Below are positions 1 to 64,000 of a stretch of 64,000 bases of DNA, one piece after another. Location: contig JAXQJY010000030.1 in NCBI GenBank assembly GCA_037042185.1, forward strand, positions 372,001 through 436,000, read 5' to 3'. Position 1 is the stretch's first letter, and each line of letters opens with the position of its first letter. A program made the translations under genes and the position numbers. The notes below the pieces were generated by a model. That model was given only the letters and a program-made list of their open reading frames with translations, ran no database searches and had not been told where the DNA came from. This DNA comes from Sordariomycetes sp. S80-01Y (Eukaryota > Ascomycota > Sordariomycetes).

Positions 1-287
1 ATCTCACCTCTTGATTCACCTGCGACTTTGTTCTATCTCTGTTATTGCGCTTTCGGAGGCGAATGTCTGAAGTTGGCTACACCTAGAGACGACTTAACGA
101 CACGGCGACTGTGGACAACTCTGAGATTCGGCGATCAACAAACTCCGACCCATTACGACCTATATAGCACGACGCATCCTCGCACAAGCCGATCACGTGT
201 GATTGTTTCCTCCTCGTTGCCTTCTCTCCTATCTGGACCGTCCGTTCCCTCAAGCCGCCGTGACACGGCGCCTTCCTATCCGCCACC
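1..287 (+). promoter_or_regulatory. Upstream region of the Rab gene with an E-box
   Basis: This stretch leads into the Rab start codon. A CACGTG E-box lies at 194-199 inside the near-palindrome ATCACGTGTGAT (192-203), about 90 bp before the ATG. The last 80 bases are pyrimidine-rich, as is common for fungal 5' leaders. Short open frames here overlap the Rab start and look like chance. Whether a bHLH factor binds the E-box is inference. Confidence 0.35.
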
Positions 288-1022
288 ATGTCCTCCCCGT
301 GGGACTACATCGCCAAGTTAGTCTGCATCGGCGACTCAGGCTGCGGCAAATCCTCCCTCACAATCCGACTCTGCGAAGGCCGCTTCTCTCCGCATCACGA
401 TGTCACCATCGGCGTCGAGTTCGGCAGCCGCATCGTCCCCGTCGGCCCGCCGCACACCCAGCCGCCCCGCCCCGGGTCCTCAGGCTCGGCAGAGGGCCTG
501 CCGGCCCCGCGACTGGACGTTCCGCAGAAGCACATGAAGCTGAGTTTGTGGGATACGGCGGGCCAGGAAACGTACAAATCCGTGACGAGGAGTTACTTCC
601 GCGGAGCGAGCGGGGCGTTGCTGGTGTTCGATCTAAGCCGGAGAGCTACGTTCCAACACGTCACGGACTGGCTTAACGACCTGAGACAGATCGCCGAGCC
701 GGACATCGTGGTGGTCTTGGTAGGAAACAAAGCCGACCTGACACAAACGAGTGAGAATAAACGGGAGGTGACGAAGCAGGAAGCCGAGGAGTGGGCCAAG
801 AAGAACGGCGTCTTGGAGTACGTCGAAACCAGCGCAAAAAGCGGCGAGGGTGTGGAAAATGCCTTCATGAGGGTCGCCGAGAGGATACATCAGAATATTC
901 AGGCGGGAAAATACGATCTCAACGATAGGAGATCAGGAGTCAAGGGCCCGGCGGCGGGGAACAAAGGCCAGGTCAAGTTATCAGGCCAAGGGAACAAGTC
1001 GTCGGGAGGGTACTGTTGTTGA
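288..1022 (+). CDS. Rab-family small GTPase (Rab2/Rab4 type) with an insert between the switches
   Basis: This single-exon gene encodes 244 aa. It should be a prenylated GTPase of vesicle traffic. The P-loop GDSGCGKS is at residues 15-22, the WDTAGQE switch II motif at 88-94, the NKAD guanine-specificity motif at 147-150 and the SAK loop at about 182-184. The protein ends in CC (243-244), a double-geranylgeranylation signal. The switch I region (HDVTIGVEFGSR) and the C-terminal half resemble the Rab2/Rab4/Ypt4 branch. Between the strand after switch I and switch II, at about residues 50-80, lies a Pro/Gly/Ser-rich insert that ordinary Rabs lack; it is in frame and has no clear intron borders. 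Rabs are normally about 205-215 aa, and the insert accounts for most of the difference. The exact Rab subfamily is uncertain. Confidence 0.88.
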   Translation: MSSPWDYIAKLVCIGDSGCGKSSLTIRLCEGRFSPHHDVTIGVEFGSRIVPVGPPHTQPPRPGSSGSAEGLPAPRLDVPQKHMKLSLWDTAGQETYKSVTRSYFRGASGALLVFDLSRRATFQHVTDWLNDLRQIAEPDIVVVLVGNKADLTQTSENKREVTKQEAEEWAKKNGVLEYVETSAKSGEGVENAFMRVAERIHQNIQAGKYDLNDRRSGVKGPAAGNKGQVKLSGQGNKSSGGYCC

Positions 1023-1369
1023 GGCTGACCATTCTCTACATCACTTGGTCTACTGGGATTAGAAACGGTACCAGTTGTACAATAATGCATAATATTACAC
1101 GTTGGCTGACGAAGGCCGGGCTATCTGATAAACAATGAGATGTATCATGTTGCATTACGGCTAGCATCGCGATGAATCATCTCTGCTGCTTTTCCTGTGT
1201 GTCCGTCCTTGACATCCTGAACCCAGTCGTAAAACCCCGTGACCTCCCCTCACTATAGCTTACATTTCGTGACAGCACTTTGTATTGTCAAAGTGCCTCT
1301 GTGGTCATTACATCTTCCCCTTAGATCAATAGTAGACCAGGCACAGATCATATGCGCAGCTCATCACGC
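1023..1369. other. Convergent 3' region between the Rab gene and pmt2
   Basis: Two genes end toward each other here. An A/T-rich run with AATAAT and ATAATATT (about 1080-1098) may serve as polyadenylation signal for the Rab transcript. I see no gene. Confidence 0.5.
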
Positions 1370-3738
1370 TCAAGCATCGCTGACCCTCCAGTTGTCGAAC
1401 CACTTCAAGTAGCTGTACTGCTTGTTGTTTCCAGTCATTCCCCAGCAGATGGGGATGAACAGAATGTATAGGCCGACGATAACGGTGTATAGTAGACCGT
1501 ACACAACGCCCTGGATGGTAGCGTTGCGGTTTCTCAAGAACCAATCGGCCAGGAAGCCAAAGGTGAGGATAGCAAAGTAGAGAGCAGGGTAGTAGTGGTG
1601 CACATAAGTCACACGCGCCATGATGACGAATGGCAGGTAGTGAAGGAACCAGCCAGCGGCAGGGTAAAGACCAGCGTAGTGGATGTGGTCAACCTCGCTG
1701 TCCTTGAGCTCCCTGTAGCCTCGCTGCCAGCGGATCAGGTACCAGGCAACGACCAAGCCGATGACACCCAGACCGGCAGTCGAGCCCCAGTAAACGAAGG
1801 GGTTGCCGAGCAGGAAGTACTTGACGATGTTGTCGTCCCAGCCGCACATACGCAGGCCGACGTGCAGAATTGGCCACTGCCACCACTGAGAGGCGAGGTC
1901 ATCCTGCTTATCGGGGTCAGGAACCAGAGCATTGTTTGAAGTCATCATGGCGACGTTGAGGTGGACGAAATCGTGGAAGAAGGGAGACTTGTAGACGCCC
2001 GGGTCACTGGGAGGTACTTTACACTGTTAGTTTTGACTTCAACGGTCGGAAAAGAGGCAACTTACGCTTGTCGTTCCAGTGAGCCTCGACGTTCCAGTGC
2101 GTGTAGGTGTCGCGAGGGTTGTTCTCCTTGGTGCAGGTAACCTCAATCTGCTTGAAACCCCACTGAGGCAGGTTCTGGTTACCCGCGCGCAAGTAGCATC
2201 CCATGACGGGGTGCTTGAGACGGAACGCAGTTGTTAGGGTGCGGACCTTGCTGCGGTCCCACGAAGCCGCATCCCGGATGACCTCAACCTTCCAGTGGTC
2301 CTTGCTGTCACCAACGGTCAGGTTGCCGTAGGTGGAGACTTCGTTGTCCTTCTTCCTCATGGGCGCTGCAATAGCGTGCGAGTGCAGGTTGCGACCAGTC
2401 TGAGCGTGAATGAGGCGGATCACGGAACCGTCACTGATGTAGCGCATCTCGTCAGACTCCGCGTCGTAGTCGGGCTCATCACGGTTGGGATAGAAGAACC
2501 AGTCGTTGTTGGAGTCTTTGTGGTGGTAGCAGGTAACCTGCTGCTGCTGCGAGCCCTCGGGGTAGGTTTGGACGTGGGAGTGGAGGAGACCACCACCGTA
2601 GCCCATGTTCTTGATGGTTGCGCGCGAGCCGTAGGCGATCTCGAGGGGGCTGTTCTTGCCGACGTTGGTACCCTTGAGGTTGGCTTGGAAGAGTGAGGAC
2701 ATCTGGGCGTCACCGGGACCGCTGCGGTCAAGGATGGCGAAGTGCAGCGCGAAAGAGAGCAGGTAGATCAGGAAGGGGACAATGATGAGACCGACGATAC
2801 GAGTGGCCAAGTGCGCGGACAGGGTAGCCTAGCAACGTTAGCATGAGTTGGACCTCAGGGTTCAGCAGTACTCACGATAGGCATCCTGGTGTCGCCAAAC
2901 TTGTTCCAGAGGTCCTCAATAGTGTAGAGGCCAACCAGCGCAGTGACGAACAGACCAACAAGCTTGACGCTGCAGACGCAGCCGATGCTGAGACCAGTCA
3001 GGAACAGCCACAAGAACCACTCGGGCTCAAAGGCGTTGTGGCGCTGATTGTGGAACTTGGCCCAGCAGAATACGGTCAGGACAGTTCCAAACAACAGCAT
3101 CGAGTCTAGAAGGATGAACCGAGAGATGGTCGTGTAGGAATTCTCGCAGAGCACCATCAGGGTCACAAGCCAGACAGCAGGACGGCGCAGCTTGAGCTCC
3201 TTGGCGGTGTAGTAGGCGAGCGGGATACACAGAATGCCGAAGAGCGCGTTGAAGGCGCGCATAAAAGCGTAGTTGACCTCCTCGGGGTACTTCTCGCCGG
3301 ACTTGAATTCGAAGGAACCGTTGTAGCCGGCCAAGACTCCGGAGAGTCCGACCAGCATCTTGCCGAGGGGAGGGTGAACATCGAAGTAGTACTCGTGCTT
3401 AATGTAGTAGCTGCCGAACTTGCCAAAGTGGGCTTCGTCCCAGGTCACAATATTGCTGAGGCCGATCTTCCATAATCGGGTCGCAAAGGCGGCGATGGTG
3501 AAGAGAATGGGGGCGAAAATGGGCTCCCATTCTTGGAATGTCTGGATGAATCCATCTTCCTAATTGAGCGTCAGCCACCAATTCCATACGTCTCGATCGT
3601 TCCGCTCACCTTTTTCTGCAACTTCTTGTTGTCCTCAGGCTGGGCGATTCGCGGGGCGGTCTGGGAGCTCGGGACACGTTGACGGAGACCATCGCCTCGG
3701 TCAGCGCCGGAAGCGACAGCGGCCTTTTCGGAGGCCAT
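1370..3738 (-). CDS. pmt2: Protein O-mannosyltransferase, PMT2 subfamily
   Basis: Four exons (3738-3610, 3559-2876, 2828-2066, 2016-1370) join to 740 aa. PMT2 enzymes move mannose from dolichyl-phosphate-mannose to Ser/Thr of proteins in the ER and usually pair with a PMT1 partner. The hallmark is [15 protein letters not shown] at about residues 82-96, with the acidic pair Asp84-Glu85 in the first luminal loop, followed by [10 protein letters not shown]. Those two stretches are typical of PMT2 rather than PMT1 or PMT4. Several N-terminal membrane segments follow, then three MIR repeats at about residues 330-520 (for example GGGLLHSH and GRNLHSH), then C-terminal membrane segments ending in [11 protein letters not shown]. 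The length fits the family. Introns are 49-50 nt and canonical. The start was chosen as the first ATG leading into the conserved frame; upstream in-frame codons look like leader. Confidence 0.94.
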
Positions 3739-4792
3739 ATTGAAATTGCGTATCACGGGATACTCGTCGATCGATATGGCAAAGGTGTCGTGGCGGAAAA
3801 AAGATAACCGCTGTGCGGCTGACGAAAGTTGTAGGAGAAAAAAGGGGACCTGAGCTGATGCAGGTGGAGGGGCCAAGGGGCCGATCGTAAAGGACTGGAC
3901 GAGCTTCAACACTCAAAGGGCCCAGCAATGACCTCTGTCGGGGGGACAGGATCAATTAAAGGCAAAGGCTGATGCAGAAGAGAAAGGATGCTTGAAGATG
4001 CGAGATGGAGGAGGCGTGGCAGTCCAAGAAACGGATACGAAGCCCCTGCATTCAGGGTCAAGAGTTGAAGCCACTTGTTAGCCATTAACAGCTCGACCAC
4101 CGCGCCGCGCTAGCAAACACGTTCCAGCCCTGCGCGTTGGAAATGAGGCTGACCAGCAGCCACAGATCCACAGACCCCTCAGCCACATCCGATCTGGGCC
4201 GATCACAGGGGGTGACAAAATCAAGGACGAGCGGGTTCGCGTCAAGCGCCGTAAGTACAAGGCCGTGGTTTTTATCTTGGAAGCAAAGAAAAAAAGATTG
4301 GATGCCTCGAGGACCTTTCTATTTTCCAGAGGAAGAAAAGTTCACCTTTGAGAACAGTAAAGCGACTCCATGTTGTCAGACTAAGACCGAGAGTCTCTTG
4401 ACTGGGCCTTCTTCCCAACTAAACTTTGTGTCATCCAGGTCATCACATGCTCCAGAGATGCTCCCGACAGGGATGCCACTTTGGCCGCTTCTGCCCGCCA
4501 ACGACGTGTCCCCGTCCGCCCTCCTTCGTTATGTCATCTCACGAGCCAGCTATTCCTCCGAAGAACGCACCTCTCATTGTTGGGCAAGGACGATACGCAG
4601 CCCACCATTACGACCTGACACTGTAGAATTCGGAGCCAACCTCGGAACAAACCTTGAACTACCGATAACAGCGACCCAGCACCCAGCACCCAGCACCCAC
4701 CCAGCCTTCCTCCACGTCGTCCCGCCGCGGCCGGCACCTCAACAGTGCCAGGGTCTCCACCCCTATTCAGCTAGGGAAACGCCGTCCTACAG
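3739..4792. promoter_or_regulatory. Divergent promoter between pmt2 and the CHY-RING gene
   Basis: About 1 kb separates two divergent starts and must hold both promoters and leaders. The part next to the CHY-RING start is C-rich and holds a short tandem repeat. A long open frame from 4137 runs into the CHY-RING start but resembles nothing known. No clear TATA box was seen. Confidence 0.45.
4674..4701 (+). repeat. Heptamer tandem repeat (ACCCAGC)
   Basis: Three exact copies of ACCCAGC (4674-4694) are followed by a fourth with one mismatch. The repeat sits about 100 bp before the CHY-RING start, in the presumed 5' leader. Confidence 0.85.
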
Positions 4793-6711
4793 ATGTCCAA
4801 CCTCGTCAATGAGTTCATCATCAATCCTGTTCTCCGACAAGCCCGCCGTTTCTCTGAGGCCTCTCGAACCACCCTCATAGGGCCAGGGGATGGCTCAGAG
4901 TACTTAAACGCCAACGCAACACCCGAGGCGGTCACCGAAAGCAACGACACATCCGAAAATGCACCTGCCACCCGTTCCTCGATAGCCTGCCCTATAGCTT
5001 CGGAATCGAGACCGCTGAGCGCTTCGACACAAGAGACAAGGGTAGAGGAGCCAATGACAAGCCCCATGATGCCGACCGTTGAAGACGGCACTCCCAGAGA
5101 CCATCTGGGCTTCCCGCTGAGTCCTAGAAGAGGAAGTAAGATACCAGAAGATGATGGAATGAGTGCGCTGAGAGCGCGAATACAAGAGATACATGCCCGG
5201 GATGTCTCGCCCATGGAAAAGGCCAAGCTCATGCACCAGCTCATGCTGGAGGGACATCGTGCTTCTAGGATTGTCTTGCCGACCAGTAGCAACGAGGGGT
5301 TCGCGGTGTCCGTGGCACAGACTCGAGAGGAAGCCACGTCGCAAGGGCCCTTGGAGTCGCTCATGTTTTGGCAGAGCCCGGACGGCGAGTCAAGACCAGA
5401 GAAATTTGTCCTGACGCAGAACGACCTGACGCCCTGCTACGCTCCGATGCGCCGGAACAAGAGCCAGTCTGGGCTGAATACGCCGAGCGCTCAAGCAGAC
5501 CCGAACGCTGGCATGCTGCACCCACCGCTCGGCTGCCAGCATTATCAGCGAAACGTCAAGCTTCAATGTTTCGATTGCAACAAGTGGTACCCATGCCGAT
5601 TCTGCCACGATGAAGCCCCAGGGCAGGATCATAAGCTGCCTCGGTTTCAGACAAGATACATGCTGTGTATGCTGTGCTGGACACCCCAGCGGGCATCGGA
5701 CTGCTGCGCCGCATGTCAACAGCCATCAGCGTACTACTATTGTGACATATGTAAGCTGTGGGAGAATCGCCAGTCCAAGCCCATATATCATTGCTACGAC
5801 TGCGGCATATGTCGAAAAGGGCTAGGGCTTGGGAAGGACTTTTTCCATTGCCAGGTAATTTGCATTGTCCACGAATACCGTCGGCCGAGCACATGACTAA
5901 CTTGTCACAGAAATGCAGTGCCTGTATCCCGACATCCATCGAAACCTCGCACCGCTGCATTGAGCGCTCAACAGACTGCGACTGTCCCATCTGCGGCGAG
6001 TACATGTTCACTTCTCCTAAACCGGTCGTGTTCATGGTCTGTGGTCATAGTATCCACAAGAAGTGTTACGATCAGCATATGATGGTGTCCTACAAATGTC
6101 CCATCTGCAGCAAAAGTCTGGCCAATATGGAGACGCAATTCCGCAACCTGGATCTAGCGATTCAGAGCCAGCCGATGCCCGAGGAATACAATGGCACAAT
6201 GGCAATTATATCTTGTAACGACTGTTCTGGAAGAAGCATGGTGCCCTACCATTACCTTGGAACGAAGTGCAATACATGTCGGTCGTACAACACCCGGCAG
6301 CTCAGGTTGCTGGGGAACAACAGTCAGGAGCTTCAAGCTGCCTTGGACGAGCAGAATGCGCAGGGTGCAAACGGGCAAGCTGCGGCTCCCTTAGCGTCGC
6401 GGTCCCGAGAAGGTTCAATAGCAGGTCGAAGACGACACTCCTCACAGGGCGTCGAAATTCAACGACGCGCCTCGGACATCATAGCTGGGTCCTATCCACC
6501 GCTAAACATGCGGTACGGGCCGGGTCCAGGTATGGAGCAAATCGACTCAGAAGATGAAGAGCCCAACGACGGCATCTTTGGCTTTTGGAGTCGAAGCAGA
6601 GGTAGCAACGATGAGGACGACTATGTTTCTGACGACGAATCGAGTGATGCAGACGAAGACGACGATGACGACGAGGACGAAAATGGAATAGTCTTGATCG
6701 GCCACCGGTAG
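4793..6711 (+). CDS. CHY-type and RING-type zinc finger E3 ubiquitin ligase (RCHY1/PIRH2-like)
   Basis: Two exons (4793-5854, 5911-6711) give 620 aa. The family catalyses ubiquitin transfer; metazoan RCHY1 targets p53-type substrates, and fungal substrates are largely unknown. The order seen is a disordered N-terminal half (about 1-240), a CHY zinc finger starting at GCQHYQRNVKLQC (about 246), a CTCHY-type finger (YHCYDCGICR), a RING from CPIC at 379-382 to a second CPIC near 419, and a zinc ribbon (CNDC...CNTC, about 445-470). The C-terminal tail has a long Asp/Glu run (about residues 585-610). The 56-nt intron splits HCQ from KCSAC, and splicing restores the zinc ligands. The N-terminal half is longer than in animal RCHY1 (about 260 aa in total), as is usual for fungal members. 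Confidence 0.92.
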
Positions 6712-7041
6712 TTGTTTGTGGCTCATCCAGGACTAGGAGTTTTGACGGGCCTCAGGATGGTTGAAATGGCGGATCATGACATACGGACAGCACTCAAATA
6801 CTGGGCACGACGGCATTCTTGGACACAGCGAGCATTGTTTCATGATATTGAACGGAGTTGGGACGTGAACGGCGTATATAACGAGCAGATAATGCCAGAA
6901 AAGATGATATGAATAAGACTTATCTTAATCGCATTTTAATCGAATTCGAGTAGCAAACGACTGCATGATGATTCTCCCGCAAACGCCCCGACGCCTCCGC
7001 CCCAGAACACAGATAGAGCTGGTCATTGCTCGACGCGTAGC
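6712..7041. other. Convergent 3' region between the CHY-RING gene and mzt1
   Basis: Both flanking genes end here. An AT-rich run near 6905-6950 (ATGAATAAGACTTATC, then TTTTAATCG) may hold the polyadenylation signals. No gene is visible. Confidence 0.45.
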
Positions 7042-7351
7042 TCATGCCCGCGCATTCTGCTCAACCGCCTGCGCCTCCTGCCTCAACTCCTTAATAACTT
7101 GCTACGGAGGTCAATTATTGGTTCTTCCCAATCCCAAACGACGCTGAACTTACCGCCAGCGCTTCTGGGTTGACGCCGCGCTCAATCATGGAGATGCATA
7201 TCGACAGCGTGCGGCGGTCGAGGTGGCAGTTCTGTAAGCGTCAGTCGCGCAACCCGGCCCCTGGAGCGATATAACGCACGAGAATGGTTGATATTTCGTG
7301 GAGGATGTCGACCGCCTGTTGCGCCGCGACGTGTTTGTCTTGTTCGGGCAT
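7042..7351 (-). CDS. mzt1: Mitotic-spindle organizing protein 1 (MOZART1), gamma-tubulin complex subunit
   Basis: Three small exons (7351-7280, 7231-7154, 7101-7042) join to 69 aa. MZT1 binds the N-termini of gamma-tubulin complex proteins and helps place and activate the complex at spindle pole bodies. The spliced product reads [19 protein letters not shown], then [20 protein letters not shown], then [10 protein letters not shown]; this matches the whole MOZART1 core. Every splice site is GT-AG, all junctions fall between codons, and the length is typical (about 65-80 aa). The gene is easy to miss because no exon exceeds 26 codons. The next gene upstream on the same strand, 302 bp away, is spc25, also a spindle gene. 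Confidence 0.93.
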
Positions 7352-7653
7352 TGTGGTTGATGTAGGACGGTGTGGTGGGATGTTGGGATGAGGCGCGTTG
7401 GACGACGTGTAGAGTGGTAGTGGGGTTGAGATTGGGCGACTTTGAAGATCAGGATGGGAACTTATTGAACGTAACATCACGAATCTGCAGGCTTGATGGA
7501 GCATCGTGAAGCAATGTTCTTCTGGTGAGAAGCTTTAGCCGCATTCATTCCTTTCATATAAACATTTGCAGGTTCGTGTCGTCACGATGGTATCTCAAAC
7601 AGGCCCTGCCCAACGCCAACGCCCAGTTAAATATGCCATCCATCCTATACGCC
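7352..7653. other. Spacer between spc25 and mzt1 on the minus strand
   Basis: This 302-bp stretch must hold the spc25 3' end and the mzt1 promoter and leader. The part next to mzt1 is C/A-rich on the coding strand. In-frame ATGs upstream of mzt1 would add an unconserved N-terminus and were not used. No further gene is visible. Confidence 0.45.
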
Positions 7654-8565
7654 TCAGGACCGCATCGTTTCAACAAACAACTCCCTCATCCCTTTCAACA
7701 GCACTACCAATTCCCTACTCTCATTAACCTTCTCCAGGACCTTTTCCACCTTCTCCCGCTCGAGCTTCGGCCTACAATGCTTAACATCGTAGTCGCGCGA
7801 GGCCGTTACAAGCTCAAACCATGCTTCCCGCTCCCAGTTCCTTTCGTCAATATGGGTAAACACAAACTTCAGTCGATCGTCCTGCCCGGCGCCCTCGATG
7901 CGCATACATAGATTCGTAATCCAGAAGTCCAGCTCGGGCACGTTGAACCTGCTCTGCGCCTCCTGTCTCTCGGCATACGCCCTCTGTGCGGCGATGCGCG
8001 AGTCAATCTCGGCTTGCGTCTGCGCTATTTGCTTTTTGAGTGCTTCTCGTGTCGAGAGGTGGGTGTCACGTTGGAGGGAGAGCTGGGCGATGGCTGATTC
8101 CATCTCGCGGGTTTCGGCAAGTTCCTTTTCGATGGTTTGTTGGTGGGTTGAAGTTTTGACTTGGACGATTTCGATATCGCGCTTCTTCATACGCTGATCC
8201 TCTGTTGGCTGTCAGTACTTATTCCGATCTCTTTGGGGGAACGGATGCGCACCTTGAAGCTCTGCGACGTTCATCCGGAACTGGTTCCTCTCCTCCAACA
8301 CGCGCTTCCGTCCCTGTTCAATGAAAGCGTCGAAACGCGCCGTGAACTTGCTCATTCGGTCCCTCAGCTCGTCAAACCCAAAGTCGGTACTCGGCAGCGT
8401 ATCTGCAACGGAGGGGCCAACGGGCGTGATCGTTTGCCGATGTTGGCTGCTGCTCAGCGAGGGCTCGAATGCGGTCGACATGGCGTTAACAGACGAAGCG
8501 CGGGGAAGTCTCTTAGGCAGTTCTTCGCGATCTTCAGTGTCGAGCGAGTGCTTGTTCCGCGGCAT
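7654..8565 (-). CDS. spc25: Kinetochore protein Spc25 (NDC80 complex)
   Basis: Two exons (8565-8253, 8201-7654) give 286 aa. Spc25 pairs with Spc24 and joins the microtubule-binding Ndc80/Nuf2 end of the NDC80 complex to the inner kinetochore. The N-terminal 75 residues are low complexity. A long heptad-rich coiled coil follows (about 80-185; for example EKELAETREMESAIAQL and QIAQTQAEIDSRIAAQ). The globular C-terminal domain begins at PELDFWITNLCMRI and shows the family pattern DDRLKFVFTHID with WFELVTASRDYDV. The 51-nt intron is canonical. The start at MPRNKH was preferred to an in-frame ATG 31 codons upstream, because the upstream segment looks like leader. Confidence 0.9.
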
Positions 8566-8934
8566 CGTGTCGGACGGGAATGTGGTGGTGCAGTGTTTAC
8601 GGTGGTGCGAGACGCGTTGCTGCGCCAACTTTGTTGGAGAGGCGCGCGTGTGGCGCACATCGACGGTTTAGCGGCATCAGCCACGTGGGGCAGAGGCATC
8701 TCTCTACCTGAGGTAACTCAACTCAAAGAAGTCTGCACTCGTCCAACCGACATCCTCGTGAACTTTACTTGCTTTCTTCCACATCTTATTTCGCTACCTT
8801 GCCTTGTCGCAAAATTCATACGGGTTCTCGTCTTATCACGGGCACCGACTCGCTATTCACACTTGCGCTTGGGGAAACGACGATGAAGCAGATTTTGACC
8901 ATACCATCGAGTTGGAAATCTTTACTTCGGCCAA
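8566..8934. promoter_or_regulatory. Divergent promoter between spc25 and the RRN6-like gene
   Basis: Only 369 bp separates the two start codons, so both promoters must fit here and may share elements. No TATA box is obvious; the centre (about 8750-8830) is rich in short pyrimidine runs. Confidence 0.5.
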
Positions 8935-11900
8935 ATGGCTGAAGCGCGGCGGTTTGCGGACCTGAAGTACGGTCACGCAGGGACTCTCACGTATCGATTG
9001 AAAGAAGGGGACAGCCAGAATAGTGGAAATCCTGGCATACTTCACTCGAGCCACTCTCATCATGAGCGTATGTTGCGCCCGGGCTTCGTCACTCGCTGAT
9101 AGCTAAGCTGTGAATAGGACCTCACTTCCAGTGCCTGGGGTCACCGGGACAGATCTACGGTCCGTCTTGCTCAAAGCCACCTGAGCTGACTCATTCTCAC
9201 CTCTGGGCTGAACGACAGCTTCAAAAACGATGGCTACAGAAATCCCATCCTGAGGCGTTTGACGGCATCTCTGAATCGCCAAAGCTTCTCGCTGAGGAGT
9301 TACAACGACTCAAAAAAGTGGATGAAGGCGTGTCACCGCGGTCGATCATTGCTGTTGGTGAAGTGACTGATCTCACACACCCGTCGAAACCGGAGTCACT
9401 ACCCGTGCTTGCGACAGCCACCGGGGAAGCTGGGGAACTTCTAAGACTTACCCGTTTGGAAGAATCGAGTTGGTCATGGGATGGTAGGCAAGAGTGCACT
9501 TTGCAGCTGCCGGTGGTCGACCATGATGTTGAAGTCGACGAGGTAGTCTGGAGCAGCGACGGACTACCCATCACTCAAGTACAGTTTGTAACAAGCACCA
9601 CCGCCGGTAGTACGACTAGGTGGCTTCTGGTACAGAAACAGACCTCAACGATGATGTTTCGGCCCCAGTTCAGCAGGGTGCCGAAGACCAAGAGCGCCTC
9701 TTATCAGTCTGCCGGATCGACACTATCCCGAATCGATCCGAATCATATCTTGACGCTCAGTCATCGACAGACAGGAGGCAATGCGCATGTCGATATGGCC
9801 TTTAATCCACCCGTGGACGATCGACCGCCCCAGCTCTGTGTCGTAGATGAATGCGGTTACTGGACCCTGTGGAACTTGTCAAGTCTCCGTATGGGTAGGA
9901 ACCCCGGTCTCGCCCTCATTAGAGGCGGCCACATCTGGGAAGGCCCATTGTCTGCGATACCCAAGGACCCTTCTTTTCCAGCCGAGACTCATGGCGTACT
10001 TTTCGTGGGCACAGAACATGATAACATGCTGAGCATGTCCCAGGGAGCCCTTCCAGGAAAGGCTGAGCGCTCAAAGCACATCTTGCTATGGAACAGCGAT
10101 TTCCTCAAAATCATCGACACCGAGACCAACATCATGCTGCCTGATGTTCCCGGATTGACAACAGCCAAGAAACACCACGACCGCATTGTCAATGTGCAGC
10201 TCAGCCCCATCAACCAGGACCACATCTACGTCCTCACTGTCCGATATCTGATTCTGATCGAGCTTGGAAACACGAAAGGTGACAAGGGGCAATTCTTAAA
10301 GCCCAGGATTCGTCTCAGCTGTCCCCATCTACTCCCCGGTGGAGTGCACCTTAAGCTCGCGCTTGTGCCATTCTCGACGGCCGAAGGTGACACTCCACTC
10401 GTCTGTGTCTACTCTTCGAGTCATGATCAGATCAGCGCTCACTGGATCCACCTCGCGCAAGATATCGAACTCCCACAGTGGCACTCGCAGCTCCTGACAA
10501 TGCGAACTCGGCAAGCGCAAGCAGAACCTGGATATTCAACGTTCCGAGATTTCGTCCTGCTTCCGCTGAATGTTAACGTCCTCCCAGGAGCTACAGGTCC
10601 TGGACCGCGTTATATGCAGCAAGGCATTCACTTCTTTCAAAGCTGGATGATTGGCCACGACTTCGGCGTGCATAATTGTATGTGCATCGCGTCAACGAAG
10701 CCAGAGATTGACGTCCTCTTGCCGCACAAAAGGTTGAGATGGGAGGACAGGGACAAGAGTAGGAAAGCCCAGCTCCGGCGGAAGAACCTCCTTAGGTTTT
10801 TGGACAGCGCGTCGGTGGTACCCGATGAGATGACAGATGAAGCGATCATGTCGTTGCTGCCGCGAGGGCAGATCTTGGATAGCGACGAGGTAGCCTCCGA
10901 CGACGAGAAGATTGACAAGTCTGCGAAGCCGATCAAGCTGGACCTAGACCGGCTGATACGAGCCCTGAATGGGTCGCTGAACTGGACCTCGAGACCCGAA
11001 GGCATGTCGACCGCATTACTTGAAGCAGTGCAGGGTGTGATTCAACAGGGGTTCGCATCAGAGAGACATCCGTTCATGACGTGGAAAGAGCTTGCCTTGG
11101 ATCACGAAGTGGACTCGAGCGCAGCTAGCGAGCCAATGCCACCTGGGGTCATCGAAGAAGCGGTGGAGGAATTTCTGACCGGCGCTGGCGACGAAGCTGT
11201 GGTTGTCAGGCTGACGAGAAGCCAAGAGAAGGAACCAGAGCAGTCGGTCGGCAGCCTGTCGCTTCTGGAAGAGCAGCTTTCATCTATCTGGGTTGACCCT
11301 CTGAAAGGACGCGGTACAACAACAGCTATGCAGAAGCGATCAGCATGGGTATCCGAGTTGGCTCGGGACCTTTTCTTGTCAACTCATGGTGTTGCGGTGC
11401 AGGACGTGCCTCTCTTTGGTCGAGCGCCCACTACGATCGCGGCCGAGTACAGCCAACACAGCCTACCTAGTACCGACCGTGCCCAGTCGTCACAGCCTAG
11501 CTCAAGCATACCCTCGCCGCCACCCAGCACCTCTGGCTCGACTGCATCGTCTGACGAAGCCCTGCAACGGCTTTCCCTCCTCGCATCAAACATACAGCCT
11601 AGCTCGAATGGATCGTCCAAGCCCGCCGCGGTCCTCGATTTCTGGCCCTCGCAACGCGGCGTGGATACAGAAGGCTATGTCTCCAGTGTTGCTATTGCCA
11701 GTGACAGGAAATTCGACCACGCAAGGGAAAAGCTGCGACAAGCTGAACTGAGTCGACAGAAGAAGAGGGCTGCTGCGGAGAAGCTCAAGCGTCCGGTCTT
11801 CAAGAGGAGAGGCTTCCCCGACAGTGAACCCGATGGCCTGCCCTCAAGCCCAGCTATTCGGTCATCTCAAGCACTTCCAGTCATAAAATCCTCCCAAGCA

Positions 11901-12101
11901 CCGCAAATCAGGACGTCCGAGACCCAGCCAGCACCGAGCCAGGGACCAGTGCCGGCCATCATGTCGAGTCAAGGACCGGTTCTGGAAAGTTCGCAGAATC
12001 AGCCGAGGGGTGGAACGACGATGAGTCAGGTTGTGCCGGGAGCATTTGGCGGGGATAGAAAGAAGGCGAAAAAGAATAAGAAAAAGAGCGGCTTCCGCTG
12101 A
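8935..12101 (+). CDS. RRN6-like RNA polymerase I core-factor subunit
   Basis: Two exons (8935-9067, 9118-12101) give 1038 aa. Rrn6, with Rrn7 and Rrn11, forms the core factor that recruits RNA polymerase I to rDNA promoters. The start MAEARRFADLKYGHAGTLTY fits the N-terminal pattern of fungal Rrn6 proteins. The middle (about 110-500) is beta-rich and propeller-like, with repeated strand-turn stretches such as SVRYLILIELG-like and LCVVDECGYWTLWNL. A helical region follows (about 550-760). The tail is Ser/Pro-rich and then strongly basic (KRPVFKRRGF; terminal KKAKKNKKKSGFR), as in fungal RRN6-like proteins. The 50-nt intron is canonical, and splicing opens one frame to the end. Primary sequence of this family is weakly conserved, so the call rests on overall pattern. 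Confidence 0.78.
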
Positions 12102-12534
12102 TGGACTCGGGCTTGTCGATATCCAATCACACACGTTAGATGAATGTCTCTACAAGGCTGGCAATGAAGCGCTGGATTGTGTAGCGCAACTTCTCATCCA
12201 CTAATTACCAACCATAACATATACTACTACATACCCTAATTTCTCTTCCCTGTCCTATTCTTCGATTGCTCATTCTCGACGAAGTTAATGCGTGCTCGCA
12301 AGTATAAAATAAAAACAAGGGTTCCAGATCTCCATTGAGCTTTTTGCCCCCTTTCGCCCCTATGTCTAGGCGGCAGCGGAGCCCACTATGCCAGCTATAG
12401 TAATTGCGGGTAGCCGCGGGGCCGCTCAAACTCACTCTCAACATGAACCTCATAAATCTCACCCAACCCACCACGACAACTGAAACGCACCCTCAACCAC
12501 AGTAACAGCTGTTATCTCATAAAACGGCTTCAAA
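12102..12534. other. Spacer between the RRN6-like gene and the PITH gene
   Basis: Downstream region of one plus-strand gene and promoter/leader of the next. A run of CATAACATATACTACTACATA (12213-12233) looks like 3'-end A/T sequence. No gene is visible. Confidence 0.45.
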
Positions 12535-13273
12535 ATGTCACACTGCCATGATGAACACGCCGGCCACGGCCACGGCGATCACGACCACGAACACGACCAC
12601 TCAGATGACATCACACCCGCCATCCAGTTCTCCCTGTACGAGCAAGTCAACTTTGACGAGATCACGACCCTCAACGAATCCGTGCGTGATTCAGGCAAGA
12701 AGGTCGTCAAGAAGACTTGGGCCGAGAGGCTGGACGTCGAGCCGGAGCTGGAGAGCGACGCCGACGAGCAGCTGCTCATGACGGTGCCGTAAGCCGCCCG
12801 CCCCCTTTAACCCCCCTTTTTCTCTGCCTTATGACCGGCCTGCTGACGCGCTGAGAAGGTTCACGGCCCAGGTCAAGCTCCACTCCATTCTCATCCGCAC
12901 ATCCCCCTCGGACAGCGCCCCGCGCACTTTGCATCTGCACATCAACCGCGACGACCTGGACTTCGACGCCGCCACCGAGACCAAGCCCGTGCAGACGCTC
13001 GAGCTGAGCCAGACGTCGGACGTGCAGGAGATACCCGTCAAGCGAGCGCTCTTCGGCAAGGTGCACAGGCTGGTGCTGTTCTTTGAGGATAACTTTGGCG
13101 AGGACGTGAGTCGGGTGAGCTACATCGGGTTCAAGGGGGAGTGGACCAAGCTGGGCAAGGCGCCGGCGAATATCCTGTACGAGGCGGCGCCGCAGCCAGG
13201 GGATCATAGTCTGAAGGGCACGAGTGTGAATAAGATGGGCAGTAATATTGGGGGAGGAGGGTCAGGGCAATGA
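12535..13273 (+). CDS. PITH domain-containing protein
   Basis: Two exons (12535-12788, 12859-13273) give 222 aa. The PITH domain is the proteasome-interacting module of thioredoxin-like TXNL1; stand-alone PITH proteins of about 210 aa occur widely, and their role is not settled. The N-terminus is His/Asp-rich (about residues 3-24, with HGHGDHDHEHDH) and could bind metal, which is inference. The domain proper starts near FSLYEQVNFDEITTLNES and shows VKLHSILIRTS, then LHLHINRDDLDF, then HRLVLFFEDNFGED and VSYIGFKGEW, as in the family. The 70-nt intron falls inside the Pro codon before FTAQVK. Confidence 0.9.
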
Positions 13274-14215
13274 GGATATTAGTTTAAGTCTCTCCATGGC
13301 TAGGGTTAATCCTGTGGGGTTGTATCTATGCAGTGTACTAGACTTTGGCTGATGCCAGTCTCAATAGGTACGTGTATCCTTGATCGCGATGTCAGTCGTG
13401 CATGCCATGATAAGACGGCTTAGGAAGACAAGTGAAAAGGCACAAAAGCATTTATGAACTTGCGCGTGCGCTCGTGTTGCCTCGTATGAGTCAGGAAGCC
13501 TCCGTCCGCAAACATTGGCTTGCGGCTTGGTAAGGCAATCCGCTGAGAAGTATTTACGTGTTATCGGATAAAGCAGAGCGCTCGTGTGCTTGATCTTTGA
13601 GTTGAGCGCGCAAATCAACCCCTGGCGTGCCTAGCTGTGTACTGTTCGATTGCTGGCCTCCAGACGACAAGGCACATCTGAAAACTAGGGATCTGAGACA
13701 ACTGTTTGGCCTCAATTGGTTGCCTCAACTGGGTCCATGGTTCTATTGGGCTAAATAGCGAGAGGGGAAGCACACATTCACAGGTGTTCGGTCTAACATG
13801 GACTAACACCTTCTCTCATGTCTCAGCATCCCATGCTGCAGCAAAATGGCACCGGACCAACAAGCTCTAGGTATCCAAAGTAGTCTCAAGCAGGTTCTGC
13901 GCGGCACTGGCACCTGCGGCCATGCACCAACGGCAACGAATCATAGGGTCGCCTCCTGACCGGTCTGCACCTCACTGGATTTGGCCTAGAACGTTCTGAG
14001 TACGTATGTTGGTAGTACACGTTGCGGATGATCACAAACTGAAGTCTAGTCCCTTGTCATTCTGGATTTCCTTGCTTCTTTCCCCTCTCGCGTATTTTTA
14101 TGCAGCCTTCTTCTCTCGCATTACCTTGCTCTAAGCACCCATCAATGAGGACGGCGGCCTACGAACGGCTTGTGAGACCCAAAAAGGACACAATTTGCAT
14201 AAAAAGTCCCTCGAA
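13274..14215. other. Gene-free stretch before the BTB gene
   Basis: About 0.9 kb between two plus-strand genes. Only short frames without family resemblance occur on either strand. The last 200 bases should be the promoter and leader of the BTB gene; CT-rich runs lie near 14060-14130. Confidence 0.45.
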
Positions 14216-15143
14216 ATGGAAGGTGATTCGGTAAACCGTTCATCTGCCCTCGACACGTCTAGTAAGGCCGCGCCGGCGCCCTACAGCTCGTTAGTGCTCC
14301 CCTAAGTGCCAGGTTTCTTGAGCCTCCAGGGCTAACTGATCACCCAGATACGCCTCTTCTGAAAGTTTCACCTTCTTCGTCGGCCCGGAGAGGGAAAGAT
14401 TTGTTCTCCCTGCTGATCTAGTTGCGCAGCTTTCACCGAAGCTACATGCGCTTGTACACAACGGCCTCAAGGAGTCAAAAGAGAAGGCCGTAGACTGGGG
14501 ACACGAAGATCGAGAGGTTTTCTTCCGGTTTGGCGATTTTGCCTTCAAAGGCCACTATGCAGTGCCTCCAATGCCGTCCGAGTCTCAGGCCATGGATATC
14601 TCTCCCCTGAAAGATGACTTGGCGGCGTTTCCGACGAGGAAGAAGAAAAGAAATAGAGGCAGACTGCTGCCGGCGGATGTTTCGCTTCCGACTCGACCTA
14701 TCTCGGACGCTGAGGATCGAAAAGAACAGAATCTGTGCGAAACGGTGGAGAAGGCCGCTTCTACTGAACCTTACGACTTCGGAATCATTCACGCCCAGGT
14801 GTATATATTTGCGGATTACCACGGAATTGAGGGCCTGAAGAGCTTGAGTTTGGGCCACTTGAGTGACCAGCTGCGGATCGCTAACATGTCCGATCGCGCC
14901 CGAGGAGGGTTCGTTGAGCTTGTGAGATACACCCTCAACAACATCAGCGATAGCGAGAAGCAAGCTGACCCGATCAAAACGCTGATGATCACCCACTGTG
15001 TGCGTTGGTACGACCACCTTATCAATGATGCGGACTTTCAGGAGCTCCTGACGCCAGAACTCTCCGTGGGCTTGCTGAAAATGATACGCCCTGCAAATCC
15101 GGTCATGGACGGAGTCTACTCCCCAGCGGATAGTCTCTACTAG
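14216..15143 (+). CDS. BTB/POZ-like domain protein
   Basis: Two exons (14216-14289, 14348-15143) give 289 aa. The stretch from SSESFTFFVGPERERFVLP through LHALVHNGLKES and DREVFFRFGDFAFKGHY has the order of a fungal BTB domain: strand, ligand-specific loop, then dimer-interface helices. A linker of about 60 residues is partly basic (FPTRKKKRNRGR) and may act as a nuclear signal. After it, YDFGIIHAQVYIFADYHGIEGL and LGHLSDQLRI match the BTB C-terminal helices found in fungal KLHL-like small BTB proteins. The 58-nt intron is canonical. Such proteins often act as Cullin-3 adaptors; the partner here is unknown. Confidence 0.75.
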
Positions 15144-15361
15144 ATGAATGAACGGGTATCTGATTCAGAGGATTGCAGCTAAAGCCGTTGAGCTGTCGAG
15201 AGATCAGTGGTTGAGTGGTTGGAAGAGTGGGGGGAGTTCGGGGCCCCTTTGTAAGCCCGTCCGCACAAGCATTCAAGTCGAAGATACGTCCTTTTGCTCG
15301 AACATCCAAGATTAGAAGAAATTTCCTCTTCTCCATGCTAGATTCCGGTCCCTGCCTCTAT

Positions 15362-17030
15362 TTAGATGATGCCGTCGACAGTCAGAGTCCCCGACTTCGT
15401 GGTCATGTACTCGCTCACGGCAATGTCCTTTCCAGCCTCCTTGCCGTACCCCGACTCCTTGATTCCTCCAAACGGCGTTTCAGCGGCCGAGGAGTTTCCT
15501 GGCCTGGTGTGAGCACTCGGAACGAACGCGCCGGGGACGGGTAACAACTCACCTGTGTTGAGCCCAATCATGCCTGCCTCCAGGTTCTCAAACATGCGCC
15601 AGATGCGATCGACGTTCTTTGTGAAGGCGTAGCTCGCGAGGCCCATCGGGGTGTCGTTGGCCATCTTGACGGCCTCGTCCTCGGTCTCGAACTTGTAAAA
15701 GGCCGTGATGGGCGCAAAGCACTCCTCGCAGGACACCAACGTCTCGGGGGTCATGTCGGCAAGGATCGTCGGCTCGAAGAAATAACCCCCCTCTCCTCCT
15801 TTGGGAGAAAGACGGCGTCCGCCGGTGACGACTCGAGCGCCGCGGGCCACGGCGTCCTTGACGAGACGCTCGGCGCGGTCGACACTCTCGGGCTTGGTGA
15901 CGGGGCCGAGAGTAGTTCCCTCTGCCGCGCCATGTCCGACGACGAGCTTGGCGGACTCTTCGGCAAACCGCTGGATGAACTTGTCGTAGATTCCAGCCTG
16001 CACGATGAAGCGGTTGACGGTGATGCAGGCCTGCCCGGCGTGGCGCCACTTAAGCCCGACTAGTTCTTTGAGCGCGGCTTCAATATCGGCATCGTCAAAG
16101 ATCAAACAGGGGCAGTTTCCTCCAAGCTCGAGCACCACCTTCTTCAACCCCCCACTGCAATGGTTCGCGACTAGCTTGCCGACTCGAGTCGAGCCGGTAA
16201 AGGTCACCTTCTTGACAAGCTCATGCTTGCAGAGGGTCTCACTGAGCGAAGGCGTGTTCTCCAGGCTCGTGGGCAAGATATTGAGGACACCATCCGGGAA
16301 ACCGGCCTCGGTCGCCAGTTTTGCCAGTGCCATGGCCGTGACGGGGGTCTCGGGCGACGGCTTGATGACCATAGTACATCCCGCCGCCAACGCCGCGCCA
16401 GCCTTGCGCAGAACCATGGCTACGGGAAAGTTCCACGGCACAAGCGCAACAGCCACACCTAGGGGCTGCTTGAGAGTGAAGACGCGGCGATTCGGTGCCG
16501 AGGGCTGGAAGCAGGCTCCTTGGATGCGCTCCGCCTCGCCGGCAAACCACGAGACGAAGGTCAAGGCATAGTCCATCTCGCCAATGGCCTCATTGTAGGG
16601 CTTTCCGGTTTCGTAGACGAGGAGGGTGGCGAGGTCGGCCTTGTGCTCCTTGATCAAGGCGTCCCATTTGAGAAGCCATTGCGCGCGGGCCCGCGGCGAG
16701 GTTTTGCGGAAGGATTGAAAGGCATTGTGGGCGGTCTGGACGGCGACCTCAACATCTTCGGGCGCGTTGTCGGTGACCTTAGCCCAAAGCTTGCCGTTCC
16801 CAGGATCTGGAAGTGTGAGCGAATGCCGACGTCGGTGTTCATGTGGACATCTGGAGAGCCTCACCTAGAACATCGAAGGTTTTGCCAGAGCCAGCTCTGA
16901 CTTTCTTGGCACCGATGTAGGAGTCGGTGATGAACAGGTCAGGTCGAGAGAGCTAACGACGTGTCATCAGCATAGACTACAGCATAGTGGTGTAGGGCCT
17001 GCTCACCTTGAAAGGCAGCGTCTCCGTCAT
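15362..17030 (-). CDS. Aldehyde dehydrogenase, succinate-semialdehyde dehydrogenase type
   Basis: Four exons (17030-17007, 16952-16865, 16806-15553, 15498-15362) give 500 aa. The enzyme should oxidise an aldehyde to its acid with NAD(P). Family marks are VPWNFPVAM (161-169), the cofactor loop FTGSTRVGK (240-248), the general base Glu264 in LELGG and the nucleophile Cys298 in HAGQAC. The C-terminal PFGGIKESGYGKE is typical of the GabD/SSADH branch. The first exon codes only eight residues. The last intron (54 nt) keeps the frame open if retained and would add 18 residues at GLNTG. The divergent neighbour is an SDR reductase 663 bp away, which suggests a shared oxidation pathway. The true substrate is not certain; other semialdehydes fit equally well. 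Confidence 0.88.
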
Positions 17031-17693
17031 TTTGAAGGGACTTTCACTTGATGCTCAGAACGGTTGCCAACCAGGTAGAAAGTCAAATTACAAGGCAGAT
17101 GGCACTTTGTCAGAATGACGCTGCGGTGATCCGATACCTCGGCTGAGCAGAGGTTCCCTGCGGTGCGGACTCGGACCTGTCATTTCGGCTACTTGAATCT
17201 GTCGTGGTGGACAGCGGAGGCAGATAAGAGGATCAGAGGTGGCTGCCGTGACGTTGATTGCGGGGGGGTTAAAGACAGCGGGGTATCCGTTACAGGGGGA
17301 TGAGGGGGGGCAGATGCACGTCGTTCCACTTCAGTTGGCACCACTGGCGGACAGTCGCAGTAGCCTTTGCGGCATGACGGGGGGTCCTGAAGTGCCCCTC
17401 AGCGCTGAGTGTGAAGTGGCTTCAGGACGTGGCCTGTGGTGTCGTCGATCACGGACGGGTGCCCGTCACTCGGGGCTCTTCTGCATCTGCTGCGACGTGC
17501 ATCTGCTCAGCCTGGCGAGCAGTTTGGTTTCTTGAGTGTTCCAAAGGCTTCTGCAAGTCCGAGCTGCCTAAGAAGCAGTGTTCTGGCCCAACGGTAACGC
17601 CTCTGTTTGATTTCGCACCACCCACAGCAGGACTCATCTGATAGCAAGACATCCATCCACCAACCTTCTTACCGGTGAACTCAAACATCTACG
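17031..17693. promoter_or_regulatory. Divergent promoter between the aldehyde dehydrogenase and the SDR
   Basis: The 663 bp between two divergent starts includes G-runs (about 17260-17310) and a CGGACTCGG direct-repeat motif near 17166-17174, of the kind bound by Zn2Cys6 regulators. The assignment of a regulator is inference. Short frames here show no family resemblance. Confidence 0.45.
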
Positions 17694-18636
17694 ATGGCAC
17701 GACTAGAGGGCAAAGTCGCCATAGTAACAGGTGTGTTGTCTGTGTAAGAGAGTTGCGGTCACGAGTAAAGCTAAGCGAGCACCTCTAGGCGCTGCCGCTG
17801 GCTTCGGTGAGGGCATCGCGAAGCACTTCGCTCAGGAGGGTGCCAAGGTCCTCGTGTGTGATGTCAGCGTTGAAGCTGGAGAAAAGGTCGCCGCGACATC
17901 GGAGGCCCTTGCCTTCCAGGAGATGAATGTCACGCGCGGGGACGACTGGCAGAAAGCCATCGACAAGGCCGTTCAGCTCTGGGGCAAGGTCGACATTCTG
18001 GTGAACAATGCCGGCACCACGTATCCCAACAAGGCGAGTCACTTCTTTCTCAGCTGTGAGCTGCACTGACTCTGGGACCAGAGCACCAACGACGTGACCG
18101 AGGCTGAGTTCGACAAAGTCATGGCTGTCAACATCAAGAGCGTCTACTTTGGGAGCAACGCCTTCACCGCACAGGTCAAGAAGCAAGGCACCGGCGGCGC
18201 CATGGTCAACATTGCCTCCGTCGGAGCGCACCGTCCGCGGCCTGGCCTCGTCTGGTACAACGCCTCCAAGGCCGCCATCGCCAACGTGAGTAGAAAAAAA
18301 AAATTTACACCTGCCGTTGATCGTCGCGGCGCCGTTTCTTCACCAACCACCGCTAATGCAACGGACCCCTAGGCCACCATGGGGCTCGCCGCAGAGTATG
18401 GCCCAGACAGGATCCGCGTCAACTCCATCTGCCCCCTGGCCACCATGACGGGGCTGCTACCTAGCTTCATCGGCAAGGAGATCACGCCAGAAGTGCAAAA
18501 GGCCCTCGGGAACGTGCCACTCGGACGCATGGGCGAGATCCAGGACGTGACCCGTGCGGCCGTCTTCCTTGCAAGCGAGGAGGCCTCGTTCATTACGGGC
18601 GTCAACCTGGACGTCGACGGCGGACGGGCCATTTAG
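17694..18636 (+). CDS. Short-chain dehydrogenase/reductase, classical type, with a GC-AG intron
   Basis: Four exons (17694-17730, 17789-18033, 18082-18285, 18373-18636) give 249 aa. Classical SDRs reduce ketones or oxidise alcohols with NAD(P). The cofactor motif TGAAAGFG is at residues 12-19, NNAG follows the central strand, and the active-site stretch is NIASVGAHRPRPGLVWYNASK, with Ser, Tyr and Lys in the usual spacing. The C-terminus LDVDGGRAI is typical of the FabG-like group. Intron 2 has a GCGAGT donor rather than GT; no GT donor keeps the frame, so a GC-AG intron is required. A homopolymer of nine or ten A lies just inside intron 3. The gene is divergent from the aldehyde dehydrogenase and convergent with the sugar transporter. 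Confidence 0.88.
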
Positions 18637-19597
18637 AGTTTAGTCGCTTGCATATCTTCATCACCTTCATGTGCCAGGAATGGCTGCGCACCGCCCGCGT
18701 GTCGGCTGCGCTTGTCTCGGATCGTGTGCAGGAGCTTGCTTAGGATGTTGGTACGCTTCCGTACATTAATATTCAAGTTGGGCATTGACTTGACGGTTTC
18801 GGATTGCCAGTTTTGGAATTACTTTCTCTTTTAGTACGCGGAACGCTGCTTGGCTGCGGGAGGGTAAATCCACTCTCCAGGCAATTTTCTTCCTGACAGC
18901 TGTGGCGGCTCGGCGAGACATTGGTTGGCCATCGGCTTTTCGATACCTGACAGAACCCCGTGGTCGGCCCTCGCTAGCAAGCTGCGTCTTCATAAATTCC
19001 CTCGACCTCGGATCTTCGTTCGCGGGACCGGGGTTGCGCTGCCGGGACCCAGACACGATCCTGGTCCGTAGCGCAGGGAATCCTATGGCTTCGCCCGGCG
19101 CGCGCCCAATCGCATGGGCAAATCGCGAAACGGGCCTTTCAAGCATGCGAGCATCTCGTCGACCTGATACGATTCTGAAGTGTATGGTTTACGTATTCCG
19201 AGCTGGACGACCGGAGCCGGCTGGTGCGGTGGTGCGGGCCATCCCAAACCTCCCTGTCGGTCTATGGCTTGCAGGATGCAACCCGTCACGCCTGTGCTTT
19301 GGAACCGAGGGGGGATTTGGAGTAAACTCCATTTTGCCTGCATTTCTTCACGGCTCAGTGGAAAGTAGGTTTGGAGCTGCCCTGGGCGCCAGGACTTGCT
19401 TGTCAGATCAGGTGAATTACGCAACTTGGCCAAGTGTATCGATATTGGTATTGTCTTCTTCATCAAGCTCTACTCTACAAAGTTCGTGACAGAATGTTAA
19501 CATATTATGACTATTTAATATTCGATGCGAAAGTCCCGGTTCATCAGAGACCATTGTCCGCGTCGCACCATCACCCCAACATGCCGCTGTTCCGGGT
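18637..19597. other. Convergent gene-free stretch before the transporter 3' end
   Basis: About 1 kb between the ends of the SDR and transporter genes. A plus-strand frame of 195 codons (18902-19489) has no recognisable domain and no expression signals I can see, so it is not called. Probably 3' sequence. Confidence 0.4.
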
Positions 19598-21413
19598 CTA
19601 CTCCTTGGTCTCGCCCTTGCTGGTGTCGCTGGGCTCAATCTCGCGAGGCGAGCTGGCTGCCGTAGTATCCTTAGTGGCTTCGCCCTGAACCAGCTGGCGG
19701 TCCAGAGCGGCCTTCTCTTCGTCGGTCGCGTCGTTGACGTGCACGGCGACTTCATCGCCAAACTGCTTGCCAATCTCCTCCAGAGACAGCCGCGCAGTCT
19801 CGGGCCAGTAGAAGTAGATCGCGACCACAAAGAAGACGCTCCAGCAGATGACGACCAAGAAGTACTTCCAACCGACAGCCGCGAATCCGATCGGCGCCGT
19901 CTGGAGAAGAATGAGGGTCGCTGCCCAGCGTCAGTAAATTGAAATCAATCTACAGTCCCAGTCCAGCAACTTACACGCATACTGTCCGAACAGGGAGAAG
20001 CTCATGCCAATCGACCGGATCTCCGTCGGGAAGATCTCGGAAACGTAGAGATACATTGTCGTGTTGCAGAAGGTGCCCTGGAAGCTGAGATAGAGGAACA
20101 TGAACAGCACGCCGATGGCGTTGCCAGCTTGGTTGCTGGTGCCGGCGTACTGGGCGATCATGGCCGACATGATCGAGGTGGTGATTATGATGCCGATGAA
20201 TCCCGTCATGTACATCTTGCGTCGAGAGTTGACCTTGTCGTGCAGCCACGCTCCGAGGGGGTTGTAGATGACACCCGCGGTGGTGAGCCAGAGAGCAGCG
20301 AGAAGAAGCGGCATGTATCCGGTCTGGCCAAGACTGGTGTACAGAATGACGGCGTAGTTGTTCTGCGAGTGTCAGCATTTTCAGTCAGGTTCGCAATGTG
20401 CTTGAGCTTACGATGATGAGCGGGCCGCCGAACTCGGCTCCCCATTGCGTGAGGAAGCCAATGATCATGCGCTTGCGATAACTCTTCTTCTGGAACACGG
20501 CCTTCCAGGCCTTGCCACCAAAGGTCGACAGCTTGTCGGCGTCAAGCTGCAGCTGCTTCTCGATCTGGTAGAATTCCTCCTTGGCAACCAAGTTGTCGGG
20601 ATCGTCGGTCGCCCTTCGAAGACGCTCAATGACAGTCCAGGCTTCCTCTTTGAAGCCCTTGGACATCAGCCATCTCGGCGAGCGCGGCACCCAGGGCGAT
20701 CCAAGAAGCAGGATGACGGGCGGGAAGACTTGGAACGCCAGAGGGAAGCGCCAGCCGAACTCCAGGTTCTCTGAGAAGTAGACCGCGAAGCCTATCCAGG
20801 ACGAGAGCATGTATCCGAACACGAGGAAGATGGCGTGGTGACCGACGAGCCAGCCGCGGGCGAGGGGGCTGGAGATTTCAGACAGATACATGGGAGTGAC
20901 GGTGGACATGAGGCCGATGCACATGCCCATGATCCATCGACCTGCCTGGAACATGCTGAAGGCATTGTCAGTGTTACGCTGTTTACCTTCCGCGTGAGGA
21001 CTTACGCGAGGTTCTGGGCAGCAGCCTGGAGCGTGCCGCCGAGGATACCAAGGCAGCATCCGATCTGAATGTTGCGAACACGGCCGAAGTAGTCGCAAGA
21101 CCACATCAGCAAGAGACAGGCGACAGCGCCGCCAGCCGAGAACAAGCCATTTGCCGTCGCAATGGCTGGAGTCGTTATGGTATCGTAGCCCTCCTCGCCG
21201 CTGGGAGGGAGGTTGAAGTACTGATACCAGCCCGGCTGGCCGATGGTGCTGCCGATGATGGACGCACCATATCCGTAGGTCTGTCGTTCCTTGTCAGAGA
21301 CCGGCGAGGACGCTATGGGCAGACCCTTCAAGAGGACTCACCGTGCCGCCGAGGGCAACAAAAGCAATAACTAGTCTGTTATACAGACTAGTCTGGTTTC
21401 CCGTTTTGGGCAT
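19598..21413 (-). CDS. Major facilitator superfamily sugar transporter
   Basis: Five exons (21413-21342, 21280-21006, 20955-20412, 20362-19975, 19920-19598) give 533 aa. It should be a 12-helix proton symporter for a sugar or related compound in the plasma membrane. Sugar-porter marks are SCDYFGRVRN after helix 2, GRWIMGMCIGLMSTVTPMYL with SEISSPLARG, then PRSPRWLMSKG in the middle loop, YVSEIFPTEIRSIG after helix 10 and PETARLSLEEI after helix 12. The first exon codes 24 residues and holds a perfect inverted repeat. All introns are GT-AG and 49-63 nt. Its divergent neighbour is a cyclase-family hydrolase. The substrate cannot be read from sequence; short N-termini of this kind occur in hexose and disaccharide porters. 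Confidence 0.9.
21370..21392. repeat. Perfect 10-bp inverted repeat inside the transporter start region
   Basis: ACTAGTCTGT and its exact reverse complement are separated by three bases. In the mRNA the hairpin would begin 21 nt after the A of the start codon. It lies wholly within coding exon 1. Confidence 0.85.
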
Positions 21414-22082
21414 GACGGCTGCCGCGAGCTGCTACCAGGCTCAATGTTACGACGTGTTCGGAAGGACTGTCAACAACGGGAAAAGAAAGAGAAAACAGAG
21501 GTTGGATCAAAATTTCAGAGGCCCAAAGCGGTCGAGCAGAGACGCGTCCCTGGATACCGACGGGGGGAAATAGCTTGCAGGACCCGGCGCAACTGATGCA
21601 GATTGTCGCTCTTCGATGTAACACCGCGCATCTACCGAATGAGACACCCCTCAGCGGCAAAGCAGGGTGATGGGAAGTATCGGCGTATTTTGGTCGCATT
21701 GGCAGATGAATGTCGCGGTCGAAGCGATGATCGCTCGGGTGTAATGCCTCCCCGGTCTCCAAACCTCCACCCTGTCGTTAGACGTCAACCTGGAGTTCCG
21801 CAGGGGAGAAAAGCTTGGCCAACGGCAAGTGGTCGAGGTGCCATTGCGGTGGGTCGAAGAGTGCGCCGCGCCGTACGGTCCGCATGGATCTAACAAGGGG
21901 CCCCTGCTATGTAGGACTGACGATCCTGACCTCGAGGGGAGACGGGGACTGAGAGAAGAGACAACATGCGAGTCCGGAAGGGGGGATCTCCCACCGGACG
22001 GGAACTCAGAGCTCTCTCACATTAGCATCCGGTCACCTGTGCAGCAGCTTTGTTGCAGGTACGCCCAACTTTATTCGACACA
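21414..22082. promoter_or_regulatory. Divergent promoter between the sugar transporter and the cyclase gene
   Basis: The 669 bp between divergent starts contains several CGG/CCG triplets in inverted or everted arrangement (TCCGGA near 21973, CCGGACGGG near 21996), typical of Zn2Cys6 targets. Specific sites are inference. No gene is visible. Confidence 0.45.
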
Positions 22083-23286
22083 ATGGCTGACCCGTCGATT
22101 ATGGAAAAGAGCTGGGACGAGCTCCCGGACCCCAAACGCGTCTGGATCGGAGAGCCAGGTAGCCGCGAAGAGGGGCTGGGCAGGCTCGTGCTTCTCACCG
22201 AGGAAAGGGTCCTCGAAGCTGCCAAAACTCAGATCAATACTGGCATCAGGGTCAATCTCGGCTGGGACCTGAACAAGCTGGAGTACGCTTGTTTCAACCG
22301 GCAGCCATGTGAGCTCAAGATGGTGCCGCTGCTCGATGGCTTCGCCTTCGACGACATCTACACCATGAACCCTCGTGCGCACACCCAACAATGAAACCGC
22401 AAAAGCATCATTGCTGATATGGCACGACAGAGCAGAGCAGTCAGTGGGATGGTCTTCGACATTTTTCGGTGCCCAAAGAAGAGGGCAGCAGTGAGCGTGT
22501 CTTCTACGGCGGGACCACTAAAGAGGAAATCTTGGACAGGTCCAATGATAGAATTGGCATCCAGCATTGGGCGCAAGAAGGCATCACAGGTCAGGCACTC
22601 TAACCAACGGAGTGTTTTCGATCTTATTTTTTAACATGAACGTAACAGGTCGCGGTGTCCTCATTGACTACGCTTCGTGGGCCGAGAAGAAGGGCATCAA
22701 GTACACCACCTTTTCGCAGCATCAGATCAAGCTCAGCGACATCCACGAAATTGCCCAGGAGTGCAACATCACCTTCAAGAAAGGTGATATCCTGCTCGTG
22801 CGGATCGGAGTCATCAAAGAGTGGGAGAAGGAGATGGATGTTGAGGCGAAGAAGGCGTATGCCTGCAGCAAGAGCCCAAAGCACGCCGGAGTGGAGGGCA
22901 GTCTGGACGTTCTGAAATGGGTGTGGAACACGGGCTTTGCGGCCGTCGCCGGCGACGCTATTAGCTGGGAGGTAAGTCGTTTTTGCGCTGTAAATTGCAT
23001 CCTGGACACTTCTGACACTGCTAGGTTTACCCACCTGTTGAGGGCGGCATTCTCATGCACGAATATATGCTGGGCGGTTGGGGAATGCCTATAGGTAAGT
23101 CTCAGATGCCAATGATCTGAAATCGGTGCAAGTCCCATTGCTAACCCATCAGGCGAACTGTTCGACCTGGAAAGGCTGGCGGAGACCTGCAAAAAATTGA
23201 ACAGGTGGACGTTCTTCATCTCGTCAACCCCGTTCAACATGCCAGGCGGCATCTCCTCGCCACCTAATGCGCAGGCAATCTTTTAA
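22083..23286 (+). CDS. Cyclase-family hydrolase (kynurenine-formamidase-like fold)
   Basis: Five exons (22083-22374, 22431-22589, 22649-22971, 23025-23094, 23153-23286) give 325 aa. The family (Pfam cyclase, PF04199) includes bacterial kynurenine formamidase and isatin hydrolase; fungal members of this length are mostly uncharacterised. The motif SSQWDGLRHF (about 100-109) replaces the bacterial HxGTHxD metal-binding stretch, as is usual in fungal members. GRGVLIDYASWA, then DILLVRIGVIKEW and FAAVAGDAISWEVYP follow in family order, and the protein ends with FISSTPFNMPGGISSPPNAQ. Introns are short and canonical. The first junction (NP|QQSSQWDG) was chosen because it keeps the conserved motif in frame. 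The divergent neighbour is a sugar transporter. Confidence 0.85.
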
Positions 23287-24456
23287 GTCCGAGGTCGATG
23301 ATCTAGTCTAGTCCATAGCTTCAAGTACTTAGTAACGGATCTCATCCCTGATGAGACATTCAACCCAGCTCCATCGCGAGAGTGACCCTAAATGTGCGCG
23401 TATTCGTAGACAAGCGAGTTCCAAGAGCGGCACGCACAGGACTCGTACGAGGAATTTAGCCCAGAATGAGCCCTAGACAGTTAGAGCGGTTATCTCGGCT
23501 CTCATTGGTGGCGACATCCTACTAAGTGCATCGGCCGCCGGTGGCACGGGCTCTTACGACGACGGGTCAAAAGGAACGACAGCGGGTGAGATACTTTGCT
23601 AGGGTTCAGGTTCCGGGGTGGTGACTCGGCCCATGCATAATTTTCTTCAACATTGCAGAGAGCTTTAATAGACGCCACATCTGCCGACACTTGACAGTTG
23701 ACGACAAGGCCTCTGCGAAGGCCGAATACTCTATCCCCGATGATCAAGGTTCATGAGGTCACATTCGGCTATCCCAGTATCCGGAACCTTGACATTCGCT
23801 CCCAGACAAGTTGCGAAGGACATGATCACCGAAGCATATTCACAGGGAATCCTTCGGCATATAAGCAGAAGTTGCATTTGCGGCCAAATCGTCCAGGGGT
23901 TCGAGACTTTCCGGGACCTCCCCGGTACCAAAACGCCACCCCCAGCTGAAGCGAGGTGACAGGAAGGGGCAGCTTCGCTCCCATGAAAGTGACAGAACGC
24001 TCTGAATGGCTTTCCATCGTAGCATCAACACGGTTCTTTTGCAACAGGCTCGCACTTTCAATGAGCACACTTTTGCCCGGGCGGGCGGAGGAGGTTTTAG
24101 AGTCAGCAGCGCCGTCGCAGCCTGCGCGAGGATCGGCGCTGCCGCCCCTGACTAGCCCATCCGCATTGTAGCTGTAGTTCTGTGAAACACTCAGGCGCAA
24201 TTCAACGGCCGAATGAGCCTCCACATCGCAACGGCGGCCAAAGGCCTCGTGGGATGCGGGCCGTGGCGGTTGCCCCTTATGACGGATGACCGATTGGTTT
24301 ATGTGCTCCATAAAGGCCTTCCCCATCTCGAACCATCTTAGCGCCCTGGGCTCGGCGTATTCAGCTTCGCACTCCCCCTCCAAGCGTTTCGACCAAGTCT
24401 TCTGCTCTGCCAAACGTTGTTCGCCATTAGCTTCGAGTTCCAGGAAGACCGCCACG
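23287..24456. other. Gene-free stretch between the cyclase and rhodopsin-domain genes
   Basis: About 1.2 kb. A 225-codon minus-strand frame (23826-24503) overlaps the start of the next gene antisense, has no known domain and is not called. The rest should be 3' sequence and the promoter of the downstream gene. Confidence 0.4.
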
Positions 24457-25875
24457 ATGTCGGTAGAGCCTGGCATGGAGCCGCCTCCGGGCAAGGTGTC
24501 CAACTTCGACGACCCTGACCGCGAGATGTACTACATCTGCATTGTCTCCAATGCTATCGCCATTCCGGTGTGCACAGCCTTCATGGCCCTGCGAATCTAC
24601 GCTCGCTACAGGCTGCGCATGAAGCCGCAAGCAGATGATGGTATGTACAGAGTGCGAGGGACAGGTGCTGGACAATGCTAATCACGGCTTGCAGTGGCTT
24701 GTGTCATTGGATACGTATGTGTTGATTCTTGGTTCGGGGTATCTCTTGCTCACCAGCTGCTCTAGATTGGTTTCATGGGCTACTGCGCTATCTGTCTTCT
24801 CAGTGAGTGAATCAACACCGCAAACGCCTCGCATGGGCTGACTGGGTACAGTGTTGAGATACGGAGGCGGTCTGCATCAATGGGATGTTCCAGCAGAGCT
24901 AGTCCCAAGCTACAGTAAGGTATGTGACATCCATCACTCTCTTCCAGACCATATCAGTCGCTGATGCGAGATTTAGACGGTGTACGCCACCATGATCAAC
25001 TATGGCCCCACAGTCTTTGCGACCAAGGCAGCCATCCTGCTTTTCCTCACGAGGATGTTCTCCCCCTACAGAACATACGTGATGTGGATCTATGGATTCA
25101 TGGGCGTGATGGCCATTTACTACGTGGTCATGCTTGTTCTCAAGATCATCATTTGCCGACCTATTTCCATGTTCTGGGGGGCGACAGACGACGGAGAGTG
25201 CCTGGACCAGCGCCTGCTGATACTTGTCGACAACGTTATCAGCCTTGTCAGCGATCTTGTCGTCCTCCTTCTCCCATGTCCCTTGACGAAGAAGCTTCAG
25301 GTTGGTCTCAAGGCGAAGCTCAAGATCGGTGTCGTGTTTGGGGTTGGAGGCATTGCTTGCATCTTCAGTCTGATTCGACTCGTCTTCATCATCAACAATG
25401 GCGAGAGCCCCGACCAGACGTACGCATTCGTCCAGATTAACCTTACCGGGTAAGAGCTACTTGCATTGAGACATTTCGTCAGGGCTAACCAGAGACCAGC
25501 ATTGCCGAGGTTGGCATCGGGCTCGTGTGCGCCTGCTTCCCACTGATGCCGGCTCTCTGGAAGTCCATCCTCCACAAGGACAAGCCAAGCTACGGATACT
25601 CGTCGAATTCGAAATCGCAGTTCGAGATGATGAACACGTCGCAGAAGGGGACGAGGGCTACAACGATCAGGAAGGGCACGGTCAACTACAAGGACGAGGC
25701 CGAGGACAGCGACGAGAACAACCTGCTCCCGGACGGCAGACCACACGTCACGACAAGCATTCGCGGAGGCAACGGTGCCTCGGCCAGCGCCGGCACCAAC
25801 AGCGGGAGCAAGCCAAGCTTTGACGACTCTCATATCGTTCGCACGGTCGAGGTACGGCAGTACCACGAGGGTTGA
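24457..25875 (+). CDS. Fungal rhodopsin-domain integral membrane protein (Pth11/SAT5-like)
   Basis: Six exons (24457-24640, 24695-24714, 24766-24802, 24852-24919, 24977-25449, 25500-25875) give 385 aa. The family (Pfam rhodopsin_fungal) has seven membrane helices and is much expanded in plant-associated fungi; its best-known relative is the surface sensor Pth11. The first helix is about residues 24-46 (IVSNAIAIPVCTAFMALRIYARY). Later helices include ATMINYGPTVFATKAAILLF and YVMWIYGFMGVMAIYYVVML. RLVFIINNGESPDQTYAFV and IAEVGIGLVCACFPLMPALW are typical of the last two helices. The tail after residue 290 is hydrophilic and probably cytoplasmic. Two exons are tiny (20 and 37 nt), but every junction keeps frame. 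This copy lacks the N-terminal CFEM domain found in some members. Confidence 0.85.
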
Positions 25876-26327
25876 AGCGCTTGGGTTGCCTTCGGCTTGG
25901 ATTTAAATCTGTTTAGAAATTCGGGGAAGCGTCGGTCCTTGGAGAGAAGGGCGAACGATCGGCTGCCCTGAATGGTTGTTATGATACCATGAGACATTAT
26001 GTGGACAGCTTGGCCTGGCTACGCTAGTTCCCGCACATGCAGGATGCTGTTAGTGTCGAACTAGGCGACTACATCCGGTCCCTACACGAGCTATTAGAAC
26101 ACGATATACCCCTTAATTGGCCCCACACAGGGACTTCAATACTTCAGCCCTGATTACTTCCCCTACCTGATAGTCCGCAGGCTTTTTCGATATGCGTCTC
26201 ATGGACTTCACTTCAGCATGAATCAGTTTCTTCGTCACGTACTGAAGTCGTCCGTGATAGTTGAACAGTACTAATCTAAAGCACCCGTCACTGTGACTTC
26301 TCGCTTTCTTGTGGTATCAAGTTGAGT
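25876..26327. other. Convergent 3' region before the GST-like gene
   Basis: Both neighbours end here. No coding frame with family resemblance is visible. Confidence 0.45.
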
Positions 26328-27235
26328 CTAAGGCGCCACCTCAAATTTGCCGTCAAGCTCCTCCATCTTCGCGACACTCTTCTTGTAGCCTTCCTCGGCC
26401 TCCAGGGTAGCTGTGTACGTAGCCAGACGCGGGAACTCCTTCTTCCAGTCCCCATCCTTCCAAGGCCCAATCTCGTTCAGCCGCCCATGCTTCGACGCAA
26501 TCACGGGGAAGCTCATGAGGATGTCTGCCGCCGTCAGGTGGTTGCCACACAGGTACTTGCCCCCATCCGGTGTTGTGGAAAGCTGCTGTTCCAGCATGGT
26601 GAAGTGCTTGTGTACGTTGGGGAAGATGAAGGTGGAGAAGATGCGATCAGCCACGATGGAGGTGATGGGCCGGACGAAGAATGGCACATCGCTGGTTTTG
26701 AGGCCTGTCAGAGTGTCAGCACAACGGTTCCACCCGACGGACGCGTGATACTTACGCTCGATCACGAGGCACATGACAAGGAAAGGCATCAGACTACCTT
26801 CGCAGTAGTGAAGGTAGTATTGATGCCGCATCCATCCCTCGGTTTCCCCTCCGACCTCCCCTTCCATGCCATCTTTCCAGCGCTGGGGTGTCAGCCTCTT
26901 GCCCTCGGGCAGGTGCTCGGTCAAATATTGCACCATGTGGCCGCTCTCTGCCAGAATGATGGGCTCGCCTCCGCGGGCGGGCGTCACGGAGATCACGGGA
27001 GATTTGCCCAGCGGATGGATCTTCTGCAGCTCAGGCGGCGCAAGCATCTGCTTGTCGCGGTGGAAGACCTGGATCTCATAGGGCACCTTTAGCTCCTCGA
27101 GGAGCCATATGATTCTTTGTGAGCGGGATTGGTTGAGCCTGAAGGTTGTGAGCTTCCTGGATCATCATGGGAAAATGGTGGTCTGGTTTACCAGTACAGC
27201 TTCACCTTGGGAAGCTCTGGTTGGTTGGTGGCCAT
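26328..27235 (-). CDS. Glutathione S-transferase-like protein
   Basis: Three exons (27235-27192, 27138-26756, 26704-26328) give 267 aa. The protein has the GST fold: an N-terminal thioredoxin-like domain (KLYWLNQSRSQRIIWLLEEL, about 12-31) with the cis-Pro turn GKSPVI and the ESG glutathione-contact motif at ILAESGHMVQYL, then a helical domain whose core GGKYLCGNHLTAADILMSFP is the family's N-capping-box region. Fungal members of this type (GstA/Gtt1-like) detoxify electrophiles by conjugating glutathione. The second intron (51 nt) stays open if retained. A TATA-like element lies about 70 bp upstream of the start. It is on the opposite strand and convergent with the rhodopsin-domain gene; no direct pathway link is visible. 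Confidence 0.9.
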
Positions 27236-27301
27236 TTTTACTGAATGAGAGGCGATGTGTAGTGGAAGCTACTAGACGGGATAAACAGAAGCCGACGGCA
27301 C

Positions 27302-27307
27302 TTTATA
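27302..27307 (-). promoter_or_regulatory. TATA-like element of the GST-like gene
   Basis: TATAAA on the minus strand about 70 bp before the start codon, a plausible distance for a fungal TATA box with a short leader. Confidence 0.45.
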
Positions 27308-28430
27308 AGGTCCATGTAGCCCAGCCCACTTAGCGTGGCCCTGCCACGAGGTACTTGGGACATTTGCCGCGGTAACGACGCCGTAGACCGGGAGGGCCCA
27401 ACGAAAGTCGGTCGAGATGAGCAAATGCTCTTCTCCAAAGTCTTCTCCGAGCTCCATGGCATTACAGTAAGATTGCACCCCAACCGCTGGCAAGATCAAG
27501 ATGCATCAGCAAAGAGGCACGCACAGATTCCATCAAGGGGGAAAAAGGGGGATTTGTTGACTTATACCCCGCATTCACATGCCCGATCGGGGACTCCCCA
27601 CCACCCGCCTGTCCTCCGCACAGCCGCACAGCCCCACCGTCCAGCGTCCTTCCACCTCACTGGGTCGCTGTAAGTGGTGCTCGCAATGACGGTACCAAAA
27701 CGGGCTCGCGCGTCCATTTCTTTCTTCGAAGCCGCCCCGAGAGTTGGGTTTGTGGGACGTCAGCCACCGAGATGATGCCTCGGCTGCAACAGAGGCTCGC
27801 GGGTTGAGTCAGCGCTGTCATTCGTCTGCTCGGAAGCTAAGCCACATCTATTGACTGCCCTTCGCAGCTTCGCAAACCGATTGCGACTACGCTTTAGCGA
27901 TGGCCTCGTTGGAGTCGTGGAAGCGACGGGCTACGTCATCGCTCGCCCACCTTCGCACCTCTTAGCGGTCCTCCTAGCGGTCCCCTTAGCAGATGCCCCC
28001 CAAAGGCCACATTTTGTTGGGTTGAATTGATCGCGACGCGCCGTCGACTGAGCTGTCGCAAACCTATACCCGATTTAGCAACATCGCGGAAGCACTTGCC
28101 ATCACGTCCTTTCTCTGTTCTGCTGCAGTGCAGTTGTATGTCGTTGCCCAGCGAAGGCTTCCAAGGACAGAATCGTCTTCTGATCTGTCGAACAAGAGAT
28201 TCGACTCTTGAAACTCTGCTTCGACTTCCTGGGTCGAGATCGAGGTTGAACGCTCGGCACTCATGATCTACAGGTGAATCGGATGGCGGGTGGCGGTGGA
28301 CCCACCCCGAGCTGCGTCAACAGGGGTCTGAAAGGCTGAAGGCGAACCACATGGAAGGAAATGATGAATAGATGAGTGCCTGCGTGACCCTTTCATTCTT
28401 CACATGTGCAACTACATCTCCTCATGCTTT

Positions 28431-28437
28431 TATATAA
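28431..28437 (+). promoter_or_regulatory. TATA-like element of the hydroxylase gene
   Basis: TATATAA lies about 90 bp upstream of the hydroxylase start codon, in otherwise mixed sequence. Confidence 0.5.
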
Positions 28438-28523
28438 GGGCCAGGCCTGATCTCGAGTTGCCGGTGTCAGCTTGACGGTTCAGTGAATCCTCCTTCGTTG
28501 ACGATACTCCAACTACTGGCAAC

Positions 28524-29570
28524 ATGAGTACACAACCAAATCCCAAGGACTCCATGAAGTCCACCTGGCGGTCGTCAGACCGCTCGGAGTGGAAACTCGA
28601 GCACTGGTTCTTCGAGTTGCTCGGCATCCACCCCTCCAACCTCGACGAGAAGACGCCCGTGCACGAGAAGTCAGACAAGGTTCCCTACCTGTCCGAGTGG
28701 TATCAGCATCGTTGGGTCCTCGTCCACGCCTTCATACCCATCGCCATCCAGCACATGATCGTCACCTACTCCGGCCACAACTTCACGCCGCTGCAAGCCT
28801 TCATCTTCTACAGCTTGGCCTTCAAGGGCATCGCCATCCGCGAGCTGCAGGTCCTCCGCCGCACCGGTCACCAGGTCGGTTTCCTCGACGGCGACCAACA
28901 CGAGCGCGATGCCGTCCCCGACGTCGGCGTCAAGAAGACCGTCATCTCCCTGCTTTCGACCTCGACCTTCCGACCCATCTTCACCGTCCTGCTCAGCTAC
29001 AGGACCAGCCAGACCCCTGCCAGCCTGAACTGGTACTGGCTCCCTCTCGAGATCGGACTCTACGGCATCATCCTCGACTTCTGGTTCTACTGGTACCACC
29101 GTCTCATGCACGAGGTCGATTTCCTCTGGAAGTACCACCGAACTCACCACCTGACCAAGCACCCGAACCCGCTCTTGACTCTGTATGCCGACCCCGAGCA
29201 GGAGTTCTTCGACATCGCAGGCATCCCGCTGCTCACGTACTTCACCATGAAGCTGATGGGCATGCCCATGGGCTTCTACGAGTGGTGGATCTGCCACCAA
29301 TACGTCATGTTCGCAGAGGTTGCCGGACACAGCGGACTGCGCTTGTATGCCGTCCCGCCAAACACCCTCAGCTGGCTCTTGCGACTGTTCAACTCGGAGC
29401 TCATCATCGAGGACCACGACTTGCATCACCGCAAGGGTTACAAGGTTTCCGCCAACTATGGAAAGCAGACTCGCTTGTGGGATCGCATCTTTGGGACGTG
29501 CCGCGACCGTATTGAGTGTGAGGAGGGCAAGATGGATTGGGGGGAGTCAGTTACGATGCCTCTTCTCTGA
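28524..29570 (+). CDS. Fatty acid hydroxylase / sterol desaturase superfamily protein
   Basis: A single exon encodes 348 aa. Members are ER membrane di-iron oxygenases that hydroxylate or desaturate sterols, sphingoid bases or related lipids. The three histidine boxes are visible: HRLMH at 192-196, HRTHH at 205-209 and HDLHH at 298-302. Membrane segments are likely at about 66-82, 88-104, 172-190 and 234-262. The sequence is not close to Erg3, Erg25 or Sur2, whose boxes sit in other contexts; it resembles uncharacterised fungal members of the family. The absence of introns contrasts with most neighbours. Substrate unknown. Confidence 0.88.
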   Translation: MSTQPNPKDSMKSTWRSSDRSEWKLEHWFFELLGIHPSNLDEKTPVHEKSDKVPYLSEWYQHRWVLVHAFIPIAIQHMIVTYSGHNFTPLQAFIFYSLAFKGIAIRELQVLRRTGHQVGFLDGDQHERDAVPDVGVKKTVISLLSTSTFRPIFTVLLSYRTSQTPASLNWYWLPLEIGLYGIILDFWFYWYHRLMHEVDFLWKYHRTHHLTKHPNPLLTLYADPEQEFFDIAGIPLLTYFTMKLMGMPMGFYEWWICHQYVMFAEVAGHSGLRLYAVPPNTLSWLLRLFNSELIIEDHDLHHRKGYKVSANYGKQTRLWDRIFGTCRDRIECEEGKMDWGESVTMPLL

Positions 29571-30536
29571 GGTGGATTAGTCAGGAGTTTGTGATGCCCT
29601 ATGATGAGATTAACGAAGTTATAGAGTAGAAATTAGCACGAAGCAATCACCCTTTACATACTTTTTACTCTGTTTCGCGGCGAATGACATGCCTTGAATC
29701 TCACAGTCGAACTCATTTGCAGTTGCCCATCATAGATTCGACGTCACTTCGAAGAGCGGATTTCTTCTATCATAAAGAAGGAGTGGGGACGTGAGCTAGC
29801 TCGGTGAATATTCATAATGACCTCAGCCTGACTATCACCCGAAGTGGAGAGGGACCTCAGTACGAAATATATATGACCTGAAGAAAGGTGTTTTGATCGG
29901 GCGAGACATACGCGTGTCCCCGAACATCTTGTTGATTTATGCACTGGTTACCGTACAACATAAACTGCTGCGCCCTTCTCAGCCATTGTCATTCGTGTAT
30001 CACGTGTCCACCTCAAATAGCGAAGGCCACACAGACGACACTCGTCAAGAGACTACGCTAAGAACAAGGGCGTTTCGAAGAAGGGCTATGCATCGACGAT
30101 GCAGCTCCTGCGAACAGGTCTGCACATCAAGTATCGATTACTTGAAGAGTTGATTCACCCATTTGCAGGACTATGAGTTAAGCCTTTGGGCTCGTGCACG
30201 GGGTTTGTTCTATAACTTCTGTTGCTTCCCTTATGTGAAATCCTGTGGGCAGTTTCTGGGTTTCCGACTTGCTGGTAGATATTCTGCACTTGTAGGCCAT
30301 GTGGTGCCACATTTTCTCTTTCGGTAGGGTCAGCAACAGCAGCTATGACTTCCAGTCTTCCGGTGTTCTCGCGAGTACGAATACGTCGTGAATCGCGGCG
30401 AACCGTCGCGCGCAGTAAGCAGCCACGCTCGCTTTGTAGACTGCGCGCGCATAGTGTGGCGTTTCATCCTTGTGTTCTACCTTCCAAAAGCAGTATCTCT
30501 CAACCACTGTTGGGTGATTCCATGCCCATTGGCTTT

Positions 30537-30560
30537 TCAAAGTTATCTTCAAAGTTATCT
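30537..30560 (+). repeat. Perfect 12-bp tandem duplication
   Basis: TCAAAGTTATCT occurs twice in a row. It directly abuts the diverged 59-bp repeat. Confidence 0.85.
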
Positions 30561-30695
30561 TTGAGCTGCAGCCGTTGTCTGGGCCGACGCCGCCAAGGAG
30601 GGCATGCAACTCGGCCCTGATTTATTTATTTTTGATTTGAGCTGCGGGCGTTTTTAAAGCCGACGCCACCAATGAAAGTATGCAACTGAACCCTG
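30561..30695 (+). repeat. Diverged 59-bp direct repeat, two gapless copies
   Basis: Copy 1 is 30561-30619 and copy 2 is 30637-30695, 76 bp apart start to start. By eye 44 of 59 positions agree without gaps (shared blocks include GCCGACGC and ATGCAACT). About ten of fifteen differences are transitions, and nearly all of these read G to A or C to T from copy 1 to copy 2. Confidence 0.65.
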
Positions 30696-30967
30696 GCAAC
30701 CCGTTTTTTCTTGCAGGATTTCCATGTGGCACGCGCCGGATGAGAGCCTCGCCGCAAGGCGACAAATCGACTGGAAGGGCGGAAAGGTCACACAGAAGTT
30801 TCAGCTCGTATTGACCTGTGACTTATCCTCCCAACCGTCAAAAACATGTAATCCGGGTCACGTGGAGTTTATTTCTAACTTAGGCATTACCAGGGGCTTT
30901 CGACATCCAGCTCATTGAAACGCCTCCCGTCTTCAATCGCCACTCCAAGAGCTCTCCTGGTTTTAGG

Positions 30968-33015
30968 ATGGCCGTTGGCAATGAGGTGATCAACTTCGTC
31001 AAAGATCCTAAAGACACGGCACTGTACATACAAAAGTCTAACAATCTCGAGAAGGCCTGCTCATGGGACTCGGAGCCGCCTTGCCACTTCACGACGGTCT
31101 TGGAGAAGACGATCGAGGCACCATACTCCGTATTCTTGGAGAAGTCGGTCAGTGAATGGACCTCGGCTGACCCGGTGATACTTTACAGCCCCTGCAATGC
31201 AGACACGAAAAATGGCTGCGAAGGAATTGACATGAAAAGATGCGACGACAAATCGGTGCTATTCGACTCGTGGAGGACGTTATGGAATTGCCTAAGCCTC
31301 GCCAGCACGACACTGGCTTATCGTAGGTGGCCGGAACTTTTCTCCAATAATCACCCGGTGGTGGACAACGTGAAGGATGCTTTGAGCCCACTGGGCATGG
31401 ATATCAGTGCGTTGGACGACATGGACGCCATGCGCATCTTCAACTTGACTTTTGAATGCGCGAAAGCAAGCTGCGACGGTTGGTCTATGGACGGAGGCTG
31501 CGCGGTAGACTATCCTCAGGGTACAAATTTCACACTCGTCGACGATGGTCGCGACGTTGGGCCAAATACCTCCTGGGGTCCTGTCATGGTTGAAGCCTTG
31601 GGCCGGACGTGTGACGATCTGCCTACACTCAATGTGGACATTGCAGGGCAAGGGGTAAGTGCACACTTATTCGATATCGTTGCTTTGCGAGCTCTGATTC
31701 TTCAATTGAACAAAATGCTGAACATCACAAGGTGCTCATACCGTACACGATACAATCTGTGTCCGTTGTTGGGATTGTCTTCATCCTCACCGTTGTTTTC
31801 GCGGACTCGATTATCAACCTCTGGGCAATGCCGTTCCAACGTATGAGAAGAAGCCTAAAAGGCCCCTTCACTCACCGGTTTCCTCGCGTGCAAAGATTCT
31901 TCAGTCGAATTCAGGACAACAGGGTGACACATTCCGCGATGACGCTACTCGTGGACTTCCAAGAAGCACAGTGTTTCTTCTTGATGGGCGTCCAGGTTGC
32001 CGTTCTGATTGCCACGTCTCAGAAAGCCGACTTCCACGGAACATTCACCATTTTTAGCCTCAGAAACAACCGCAGAGCGAACCGCGGGCTGGCGAACCTG
32101 GGTCTAATGGCAGTCTGTCTGATCCAAATGACCCTTCGTCGGTTTGAACTCGACTCTGCCTACACCTTGTTTCTCTCCCTTTGCGCTCTCCTGGTAGCGT
32201 CAGTGGCGAGAGAAATCGGATTCGATCGAAATAATATGGATGCTACCATGAACTCCATCAACGAGATTATGCCCGTCGAGGAATGTGGAAAGTTGGGTTC
32301 ATTGAGGGTTCAATGTCTCGGCCAGACGCGTTTCGCTGCCTTGGACGACGGATTCATGGTCATCGGGCAACAAGCTGTCTACTATGCTGCCTTCTTCATG
32401 CTCTCCTGCGCCAAGCTGAGCCGAGAGCTCAGTCAGGAGAAATATAGCCACTTTCTTCGCCAGTGGACTCCCACATGGCTTCGCCGTGGCTGGGTGCGTA
32501 CTACATTGAAAAACACCGTGACCGCCATCCTCGGTCTTTCCGAGTTCTTTATCGGCTTGAGTCTCTGTCAAAATGCTACTGGACTTTTCTATAACATCAA
32601 GGGGTTGGACACGGACGCCACGTCAGACTCTGGAATGCTTGATAGCAGTATTCCACCAACCTGGAACATAGGACAGGTGCTTGCAGTCTTGGTATGGGCG
32701 CCTGTACTGTTCAAGTTTATCTATCTCCTTATCCGTAAGTCACTGAGTATTGGCTTGCAACCGCAGCTCTTACTGACAAGACTTGTTCCAGGAGGCATCG
32801 AGGATGGTTTCCGAATGCGTCTTTCTAACTCATATACCGTCAGAAGAGTGCTCGCAGATAACGATGCGCTATTTCTGGGGAGGGACAGTCTCGAGTTGGA
32901 CGACGGGGAGGAACAGGAAGCGGACGACGGCCAGGCGACTGGTGATGCTCATTTTAGCTCAACTGTTGAGCTGGTGGCTCAATCCAAGCACAGCCGCCGC
33001 TTGCCAGGAGTCTGA
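30968..33015 (+). CDS. Seven-helix membrane protein with a cysteine-rich ectodomain, tandem copy A
   Basis: I do not recognise this family. Three exons (30968-31654, 31732-32734, 32792-33015) give 637 aa. The first 229 residues are soluble, with N-glycosylation sites (NLT, NFT, NTS) and many Cys (SEPPC, GCEGIDMKRC, LWNCLS, ECAKASCDGW, CAVDY). Seven hydrophobic segments follow at about 238-258, 308-325, 347-364, 371-388, 436-455, 490-509 and 542-562. Basic loops follow segments 1, 3 and 5, which predicts an outside N-terminus and inside C-terminus. The segment 4-5 loop has a Cys pair (EECGKLGSLRVQC). The tail is acidic (DSLELDDGEEQEADDGQ). Copy B shares intron positions and core motifs (DFQEAQCFFL, GQVLAVLVWAPVL). 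No signal peptide is present from this start. The frame is open upstream to about 30884, so a 5' exon is probably missing. A receptor or channel role is speculation. Confidence 0.72.
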
Positions 33016-33023
33016 GTATCGAG

Positions 33024-33341
33024 ATGGAATTTTCTCTCTCTGTGCTGTATCAGCGGCTCTTTGACGGGCCTGTGACTCCGGTGCATATAGGTCATCCGAA
33101 GGCCAACATAGAAGCGGTCAGTAGATTGGACTATTTCCAACTAGGAAAAGATGTGTATTGGTTGGTCCTGGCTGCTTTTACAGAAGTCAAACGTGCACTT
33201 GGAGCGGTCAAAGTCGCTCTTGGCATGCTACGTAGGTTCTCGAGTCCGCTTCAGATGCAGAGTGGCATATGCATCCACACGGCACAGACGCACAGGCGCT
33301 CCATGTTGAGAACAGTCAACAATCGAGATCAAGATGTTTAG
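33024..33341 (+). pseudogene. Possible fragment of a third copy of the seven-helix gene
   Basis: This 105-codon frame contains LDYFQLGKDVYW (about residues 35-46), close to IDYVQLGRDMYW in the ectodomain of copy B (8 of 11 identical over the core, with most DNA differences at third positions). The rest of the frame shows no clear match to either copy, and no membrane part is present. It may be a relic exon, or a chance match. Confidence 0.3.
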
Positions 33342-33488
33342 AGTATCGTGGCGCAGCATGGAACCCCACGCGGTGGAAATAGTTAAATTCATTTACTCCA
33401 CGACTACTTTCCCCATTTACATTGAGAGGACGACCTAAAGGTTGTCTCAAGATGCGCTTCAAGTCAAGTCAGCAGGCCACTCGTCAAG

Positions 33489-35665
33489 ATGGGACTGTCA
33501 ACTCACTCTTCCAACTTCAACAACTGGGTGAACCTGGTTGACAGTGTTCATGATATCCCTTTCGAAGCTCCTGGGTCAGAATACCCACGGGAATCCTACG
33601 ACTTCATTTCGTGGGAGCTCGAACCACCTTGCGATATTTTGGCAGCAATCAAGCACTCGCTCGTCGGACCGTTCGAGCTCTTTGGCAACTCGTCAGATCA
33701 CGATAGCATAGAATTTCGGACGGCACCACTGCTGCTGTTCGACTTGGGCTGCTCGGCTGGCAGCGACGACTGCAACTTCAACGAGACTTGCAGCGACCCG
33801 GCGACGCTTTTCGCGTCATGGCAGACACTGTGGAACTGTCTCACGCTCTCGGGCATGTCGCTGGCCTCCCGCGGATTTCCCTGGTATTTCGAACCCGATT
33901 CTAGCGCGAACGCGAGCGACGACTATGCGTATGACGACGTTCGCAATGCGTTGCAGCCTCTGGGGCTGGACTTGGACTCCATCTCCTCATTCGACGCTGC
34001 TCGGGTTTTCAATCTCACCTTCAAGTGTGCTGAGGCGAGTTGTGAGGGATGGTCGGGGGAAGGGGCCTGTCAACTTGAGTATCCAAGGGACATCAGTTCC
34101 CGTCTAGCAAATGAATCCGGCGAGATAGACTACGTCCAGCTTGGACGCGACATGTACTGGACTTTACGTCCACTCTGCGATGACCTGCAGACTCTGGATA
34201 TGGATATCGCTGGGCCGGGAGTAAGTCGATGTCGTTTCCCACTTTATCGCTTTCCCACTCTGTCGTATCTGGTACGCCCTTCCTGCGTCCAATGCTAACT
34301 ACGCTTAGGTAAAAATCTCGTACTACGTTCAATCAATCCTAGTCCTCGCGCTGTGGGGTATCCTCCGCCTTGTAGTGGTCGAGGGCGCTATCAACTTCGT
34401 CATGGCGCCGGCAATATGGTTCAAGCCGGGGATGAAACGAACCAGAGGGACGTTTACCGACCTCTTTCCTCGTTCACAAGGGCTGTTGAGGCGTGTGGAG
34501 AAGAGCAATGCCGTTCAATCAACTGTCACCATGTTAATCGACTTCCAGGAGGCCCAATGTTTCTTTCTCATCGCCGTGCAGATTGCCGTCATATTCGCCA
34601 CCCACCAGGGCTTCAGATTCCACGCTGGGTCGACAATGTTTAGCCCAGACCAGAACAGAAGCTCGGCCTATGAACTGGCAACGCTGGGCATGTATCTCGT
34701 CTGCCTCGTCCAGATAACCCTTCGCCGGCTGAGAGTGGATTCGACCTACACCTTGCTGTTGTCCACGCTGGTCACCGGGCTTGCCACAGCGACTTTAGCG
34801 AATGGTCTCAGCAGGGCCCTGATGAAGGACACTCTCGCATCTCTTCAGGAGCATAATGCAGTTGAAGAGTGCGGGGCTTATGGCTCGCTGAGGTTCCAAT
34901 GTGTAGGCGAGACTGTTGACGGTGCGGCTGACACCTATTCGTCGACTGGTGAACAATTACAGACCTCACTCTCGTCATATATCAGCTTGGCTCTAGTCTG
35001 GGGCATCAAGTTGTCGAGGGAAGTTGCTAGACGAGGTATAGGCCGCAGGATTAGATCGTCACACGCCTGGTTCAGGTCGGCCGGCTGTCATCGTACTTTG
35101 ATCTACCTTCGAGCGCTGGTTGACGTTGGCATGTTGGCTCTGGAAATCTGGCTGACTCTCTCGATCGCGATAACTGCGTCTATCATGTTTGGGTCCATGA
35201 CTGATTCGGTGGCGAGCGGGTCGCAGGACGGGATCAGTGACAATCCTGGGACTAGGGATTCCTGGAACACCGGTCAAGTCCTCGCGGTATTGGTCTGGGC
35301 TCCCGTGCTGTTGAGATATGCTTATGCTCTCATACGTAAGTAGATCCCCGTGGTTACGTGCCAATAATCGTCAGCGTCGATGCCAAATTCTAACCATGTG
35401 CTTAGGCGGAATCGAGGAAGGTCTCCGAATACGGGTTTCCAGCATGTTCGAGGTCCGCAGAAGAACGCATCAACTGGGTCAGGAACAGTTGGAGCCAAGC
35501 TCTCCTAGGGTTGTGAGTCTAGGCGAGCCGGCACAAAGTTCCGGGCACCTTGGAAAGCAGACCGAGATTGGACATGTGGAGGCTAGGTTTCTCCATGTTG
35601 AACCGGAGGCCATAGAAGCCAATCCGGCCTTACCTCGAAGACGTCGTCGGGCCGGAACTCATTGA
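33489..35665 (+). CDS. Seven-helix membrane protein with a cysteine-rich ectodomain, tandem copy B
   Basis: Paralogue of the upstream gene, in the same orientation. Three exons (33489-34220, 34309-35335, 35406-35665) give 672 aa. The ectodomain has matching landmarks: WELEPPC, TLWNCLTLSG, NLTFKCAEASCEGW, CQLEYP and CDDLQTLDMDIAGPG. It also has five N-glycosylation sites (NSS, NET, NAS, NLT, NES). Intron 1 lies at the same place, just after the AGPG/AGQG motif and before helix 1; intron 2 splits the Arg codon after helix 7 in both copies. The segment 4-5 Cys pair is kept (EECGAYGSLRFQC). The cytoplasmic tail differs: it is longer and ends basic (LPRRRRRAGTH) where copy A is acidic. The start is uncertain; about 20 codons are open upstream and no signal peptide is seen. 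Function unknown. Confidence 0.75.
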
Positions 35666-36229
35666 GTTCTGCATGCCTTACGGATCAAGCGTGCGCAAGA
35701 AGTCAACCATTTTGTCGAGATACTATCCAGGCTATGCTCTCAGCTAGACCTGAACTGATCTGACGATGCATAAGAGCCCTTTCGGCATTGAGCCATAGTT
35801 TTGGCACCTACTATAGATGAACCTTATACATCTATATGCTCTGAACACGTCTTTGCTCCCCACTTTGTTTGTCTGGTGGTTGCAGGATGGACAGATTCCC
35901 GCCAGTAACGCAGTGGTTGCCCGTGGTATGCGCCTCCAACCCAGAAAGTGTATGCATGGATCCATGCTTGAAAGCAGAACTATAAAGAAAGAAAAGAAAG
36001 AAATTCTTGGAGCAAATTATCTACGGCAATTCTTGTAGCGCACATAGATTTGTTCGAGTACAACTTACCTGTTCAGCGCATCCGCGACAGCTACCAAAGT
36101 ATCGCGACGCGCCCCGTTCCGAAGATGATCCGAGCCGGACCTCACCTCCCAAAATTTCGCGACTCGCCCATCACCACCGCCAGCCGCCAGTCTCAAACCA
36201 CGACCCCGAGCCTCCAGCCCATCGCCAAA
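35666..36229. other. Spacer and leader before the uL3m gene
   Basis: Downstream of copy B and upstream of uL3m. Frames from 36050 run in phase into the uL3m gene but look like leader. An A/G-rich AAAGAAAAGAAAG run lies at about 35986-36001. Confidence 0.45.
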
Positions 36230-37246
36230 ATGCCGCCGCGGCTACCAATTCGAGTCGCCCTCCCACGGCTGACGGCCCGGCCGACGATTGCCCCCCGCCT
36301 CCCGCAATCGTCAACGATCCGCCTCATCCACCAGAACCCGGGCTGGGTCACCCGCCCCCGAACCCAGAAACACACCCGCTTCAACCAGGTGACCGAGGGC
36401 ATCCCCGCGCTCACCACCGGCCCCGCCGCCGCCCTCAAGCGTCGCGAGAAGACCACGCCATGGCGCACCGGCGCGCTGGTCACCAAGAAGGGCATGACGG
36501 CCATGTACGACAAGAAGGGCAACCGCATCGCCTGCACCGTCCTGCAGCTCGACCAGGTGCAGGTCGTGAACAACAAGACGAGGGAGAAGAACGGGTACTG
36601 GGCCGTGCAGATCGGACGGGGGGGCAAGGACCCGAAGAACCTCGCCAGCCCGCAGCTGGGATACTACGAGAACAAGGGGATTCCGCCCAAGGCCGAGCTG
36701 GCTGAGTTCTATGTCAAGGACGAGAGCGGACTGCTGCCTGTGGGCGTGCAGTTGCTGCCGGATTGGTTCCAGGTCGGACAGTACGTCGACGTCAAGGGCA
36801 ACTCGCGCGGCATGGGCTTCGCCGGTGGTATGAAGCGTCACGGCTTCTCCGGTCAGGAGGCCTCGCACGGTAACTCCAAGAACCACCGCACCATCGGCTC
36901 GGCGGGTCCGTCGCAGGGTGGCGGCTCTCGTGTCTACCCGGGCAAGAAGATGCCGGGTCGCATGGGCAACGAGTCCGTCACGGTGCAGAACCTGAAGGTG
37001 CTGGCCGTGGACAACGAGATGGGCACGGTGATTGTCAGCGGGCCGGTGCCGGGCCCCAAGGGACTGACGTTGAAGCTGCAGGACTCCAAGAAGAGGAAGC
37101 CCCCCGGTGCGCCGTTCAGGGAGAACGCGAGGAAGCAGCTGGAAGAGAGGCACCCTGATTGGGAGGAGCAACTGCACTACGCCAGGATTGCGCATAGTCA
37201 GATGAAGATGCAGCGCCAACCGCATCTGGAGCCGCGTGAGCTGTAG
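36230..37246 (+). CDS. Mitochondrial large-subunit ribosomal protein uL3m
   Basis: A single exon encodes 338 aa from the chosen ATG (AAAATGCCG). The frame is open for 60 more codons upstream, with ATGs at 36050 and 36125, but the chosen start gives an Arg-rich, acid-free N-terminus (MPPRLPIRVALPRLTARP) typical of a mitochondrial presequence. The L3 signature runs through GFAGGMKRHGFSGQEASHG, then HRTIGSAG and PGKKMPGRMGNE. The protein helps form the peptidyl-transferase end of the mitoribosome (yeast Mrpl9). An N-terminal fungal extension (WVTRPRTQKHTRFN) precedes the core at about residue 70. Confidence 0.92.
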   Translation: MPPRLPIRVALPRLTARPTIAPRLPQSSTIRLIHQNPGWVTRPRTQKHTRFNQVTEGIPALTTGPAAALKRREKTTPWRTGALVTKKGMTAMYDKKGNRIACTVLQLDQVQVVNNKTREKNGYWAVQIGRGGKDPKNLASPQLGYYENKGIPPKAELAEFYVKDESGLLPVGVQLLPDWFQVGQYVDVKGNSRGMGFAGGMKRHGFSGQEASHGNSKNHRTIGSAGPSQGGGSRVYPGKKMPGRMGNESVTVQNLKVLAVDNEMGTVIVSGPVPGPKGLTLKLQDSKKRKPPGAPFRENARKQLEERHPDWEEQLHYARIAHSQMKMQRQPHLEPREL

Positions 37247-37503
37247 CTGGGTTAGACTGTAAGATGGGATGGAGTCATGGCTTGTTGTATTATACATGGA
37301 TCTACTGTACAAGATTTTCTTGCTGTCATCAAAGCATACCGTTCAAGCTCTCTGCCTGCTCCTCCGTCTGCATCACTTTCAGAAAGTGACGCCGTCCCAA
37401 GTGTGCCGTATCAGCCCTAATAATTGACGTGCTGAGTCTTGCGATGCCCTGTTCACTTCACAACCTCCCACAGAACCACGCGCATCCCTGACTAAGGCCT
37501 CAG

Positions 37504-38202
37504 CTACCTGTTCAAGGGCGGCTGCTGTCTGAACCCCCTCGTGTCCAGCTCATCGTCCTCCAGCACAACGGGGAGCACGTTGCCCTCATCCATCACCAGC
37601 CTGAAGGGGTCTCCACCCTCCAGCAAATCAATCCAAACCCCGTCCTCGCCCTTCAAGCTCCACTCCGTCGTCTCGAACATGCCCCTCGCCGTCTTCCTGT
37701 TGCTGGCGAACCTCATCGTGGCGGTGCCCTTGGTTCCCTTCACGGTGAACCACACGTCGATCTTGCCCTGGAGCTGGTTCATCGTGCCGTGGATCCAGGG
37801 GATCTGGTGCTTGAAGTAGATATCGTCTCCGAGAATCGAACGGGCCTGCGGCGACGTTCGCAGCGCGTACAGTGTCGAGGCGATGACGGGCGAGGACATC
37901 TTTTGGTAGTTGAAGATGGCCACGGAAGAAGCGGCGACGATGGCGAGGAAGATGGGGAGGGTGCGGCCCCAGCGGAAGGAAACCTGCTCGATAGCTATCC
38001 CATGTCAGCGTCCTGTACGTCTCTGGCATCCCAGCAGGAGGAGAGTTGACTTACACGGCAGCTCGCGGTCTGCGCGTCGATTCATGAGCGGCCCGTCACC
38101 AGGCTTCGGGGCAGGGGTGATCCATCTCTTCTGCTGTCTGCCGGCAGTCTGTCTGCCCTTGAGCGCAGACGCTAGCCTTCGTCTTATCATGCGCGACAGC
38201 AT
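37504..38202 (-). CDS. coa1: Cytochrome c oxidase assembly factor Coa1
   Basis: Two exons (38202-38055, 37994-37504) give 212 aa. Coa1 is an inner-membrane protein that stabilises newly made Cox1 during complex IV assembly. The start MLSRMIRRRLASALKGRQ is a typical matrix presequence (basic, no acids). A processed-type stretch with ADRELPS follows, then one membrane segment (LPIFLAIVAASSVAIFNY, about 61-78). A conserved C-terminal domain follows (SPVIASTLYALRTS, DDIYFKHQIPWIHGTMNQLQ, then KGTATMRFAS). The splice at ELPS|IEQ restores the family pattern. Its neighbours upstream are nuclear genes for another mitochondrial protein (uL3m) and a small membrane protein. Confidence 0.86.
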
Positions 38203-38493
38203 TGTGCCTTCTGTCGCAACTTGTGAAGGTCGCAATGGCAGAGGTGGGATGATGTTCAGGTTGGTTGCTCGCAGGGTCGGACCAAATTTTGCCGCGTGCC
38301 GAGTCTCCGAGCCCAGGCCACCACCAGCCGCAGCCCACATCGTCATCCCAGCACCACTGGCACCACCACGCAGCGGTGACACACCAACCACGCCTGGAGC
38401 AGTGCTGAGAAGCCCCATAACCTTATTTGTGCCACGTCCCCTAATCCCCTTATAAGCGGCGCGCGCTCTGGTGCCGAGCTCCCACCGCCTGGG

Positions 38494-39218
38494 ATGGCAG
38501 CCTCCCACTCAGCAGCACGGAGCTACATGATGGACAACCTACGCGATCAAACAGCGCGCATGCGCAAGACGTTTCGCTACCCGGCCGACGAGGAGACGGA
38601 GAGCGTCGACAGTCAACCGGAGGCCATGGACGAGGAGGGTACGTCTCTTGACGCCCTGCGCGGGTTGCCGCATGGCGGGGGGCAGAGCCCAGTTGCTGAC
38701 GTCGCGAAACAGAGCAGGAAGAATTCATCAAGCGCCTCGCCGCAGAGAATACGGCCCGCAACGCATCCTTCGCCAAGGCACTGATCGCGCTGCCGACCGT
38801 CACGACCCTGCCCTACTTTCCGGCTCTGCTGCGGGCCGACACGCGCCTCTTCGCGCTGCTGAGCATCACGAGCCTGCTGTCGACCGCGTTCCTGCTGTAC
38901 CAGCTCCCGCACACCGACACCGGCATCGATGCGGTTGATAGATGGATCAAGGGCGGCCAGAACGTGAGGAAGCAAGTCATGGACAGCAGCCGGTCGCCCT
39001 TGGAGAAGTTTCTTCCCCTGCTGAATGCGCTTCTGGTGGGGGTGCTGGTGCTCATGGGCTTGGTCACCAAGTCTGACTCCGTGAGCTTTGCGTGGATTGG
39101 CATGGGGAACTTGCCTGCTATTGTGTATGGCGTGGTGCTTCTGTCAAAGGTCGTGATGGCGAGTGTCGACCCTGAAGGCGAGTTGTCGGGGCTCAAGTAC
39201 GAGTACAAGGGTGCTTAG
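38494..39218 (+). CDS. Small fungal integral membrane protein, function unknown
   Basis: Two exons (38494-38638, 38713-39218) give 216 aa. I do not recognise a named family. The N-terminal 60 residues are hydrophilic, followed by a short charged helix (EQEEFIKRLAAENTARN). Hydrophobic segments follow at about 72-85 (ALPTVTTLPYFPALL), 92-110 (RLFALLSITSLLSTAFLLY), 149-167 (FLPLLNALLVGVLVLMGL) and 178-197 (MGNLPAIVYGVVLLSKVVM). The protein ends with SGLKYEYKGA. The 74-nt intron is canonical. It is divergent from coa1 across 291 bp, so the two may share a promoter; a mitochondrial or ER location is a guess. Confidence 0.7.
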
Positions 39219-39311
39219 CATGGTCCGCTTTCAGCCTTCAGAGAGCTATGCATCACGAATGAGGATACGAAGTTACGACATCATGATTCTTTCTATTACA
39301 GACAAAAAAGT

Positions 39312-42300
39312 CTACATGTCTATCGAGTCGTTAAACCGCAGTACACCGTGACTTTTCAGCACGCCGTCCACTCCCTGCGGTGGGCGGTCGAACGCATCTG
39401 TCTGCGCCGGTGCGTCCGTTTCGGCGGTCTTGTCCATTACCAGAGCGAGTCCATGGGATTTGATGGCATCGACGAGGGCGGGGACCATGTCCTGAAGGAG
39501 TATCAGTAACTGTTGCTAAGAAACACGACTGCAGAGGTGTGACTTACCAGGAGTCGGGAGAAGCATATCAAGCCCATGAAGTTGTTGCTCTGCGCTATCC
39601 GTACGACTTCCTTTATCGACGCGCTCCTCCTACCACTGCTCCGCACGACGCCGGTCGAGGGTGCCGTCTCCTCCCTGCCGAGGTCGTTGCACAGGAAGAC
39701 GGGGAAGTTGGGTTGTTTCCAGTTCAGCGCTGTGCACAGCTGAGGATTGTAGCTGCTAAACACGATCGACCGGACAGCGTCTGGAGACTGAGCTCGTTGC
39801 GCCCGAGCATGGTCAAAGACCACGTTCAGGATGGCGTCGACGAAGATGTTAACGTCCAGCGCAGGGCCGAGGGCAAGAGACTTCTCCTCTTCTGGTGTTG
39901 GGTAGAGGATCTGTAGGTTGACGTGGATGCCTTTCGGCAGGATAGAAAGAGCTTCGACGAGCGTGATGCCAGCAGTGGCCAGGATCTGGTAGACCTGCGC
40001 TATGCTCTCTGGTGATCTCGTTGAGAGACTCGGTAGTTGCGCGCGGCTGCCGCTCTGCGCTGTTGTAGCGGCAAATTGCTCCAGCGACAGGCGACAGACA
40101 GGTATCTCGATCCCCCCGCAGGGTACTGTCCACGTAGGCCAGATGACTGGGATACCATCGCTGGTGTATTGAACGAACATTCGTACATAGTCACCCGACA
40201 GACTTGAACCTGTGACCACTGCACTGGTGGGCTGGTTGAACTGGCTCGTTGCCTTCCAGTACGTCTCAAAATCCGTAATCTCGAGCGGTTGTCCTTGGAA
40301 AGGCTTGATCACTTGCGTGTTGAAGCTGATCTGGCCGATCGCCCGTAGCCGAGGGTCGAAGAGCGGTAGACAACATCTGGAATTACCTTGCAGCGCTTTG
40401 AAAGTGCTTGGCAATACCACCGTCTTTGCGATTACCTTGGCGCCGTAGGCAGGGAACACGTCAAAGTCGAGGGAAAAAGATTCCAGATTATCGATCTGGA
40501 AGGAAACCATGCGGGTATCTTCTTGGAAAGGGAGGATGATGTTTTTGGGGATAAGGTCAGAAACCTTGGATGAGATCGTGAGGCGCGCGGCCGGGTACTT
40601 GCCATCTTGGAAGAAAACGAGCGGTTGCTCACCTGTTTCCTCGAAGCTGAGCTGCACCACCGTCTTAGTATCGAGGAAGTTATGTCCATAACGTCGGAGG
40701 GGAATTATTGGAGGGGGCAGCTCGAGGACAGGGATGGCGTCCGGGTCCAGCGACATAGGCATAGGCGCGCTGCTGCTGTCCATTGCACCCAGCATTGGTT
40801 GCGTGATGAGAGGACTGGTGCGCTGGCGTGTATTGAAGGGTGTGAGAAGCTTCATGCAGGCAAGATGACCTTCCCAAGCCGCGTAGTACATGGCTGGGAG
40901 ATCTTTCTCGTCGAGAACGTTGGGGTTGACGCCAGCGTTGATGAGTGCTTTGAGGCAGTCGACGTTGCCCTCGCCGGCGGCGTGTACGAGCGGCGTCCAG
41001 CCGTAGAGCTTATCGACCTGGTCCAGATCTGCGCCATATTGCTTCAAGAGAAGCAGCAACTCCGATGTCTGCCCTGACCTCGCGACCAAATGTTGAGGGT
41101 ATAGGCCTTCAGCGTCTGGAAGTATGTTTGCTCCATGCTTCAGCAGAAGCTCAACAATTGCAACCGAACCATGCTCGCACGCCAGATTCAGAGGGACGTG
41201 ATCTGAGTCTGAGACTGGATCGATGCGTGCCGATTTCGCCAAGAGACGCTCGACGCATCTAAGGTGGCCATGTATTATAGCGTGGATCAGAGGAGTGAAA
41301 TTGTCGTGGTCGATGAGATTAATAGTCCCCTGGCTCGCTACCGTTCTGTCAGTTTCACTCGTCCCATAGGTTTGGCGCAAGGTCTCTCACCTTCCAGCAG
41401 AGCTTCGAGGAAAGCTAACCGCCCGTGCAAGCTGGCATAGTGAAGCGGCACCCGGCCATATACATCCGTGCGGTCAACAGCGACGCCCGCTGCCAGACCC
41501 CATTCCAGAACATGGTATTTGCCGTAGATAGCTGCTTGATGCAAGCAGTTCCTCTCGTTAATGTCGTCATATGAGTGCAAATCCACCAGCTTGGTCTCAA
41601 GGAGGACCTGCAGTGTCTCAACTGGCGCGTCATAAATAGCCGCAAGAAACGTCCTAGTAATGCGCTCCATCAATGAGCTGTCCTCATCTCCAGACTCACT
41701 TGATGACTTCATCTTGGCCAACAAGTCTCGCAACGTCGCGATGTTGCCCGTAATGACCGTATCGAGCAGAAGCGTGTCGGCATCGCCCTCATCGGTCCCG
41801 ATGAAATGTTGACTGGTGACGACATGCCCAGATGATCTGAAGTCGACCTGAATGCCATCCGACCAAGCTCCCAGCTCCTGCAGGCTCGTCGTTGCCTGGT
41901 CTGAAAGCTCGCTGATGACCGTTGCGTTGAAGAACGGCTGGACCTCAACCGCCCTGGACAAGTAGAGCTCCTTCGTCTTCGATTTCGATGTCTTGTCCCA
42001 CTTCTTCAATATCTTCGAGAAGGCAGTGCCGTTAATCTCGACAAACTGCTGCAATTTGTTCAAGTCCGTCGCAAATTGCTGAAATCCCTCCTCGAGTGTC
42101 GTGAACTTTGCCGATCGTCTCGATATGCCATGTCTTGACTGGAGCACCTTCTTCTTATCCAGCAAAGTCTTGAGACGAATCTTGAGCTACATTCAAATTA
42201 CTCATCAGTCTCTGTATAGCAGATGTCTTGCAGGAACGGCAACTCACCTCAGCTTCTTTTTGTAGGTAGAAAGCATTGACCTTGTCCAGTTCCCGCTCTA

Positions 42301-42764
42301 ACTGGAAGAAAAACGTTGCTTTGTTTGCCTGCAGGGCAGCTTGCGAATCGGCTGGGGCGGCAGCGGTTCGGTCGAGTCCATTCTGGGCAGCGAGGAGGGG
42401 GGTCGCGGAGAGCTTCTTGATGAGCTACACAGAGCAGGTGTTAGTGGTGCATGTCTTCAAGAAGCGTTCAAGCCATGCAAGAACCCCGTAAAGACTAGTC
42501 TTTTGAGACCGTGCATGCATATACACGTATCGCTGCTACCGTATGGTCTCAACTTGCTTCGGGATGCAATGCTAATGCGAGATGCTGCTGGGTGGCATAG
42601 GACATGGGAGGCCTCACCTTCTTTAGAGCCTTGTAATTGACGAAACTGGCGGCGTATTCGGGAACCTCGAGCTGGCGCTTTTGAATTTGCTTGCCGAACT
42701 TCCTGCGCACACGTCAGCTTCATGTAGACATGGGCGACGGGGGAGGCATGCCAGCCACTTACAT
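39312..42764 (-). CDS. nuc-2: NUC-2/Pho81-type phosphate-sensing CDK inhibitor (SPX, ankyrin, GDPD-like)
   Basis: Six exons (42764-42763, 42702-42618, 42424-42248, 42186-41391, 41337-39548, 39491-39312) give 1009 aa. In Neurospora NUC-2, and yeast Pho81, the protein inhibits the PGOV-PREG (Pho80-Pho85) kinase when phosphate is low. The SPX domain opens with MKFGKQIQKRQLEVPEYAAS and continues through FFFQLERELDKVNAFY to about residue 190. Six or so ankyrin repeats follow (about 300-560; for example GRVPLHYASLHGRLAFLEALL and GWTPLVHAAGEGNVDCLKAL). The C-terminal third resembles the phosphodiesterase-like domain of the family but shows no clear catalytic HRG motif, so it is probably inactive. 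The start codon itself is split: AT lies in exon 1 and G opens exon 2. No other ATG gives the SPX start. The size and domain order match NUC-2. Confidence 0.93.
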
Positions 42765-44063
42765 CGTGACGGCGTGCAGAGGTGGCTGTTGGAAGAGTAA
42801 CTCTAGGGCCTATCAGACGGAGGCAGGCAGTCAGCCGAGATTGGGGTTGGCCGATCTGTGGCTCGCAGATCCTCCTCTTCTCACGCGGGTGTATGAGAGG
42901 TTGTTTCGAGACGGAACCTCATGACAGTGAAGAGTGAAACGGATAAGGATGAGTCGTTGAGGCACAAGGCGCACGCGTAGGGTTTCTGTGATGTCTCCAA
43001 AGCGCAAAAGGTGCGCAGCTTTCCGAAAAGGTAGACCCGTACAGTGAGCTGATGCGTCAGGGTCGTCGTCGTTCAATATCGATGATCTGGCGTCCTGCCT
43101 CGATGCCGTTGTCGCTTCGGCTGATAACGTATCTCGGTTGCTCCCTGCAACACTGTGACCGCCGTTCGATGATGGTCGTGGTATCACAAACCCCGTCGCC
43201 TTGACCCAATCCAGACGTGGCAGAATCGACCAGCGTTATTCGAACACTGTAGGTCTCAAACGGTCGTTGACCCGAGGACAGGAGCGACGTCGGACGATGA
43301 CAAACTTTGTTTCGACTCGGCTCAGGAATGAAGATCAGATGGACGAACAGCAGGAGAGAAAAGGTGACCACGACTCGGCTGCCCCTCAGCGGGGTGAAGG
43401 AGGCTCTTCACAGCAACAAAATAGACAAGAGCAGTCTACGTAATAAGCCTCAATTCGCTTCATCACTTGCTCGCTTTCTCGCCTTCTGACTTGCTGATTT
43501 CATATGTCATTCGCGCCGAAAGCCCAGCAGGGGACTGAATTCCGATACCTGCACCTCCGGGCGTGACCCTGCATTCCCGGTGATCCCCACCATGTGTTAG
43601 CCGGGACCACCTCTTCCCACCATGTTTCTTAACAGATTTCTGACTGTGGGGTAGATTCTCGGCCCCGGGTACGGTCCAATCGCAAGAGACCTAGCCACCT
43701 CGTGCGGACTTGATAGGGGTTCAGGTGCTCGAGGTGAGCATGAGCAGTGTGGTGGATGGAGGGGCAGAGGGGAGCTCAGGGGGGGGGAGGGGGCAGCACG
43801 TTGGCACGATGCGGCTGCTTCATGAGCTGTGGACAGCCAGCCGTTGAAAGGCGTCATTGTGCTTGAGCTGTGTGGCTCTGAGCTGCACCTACGGAAACCT
43901 CCCAACCTCGACAGCCACATGTGCGTCAGGCTTTGTTACTGTGAGTTGCGCTTAGAGAGCATGTGTTCATGTGCTACCTCTAGCCAAAGCCATAGGGATA
44001 TTCTTTAACGCTAGGTGTTGACAAAACAATCTGCCCCTCCCTGTTCAACCTTCAAGTGCCGTG
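42765..44063. other. Gene-free region upstream of nuc-2
   Basis: About 1.3 kb that should hold the nuc-2 promoter and leader and the 3' end of the Cue5-like gene. A G-run of eight or more lies near 43779-43793. Small frames (for example 43201-43443) have no family resemblance. I saw no CACGTG-type NUC-1 site close to the start. Confidence 0.45.
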
Positions 44064-45488
44064 CTACTTCTTGGACGCATCACCTTTCCCTGGCTCGGCG
44101 AGACTGTCCTCCATGGCCTCCGCTGTAGCCTTCTTCAATCGCTCACTGTCCTCGTCTGAAGGCTTGTCCTTGGAGGTCTTGTCGGAGCTATCTTTTGTCT
44201 CCTTGTTATCCTTCTCGTCTTCGCTGTCTCCTAGGCTAAAGGGGTCGTTGTCGCCGATAGGGCTGGGCTCAACAGTAGAGAGTGGCTGCCACTTAGACGC
44301 CTTAGCGGCCGGTGGGGTGTCTTTGGGAGGTACCTCAGGCGATCGCTCGTACATGTTGATCTCCTCTGTCTCCTCCTTGAAGCCAACCCTACGGCCGTCG
44401 TTCGGCCGAGGAGAGTGCGAGGGCGGGCGGTAGACGCCCGTTTGTGTCCCTGAGCGCTGGTGGGGGGCTGCGCCGAAGTCAGTACGCGTTGTTTGACGAC
44501 ATGGCTGCCAACTTACTGCCATCCGAGCTGAAGCGCATCCCAGCAAAGTCATCACTCAGCACCTGAGGATCCGCATCATAATCACCACTCCTCCTACTCG
44601 GCCCACCATGGTTCTGGCTCTGATGATGAGGGTCATCGCTCTCATCAAAGTTCTCTTCGATGCGCTTCTTCAACGTATTGATCCACGAGTTCACCTTTGT
44701 CTGCGTTTCCTGGAATCCCTGGCGTAGATTGTCCCGGATGACGGGTAAATCGTCCTCCATGAAGCTGTACTCGCGCTCCTCGGCCTCGTCGGCGCGGCGG
44801 CGGGGCTGTTGGCGGTTCGAAGTTCGATTTTCGTAGGCCCCCACGTTGTCGTAGTGCTCTGCGAGTTGGCGCGCGTATAGCTCGTCGGCTTCCAGCTGGG
44901 ACATCTGCCTTTGGCCTTGGGGACGGGGGGGTTGAGGTGGAGCAGGCTCCTCAGCGGGCTCAGCCTTCGCGGCATCGGGGTCGGTCATTTCTATGTGCTA
45001 TTAGTATGTTATTGCTATCACGGCCAATTCACCGCTGTGCGGCTTACCCAGAAGAGCGTTGAAGGCGGGCTCGACCTGTCCCCGGCTGGCAGACAGTACC
45101 GCCTTGATAACCCCCGGGTCAACGCTAGGAAACGCCTCCTTGAGGATCTGCTCGTTCTTCTGCGCCTCGGTCATTGGCCTGGGCGGCTTCTGGGGAGCTG
45201 TCTCCTCTGTCTTTGGCTCAGTAGCAGGCGGCGCATCGGACGCCTCAGGCTTGTTCGGAGTGGTGGGCGCAGTGCCTTGGTTGGTGTTATCCGTTAACAC
45301 GGGACCATCCTGCACATCGTCGTCGTCCATGTCAAGCGGTCGGACAGTCGTGGGTGATTCGGCGCCGCTGTCTCCTGTGCCTTTTGTCGGCTGGGGAAGG
45401 GGGAAGAATGACGTTAGTTGGTGATCTCCGGGCAGTAGCGTGTAGGATCGAGGTGGGTTAAGCTCACCGTCTCAGTTGGGCCAGCCAT
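44064..45488 (-). CDS. CUE-domain ubiquitin-binding autophagy receptor (Cue5-like)
   Basis: Four exons (45488-45468, 45390-45048, 44990-44517, 44467-44064) give 413 aa. Yeast Cue5 binds ubiquitinated aggregates through a CUE domain and Atg8 through an AIM. The CUE domain is at about 82-124 (QILKEAFPSVDPGVIKAVL, then QVEPAFNALLEM), with the FP and LL pair in place. Next comes MSQLEADELYARQLAEHYD, shared by fungal Cue5 proteins, then a predicted coiled region (about 200-235). The stretch SKWQPLS at 338-344 contains WQPL, the same tetrapeptide as the AIM of yeast Cue5. The rest is acidic and disordered. Exon 1 codes just seven residues. Introns are GT-AG, and the one before exon 3 keeps the conserved LLEMTDP junction. 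Confidence 0.87.
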
Positions 45489-45964
45489 AGTCTGTATATG
45501 TTCGCGATATCTGTGTTCGAGCTGGATCTGGGGGCAGGTCTAGGTGGAGACAAATGCGATGATCAGAGAAAACTGTTAGGCTTCGCAGATGGAACGGGCA
45601 CCGGCTGTTGGGAAGCTTGATTCCAGACAGGTCATCTTCTGCGCGAGGGGTTCAGCCGGCCACGACGCTGATGACATGCCCCACATTCATGCGAACCGTC
45701 GCCGCCACACAGTACAACGTCACCGCCACATGTCCACCAACTCCCTTGGGTACAGGGTAGCTGGAGCCTTGAGAACAGTAACCCAACCAACCCTACAGCC
45801 AGTCGACCAATACAACATCTGTCGCTTCCTCCATAAACAATGACGAATGATAAAGGGCCATGAGAAGACCTCATTCAGGTCTAGTTCTGGACACGGTCTT
45901 TTTCCAACACCATCACTCCAGCACAGTTCGCCTTGTAGCCTGTTAGGCTTCACTCTCAATCACC
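45489..45964. promoter_or_regulatory. Divergent promoter between the Cue5-like and helicase genes
   Basis: The 476 bp between two divergent start codons should hold both promoters. Frames here are short and unconserved. No TATA box is obvious. Confidence 0.45.
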
Positions 45965-48024
45965 ATGGCTGAATTTGACCTGAGCTCGTCGTTCATACCA
46001 GCACTACACAAACCTTCAACTCTACTGCCCATCGCCAAACATAGGGACAGTCTTCTCTATGTCATCGAGAACCACCCTGTGACTATAGTCATCGGCCAGA
46101 CTGGATCCGGAAAGACAACTCAAATACCTCAGTTCCTCGAAAGCGCCGGCTGGTGCTCAGACGGGAAACTCATTGGCATCACGCAGGTATGTTGTCCTCT
46201 TAGCGCCTGTAACATCCAGCTAATTCGGTGCAGCCTCGTCGGGTAGCAGCCACAACAGTCGCGGTCCGTGTCGCCGAAGAATTGGGTTGCGAAGTTGGCA
46301 AAGAAGTCGGATATTCCATCCGCTTTGAAGATGTCACGTCCTCGTCAACGCGTATCAAGTTCCTCACGGATGGTCTGCTTGTTAGGGAAGCCTTAGTTGA
46401 TCCTTTGCTGACGCGGTACTCGGTCATAATGGTCGATGAAGCACACGAACGATCCATCAGCACGGATGTTTTGCTGGGCTTGTTGAAGAAGATCCGAAGG
46501 AAGAGGCCAGACTTGAGGATCATCATCAGCAGTGCGACGTTACAGGCTGAGCAGTTCTTAAGGTTCTTTACGGATGTCAGCGACGAGAAGAAGGACGGAT
46601 CTAACGACGAGGCGAAAGAAGAGACTGGTAAGATTGTGAGTTTGGAGGGGAGGACGTATCCAATCGACCTACTCTACCTCGAGTCGCCGGCAGAAGACTA
46701 TGTCGAGAAGGCCATCGACACTGTGTTCAACATCCACAGTCAAGAAGGCGAAGGCGACATTCTAGTTTTCTTGACGGGTCGCGAAGAAATCGACTATTGC
46801 GTCCAAGCAGTCACGGAACGAGCACTCGATCTCGACAGCGGCCGTGCCGGCAAAATCATGCCTCTGCCGCTCTACGCTGGTCTGTCGACTGAGCAGCAGA
46901 TGTATGTATTTGAAAAGCCATCCGAAAACACGAGAAAAGTTGTCTTTTCGACAAACATCGCCGAAGCGTCGGTTACAATCGAGGGGATCGTGTTTGTTAT
47001 CGACACTGGCTTCGTCAAGCAGCGAGCCTACAGCCCTGTGACAGGGATAGAGACTCTCACAGCGGTACCGGTTTCCAAGGCATCCGCATCTCAACGAGCC
47101 GGAAGAGCAGGACGGACAAAACCAGGAAAGTGCTTTCGGCTGTACACGGAGGACGATTTCAAGGCTTTGCCAGAAGCCAATGTTCCAGAGATCCAGAGGT
47201 CAAACCTTGCGCCGGTTGTTCTACAACTCAAAGCGTTAGGTATTGATAACGTCGTACGCTTCGATTTCTTCTCACCTCCACCCGCAGAGCTCATGTCGAA
47301 AGCACTAGAGCTGCTCTATTCTCTAGGAGCACTCGATGAGTACGCCAAGCTCACGAGACCGCTCGGCTTCAGAATGGCCGAACTTGCAGTCGAACCTATG
47401 ATGGCTAAAACAATACTCTCGGCACCAAGCTTCGGCTGCACCAGCGAAGTCTTGACCATTGCTGCCATGACTAGCCTTAATGGCAGTGTCTGGTTCCACC
47501 ACGATGGCGAGCGCAAGAAGATGGAGACCTCCCGCCGCAAGTTCGCTGTTGAAGAAGGCGATCATCTTACCCTGCTCAATGCTTACCAGGCCTTCATCAC
47601 AAAGGGCAGGAAAGAAGCTAAATTCTGTCACGACAACAACCTCAACTTCAAGTCGATGACTCGGGCCGTCAGCATCCGTGCCCAACTGAAGCGCTACCTC
47701 GAACGCTTCAACATCCCCGTCGATGAGTCGCTTACACAGCGGCCTGATCCGGCCAAACAGACCGAAGCAATACGGCGCTGCTTGACTTCGGGTTACTTTG
47801 CCCACGCAGCACGGATGCAGCCTGATGGGACTTACACGAACGTTGGCGGCGGCACGGTTCTGCATGCCCATCCAAGTTCGCTCATGTTCAACCGCAAGGC
47901 TGACTGGGTCATATTCCATGAGCTCATGGAGACGGGCGACAAGACATATATTCGTGACATCTGCAAGATTGAGAAGGGGTGGCTACTGGAATATGCCCCC
48001 GAATTTTACCAGGTTTCTGGCTGA
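45965..48024 (+). CDS. DEAH-box RNA helicase, DHX35 type
   Basis: Two exons (45965-46186, 46234-48024) give 670 aa. Human DHX35 is found in late spliceosomes; DEAH helicases remodel RNA-protein complexes with ATP. Motif I GQTGSGKTTQ is at 44-53, motif Ia spans the splice junction (TQPRRVAA), motif II DEAH is at 142-145 and motif III SAT is near 170. Motif VI QRAGRAGR is present with the preceding SASQ. The C-terminal HA2 and OB-fold parts are complete (LDEYAKLTRPLGFRMAEL, then SSLMFNRKADWVIFHELM). The total is close to DHX35 (about 700 aa) and much shorter than Prp2, Prp16, Prp22 or Prp43. The ATG is in a strong context (CACCATGG). Confidence 0.92.
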
Positions 48025-49934
48025 GAGCGATGAGATCGCGGGACAATCGACACAGTCGGACTAAGCACGGGGCAGGGTTGCCACAAAGAGGAGAGGTTCG
48101 GCTGGAAGTGCCCTGTTGATATCATGTGAACTATGCGGGTTTATGCAAGACATTCAGGTTTTCGGCATGAAGGACGGGATATTGGCGGCGCGTGTGTAAT
48201 GACGATGCTGCCCCCTGGGACATGGCGGCATAATCACTCGTAGCATGAGAGGTTTTCGGAATCAAGATCAAGACCTCCATCAATCAAGATGCCTATCAAT
48301 GCCTCCATCGTCATCGACAACATATTTCGGGACTTGGTTCATGATCGCGACTCAACGGCGCGTCCCTGACCTGGCACGACTCAGCGCCCCAGTCCCGCCC
48401 CGTCCTTCATCTCGGCAACTCCATCACCGCCTTCCGCCGTCACCGACAGACCGTCTTGACCTGGCTTGTCTCACATATTATGTACTTTGAGCTAGGGGGT
48501 CAAGGCACTGGGCGCACAAGCGACAGACTTAGCAGCGGGAGCAGCGCTGGGTTCCCTACCGGTGGGTGGATTCGTGAAGAGCACAAAAAACAGGGCAGAA
48601 GTAATGCATCTACTTCCTGAGGTAGGTTCTTTATCGCGTTCTGGATGCTTGAATCGCCCGCTAGTACACATTCCGGCTAGCGTCAGGGGTAAGCACCGTG
48701 CGAGCCGCTCCTGTGGGCGCCGCACCGGAGTGCGGATTAGGTATGGTGATTCGCGGAGAACCCCCTTGGACTCGATGTCAAGATGTTACGGCGCACTGTA
48801 TGGTGGGGCGTTGAAACGCTTGGTTGAGCCGCGTTCCTGCGTCAAGATCCATCCAACCGCAGCCGCCCAACGCATCAACTCTTGGGCAGGCGCTTGGCTC
48901 ACGGATTGAAGAATCAGTAGGACTGCAATGAGTCTTCCAAAGTCGAAACCCTCACTATCTGAAAATGCTGCATAACGCGGTCGTCATCAGATCGACCTGG
49001 AAGAAGGAAGGCAGAGGCAAAAACTGCACGCGACAGAGACAAAAGCACAACCCCTTGCAAATTAAACGATCCCAACCGACATCACTGTACTGCACGGCGA
49101 CTTCTGGGGACACCCCTGACGGCACGACAGTCTCATTCGTCGGACGGCTGTCGCGGACTTGCAGATACTTCTGCGCCCGCGCAATCTGGGCGCAGGTCTA
49201 GGTACCCCTGAAGTCATCTTTTATGCAGCTTGGCAGCCTCCTCCTGTTCCACACTTCATCAATCAGCAGCAGGCCCAGCGCCCTCCCCCAGGCTGAATCC
49301 GCTGGGCTGCCTGCCAGTGCGCTCTGCCCGCCTGACCCTCCTTACACTGATCTTCCCCTTCTCCTCCCCTTCGCTTCTCGACTCCCACATCGTCAATCCT
49401 TCACCCTTTCGCACGGCCGGTTGTTGTTTTGAAGCCCTTTCGGCTTGTTTGTCTTTCGTTGTCCTTCAAGGGATCCTGCCAGCAGGTCTCTAGTCGCTCC
49501 TTTCAGCACACGCTCAAGTCAAAGACTCGTGGTGTCTACTATTGACCACTGTCATTCTTTTCACATTCCAACGACGACAATAGCCACGGCTTCAATCAGC
49601 ATCACGAAGACTTCGCCTTCTGCCATTCGAAAGACTCGCTTCGACAATTGTGAATAGTTTGGTTATTCCGGGTCCATCTGTTGCCATTCGAACGTCGACG
49701 TCCCTGTTGTTAACTATCACCGACCGACTGGTTCGCGATCACGTACTACGCCAACCGATTCGAAAAAAAAACAACAGTCCCAGCAAATCACTTTTCCGAC
49801 AGAAATCTACCCACACGGCCATGACGACGTTGTTCTTCTCCTACTGAAACGATTTTTTTGCAACTACAACGTCATCTACAGTCGCGCTTCCAATATCGAG
49901 CTAGTTCGTCAAACACAGCCTGAGTTCACACAGC
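48025..49934. other. Long gene-free region and leader upstream of the first single-span membrane gene
   Basis: About 1.9 kb between plus-strand genes. From about 49220 to the next start the sequence is strongly C/T-rich and contains several ATGs with short frames (for example 49223-49432 and 49650-49847), so the mRNA may carry a long leader with upstream ORFs. No conserved gene is visible. Confidence 0.45.
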
Positions 49935-52322
49935 ATGGCTGTCTATGGGCAACGCGATGCCGCTGGGTATCGTATGGCACCCCGTGTCAACCTGGGAAGG
50001 GCTGGATTGGTTGCGAGGGCTGAGGATGATAAGCCAAACACGGTCAGCTCCATGGCTGTGCCCATTGCTGTCTGCATCGCGTAAGTTTTAGGTTAAACCT
50101 CTCGTTGTCAACGCGTGGCTGACAAGATGATAGTGTTCCGATTGCGATTGCGGTTGGTGTTCTCCTCTGGCTGCATAGACGAAACGTCAAGCGACAGAGA
50201 GCAGAGGATGCGAACGACCCCCATGCTCACCTCGATTTCGGCACGGGCGACGCTCCCATCGGCGGCGGCAAGAAGAAGTTGGGACGCAAAAGTATCCTAA
50301 TGATGGGTGGTGAGAAGGGACAACACAAGACAAATCAGCTCTCCATGGACATGAACCTGGAGTCGCCGTACCTTCTTCCTCCTCAAGCCCAGAATTCGCA
50401 CGACTCGGTTCACAGCTTGACACGCAACTACCCTCAAGAATACGACCCTTACCGCATGGTTTCGAGCGAATGTGGAAATTCAATTCGCTCCTACAACAAG
50501 GAAACCGGCGGTTCGATATATGGCAGCAAGCGCAACTCTGTTGTCACTGCCAGGTCGCTCAAGATGCCCCCGCCTCGCCAGGGCTCGTTCCCCAGGGTTC
50601 CCTACTCTCCTTCTGACAATGCCTCAACACCCGTTGAAAAGGAGACTCTCGCCAAGGATCCTTTTGCAACTCCCCCGCCGGCGCCCGAGCCCACCCACCA
50701 AGGTCCAGCTCAACCTCAACTGCAAGACCCTATCTTGCCCGTCCAACCTGTCGTGCCAGAGATCGATACTGTTCCCTACCCTGACGAGAAGGAGGCTATG
50801 CCTCGTGTTCCTAGCATCCAAGAACCACCTCCTGCGATGGCTAAGAGTCCGGAGGATAGGAGATACAGTCCGCCTCGGGATGGGCCGCATCAATTCGAGC
50901 TTCCTGGGATGGCCCAGTCTGACAACATCGGCATGGCGTCGGGTGGTGACATCTCGCCTCCCCCACGCCACCCAAACAATCAGCCTGACGGATTAGGTCT
51001 CAATCTCGACCTTCCTCAGCCAATGTCTCCTCTCAAGGATGACATGTTCGGAAATCAACAGCACATCCAGCCTCAGTCCGCCCAGATCGTGAGTGCCGAC
51101 AGCCGCCTGTCAAAAGAAAGCGATTACGGCTATCAAGACGCCTACCAGCCCCAGATCCAGACCAGTGAGTATTACGATCAATATGAAGACGACGGCCGGG
51201 GTAGGTCAAGACAGTCCCGCATGGACCTCGACATGCAACAGCAGCAGCAATCGCAAGGTCTCCGAGTTCCCCAGCAGGATAACAAGCGCTTGTCAGTCGG
51301 ATTCCGCCCCTTGCCCCCAGATGAGGCTCTGGAGTCTGAAGATCCCGAGTATCGCGCCAACCGCATTCGATCTTTCTACAAGGAGTATTTCGATGACTCG
51401 AAGGATGCCGCCCCGCCTATGCCCAACGTCCCCGCTGAGTACTACGGTGGCGCCGAGTACTATGAGGATTACGATCAGGGTTACGCAGAAGCAGCCTACT
51501 TCGACCCAGAGACGAACGCCTTCGTCATGCCGTACGCTCAGCCTGTGCAGCGCCGTGCAATGACACCTCCACCAGGTGGGCGCAGAGGAGGACCCGGGCC
51601 TCGTGGTCCTCCTGGACCCAACCGCCGCGGCCCTCGTGGGCCTCACGGACCTCACGGCTCCCTCGGTGGAATGAGTCTCCCCGGTGGCCCAGGCCGCCCG
51701 AGAGCTGGCTCCGCTTGGGGATCCCGCGCCCCGTCATCACTAGGTCCCCGTCCTGACTCTTCCGCTTCGGCCAGGGCTGGCCGCGCGACTCCAAGAAAGA
51801 ACTTGCCACCTCCCAGTGCTCTGAACACTCTGCCGACACCATCCAAGCTCAAGGACGATTCATTCGCTCTCATCAACGCCGCGGACTTCGCACCCCCAGA
51901 GTCCTTCCAAAGTAGGGCCCGCGGTCGCTCGCAAAGTCCCTTGGGTGAGAGGCGAGCCTACTCACCAGCGGTTCCTGCTGCTTCGCCACTCGTCACGACG
52001 TACGACGAGCTTGGTGTCATGCCCAGCCCGTAAGTTGCATTCCCACCTTGGCTCACATCGGATACTAACATAGCTCAGACACGACCTTCGCAAGTCATCA
52101 ACCTTTACGGGCCTGGACTTCCTCCCTCCCAAGAAGTTCAAGGACAGCGACACCATGAGCGACGCAGGCAGCATCCGCTCCAACCGCAGTGCCATCTCCC
52201 GCCAAGCCGAAAGTGCCATCCGCTCTGGCGCAGGCCGTGTCAGCAGGCTCCCCGGCGACCAGGTCTTCACGACCCACGCGTTGGAAGGCCAGCTGAAGCC
52301 ACAATGGGGCATGCGTCAGTAG
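49935..52322 (+). CDS. Single-span fungal membrane protein with a long disordered cytoplasmic tail, function unknown
   Basis: Three exons (49935-50080, 50134-52029, 52079-52322) give 761 aa. A short N-terminal part (about 1-38) precedes one membrane segment (about 40-62: AVPIAVCIAVPIAIAVGVLL), which is followed by a basic stop (WLHRRNVKRQR). The remaining 690 residues are low complexity: Pro/Gln/Ser-rich, then a Gln run (about 433-440), a Tyr-rich acidic part (AEYYGGAEYYEDYDQGYAEAAYF) and a Gly/Pro/Arg part (about 540-580, GGRRGGPGPRGPPGPNRRGP). The C-terminus looks more conserved: STFTGLDFLPPKKFKDSDT, then AISRQAESAIRSGAG. Intron 1 interrupts the membrane segment. No family name is recognised. 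A cell-surface or septum-associated adaptor role would fit, but this is inference. Confidence 0.75.
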
Positions 52323-54456
52323 AGCACGACCCTTGCCCTTGTGAGCGTTTTCCTCGTGTCTAAGCGTTGTTTGGGAGTTCAGCATCAAGACCGTAATCAT
52401 CGGCGTCGGCTATCAGCATGAGGAAAGTTGGCGGGTCCTAGACCCGGGCGACTCTACGATTTGCTTGTTTTCGATTCATAGGTTCTGGAGTAATATCACA
52501 TCACCATCTGGTCATGATCTGTGGCTATAGGGACTATTTGCATATAGACGGATTGGATTTGTTTTGGAGAGAAGGGTCAGCGGAGCGAACTTGTGGTGGA
52601 AGCTCATAGTTAGCAGTTGGATGCTGGCAGCGGGTCAGTGTGAGCAGCTCTGGCTGGGTGCTGGCAGTGTGTGTCTCCACATATATATGCATACTGCAGT
52701 TGAATCAAATGAAGTGGACATCAAAGGAAATCAAACCATGTTTGTGAGGTGTTACCATTGACAGTGCCTAGTAGTCGCAGGTTTGACGTCTTGCAACACG
52801 TGACACCGTACGCAGACGTCAAGAAGCCGCACCTGTCAATCTACACGAGGTATTGACAATGGTCTGAATGCGACGTGCTGGCTGCTAGCCCGAGTGGATT
52901 AAGCACATACTATCATTGTCTTTAGTAGCTTCTAGGGTGGCTTGCACGATGTTCAGGCAGCTCACCAATATGAGTTTTCGGCAGCAACTCTGGCTTATGT
53001 CCAAGCACCTTTGTACAGCTCAGCTTCAACAGTTTCAAGTACAGTGACTAAGGTAAGCATTAAGGTTGTACCGCATCCCATGCGACCGGATTATCTCCGG
53101 CGCGATGAAAGGTTATTTTTATGCTCTGTGGCCGGTTGATGGCGCAGTCGAGGGCGACTGTGCGCGATCTCCTGCGATCTTACTGGTGTAATTGGGTCGC
53201 CCCTGGCGGTGGCGATCCTGCACAGCCATCGCGGATCTTCTGGGACTCGGCGATGGCGATGTGCGATACGAGGGATTGGCGCGCTGGGGCTCCGCATCGA
53301 AGACGGCATCACAAGCCTGCGCAGCTATGGCTGAAGAGCTAGCTTTTGGTGCTATTGCAGCGCAGGATTGGGCGATTCGAGGGTGATGCTGACACCTGGC
53401 TTGGCTGCCGGCTGAGCATTGCATTCCTCAGCAGTTGAGGAATTTGGGCGAGATGAGGGCCATTCTCGTATCTGAGACGGACCAAGACACACAATCGGGA
53501 AGAAACATGTCGATTCAAGGCTCCATTGTGTCCTGCCAAGGCTGTCTGATGCTCGTACAGTGCAGCCGAGCGCCAAAAGTTTCTCGCGTTAGCAGCGCCA
53601 TGCGCCGGAGGCCGCTGCGTTTAGGCCTGGAGACGCTGAAGACGCTGAAGACACTGCCACGAGCCTCACGGCTTGGCACACCTCACCAGCCACAAACGGG
53701 GCCGACACCATTGGATCTCGACAACCTAATCGAATACCACCATCTCCTCACTTGTCTTCTTGGTCTGAAACAGCATCTCTAACAACTTCCCCCGTCACCG
53801 TAACCGTCACGCTCCTTTGCTCCTCTCTGCCTTCCTTAGCCTCCCGCTGTTGAAGACTGGAGACCGACAGCCCAGATCCAAGGCAGTCAGTCCATCGGCC
53901 GTCATCTCAATTTCGCCTGGGTCCCGGCCACCACCCTTGTCACCCTCCTCGGCTGAATTGCCTCACACGCCTCGCCTTACCAGCCGCACCCGGCATCTCA
54001 CGCCTCCTGGCTGGGGACAACAATCCTGACAAAAACACCGCCAACTGCCATCACGCACCGGCGAATTCGACGCCAGCACCACGCCAGCGTCATCTGGACA
54101 CTTTGGCTTGGCTCGTCTCGCGCATCACTCAAGCTCCCTCTCGCCGAAGCTTGTCCAATTGACACAGTAAGTAGCACTTGCTCCGATCATCCATTAGTCT
54201 ACGCCTGGCAACGCCGTCGGGAGTCTGTCGTGGCATCCCCTCCGTATCCTGGCCCAGCATCGACTCGACACTGTCCCCCAAGACCGAGGCGACACCAAGT
54301 TTCTCTCCCATCTGCCACTCGTCGTCGCACTCTGCCTCTGCCTCGCCCGTCTCCGTCTCCGTCTCCGTCTCCGTCTCCGTCTTTCCCGTCAATCCCTTCG
54401 TGCTGACGCATCCCCCTCCCAGCCCGTCAGCTTGATCGCGTGAGCCAAGCTTCACG
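52323..54456. other. Gene-free 2.1-kb region between two single-span membrane protein genes
   Basis: No conserved coding frame is visible on either strand. Between about 53150 and 53400 the pentamer GCGAT or its complement recurs many times. A 9-bp unit (ACGCTGAAG) is repeated near 53632-53650. The end, from about 53780, is C-rich and pyrimidine-rich and should be the promoter and leader of the next gene. Confidence 0.4.
54349..54378 (+). repeat. Hexanucleotide microsatellite (GTCTCC)5
   Basis: Five exact copies followed by a partial GTCTTT. The array lies in the presumed leader, about 80 bp before the start codon. Confidence 0.9.
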
Positions 54457-55701
54457 ATGTCGACCAGCCCCGGCAGCATCCCGGAGGTCCCTACCGACCA
54501 GCCCTCAGATCCGGGGGAGTCGCCGTCGCCTCTGCCTCCTTCCTCGACAGACGGCGGCGACGATGGCGGCGACGATACTCCAACCCCAACTAGCGTGCCA
54601 ACGCAACCGCCTGAGGAGACCTCAACGCCTCCTGAGGTGCCAACAACCTCAAGTCTACCGCCTGAGGAGCCCACGACGAGTAGCGCGCCTCCACCCGAGA
54701 CTACAACGAGCGAGCCTCCACCAGAAACCACCACGACGCCGCCCGAGGAGCCTACGACTTCAAGCCAGCCACCCGAGACAACATCCATACCCGAAGAAAC
54801 CACTTCTGAAGTGGTAGTCCCATCTACGACCGAGGTTGTCGAGTCTACCGTCGCTGACTCTACTGCAACCAGCATCGTCACCATCACAACTACACGAGGC
54901 GCACCAGAAGCCGATCCGACCACCACCGGCCAAACGGGCGAGCCTACTCCTATCAACCCGGGCAGCGGGGGAGGTGGCGGAGGCCTCGACTCAGGCGCCA
55001 AGATTGCCATCGGCGTCGTCGTCCCCATCGTGTCCATCGCCATCATTGCGCTTGTTGGCTTGTTCTTTTGGAAGAAGCGTCGCGCAAGACGCGCAGCCGA
55101 GGAGGAACGCCGGAAGGAGGTCGAAGATTACTCTTATAACCCCAATGCCGACCCCACGATTCCCAACGTCATGGGCGGCGGCAGCGGCGACGCTGGCTAT
55201 GAGATGAGGGAAGATTCCTCGGGGTACCGTGGCTGGGGCACCACCGCCGCCGGCTCAACAGGTCGCAAGGCTTCGACAACAATGTCAGGCGGTGGACTGG
55301 CCTACTCAGATGCCCAATCTCCAACGCAGGCCCACGCCTCTTTGGCTCGCTCCGACGAAGTCTACTCTCCCGAGGGCGAAATCCTCGGCGCTATGGGTCC
55401 CGCCGCAGCCAACAATCGCGGCACTGGAGTCAACCGTGGCCCCTCCAACGCTTCTTCTTCATACAGCGCGGCTAACCGCTCTGATAACTCAGACGGAGCC
55501 ATATCATATGGCAACGGGGCGACGTACTACGACCAGCAGGCACATAATCCCTATGCTGACAATTACGCTGGTGGAGGCGGGGGACCTCAGGAGCTGTCTG
55601 CTGCGCCGGTCATCAGGGACAACCCCGCGAGGCGGAACACCCGCATCGAGAACCCGAGTCATTATCCCCAGCAAAGCGCCGGAATCTCGCAGAACTTTTA
55701 G
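54457..55701 (+). CDS. Mucin-like single-span cell-surface protein, sensor-like
   Basis: A single exon encodes 414 aa. Residues 1-165 are almost all Pro, Thr, Ser and Glu, with repeats such as PPEEPTTSS and PPETTT; this would be heavily O-mannosylated if outside the cell, and PMT2 in this window is the enzyme type involved. A Gly-rich hinge (GSGGGGGG) leads to one membrane segment (about 184-206: IAIGVVVPIVSIAIIALVGLFF), followed by KKRRARRAAEEERRKEVEDY. The cytoplasmic tail (about 200 aa) is Gly/Ser/Tyr/Asn-rich. The layout resembles Mid2/Wsc-type wall-stress sensors, but no WSC or Mid2 cysteine pattern and no signal peptide is present. A missing 5' exon or a reverse signal-anchor is possible. 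Confidence 0.72.
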   Translation: MSTSPGSIPEVPTDQPSDPGESPSPLPPSSTDGGDDGGDDTPTPTSVPTQPPEETSTPPEVPTTSSLPPEEPTTSSAPPPETTTSEPPPETTTTPPEEPTTSSQPPETTSIPEETTSEVVVPSTTEVVESTVADSTATSIVTITTTRGAPEADPTTTGQTGEPTPINPGSGGGGGGLDSGAKIAIGVVVPIVSIAIIALVGLFFWKKRRARRAAEEERRKEVEDYSYNPNADPTIPNVMGGGSGDAGYEMREDSSGYRGWGTTAAGSTGRKASTTMSGGGLAYSDAQSPTQAHASLARSDEVYSPEGEILGAMGPAAANNRGTGVNRGPSNASSSYSAANRSDNSDGAISYGNGATYYDQQAHNPYADNYAGGGGGPQELSAAPVIRDNPARRNTRIENPSHYPQQSAGISQNF

Positions 55702-56372
55702 TCTGCTTTCTTCGAGCTTTCTGGTCAAGATAAGGGGAGGAGGAAAGATACCCGCGCTGTTTGGGGAAGGAGTCTCTGTCGAGGGACACTGGCGTTTACT
55801 TTGGAGACATGTTTTCGTTTCACCCTGATCTTATTTGCCACGTACACCTTTGTTTACGACGGATCGCCTACATAATACTCACGCTCCCTCATCGATGCCA
55901 TCAGTACATCAAACCAACGCGCTGTCACGCACAGCGCAACACTTTGCGCCAGTCTTTACTTGTCCGGAGATGGAAGAGCTACAAAAAATGGACCAGTTGC
56001 AACCAGGGGAATGGCGGGAGCAGTGTAAGAGTGAGGGGGAAAAGTTAGGAGGAGCGATCTAAGGGGGACGAGGCAACTGAGGATGCTTACATGAGTGCCT
56101 ACGTCGCTCGAACCTACTTGAGTAGGTCGTACTTGCACGTTTGTATATACACGGACATTGCATAGCGTTTCTAATAGTCACTTAGTGGACATGGCATCCT
56201 TACTCCCCTATATTACATGTGAACAACAGCCATACAAGAGCGCGAACAATGATTTATCCGATCTCAGAAATGTAATCCTTCCTTCCCAGACCTCACGCCT
56301 CAATGCATGGTTCTCTTAAAGGTGACTCGTCCTGAACCAGTCTGCTCATCCAACTCAGTCAGCCTGAGTCGA
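55702..56372. other. Convergent 3' region between the mucin-like gene and the carboxylesterase
   Basis: Both flanking genes end here; no conserved frame is visible. Confidence 0.45.
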
Positions 56373-57915
56373 TCAGCAACCCCGCTTGTCCCCCATCCCC
56401 TGGCTCAGCTCCATGTATTTCCACCAAAACTCGCAAACCCTCTTCTCCCTCTCGCTCAGCCTCCTCACCCCGACAGCCGTCCCCTCCTCCCTGCCTCCGG
56501 CAGCCTCGTCGTTGCCCTCGCCGAAAACCAACACCTCACCCGCCCCTGTTGCATCCTCGCCGAACGGCGTCTCGAAGACAGGCCACTCGGCGCCCATCCG
56601 TCCAGCGGCGAAGGCCTCCCATCGCTGCTTCATCTCCGCGCCCACCCTGCGCAGGCCGGGCTTTTGGGGGTTCCCCCGGACGACGCCGCCGTGGCTGCAG
56701 TGTCCGCTCGTGCCCCGCGTGCCGTCCTGCCCGGCGTACTCGTAGAGGTAGGCCCTCCCGCCCTTCGAGCGGACCATGTGCGCCGTGTGCACGACCGGGC
56801 ACTTGTAGGCGTAGTCCCCGTACGCCACGTACAGCCTCTCCCTCTCGTCGCCGCCGAACATGGACGCCGGGTACACGCGCTCCAGCTCGTCCAGGGGTAA
56901 GTTCGGGATGAGCGCCGCCCAGAACTCGCCAAAGGGAGGGTGGTTGGGCTGGATGAAGCTGCGGCCCTCGGTTCGGCAGAAGCCCGTGAGCACGTCCGGC
57001 ACGTCTGCTGCCTGCTGCCAGAGCTTCAAGGGCGGCTCGGGGATGGGCTCTGCGACGACGGGCTGCCACGGCCATGTCATGCTGCGCGTGCTCTCGCCGA
57101 AGACCTTTATGCTGGCGTCTAGGACCTTGTCGAGGGGGGCTGAAGCTGCCCCCGGGAGGAGGGATTGCAACCTCGTGCGTTGGGCTTGGACCCGGGGGTG
57201 CTGCGGAGAGAGGACCGAGCGTGATGTCGGCGACGCGGACTCGAGGATTGCTCTCCTCAGAGGCGGTACGTTCGGTAGAGGGTTCAGCATGTAGTGACCG
57301 ACCTGCTCTGAGATTAGCTCAGGAAAAGGGGGGGTGGGAACCAGGATCACGCACAGAGTGCCCTCCAGCACTGACGCCCAACATAACCACATCCTCCCGG
57401 TTGCCTCCAAAGCGCCCAATATACCTGTCCACCCACTCCCTCGAGACCCTCTGATCTATCAAACCCAGATTATGCTCTTCGCCCCCAAAGCCCAACGCCC
57501 CGATCCTGTACGCCACAGCAACGACAATCACGTCCAGCGCGCTTCTGCCCACCCAGCCTCTCGAGTCCGCATCCGCCGGGGACCCAAAGTTGAAGCCGCC
57601 GCCGTGCAGATACAGGACCACCGGCAGCCTGGCTTCGGGAGGGGTGTTGGCAGGCCGGGTGATGTTCAGGGTGAGAGTGTCCTCGGGGATTTCCACCCTC
57701 CCCGGCATCATGGGGTTGGGAAAGACTGCCGACTTGGGAGTGGAGGCGTCGATCGTGTCCTCCGGTGTAAGGATGGTTGGTCGTTTGAAGCGAGGGGCCT
57801 TGGCGTAGGGAACGCGTTTGAATGTTTCTACTGGCTTTGGAAGAGTAGGGGTCGCTGGGTGGGTGAGTCCGATGATGGTGGCGCTGCCGACCAGGACAGC
57901 TGGTTTTGAAACCAT
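56373..57915 (-). CDS. Type-B carboxylesterase / lipase family hydrolase
   Basis: Two exons (57915-57355, 57302-56373) give 496 aa. The alpha/beta-hydrolase cleaves carboxylic esters. The oxyanion-hole motif HGGG is at 104-107, and the nucleophile elbow GVSAGG places the catalytic Ser at 182. The early VPYAKAPRFKRP and DTLTLNITRP fit the family, though the usual EDCLxLN is changed to EDTLTLN, so the Cys of the N-terminal disulphide is absent. A late His in GHCSHGGV (about residue 410) may complete the triad. No signal peptide is clear (MVSKPAVLVGSATIIGL is only weakly hydrophobic), so it may be cytosolic. The acceptor three codons into the exon was chosen because it rebuilds GGHSVGHYM. Substrate unknown. 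Confidence 0.85.
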
Positions 57916-58446
57916 CTTGGCATGCCTTTGGAAACAATAGCAATTGAATCGGTAATGTGAGGTCGGTTTCTGTGGGAATTAATGGTTGGCAGTCAGTCTC
58001 AGTCATCTAGATGCACGAAGCTGTGGATGTAAGTGGTGAGTAAATTGAGTGTCGTAGCGGGGTTATTGCGGATGCGAGCTGCAGCCACTGCATTTAGGAC
58101 ACTAGTACTTAGTCCCTACTGAAGTATATCCAATGCGTGGAAAAGGGGCTGCCCAGGCTGTCTCCATACTCGTAAATTCCACAAACTACGAGAACCTAAG
58201 AACCTAACGCCTAATGCTATCCTAGGGCTGCAGTGATCCAACAGTAGTAAGCCCGAACAAGAAAATGCAGCCACGCACGAACGCTAATCTTACGATGACG
58301 CCTGCCAGCACCGTAACTCCGTGCTCTACCCGAACGATAAGGAAACATTTGTCGTCTAGACATATTCAGGGGACAACAGCTTTCAAGTCCTGATAATAAA
58401 ACCCAGTTCTGACAGCGCGCCTAGTCTGTGCAGATCTGCCGCCAAC
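57916..58446. other. Spacer between the TPX2-like gene and the carboxylesterase
   Basis: Holds the carboxylesterase promoter and the 3' end of the TPX2-like gene. CTAAGAACCTAACGCCTAATGC (58196-58217) is locally repetitive. No gene is visible. Confidence 0.4.
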
Positions 58447-60114
58447 TCACGGCTTGGTCCCGCCGCGATCGTGTGCTCGCAAGCTCTGCCTCCTCGAAAG
58501 TTCCCGCTGCCTTTGCTTTTCTGCCCATTCACGGCTCGCTGCTCTAGAGCGCTCAGCAGCCTGCTCGCGGGCCAGCCTAGTAGCTGCCTCCCGTTCTCGC
58601 TTTTCCTTTTCGCGGTCAAGTGAATAGCTGTTGTCACGGGCGTAAATCTCCCGACCTCGCAGGCGCTGTTGTGAGATATCCTCGACAGACACGGAGCTTC
58701 GCTTCTCGCTGAGACTTGTCGACGCAGAGGTGGCGCGACTGCCATCATCGGATGGGCCCGCTACAGAGTTGCGTCCACGTCCCTGAGGTGACTGAGCCGC
58801 CGCAACCGATGCAAGTCGACTCAGCGAGTTCGAAGTAGAGAGGCGCTTTATGCGGGCGCTGTCTCGCGTGGGAGAGTCCTCTGAGTCAGTCTTGCCCTGC
58901 CGAGCGCGACTCGCGATGGTCTCGCGGGGTAAAGCATTGACTGTGTTCGATTTGAAAGGGCGAGCCTTGAACTCCCGCCTCCTGCGTTCCTCTTCTTCCT
59001 GGGCTTTTAGCTTCGCCTCTCGCTCTTCGCGCTTGCGGCGAGAGATGGCCTCTCCCGGAAGCTCGAAATTGGGCTTGGTCAAAGGTCTGCTAGACTTCGT
59101 CCTTGTTGGGGCAGCAGCAGCTTTCTGGGCCTCGGCCTGTTGAGCCTGGCGCGCCTCGCGCTGTTGCTTTAGCCTCCTCGACACTGCCTCTCCTGGAAGT
59201 TCAAAATGCGGCACTGTTACTGGTTTGGTCGACTTGATGGCAACTTTGGGCTCTGGAGTATGCAAATGGACGGCCTTCGGTCGAGAAATAAACCGAGCCG
59301 CCTTCTGCTCTGGCACCGCATCAGACCTCTGTGGTTGATTCTCTCGCAAATCCATCGAGTTTGATCGTCGAAGCGCTGGCCGCATCTTCTCACTAGGCTT
59401 GACCCGGAGAGTGGCTGACTGACCTGGCGCGATGGTGACTCGCTTACCAGCCTTGCCGGTGCTGGCAGGAGTGCCAGAAATACACTTGACCGGCCTGCGC
59501 TCTGAAGCAGCCATTCGAGGGGAGTTGGTGTAGTTGTTGACTGCTTCAATCTCATCCTCGAGTCTGTCGATTTCTTCCAGGGAGTCTTCGATGCGAGGCC
59601 CCGAGAAAGAGCCTGCTGGGGACGCAAAGCTACCGACCTCGCTCACATGGGTGAGAGAGGGCGAAACCGCCTGGTCCATGGCCTCGATCGACTCCTTGAT
59701 CTTTAGTGTATTTCGTGTGTTGGGATGGCTGGATAGCACTGAGGTGATTTGATCTTCCAGCTCACGACGTCCTTCAGACGGGGGCTTCGTATCATCGTCG
59801 GTGTCTAGGCGAGTCGCGAGGAAGGTGAAATTGTCGGCAGCCTGGTCTTGACCTCCGCAATTTTCCTTGCGACGCACCAAGTTGCAACCATATGTGGCGA
59901 CTTTCGACGAGTCGATATTGCCGTCATGGACCAAGGGAGTTTGGCCGTTTGTAGGAGGTGGGTAGGTCATGACCCAGTCAAACTGATAACTCAGCTGCTT
60001 GTTGACTTGTTCGTCGATGGGCCGGTCAACCGTGGCGTGTGTCAGGGGATGGTTCTCGTCGTGTAGGACTAGCAAACGTCAGCTGGAGTTAAGCATACCC
60101 CATGATAGGACGAA
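58447..60114 (-). CDS. TPX2-like basic coiled-coil protein, 5' end uncertain
   Basis: The main exon (60068-58447) codes about 540 residues. A 16-nt exon (60114-60099) fits in front: it reads FVLSW and joins VLHDENHPL in frame through a 28-nt intron, which is unusually short, so this junction is tentative. TPX2 proteins bind microtubules and activate Aurora kinase. Two copies of a motif, PHFELPGEAVSRR and PNFELPGEAISRR, are each followed by Glu/Arg/Lys-rich helices (REEREAKLKAQEEEERRRREF), and KARPFKSN resembles the KARP motif of the TPX2 C-terminal domain. The rest is disordered, with a charged helix (RKREREAA-like) near the C-terminus. Further 5' exons probably lie within 60115-60540, where a minus-strand frame is open, but I could not join it. 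The neighbours are DAD2 and shugoshin, also spindle genes. Confidence 0.6.
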
Positions 60115-61216
60115 CTGCAGGGTGCTTGGGCGGAGCAATCGGAAGCAAAGTCAAAGGTTGCGGTGCCACAAGCCGTCTTCTTTCCCGCCTCGCGGGCGTT
60201 GCTGTCCTTAGTCTGGAACAATGGCCTGAAGGTTTGAGTTCCAATAGGCGGCCGGCGTTGTTGATTCGTCTGCTTGAGCTCTGGCAAGACTGGCAAAGGT
60301 CGAGGACCGAGGGGACGCCTCCGTGTCAGCGCCTGGTTATCGATCGGAAGCTCTATCAGAGGCTGCGCACCAGCAGGCCTCTGCGGGGAGCCGGAGACGA
60401 CGGGATACTGCTGCCCAAGGAATGGCTCCGCATCCGAGTGAATGTCAAAAGTGTGATGCGACGAAGCGTCGCGGACTCTGTCTCCCGCCAACATCCCGTC
60501 GAGAACCAGAACCCTGGAAGGATCCAAGCGAGGAAACAATTTCGTTGATCGGCAGGGGTCCCTGTGAACGGCGCGGAGCGGGGCCGGGTTTGATTGACTT
60601 GGGCCAAGAGACTGGGGATTGACCTCAGGGGACGGCCGGGGTGATTAAGTTTCTGCTGAGACGGACCGGCGAAGCAGTGACGCCAATGAATGCTATTAGC
60701 AATGATGTTTGGACAGAAGACGTGGGCGATGAAACGTGGGGGAAGAAGAGGAGAACAACAAGAGGTGAGGTGAAGTCATATATTGACTGGCTGTTCCTTC
60801 TGCTGTCCGTTCCCTGCTACAAGCATCTCAACCCCTCCTGCTCCTTGGGCCGGAGCCTGCCCCAAGCAACATTGGGTGGGTGCATTGGACTGGCAACCTT
60901 GGCCATGTTTACTTCGTGCCGGAGTCACGGCCTCGACGCGTGCGGCGCGTCAGCCAATGATGCAATGGCATCCGATGACTAAGACACGCGTCGCTGTCGT
61001 CGACGTCTTTGTCCTCAGTAGTGACAGCGAGGCATGCAGTGATACCTTACTTGAAGATATCGGAGCTGGCCTTGTCCTGCGCTGCATTTGCATGCGGCCG
61101 TGCATTCTGATGATGTCTCTGCGGACGTTCGCATCGCGCTGGTCGTACAGTAGTTCTTCATGCTTTCCAGGTCGACTGGTGGTATTGGCCGGTTGTATAG
61201 GTCCAGGTTGCAATAC
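60115..61216. other. Unresolved 5' region of the TPX2-like gene
   Basis: A minus-strand frame (60539-60069) probably contains coding or leader exons of the TPX2-like gene. From about 60620 to 61216 I see no gene; this part should hold its promoter and the 3' end of dad2. Confidence 0.4.
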
Positions 61217-61754
61217 TCAAATGCTCATGACGGTATCTCCTTCAGCTTCTGCGGCCTCGGCCTGAGCATGTACGACCGGCGCATGTTCGGTCGGGATGCG
61301 AACCAGGGTTTGGGGGAGCGCATGTGCTTCGGATTCGGTCGAACCTTCTTCTCCCTCGTTTTGGCCAGGGGGCTTTGCTAGTCTGGCTTCATATATATCA
61401 GCCATAGTTCTTGTTTGTTTGAGAGGACGAAGAAACTCACTGGATGCCATGTTAATAGCTCGTAGCACATTATGCCAGTTTCCCATCACGGCTGCGATCA
61501 CTACACCGCCAGTCAGCATTCCCGGCCTATACTCGAAAGCACAACGGCTCACCTTCTGTGCCCTCTGACAATGTCGAAAGCTTCGTTTCTAGAGCCTCCA
61601 TCTGGTTGGCAACAGCGCCGCTGAGTTCCTGAAGCTCCTTGAGATGTTCCAACTCGGCCTTCTTCTCCTGGATTCGGGCGGCTAGCGCAGGCGATTGTGC
61701 AGACGATCCTGTACTGCGCATGTGTGTTGAGAGAGATCGGGTAGGATACGACAT
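61217..61754 (-). CDS. dad2: DASH complex subunit Dad2
   Basis: Three exons (61754-61553, 61500-61441, 61377-61217) give 140 aa. DASH/Dam1 forms rings around microtubules and couples kinetochores to them; it is fungus-specific. The core reads ALAARIQEKKAELEHLKELQ, then SGAVANQMEALETKLSTLSEGTE joined to VIAAVMGNWHNVLRAINMAS, which is the Dad2 pattern. The tail has LPQTLVRIPTE, also seen in fungal Dad2. Intron 2 (63 nt) stays open if retained, and would give a protein 21 residues longer. Length fits (yeast 133 aa). It is divergent from shugoshin across 392 bp. Confidence 0.92.
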
Positions 61755-62146
61755 CGTGGGCGGCTTGGGTCGCTCGGAGTAGAGTTTGTCGCGTCTTCAA
61801 CGTCTCGAACACTCACGAACTTAACTTGGGGTTCAAGTCAACTGAATCAGGAATGGTGGGGTTGAATCGTTAATCGCAAGCACGACTGACGTGCCAAATG
61901 AGGGGCGCTGCTACGGCAACGGATGCCAGACCGGCAGGCCGGCGCTATTCCGCATCAGGGCACCTGTCAATACTACAACCACAACACCCGAAAGATTCCC
62001 ACTAGCTCCCCTCCGATCCATCGTGAACGCGCCGCCGACCTACTTCAACACCTCGGATTTCGTGCTCTTCTCGCTTCACGCCGCATCTTGAGTCCCGTCA
62101 TTCAGGCTGCATCTCCAGCGCGATCGTTGTCGCTGCTTGGCGAGAC
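61755..62146. promoter_or_regulatory. Shared divergent promoter of dad2 and sgo1
   Basis: Two mitosis genes start 392 bp apart in opposite directions. Any cell-cycle element here would serve both. I did not find a clear MluI cell-cycle box; the centre has GGCAGGCCGGCG. Confidence 0.5.
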
Positions 62147-64000
62147 ATGGCGCGCCTCAATGAGCCTCCAGTGTCGACCGACAGCGCCGACATAAGTACG
62201 TTACCGACGACAATTATTGAGCAGCACCATGCTGATGTTGCTATAGTTCGCAAAAAGCTTCTTCGACAGAATCGCGACCTTGCAAAGACCAACAATCTCC
62301 GAGCCCTCAAGATTCGCGAGTTAGAGAACGAATGCGCATGCATGCTTTCGGAAAACGTTCAACTGCGAGGACGCATCATTGAGCTAGAAAAACAGGTCGA
62401 CAACAACGAAACACGAAGGATAGCAGACCACGCTCTAGCGATTAAGGCCAAGCTGGAAGCACAGTTGACGGAATGGGGGAGCATGATTGGGGAGCTGGGG
62501 CTGGAGCCGCCGCCAAAGAGACATTCACCATACATTCGACGAAGCTCCAAGAGCCGGCCTAGCTTCAGCAAAAGCAGAACCAGCCCCTCTCAGCGACGAC
62601 TTCGCGACGTAGCAAAGGATATCGAAGAACTTGGTCAGATCTCAGAGCACAAGTCGTTCCCCCGCAGATCGATGAAGTACGTTGGCACCTGGAGATGGGG
62701 ATGAACATCGCTGACATGCTACAGTCCCGAGCAAATCATGGCCCTTCGAACCGAAGCCGACACTGTCGACACCGAGATATCACCGGCCGCTTCGCCAGAC
62801 CTCGGACCGCCGCCCATGTCCAAGTTCATCCAGTACGATTCTCACGACGCGCCAGCCCAATTGACCCCTTCCAAGGCGACACCGAAGAGAGCAACGCCAA
62901 GCCCAAAGGGGATCCTTCAGCCGCCAGAGCTGCTCCCATCTCCAAAGCCAGACAGGATTGACGCATCGCCGTCCCCCCAGAAGAAGTCGAACCCACTGCC
63001 GCCAACGAAGGGTCTTTCCAAGGCCGAAATCAAGACTGCCTCGGAGCCAAAGAAGCAAGCAGACTCTCAGCCTAAGCCTGCAGAAATTTCCCCGACGAAA
63101 TCACTTAAGCGCAAGCTTTCCACACGAGATGAAACCCCACAGACTCGACCCATCTCCAGAACGAATGAAAACCAAACACCCCGGACCATGGCTGGCAAAC
63201 CTCTGGACAGGTCCGAGAGGAAGCCTTTGAAGGATCTGGCTACGAGGAAGGAAGAGCGTGCCGCCCTAGCTGCGAGTCGCAAGCCACTCTCATCAAAGAG
63301 TACGAACGATGATGTGGCGTCACCGAAGAAGAAGTCCAGGCCTGCGGGGACAGATGAAGTCGCATCAGCCAAGGCAGCTCATAACAAGCTGAAGCCTGGC
63401 GAGGACCGGTCGAAGCCTTCGATCAAGAGGAAACCTGGACGACCACCGCTCGCCCAAATCAAGCCCGAACCTGAGCAAGAGCCTGCTATTGCAGCTGTTG
63501 AGGCCGATCTCGGGACACCACTAGCAGAGCCTGACCTCCTCGCGCCGAATTCGCCCATGTCAGCCCCTCCAGCGGATGCTGCTCGAGGAGACACTCCCCC
63601 ACCTGCCGATATCAGCGCACAGGGAGAGACTGCTCGAGGTAGCAGGCGCAACAGAGCTGTAGTGAGCTATGCTGAACCATCCTTGAACACGAAGATGCGC
63701 AGACCTGGAAAGGAGCTGGTGGATGCCGTGACGGACTCCAGACGCTCGAGCGTGATGAGCCTTCTTGTGCAAGATTCCGCCAAGGATCCAGACAAGGTCG
63801 TTAAAAGGAGCGCCGATAAGATTAAGAAGGAGCCGGTGGAAAATCCTGCTGCGGACGTCGCCCCGGCCCCTGAACCAGGGAGCATACCAGCTAGTCCACT
63901 GGCGAAGAAGTCGGCACCATCACCCCCGTCGCCAGAAGTTCTTCCCCCATCAGTCACAACCCAACGCAAGAAGCGTGTGTCCTCAGCTATGTTCAAGGAC
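62147..64000 (+). CDS. sgo1: Shugoshin (5' part; gene runs past the window end)
   Basis: Exons 62147-62195, 62247-62676 and 62725 onward give the first 585 residues; the 3' end is outside the window. Shugoshin recruits PP2A to protect centromeric cohesin and helps sense tension. The start MARLNEPPVSTDSADI, joined by splicing to IRKKLLRQNRDLAKTNN, and the coiled coil ENVQLRGRIIELEKQV (about 40-90) match fungal shugoshins. The C-terminal basic box is near the window end: GSRRNRAVVSYAEPSLNTKM. An AT-hook-like KRKPGRPPL lies at about residues 391-399. Between them the protein is Lys/Pro/Ser-rich and disordered. Intron 1 (51 nt) stays open if retained. The start is divergent from dad2. Confidence 0.92.

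Follow-up and report, generated by a model that had tools for sequence, protein, structure and literature searches.

A tandem gene pair and its unlinked paralog in Sordariomycetes sp. S80-01Y encode predicted seven-helix surface proteins, possibly orphan environmental sensors

Results

Gene structure of the tandem pair

In the window (the whole 64,000-nucleotide stretch analysed here), positions 30968..35665 are spanned by two intact tandem paralogs on the same (+) strand, gene A (30968-33015, product of 637 aa) and gene B (33489-35665, product of 672 aa), with position 30968 being the ATG of A and position 35665 the last base of the stop codon of B. Their features are as follows:

30968..31654, + strand, gene A exon 1: 229 aa Cys-rich N-terminal domain, predicted outside; open frame to a phase-0 GT; homologous to exon 1 of gene B
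31655..31731, + strand, gene A intron 1: phase 0; GTAAGT...AAG; position common to A, B and C (the third copy, see below)
31732..32734, + strand, gene A exon 2: 334 aa; seven predicted transmembrane (TM) segments
31957..31975, + strand, gene A FQEAQC motif at the start of TM2, located by pattern search
32735..32791, + strand, gene A intron 2: phase 1; GTAAGT...CAG
32792..33015, + strand, gene A exon 3: predicted cytoplasmic tail, its distal part acidic
33489..34220, + strand, gene B exon 1: 244 aa Cys-rich N-terminal domain, predicted outside
34221..34308, + strand, gene B intron 1: phase 0; GTAAGT...CTAAC...TAG
34309..35335, + strand, gene B exon 2: 342 aa; seven predicted transmembrane segments
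34543..34561, + strand, gene B FQEAQC motif at the start of TM2, located by pattern search
35336..35405, + strand, gene B intron 2: phase 1; GTAAGT...CTAAC...TAG
35406..35665, + strand, gene B exon 3: predicted cytoplasmic tail with an Arg run close to its end

All four introns of A and B have GT...AG borders, and we confirmed the claim of the sequence-only reading that the genes share both intron positions and phases, intron 1 (phase 0) and intron 2 (phase 1) falling at aligned codons. The products are 37% identical across 587 aa (E 5e-119), far beyond chance, with 38% identity in the helical part and 39% in the ectodomain, and the two motifs reported earlier as shared, DFQEAQCFFL and GQVLAVLVWAPVL, were indeed identical in both proteins.

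A third copy and the age of the duplication

A genome-wide search with a DNA pattern for FQEAQC returned three matches, namely A, B and a third copy, C, which is located elsewhere in the genome, is unlinked to the pair, shows roughly 23% identity and carries intron 1 as in A and B. The FQEAQC motif, the intron within DI-x-G-x-GV (between its last G and the V), seven invariant ectodomain Cys and a Cys pair in the loop between segments 4 and 5 were present in all three paralogs. At fourfold sites, 26 of 114 positions were identical between A and B (expected fraction 0.253), and since these sites are saturated while 37% of the residues have been kept, the duplication is an old one and the proteins have been conserved. 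Judged from these sequence comparisons, all three genes belong to one fungal family, in which A and B arose as tandem copies long ago and C is unlinked to them.

Searches for known families and relatives

The earlier statement that no named family fits A and B held up, as searches of Pfam, NCBIfam, PHROGs and PDB sequences gave nothing significant. Among Pfam enzyme, transporter and channel families, too, none was matched significantly by A, B or C, the matches listed being at chance level (best E 0.054; for instance Cytochrom_B561 against C, E 5.7), and the profile of the TM part gave a single match among PDB sequences, a potassium channel, which is likewise no better than chance (E 0.67 over 61 positions). 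The Pfam domains of known receptor classes were absent from the matches listed, at an E value of up to 1 when A and B were searched whole and of up to 10 when A, B and C were searched in pieces; the second listing is limited by the HMMER filters, which drop most weak matches. Likewise, no match was listed for PF20684 in A, B or C, for the CFEM domain (PF05730) in exon 1 of the three genes or for DUF6534 in their pieces, and no catalytic motif was recognised.

Relatives were not confirmed in prokaryote contigs (45 and 84 pattern stretches), in viral contigs (58 pattern stretches) or among plasmids (exon 2 of B as query), results that have no bearing on the spread of the family in fungi. In the literature, the exact motif strings gave no match and, as far as titles and the beginnings of abstracts go, no paper on the family was found. 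Other fungal hypothetical proteins presumably carry a similar run, with G-x-G-V before TM1 and GQ-x-x-A at TM7. This lead to possible relatives gained no support, as the pattern F-G-Q-I-[VIM]-A matched one place in the genome, where the frames look glycosidase-like.

Ectodomain, membrane segments and cytoplasmic tails

A common Cys pattern had been proposed for the two ectodomains, and the alignment of A and B contains 13 Cys columns overall, nine of them in the ectodomain. With C added, ten columns remain invariant (nine in predicted outer regions, one in TM2), and the proposed Cys pair in the loop between segments 4 and 5, C414/C424 in A, is invariant across the three proteins. The proposed common N-glycosylation pattern, on the other hand, was not recovered, as only one sequon aligns (A159/B175). 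Compared to shuffled sequences, the ectodomain of A has no excess of sequons (3 versus 1.9, P 0.29), while those of B and C have 5 each (P about 0.016 each). A signal peptide was not found for A or B, a point absent from the sequence-only reading, and hydropathy revealed no candidate upstream signal-peptide exon in the roughly 1 kb preceding A or between A and B; two candidate exons lie above C, their linkage to C by splicing being putative.

When A, B and C are aligned, their best seven hydropathy windows overlap, and none lies in the ectodomain, in agreement with the earlier description of seven hydrophobic segments at matching places in A and B; at the sixth window, C shares only 2 alignment columns with A and B. 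Two segments are weak on the Kyte-Doolittle scale, namely TM3 in A, at 1.23, and TM5 in B, at 1.06. The best seven-window sums were 12.38 for A, 12.01 for B and 13.38 for C, compared to maxima of 12.36, 12.46 and 12.09, respectively, among 300 shuffles each, and in 1000 further shuffles the observed sum was reached twice for A and never for B or C. The averaged hydropathy profile listed 9 peaks above 0.9, which is not above chance (shuffled mean 6.6, maximum 12). Overall, the hydropathy support for seven segments is moderate, and all three proteins probably span it with seven helices. AlphaFold models of the window proteins were too poor for fold comparison (pLDDT 40.4 for exon 2, the TM part, and 34.5 for exon 1, the ectodomain).

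K and R make up 16.9% of predicted inner residues versus 6.1% of outer ones, as anticipated from the charge-based proposal of an N-out/C-in topology, and 14 of the 15 sequons counted lie in predicted outer regions. The N-out/C-in topology fits the distribution of charge, sequons and Cys. An inverted topology with a cytosolic N-terminal domain would agree with the lack of a found signal peptide in A and B, but is very improbable in view of the charge and Cys distribution and the position of all sequons but one.

The cytoplasmic tails had been described as strongly divergent, acidic in A and Arg-rich in B. We found the divergence in the distal tail (12 of 50 residues identical, 24%), but not in the first 19 residues (11 identical, 58%), and the tail of A was acidic (9 K/R versus 15 D/E), whereas that of B has the Arg run near its end but little overall excess (14 K/R versus 11 D/E). 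The suggestion that the outputs split after duplication is weak: silent sites are saturated and poor conservation is confined to the distal tail, a pattern that unconstrained tails would also give.

Discussion

Comparison with known fungal seven-helix classes

In a survey of 1,357 fungi, 141,666 seven-helix proteins are reported as unassigned, in 1,969 clusters (PMC12842992), so that one more family of this kind need not surprise by itself. These clusters resemble A, B and C in having seven predicted helices and no Pfam domain, and the family probably sits in one of them. The same source uses a scheme of 17 fungal GPCR classes, which besides Pth11-like comprises Ste2, Ste3, Git3, PQ-loop, Dicty_CAR, RGS, 7tm_2, HlyIII, Bac_rhodopsin, Lung_7-TM_R, ABA_GPCR, DUF3112, Solute_trans_a, 7tm_1, 7tm_3 and Frizzled. 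The candidates it puts forward as novel GPCRs, those with DUF6534, come exclusively from Agaricomycotina (PMC12842992). The 16 other classes have the same seven helices and N-out/C-in orientation, but their Pfam domains were not among the matches listed for the pieces of A, B and C at E values of up to 10. Elsewhere in the genome, Git3 gave 2 matches.

Pth11-like proteins (Fung_rhodopsin, PF20684) have a similar gross plan, with seven helices, an outside N-terminus and, in the CFEM subgroup, a Cys-rich N-terminal domain (PMC1088943). They are also abundant, with 121 matching fragments in the genome, one of which lies within the window. However, neither Pfam, where PF20684 and CFEM were not listed for the three proteins, nor profile comparison revealed a sequence relation: hhalign of the A/B/C profile against Pth11-like proteins gave a probability of 0.1% (E 0.47), whereas two disjoint pairs from the Pth11 set found each other at 99.7%, an easy control made of closer relatives. 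In addition, the N-terminal domain of A, B and C has about 217-247 aa and a Cys spacing that is, we assume, unlike that of CFEM, and no signal peptide was found in A and B. That the family is a very diverged branch of these receptors is very improbable, although, with so easy a control, a very remote kinship may exist.

Possible functions

We consider A, B and C to be a fungal seven-helix, N-out/C-in surface family whose members are most likely orphan environmental sensors (probability roughly 0.45). This reading draws on the homology and gene structure of the three paralogs, the overlap of seven hydrophobic windows in all of them, the alternating charge and outside sequons, the ten invariant Cys columns, the retention of residues while silent sites are saturated and the want of significant matches among enzyme, transporter and channel families. 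Against it, no receptor or G-protein-coupling family matches the proteins, an N-tail this large and Cys-rich would ordinarily follow a signal peptide, the hydropathy evidence is moderate, with an averaged-peak count not above chance, and the structure models are of low confidence.

Alternatively, the proteins could be transporters, channels or channel-like subunits with seven helices and the N-terminus outside, in which the Cys-rich ectodomain would be regulatory. Polar residues that are invariant close to the membrane (FQEAQC in TM2, GQ in TM7) could line a path, the sole PDB-sequence match of the TM profile is a potassium channel, albeit at chance level, and many multi-span fungal proteins are unassigned (PMC12842992); Pfam, however, offers no significant family of either kind, and we regard this reading as somewhat unlikely. 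Rather more doubtful is a membrane scaffold, adhesion, wall-contact or secretory-pathway protein without signalling or transport of its own: the ectodomain is Cys-rich and sequon-bearing and no catalytic motif is apparent, but between A and B the helical region is conserved about as well as the ectodomain, which argues that the helix bundle is not a mere anchor.

As no signal peptide was found for A and B, TM1 would act as a reverse signal anchor and carry the acidic N-terminal domain across the membrane of the ER. Disulfides would form there between its Cys, of which the proteins have eight in common, one being only roughly aligned in C. The proteins would then most likely arrive at the cell surface, where the folded ectodomain may contact a ligand from outside or a component of the wall. 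The helix bundle may relay the change to the basic inner loops and the tail. The polar residues conserved at the starts of TM2 (FQEAQC) and TM7 (W-x-x-GQ) would belong to this relaying bundle, and the mode of action would, by analogy, resemble that of G-protein-coupled or other seven-helix receptors. A more specific version, which we consider unlikely, would make A, B and C a new fungal class of G-protein-coupled (or equivalent) receptors outside the 17 catalogued. In that case TM1 would export, with no signal peptide, a large ectodomain that is rich in disulfides and binds the ligand, and the tandem pair would have been kept because its members sense different ligands or form a dimer.

Most fungal receptors are orphans (PMC13308352). 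The family is a clean handle: its three members are marked by a diagnostic motif, their Cys-rich outer domain is conserved, and the tandem pair is old and has been retained. If it proves to be a receptor class, the family would enlarge the known sensing repertoire of filamentous fungi.

Gene structure and a third paralog

A and B are plus-strand genes in head-to-tail order, and GT-AG borders were found in all four of their introns. We confirmed the sequence-only reading that this is a same-strand pair with common intron positions and phases, as the two introns of each gene fall at aligned codons, the first in phase 0 and the second in phase 1. The two products are 37% identical over 587 aa (BLASTP, E 5e-119). 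A genome search (30.87 Mb, 16 contigs) with B, A and C gave one further relative, C, on contig C7 (L007 is the coordinate handle of its locus); since such searches score the best candidates only, more distant members may exist.

30968-31654, 31732-32734, 32792-33015 (+): gene A, three exons, 637 aa
33489-34220, 34309-35335, 35406-35665 (+): gene B, three exons, 672 aa
L007, 2554-3189 and 3238-4518: paralog C, 638 aa, from the sequence search with A, B and C

C had 22.8% identity with A (548 aligned positions, E 3e-20) and 22.9% with B (585 positions, E 9e-23). Its intron 1 matches those of A and B in codon and phase, while the frame continues through the place of intron 2, which is therefore absent. 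An F-Q-x-A-Q-C DNA pattern had three genome matches, namely A, B and C, and the reversed control pattern had none.

Among 114 fourfold-degenerate codons whose residue A and B have in common, 26 agree in the third base (0.228, compared to 0.253 expected at saturation), so the duplication is old. Identity was 39% in the Cys-rich ectodomain and 38% in the helical part, and the sequences may be read as under purifying selection in both A and B. The reported strong divergence of the cytoplasmic tails held for the distal tail (24% identity) but not for the first 19 tail residues (58%). Given the age of this saturated pair and the identity kept by the proteins, distal divergence by itself does not indicate that the outputs split after duplication. 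In this genome, then, A, B and C make up a family of three members that is both old and conserved.

Predicted topology

Hydropathy was assessed from the seven non-overlapping 19-residue windows with the highest summed hydropathy in each protein. When the three proteins are aligned, these windows overlap, all C-terminal to the N-terminal domain (10, 14, 15, 19, 18, 2 and 19 common columns for windows 1-7, the sixth of C aligning poorly), which bears out seven hydrophobic segments at matching places, with TM3 of A (1.23) and TM5 of B (1.06) weak. The best sums were 12.38 (A), 12.01 (B) and 13.38 (C), compared to maxima of 12.36, 12.46 and 12.09 among 300 shuffles per protein; in 1000 further shuffles the observed sum was reached by 2, 0 and 0, respectively. 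By a simpler measure, the number of averaged peaks higher than 0.9, there was no excess over shuffles (9 listed; shuffled mean 6.6, maximum 12).

The N-out, C-in topology proposed from charge distribution was also supported, as K+R made up 16.9% (91/540) of inner and 6.1% (59/966) of outer segments in A, B and C (Fisher P 8e-11, from three related and hence not independent sequences). Without ectodomain and tail, the counts were 56/272 in inner and 22/267 in outer loops. Predicted outer segments held 14 of the 15 counted sequons (binomial P 0.016), the remaining one lying in the tail of C; the A N510 sequon, located within a segment, was left uncounted.

Ectodomain and export

The three proteins have ten invariant Cys columns, of which seven lie in the ectodomain and one in TM2 (within FQEAQC). 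The other two are in loop 4-5, in agreement with the Cys pair described there. An eighth ectodomain Cys (A178, B194, C172), close but unaligned in C, is probably common to all three, which would make the number of shared ectodomain Cys even; A and B have an extra one (A39/B48). Of the claimed common Cys/N-glycosylation pattern, the Cys columns were kept but the sequon positions were not, only one being common to A and B. Ectodomain sequons exceeded the shuffled expectation in B (P 0.015) and C (P 0.017) but not in A (P 0.29).

N-terminal hydropathy revealed no signal peptide for A or B: the most hydrophobic 15-residue stretch starting in the first 45 residues was weak (A 0.61, B 0.79, C 1.39), and neither the roughly 1 kb above A nor the A-B gap held a candidate start for one. 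Two candidate starts lie above C. C also has a weak hydrophobic stretch near its N-terminus (residues 11-29, 1.26; L007 2554-2640), which has no counterpart in the best-scoring windows of A or B and may serve as a weak signal sequence. If the predicted topology is right, TM1 would have to act as a reverse signal anchor moving 235 (A) and 247 (B) residues across. Export of N-tails this long by such an anchor is unusual; examples of long N-tails translocated by N-exo signal anchors exist. In PMC10155758, N-exo signal anchors are discussed with a 33-residue N-tail.

Locus

The window (372001-436000 of contig C13) has the gene content and intron structure of a filamentous fungus. A Pfam scan of 20 other long frames, from 28 of at least 260 aa including those of A and B, gave no sign of a dedicated gene cluster; matches included Rrn6, aldehyde dehydrogenase, sugar transporter, GST, fatty acid hydroxylase, ribosomal L3, SPX-ankyrin-GDE1 C2, helicase, MIR and CHY/RING zinc fingers. 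Two adjoining frames (39506-42186, -) encode an SPX domain, ankyrin repeats and a GDE1-like C2 domain, presumably a Gde1/Pho81-type phosphate-metabolism protein. At E 0.001, Pfam matched neither of two long open frames, 50123-52030 (+, 636 aa) and 58450-60078 (-, 543 aa). Some 5 kb upstream of A, from about 24457 to beyond 25800 (+), lies a Pth11-like (Fung_rhodopsin, PF20684) receptor gene with several apparent introns (core match 24827-25441, E 1.7e-36). Genome-wide, the Pth11-like repertoire is large.

Comparison with known families and possible roles

The placement of A and B outside named families stood, with only chance matches in Pfam (E up to 1 for whole A and B; E up to 10 for fragments of the three proteins, 0.054 being the lowest) and none in NCBIfam (six fragments from all three), PHROGs (four fragments from A and B) or PDB sequences (A alone; ectodomain profile). 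Across the genome, PF20684 gave 121 exon-level matches and Git3 two, so both families are present and detectable. No Pth11-like kinship was seen when a profile of five Pth11-like pieces was compared with the TM profile built from the three proteins (probability 0.1%, compared to 99.7% for a control of two disjoint Pth11 pairs); as this control was easy, a very remote kinship may still exist. Structure predictions from alignments of two sequences each yielded no usable model.

A, B and C share seven hydrophobic segments and an N-out charge distribution, and we infer surface location, disulfides and sensing; a sensor or receptor role is given a probability of roughly 45%. A transporter or channel is considered less likely; the single PDB match of the TM profile, a potassium channel, was at chance level (E 0.67). 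A scaffold or adhesion protein appears rather improbable, and a new receptor class proper slightly more so.

A literature search, with most subscription journals outside its coverage, found no paper on this family. Liu, Salamov and Grigoriev sorted fungal GPCRs into 17 classes, and counted 141,666 unassigned fungal seven-helix proteins in 1,969 clusters (PMC12842992), from which a family such as this would be expected. What is noteworthy is that proteins belonging to no Pfam family, and in A and B lacking a signal peptide, have a conserved Cys-rich ectodomain.
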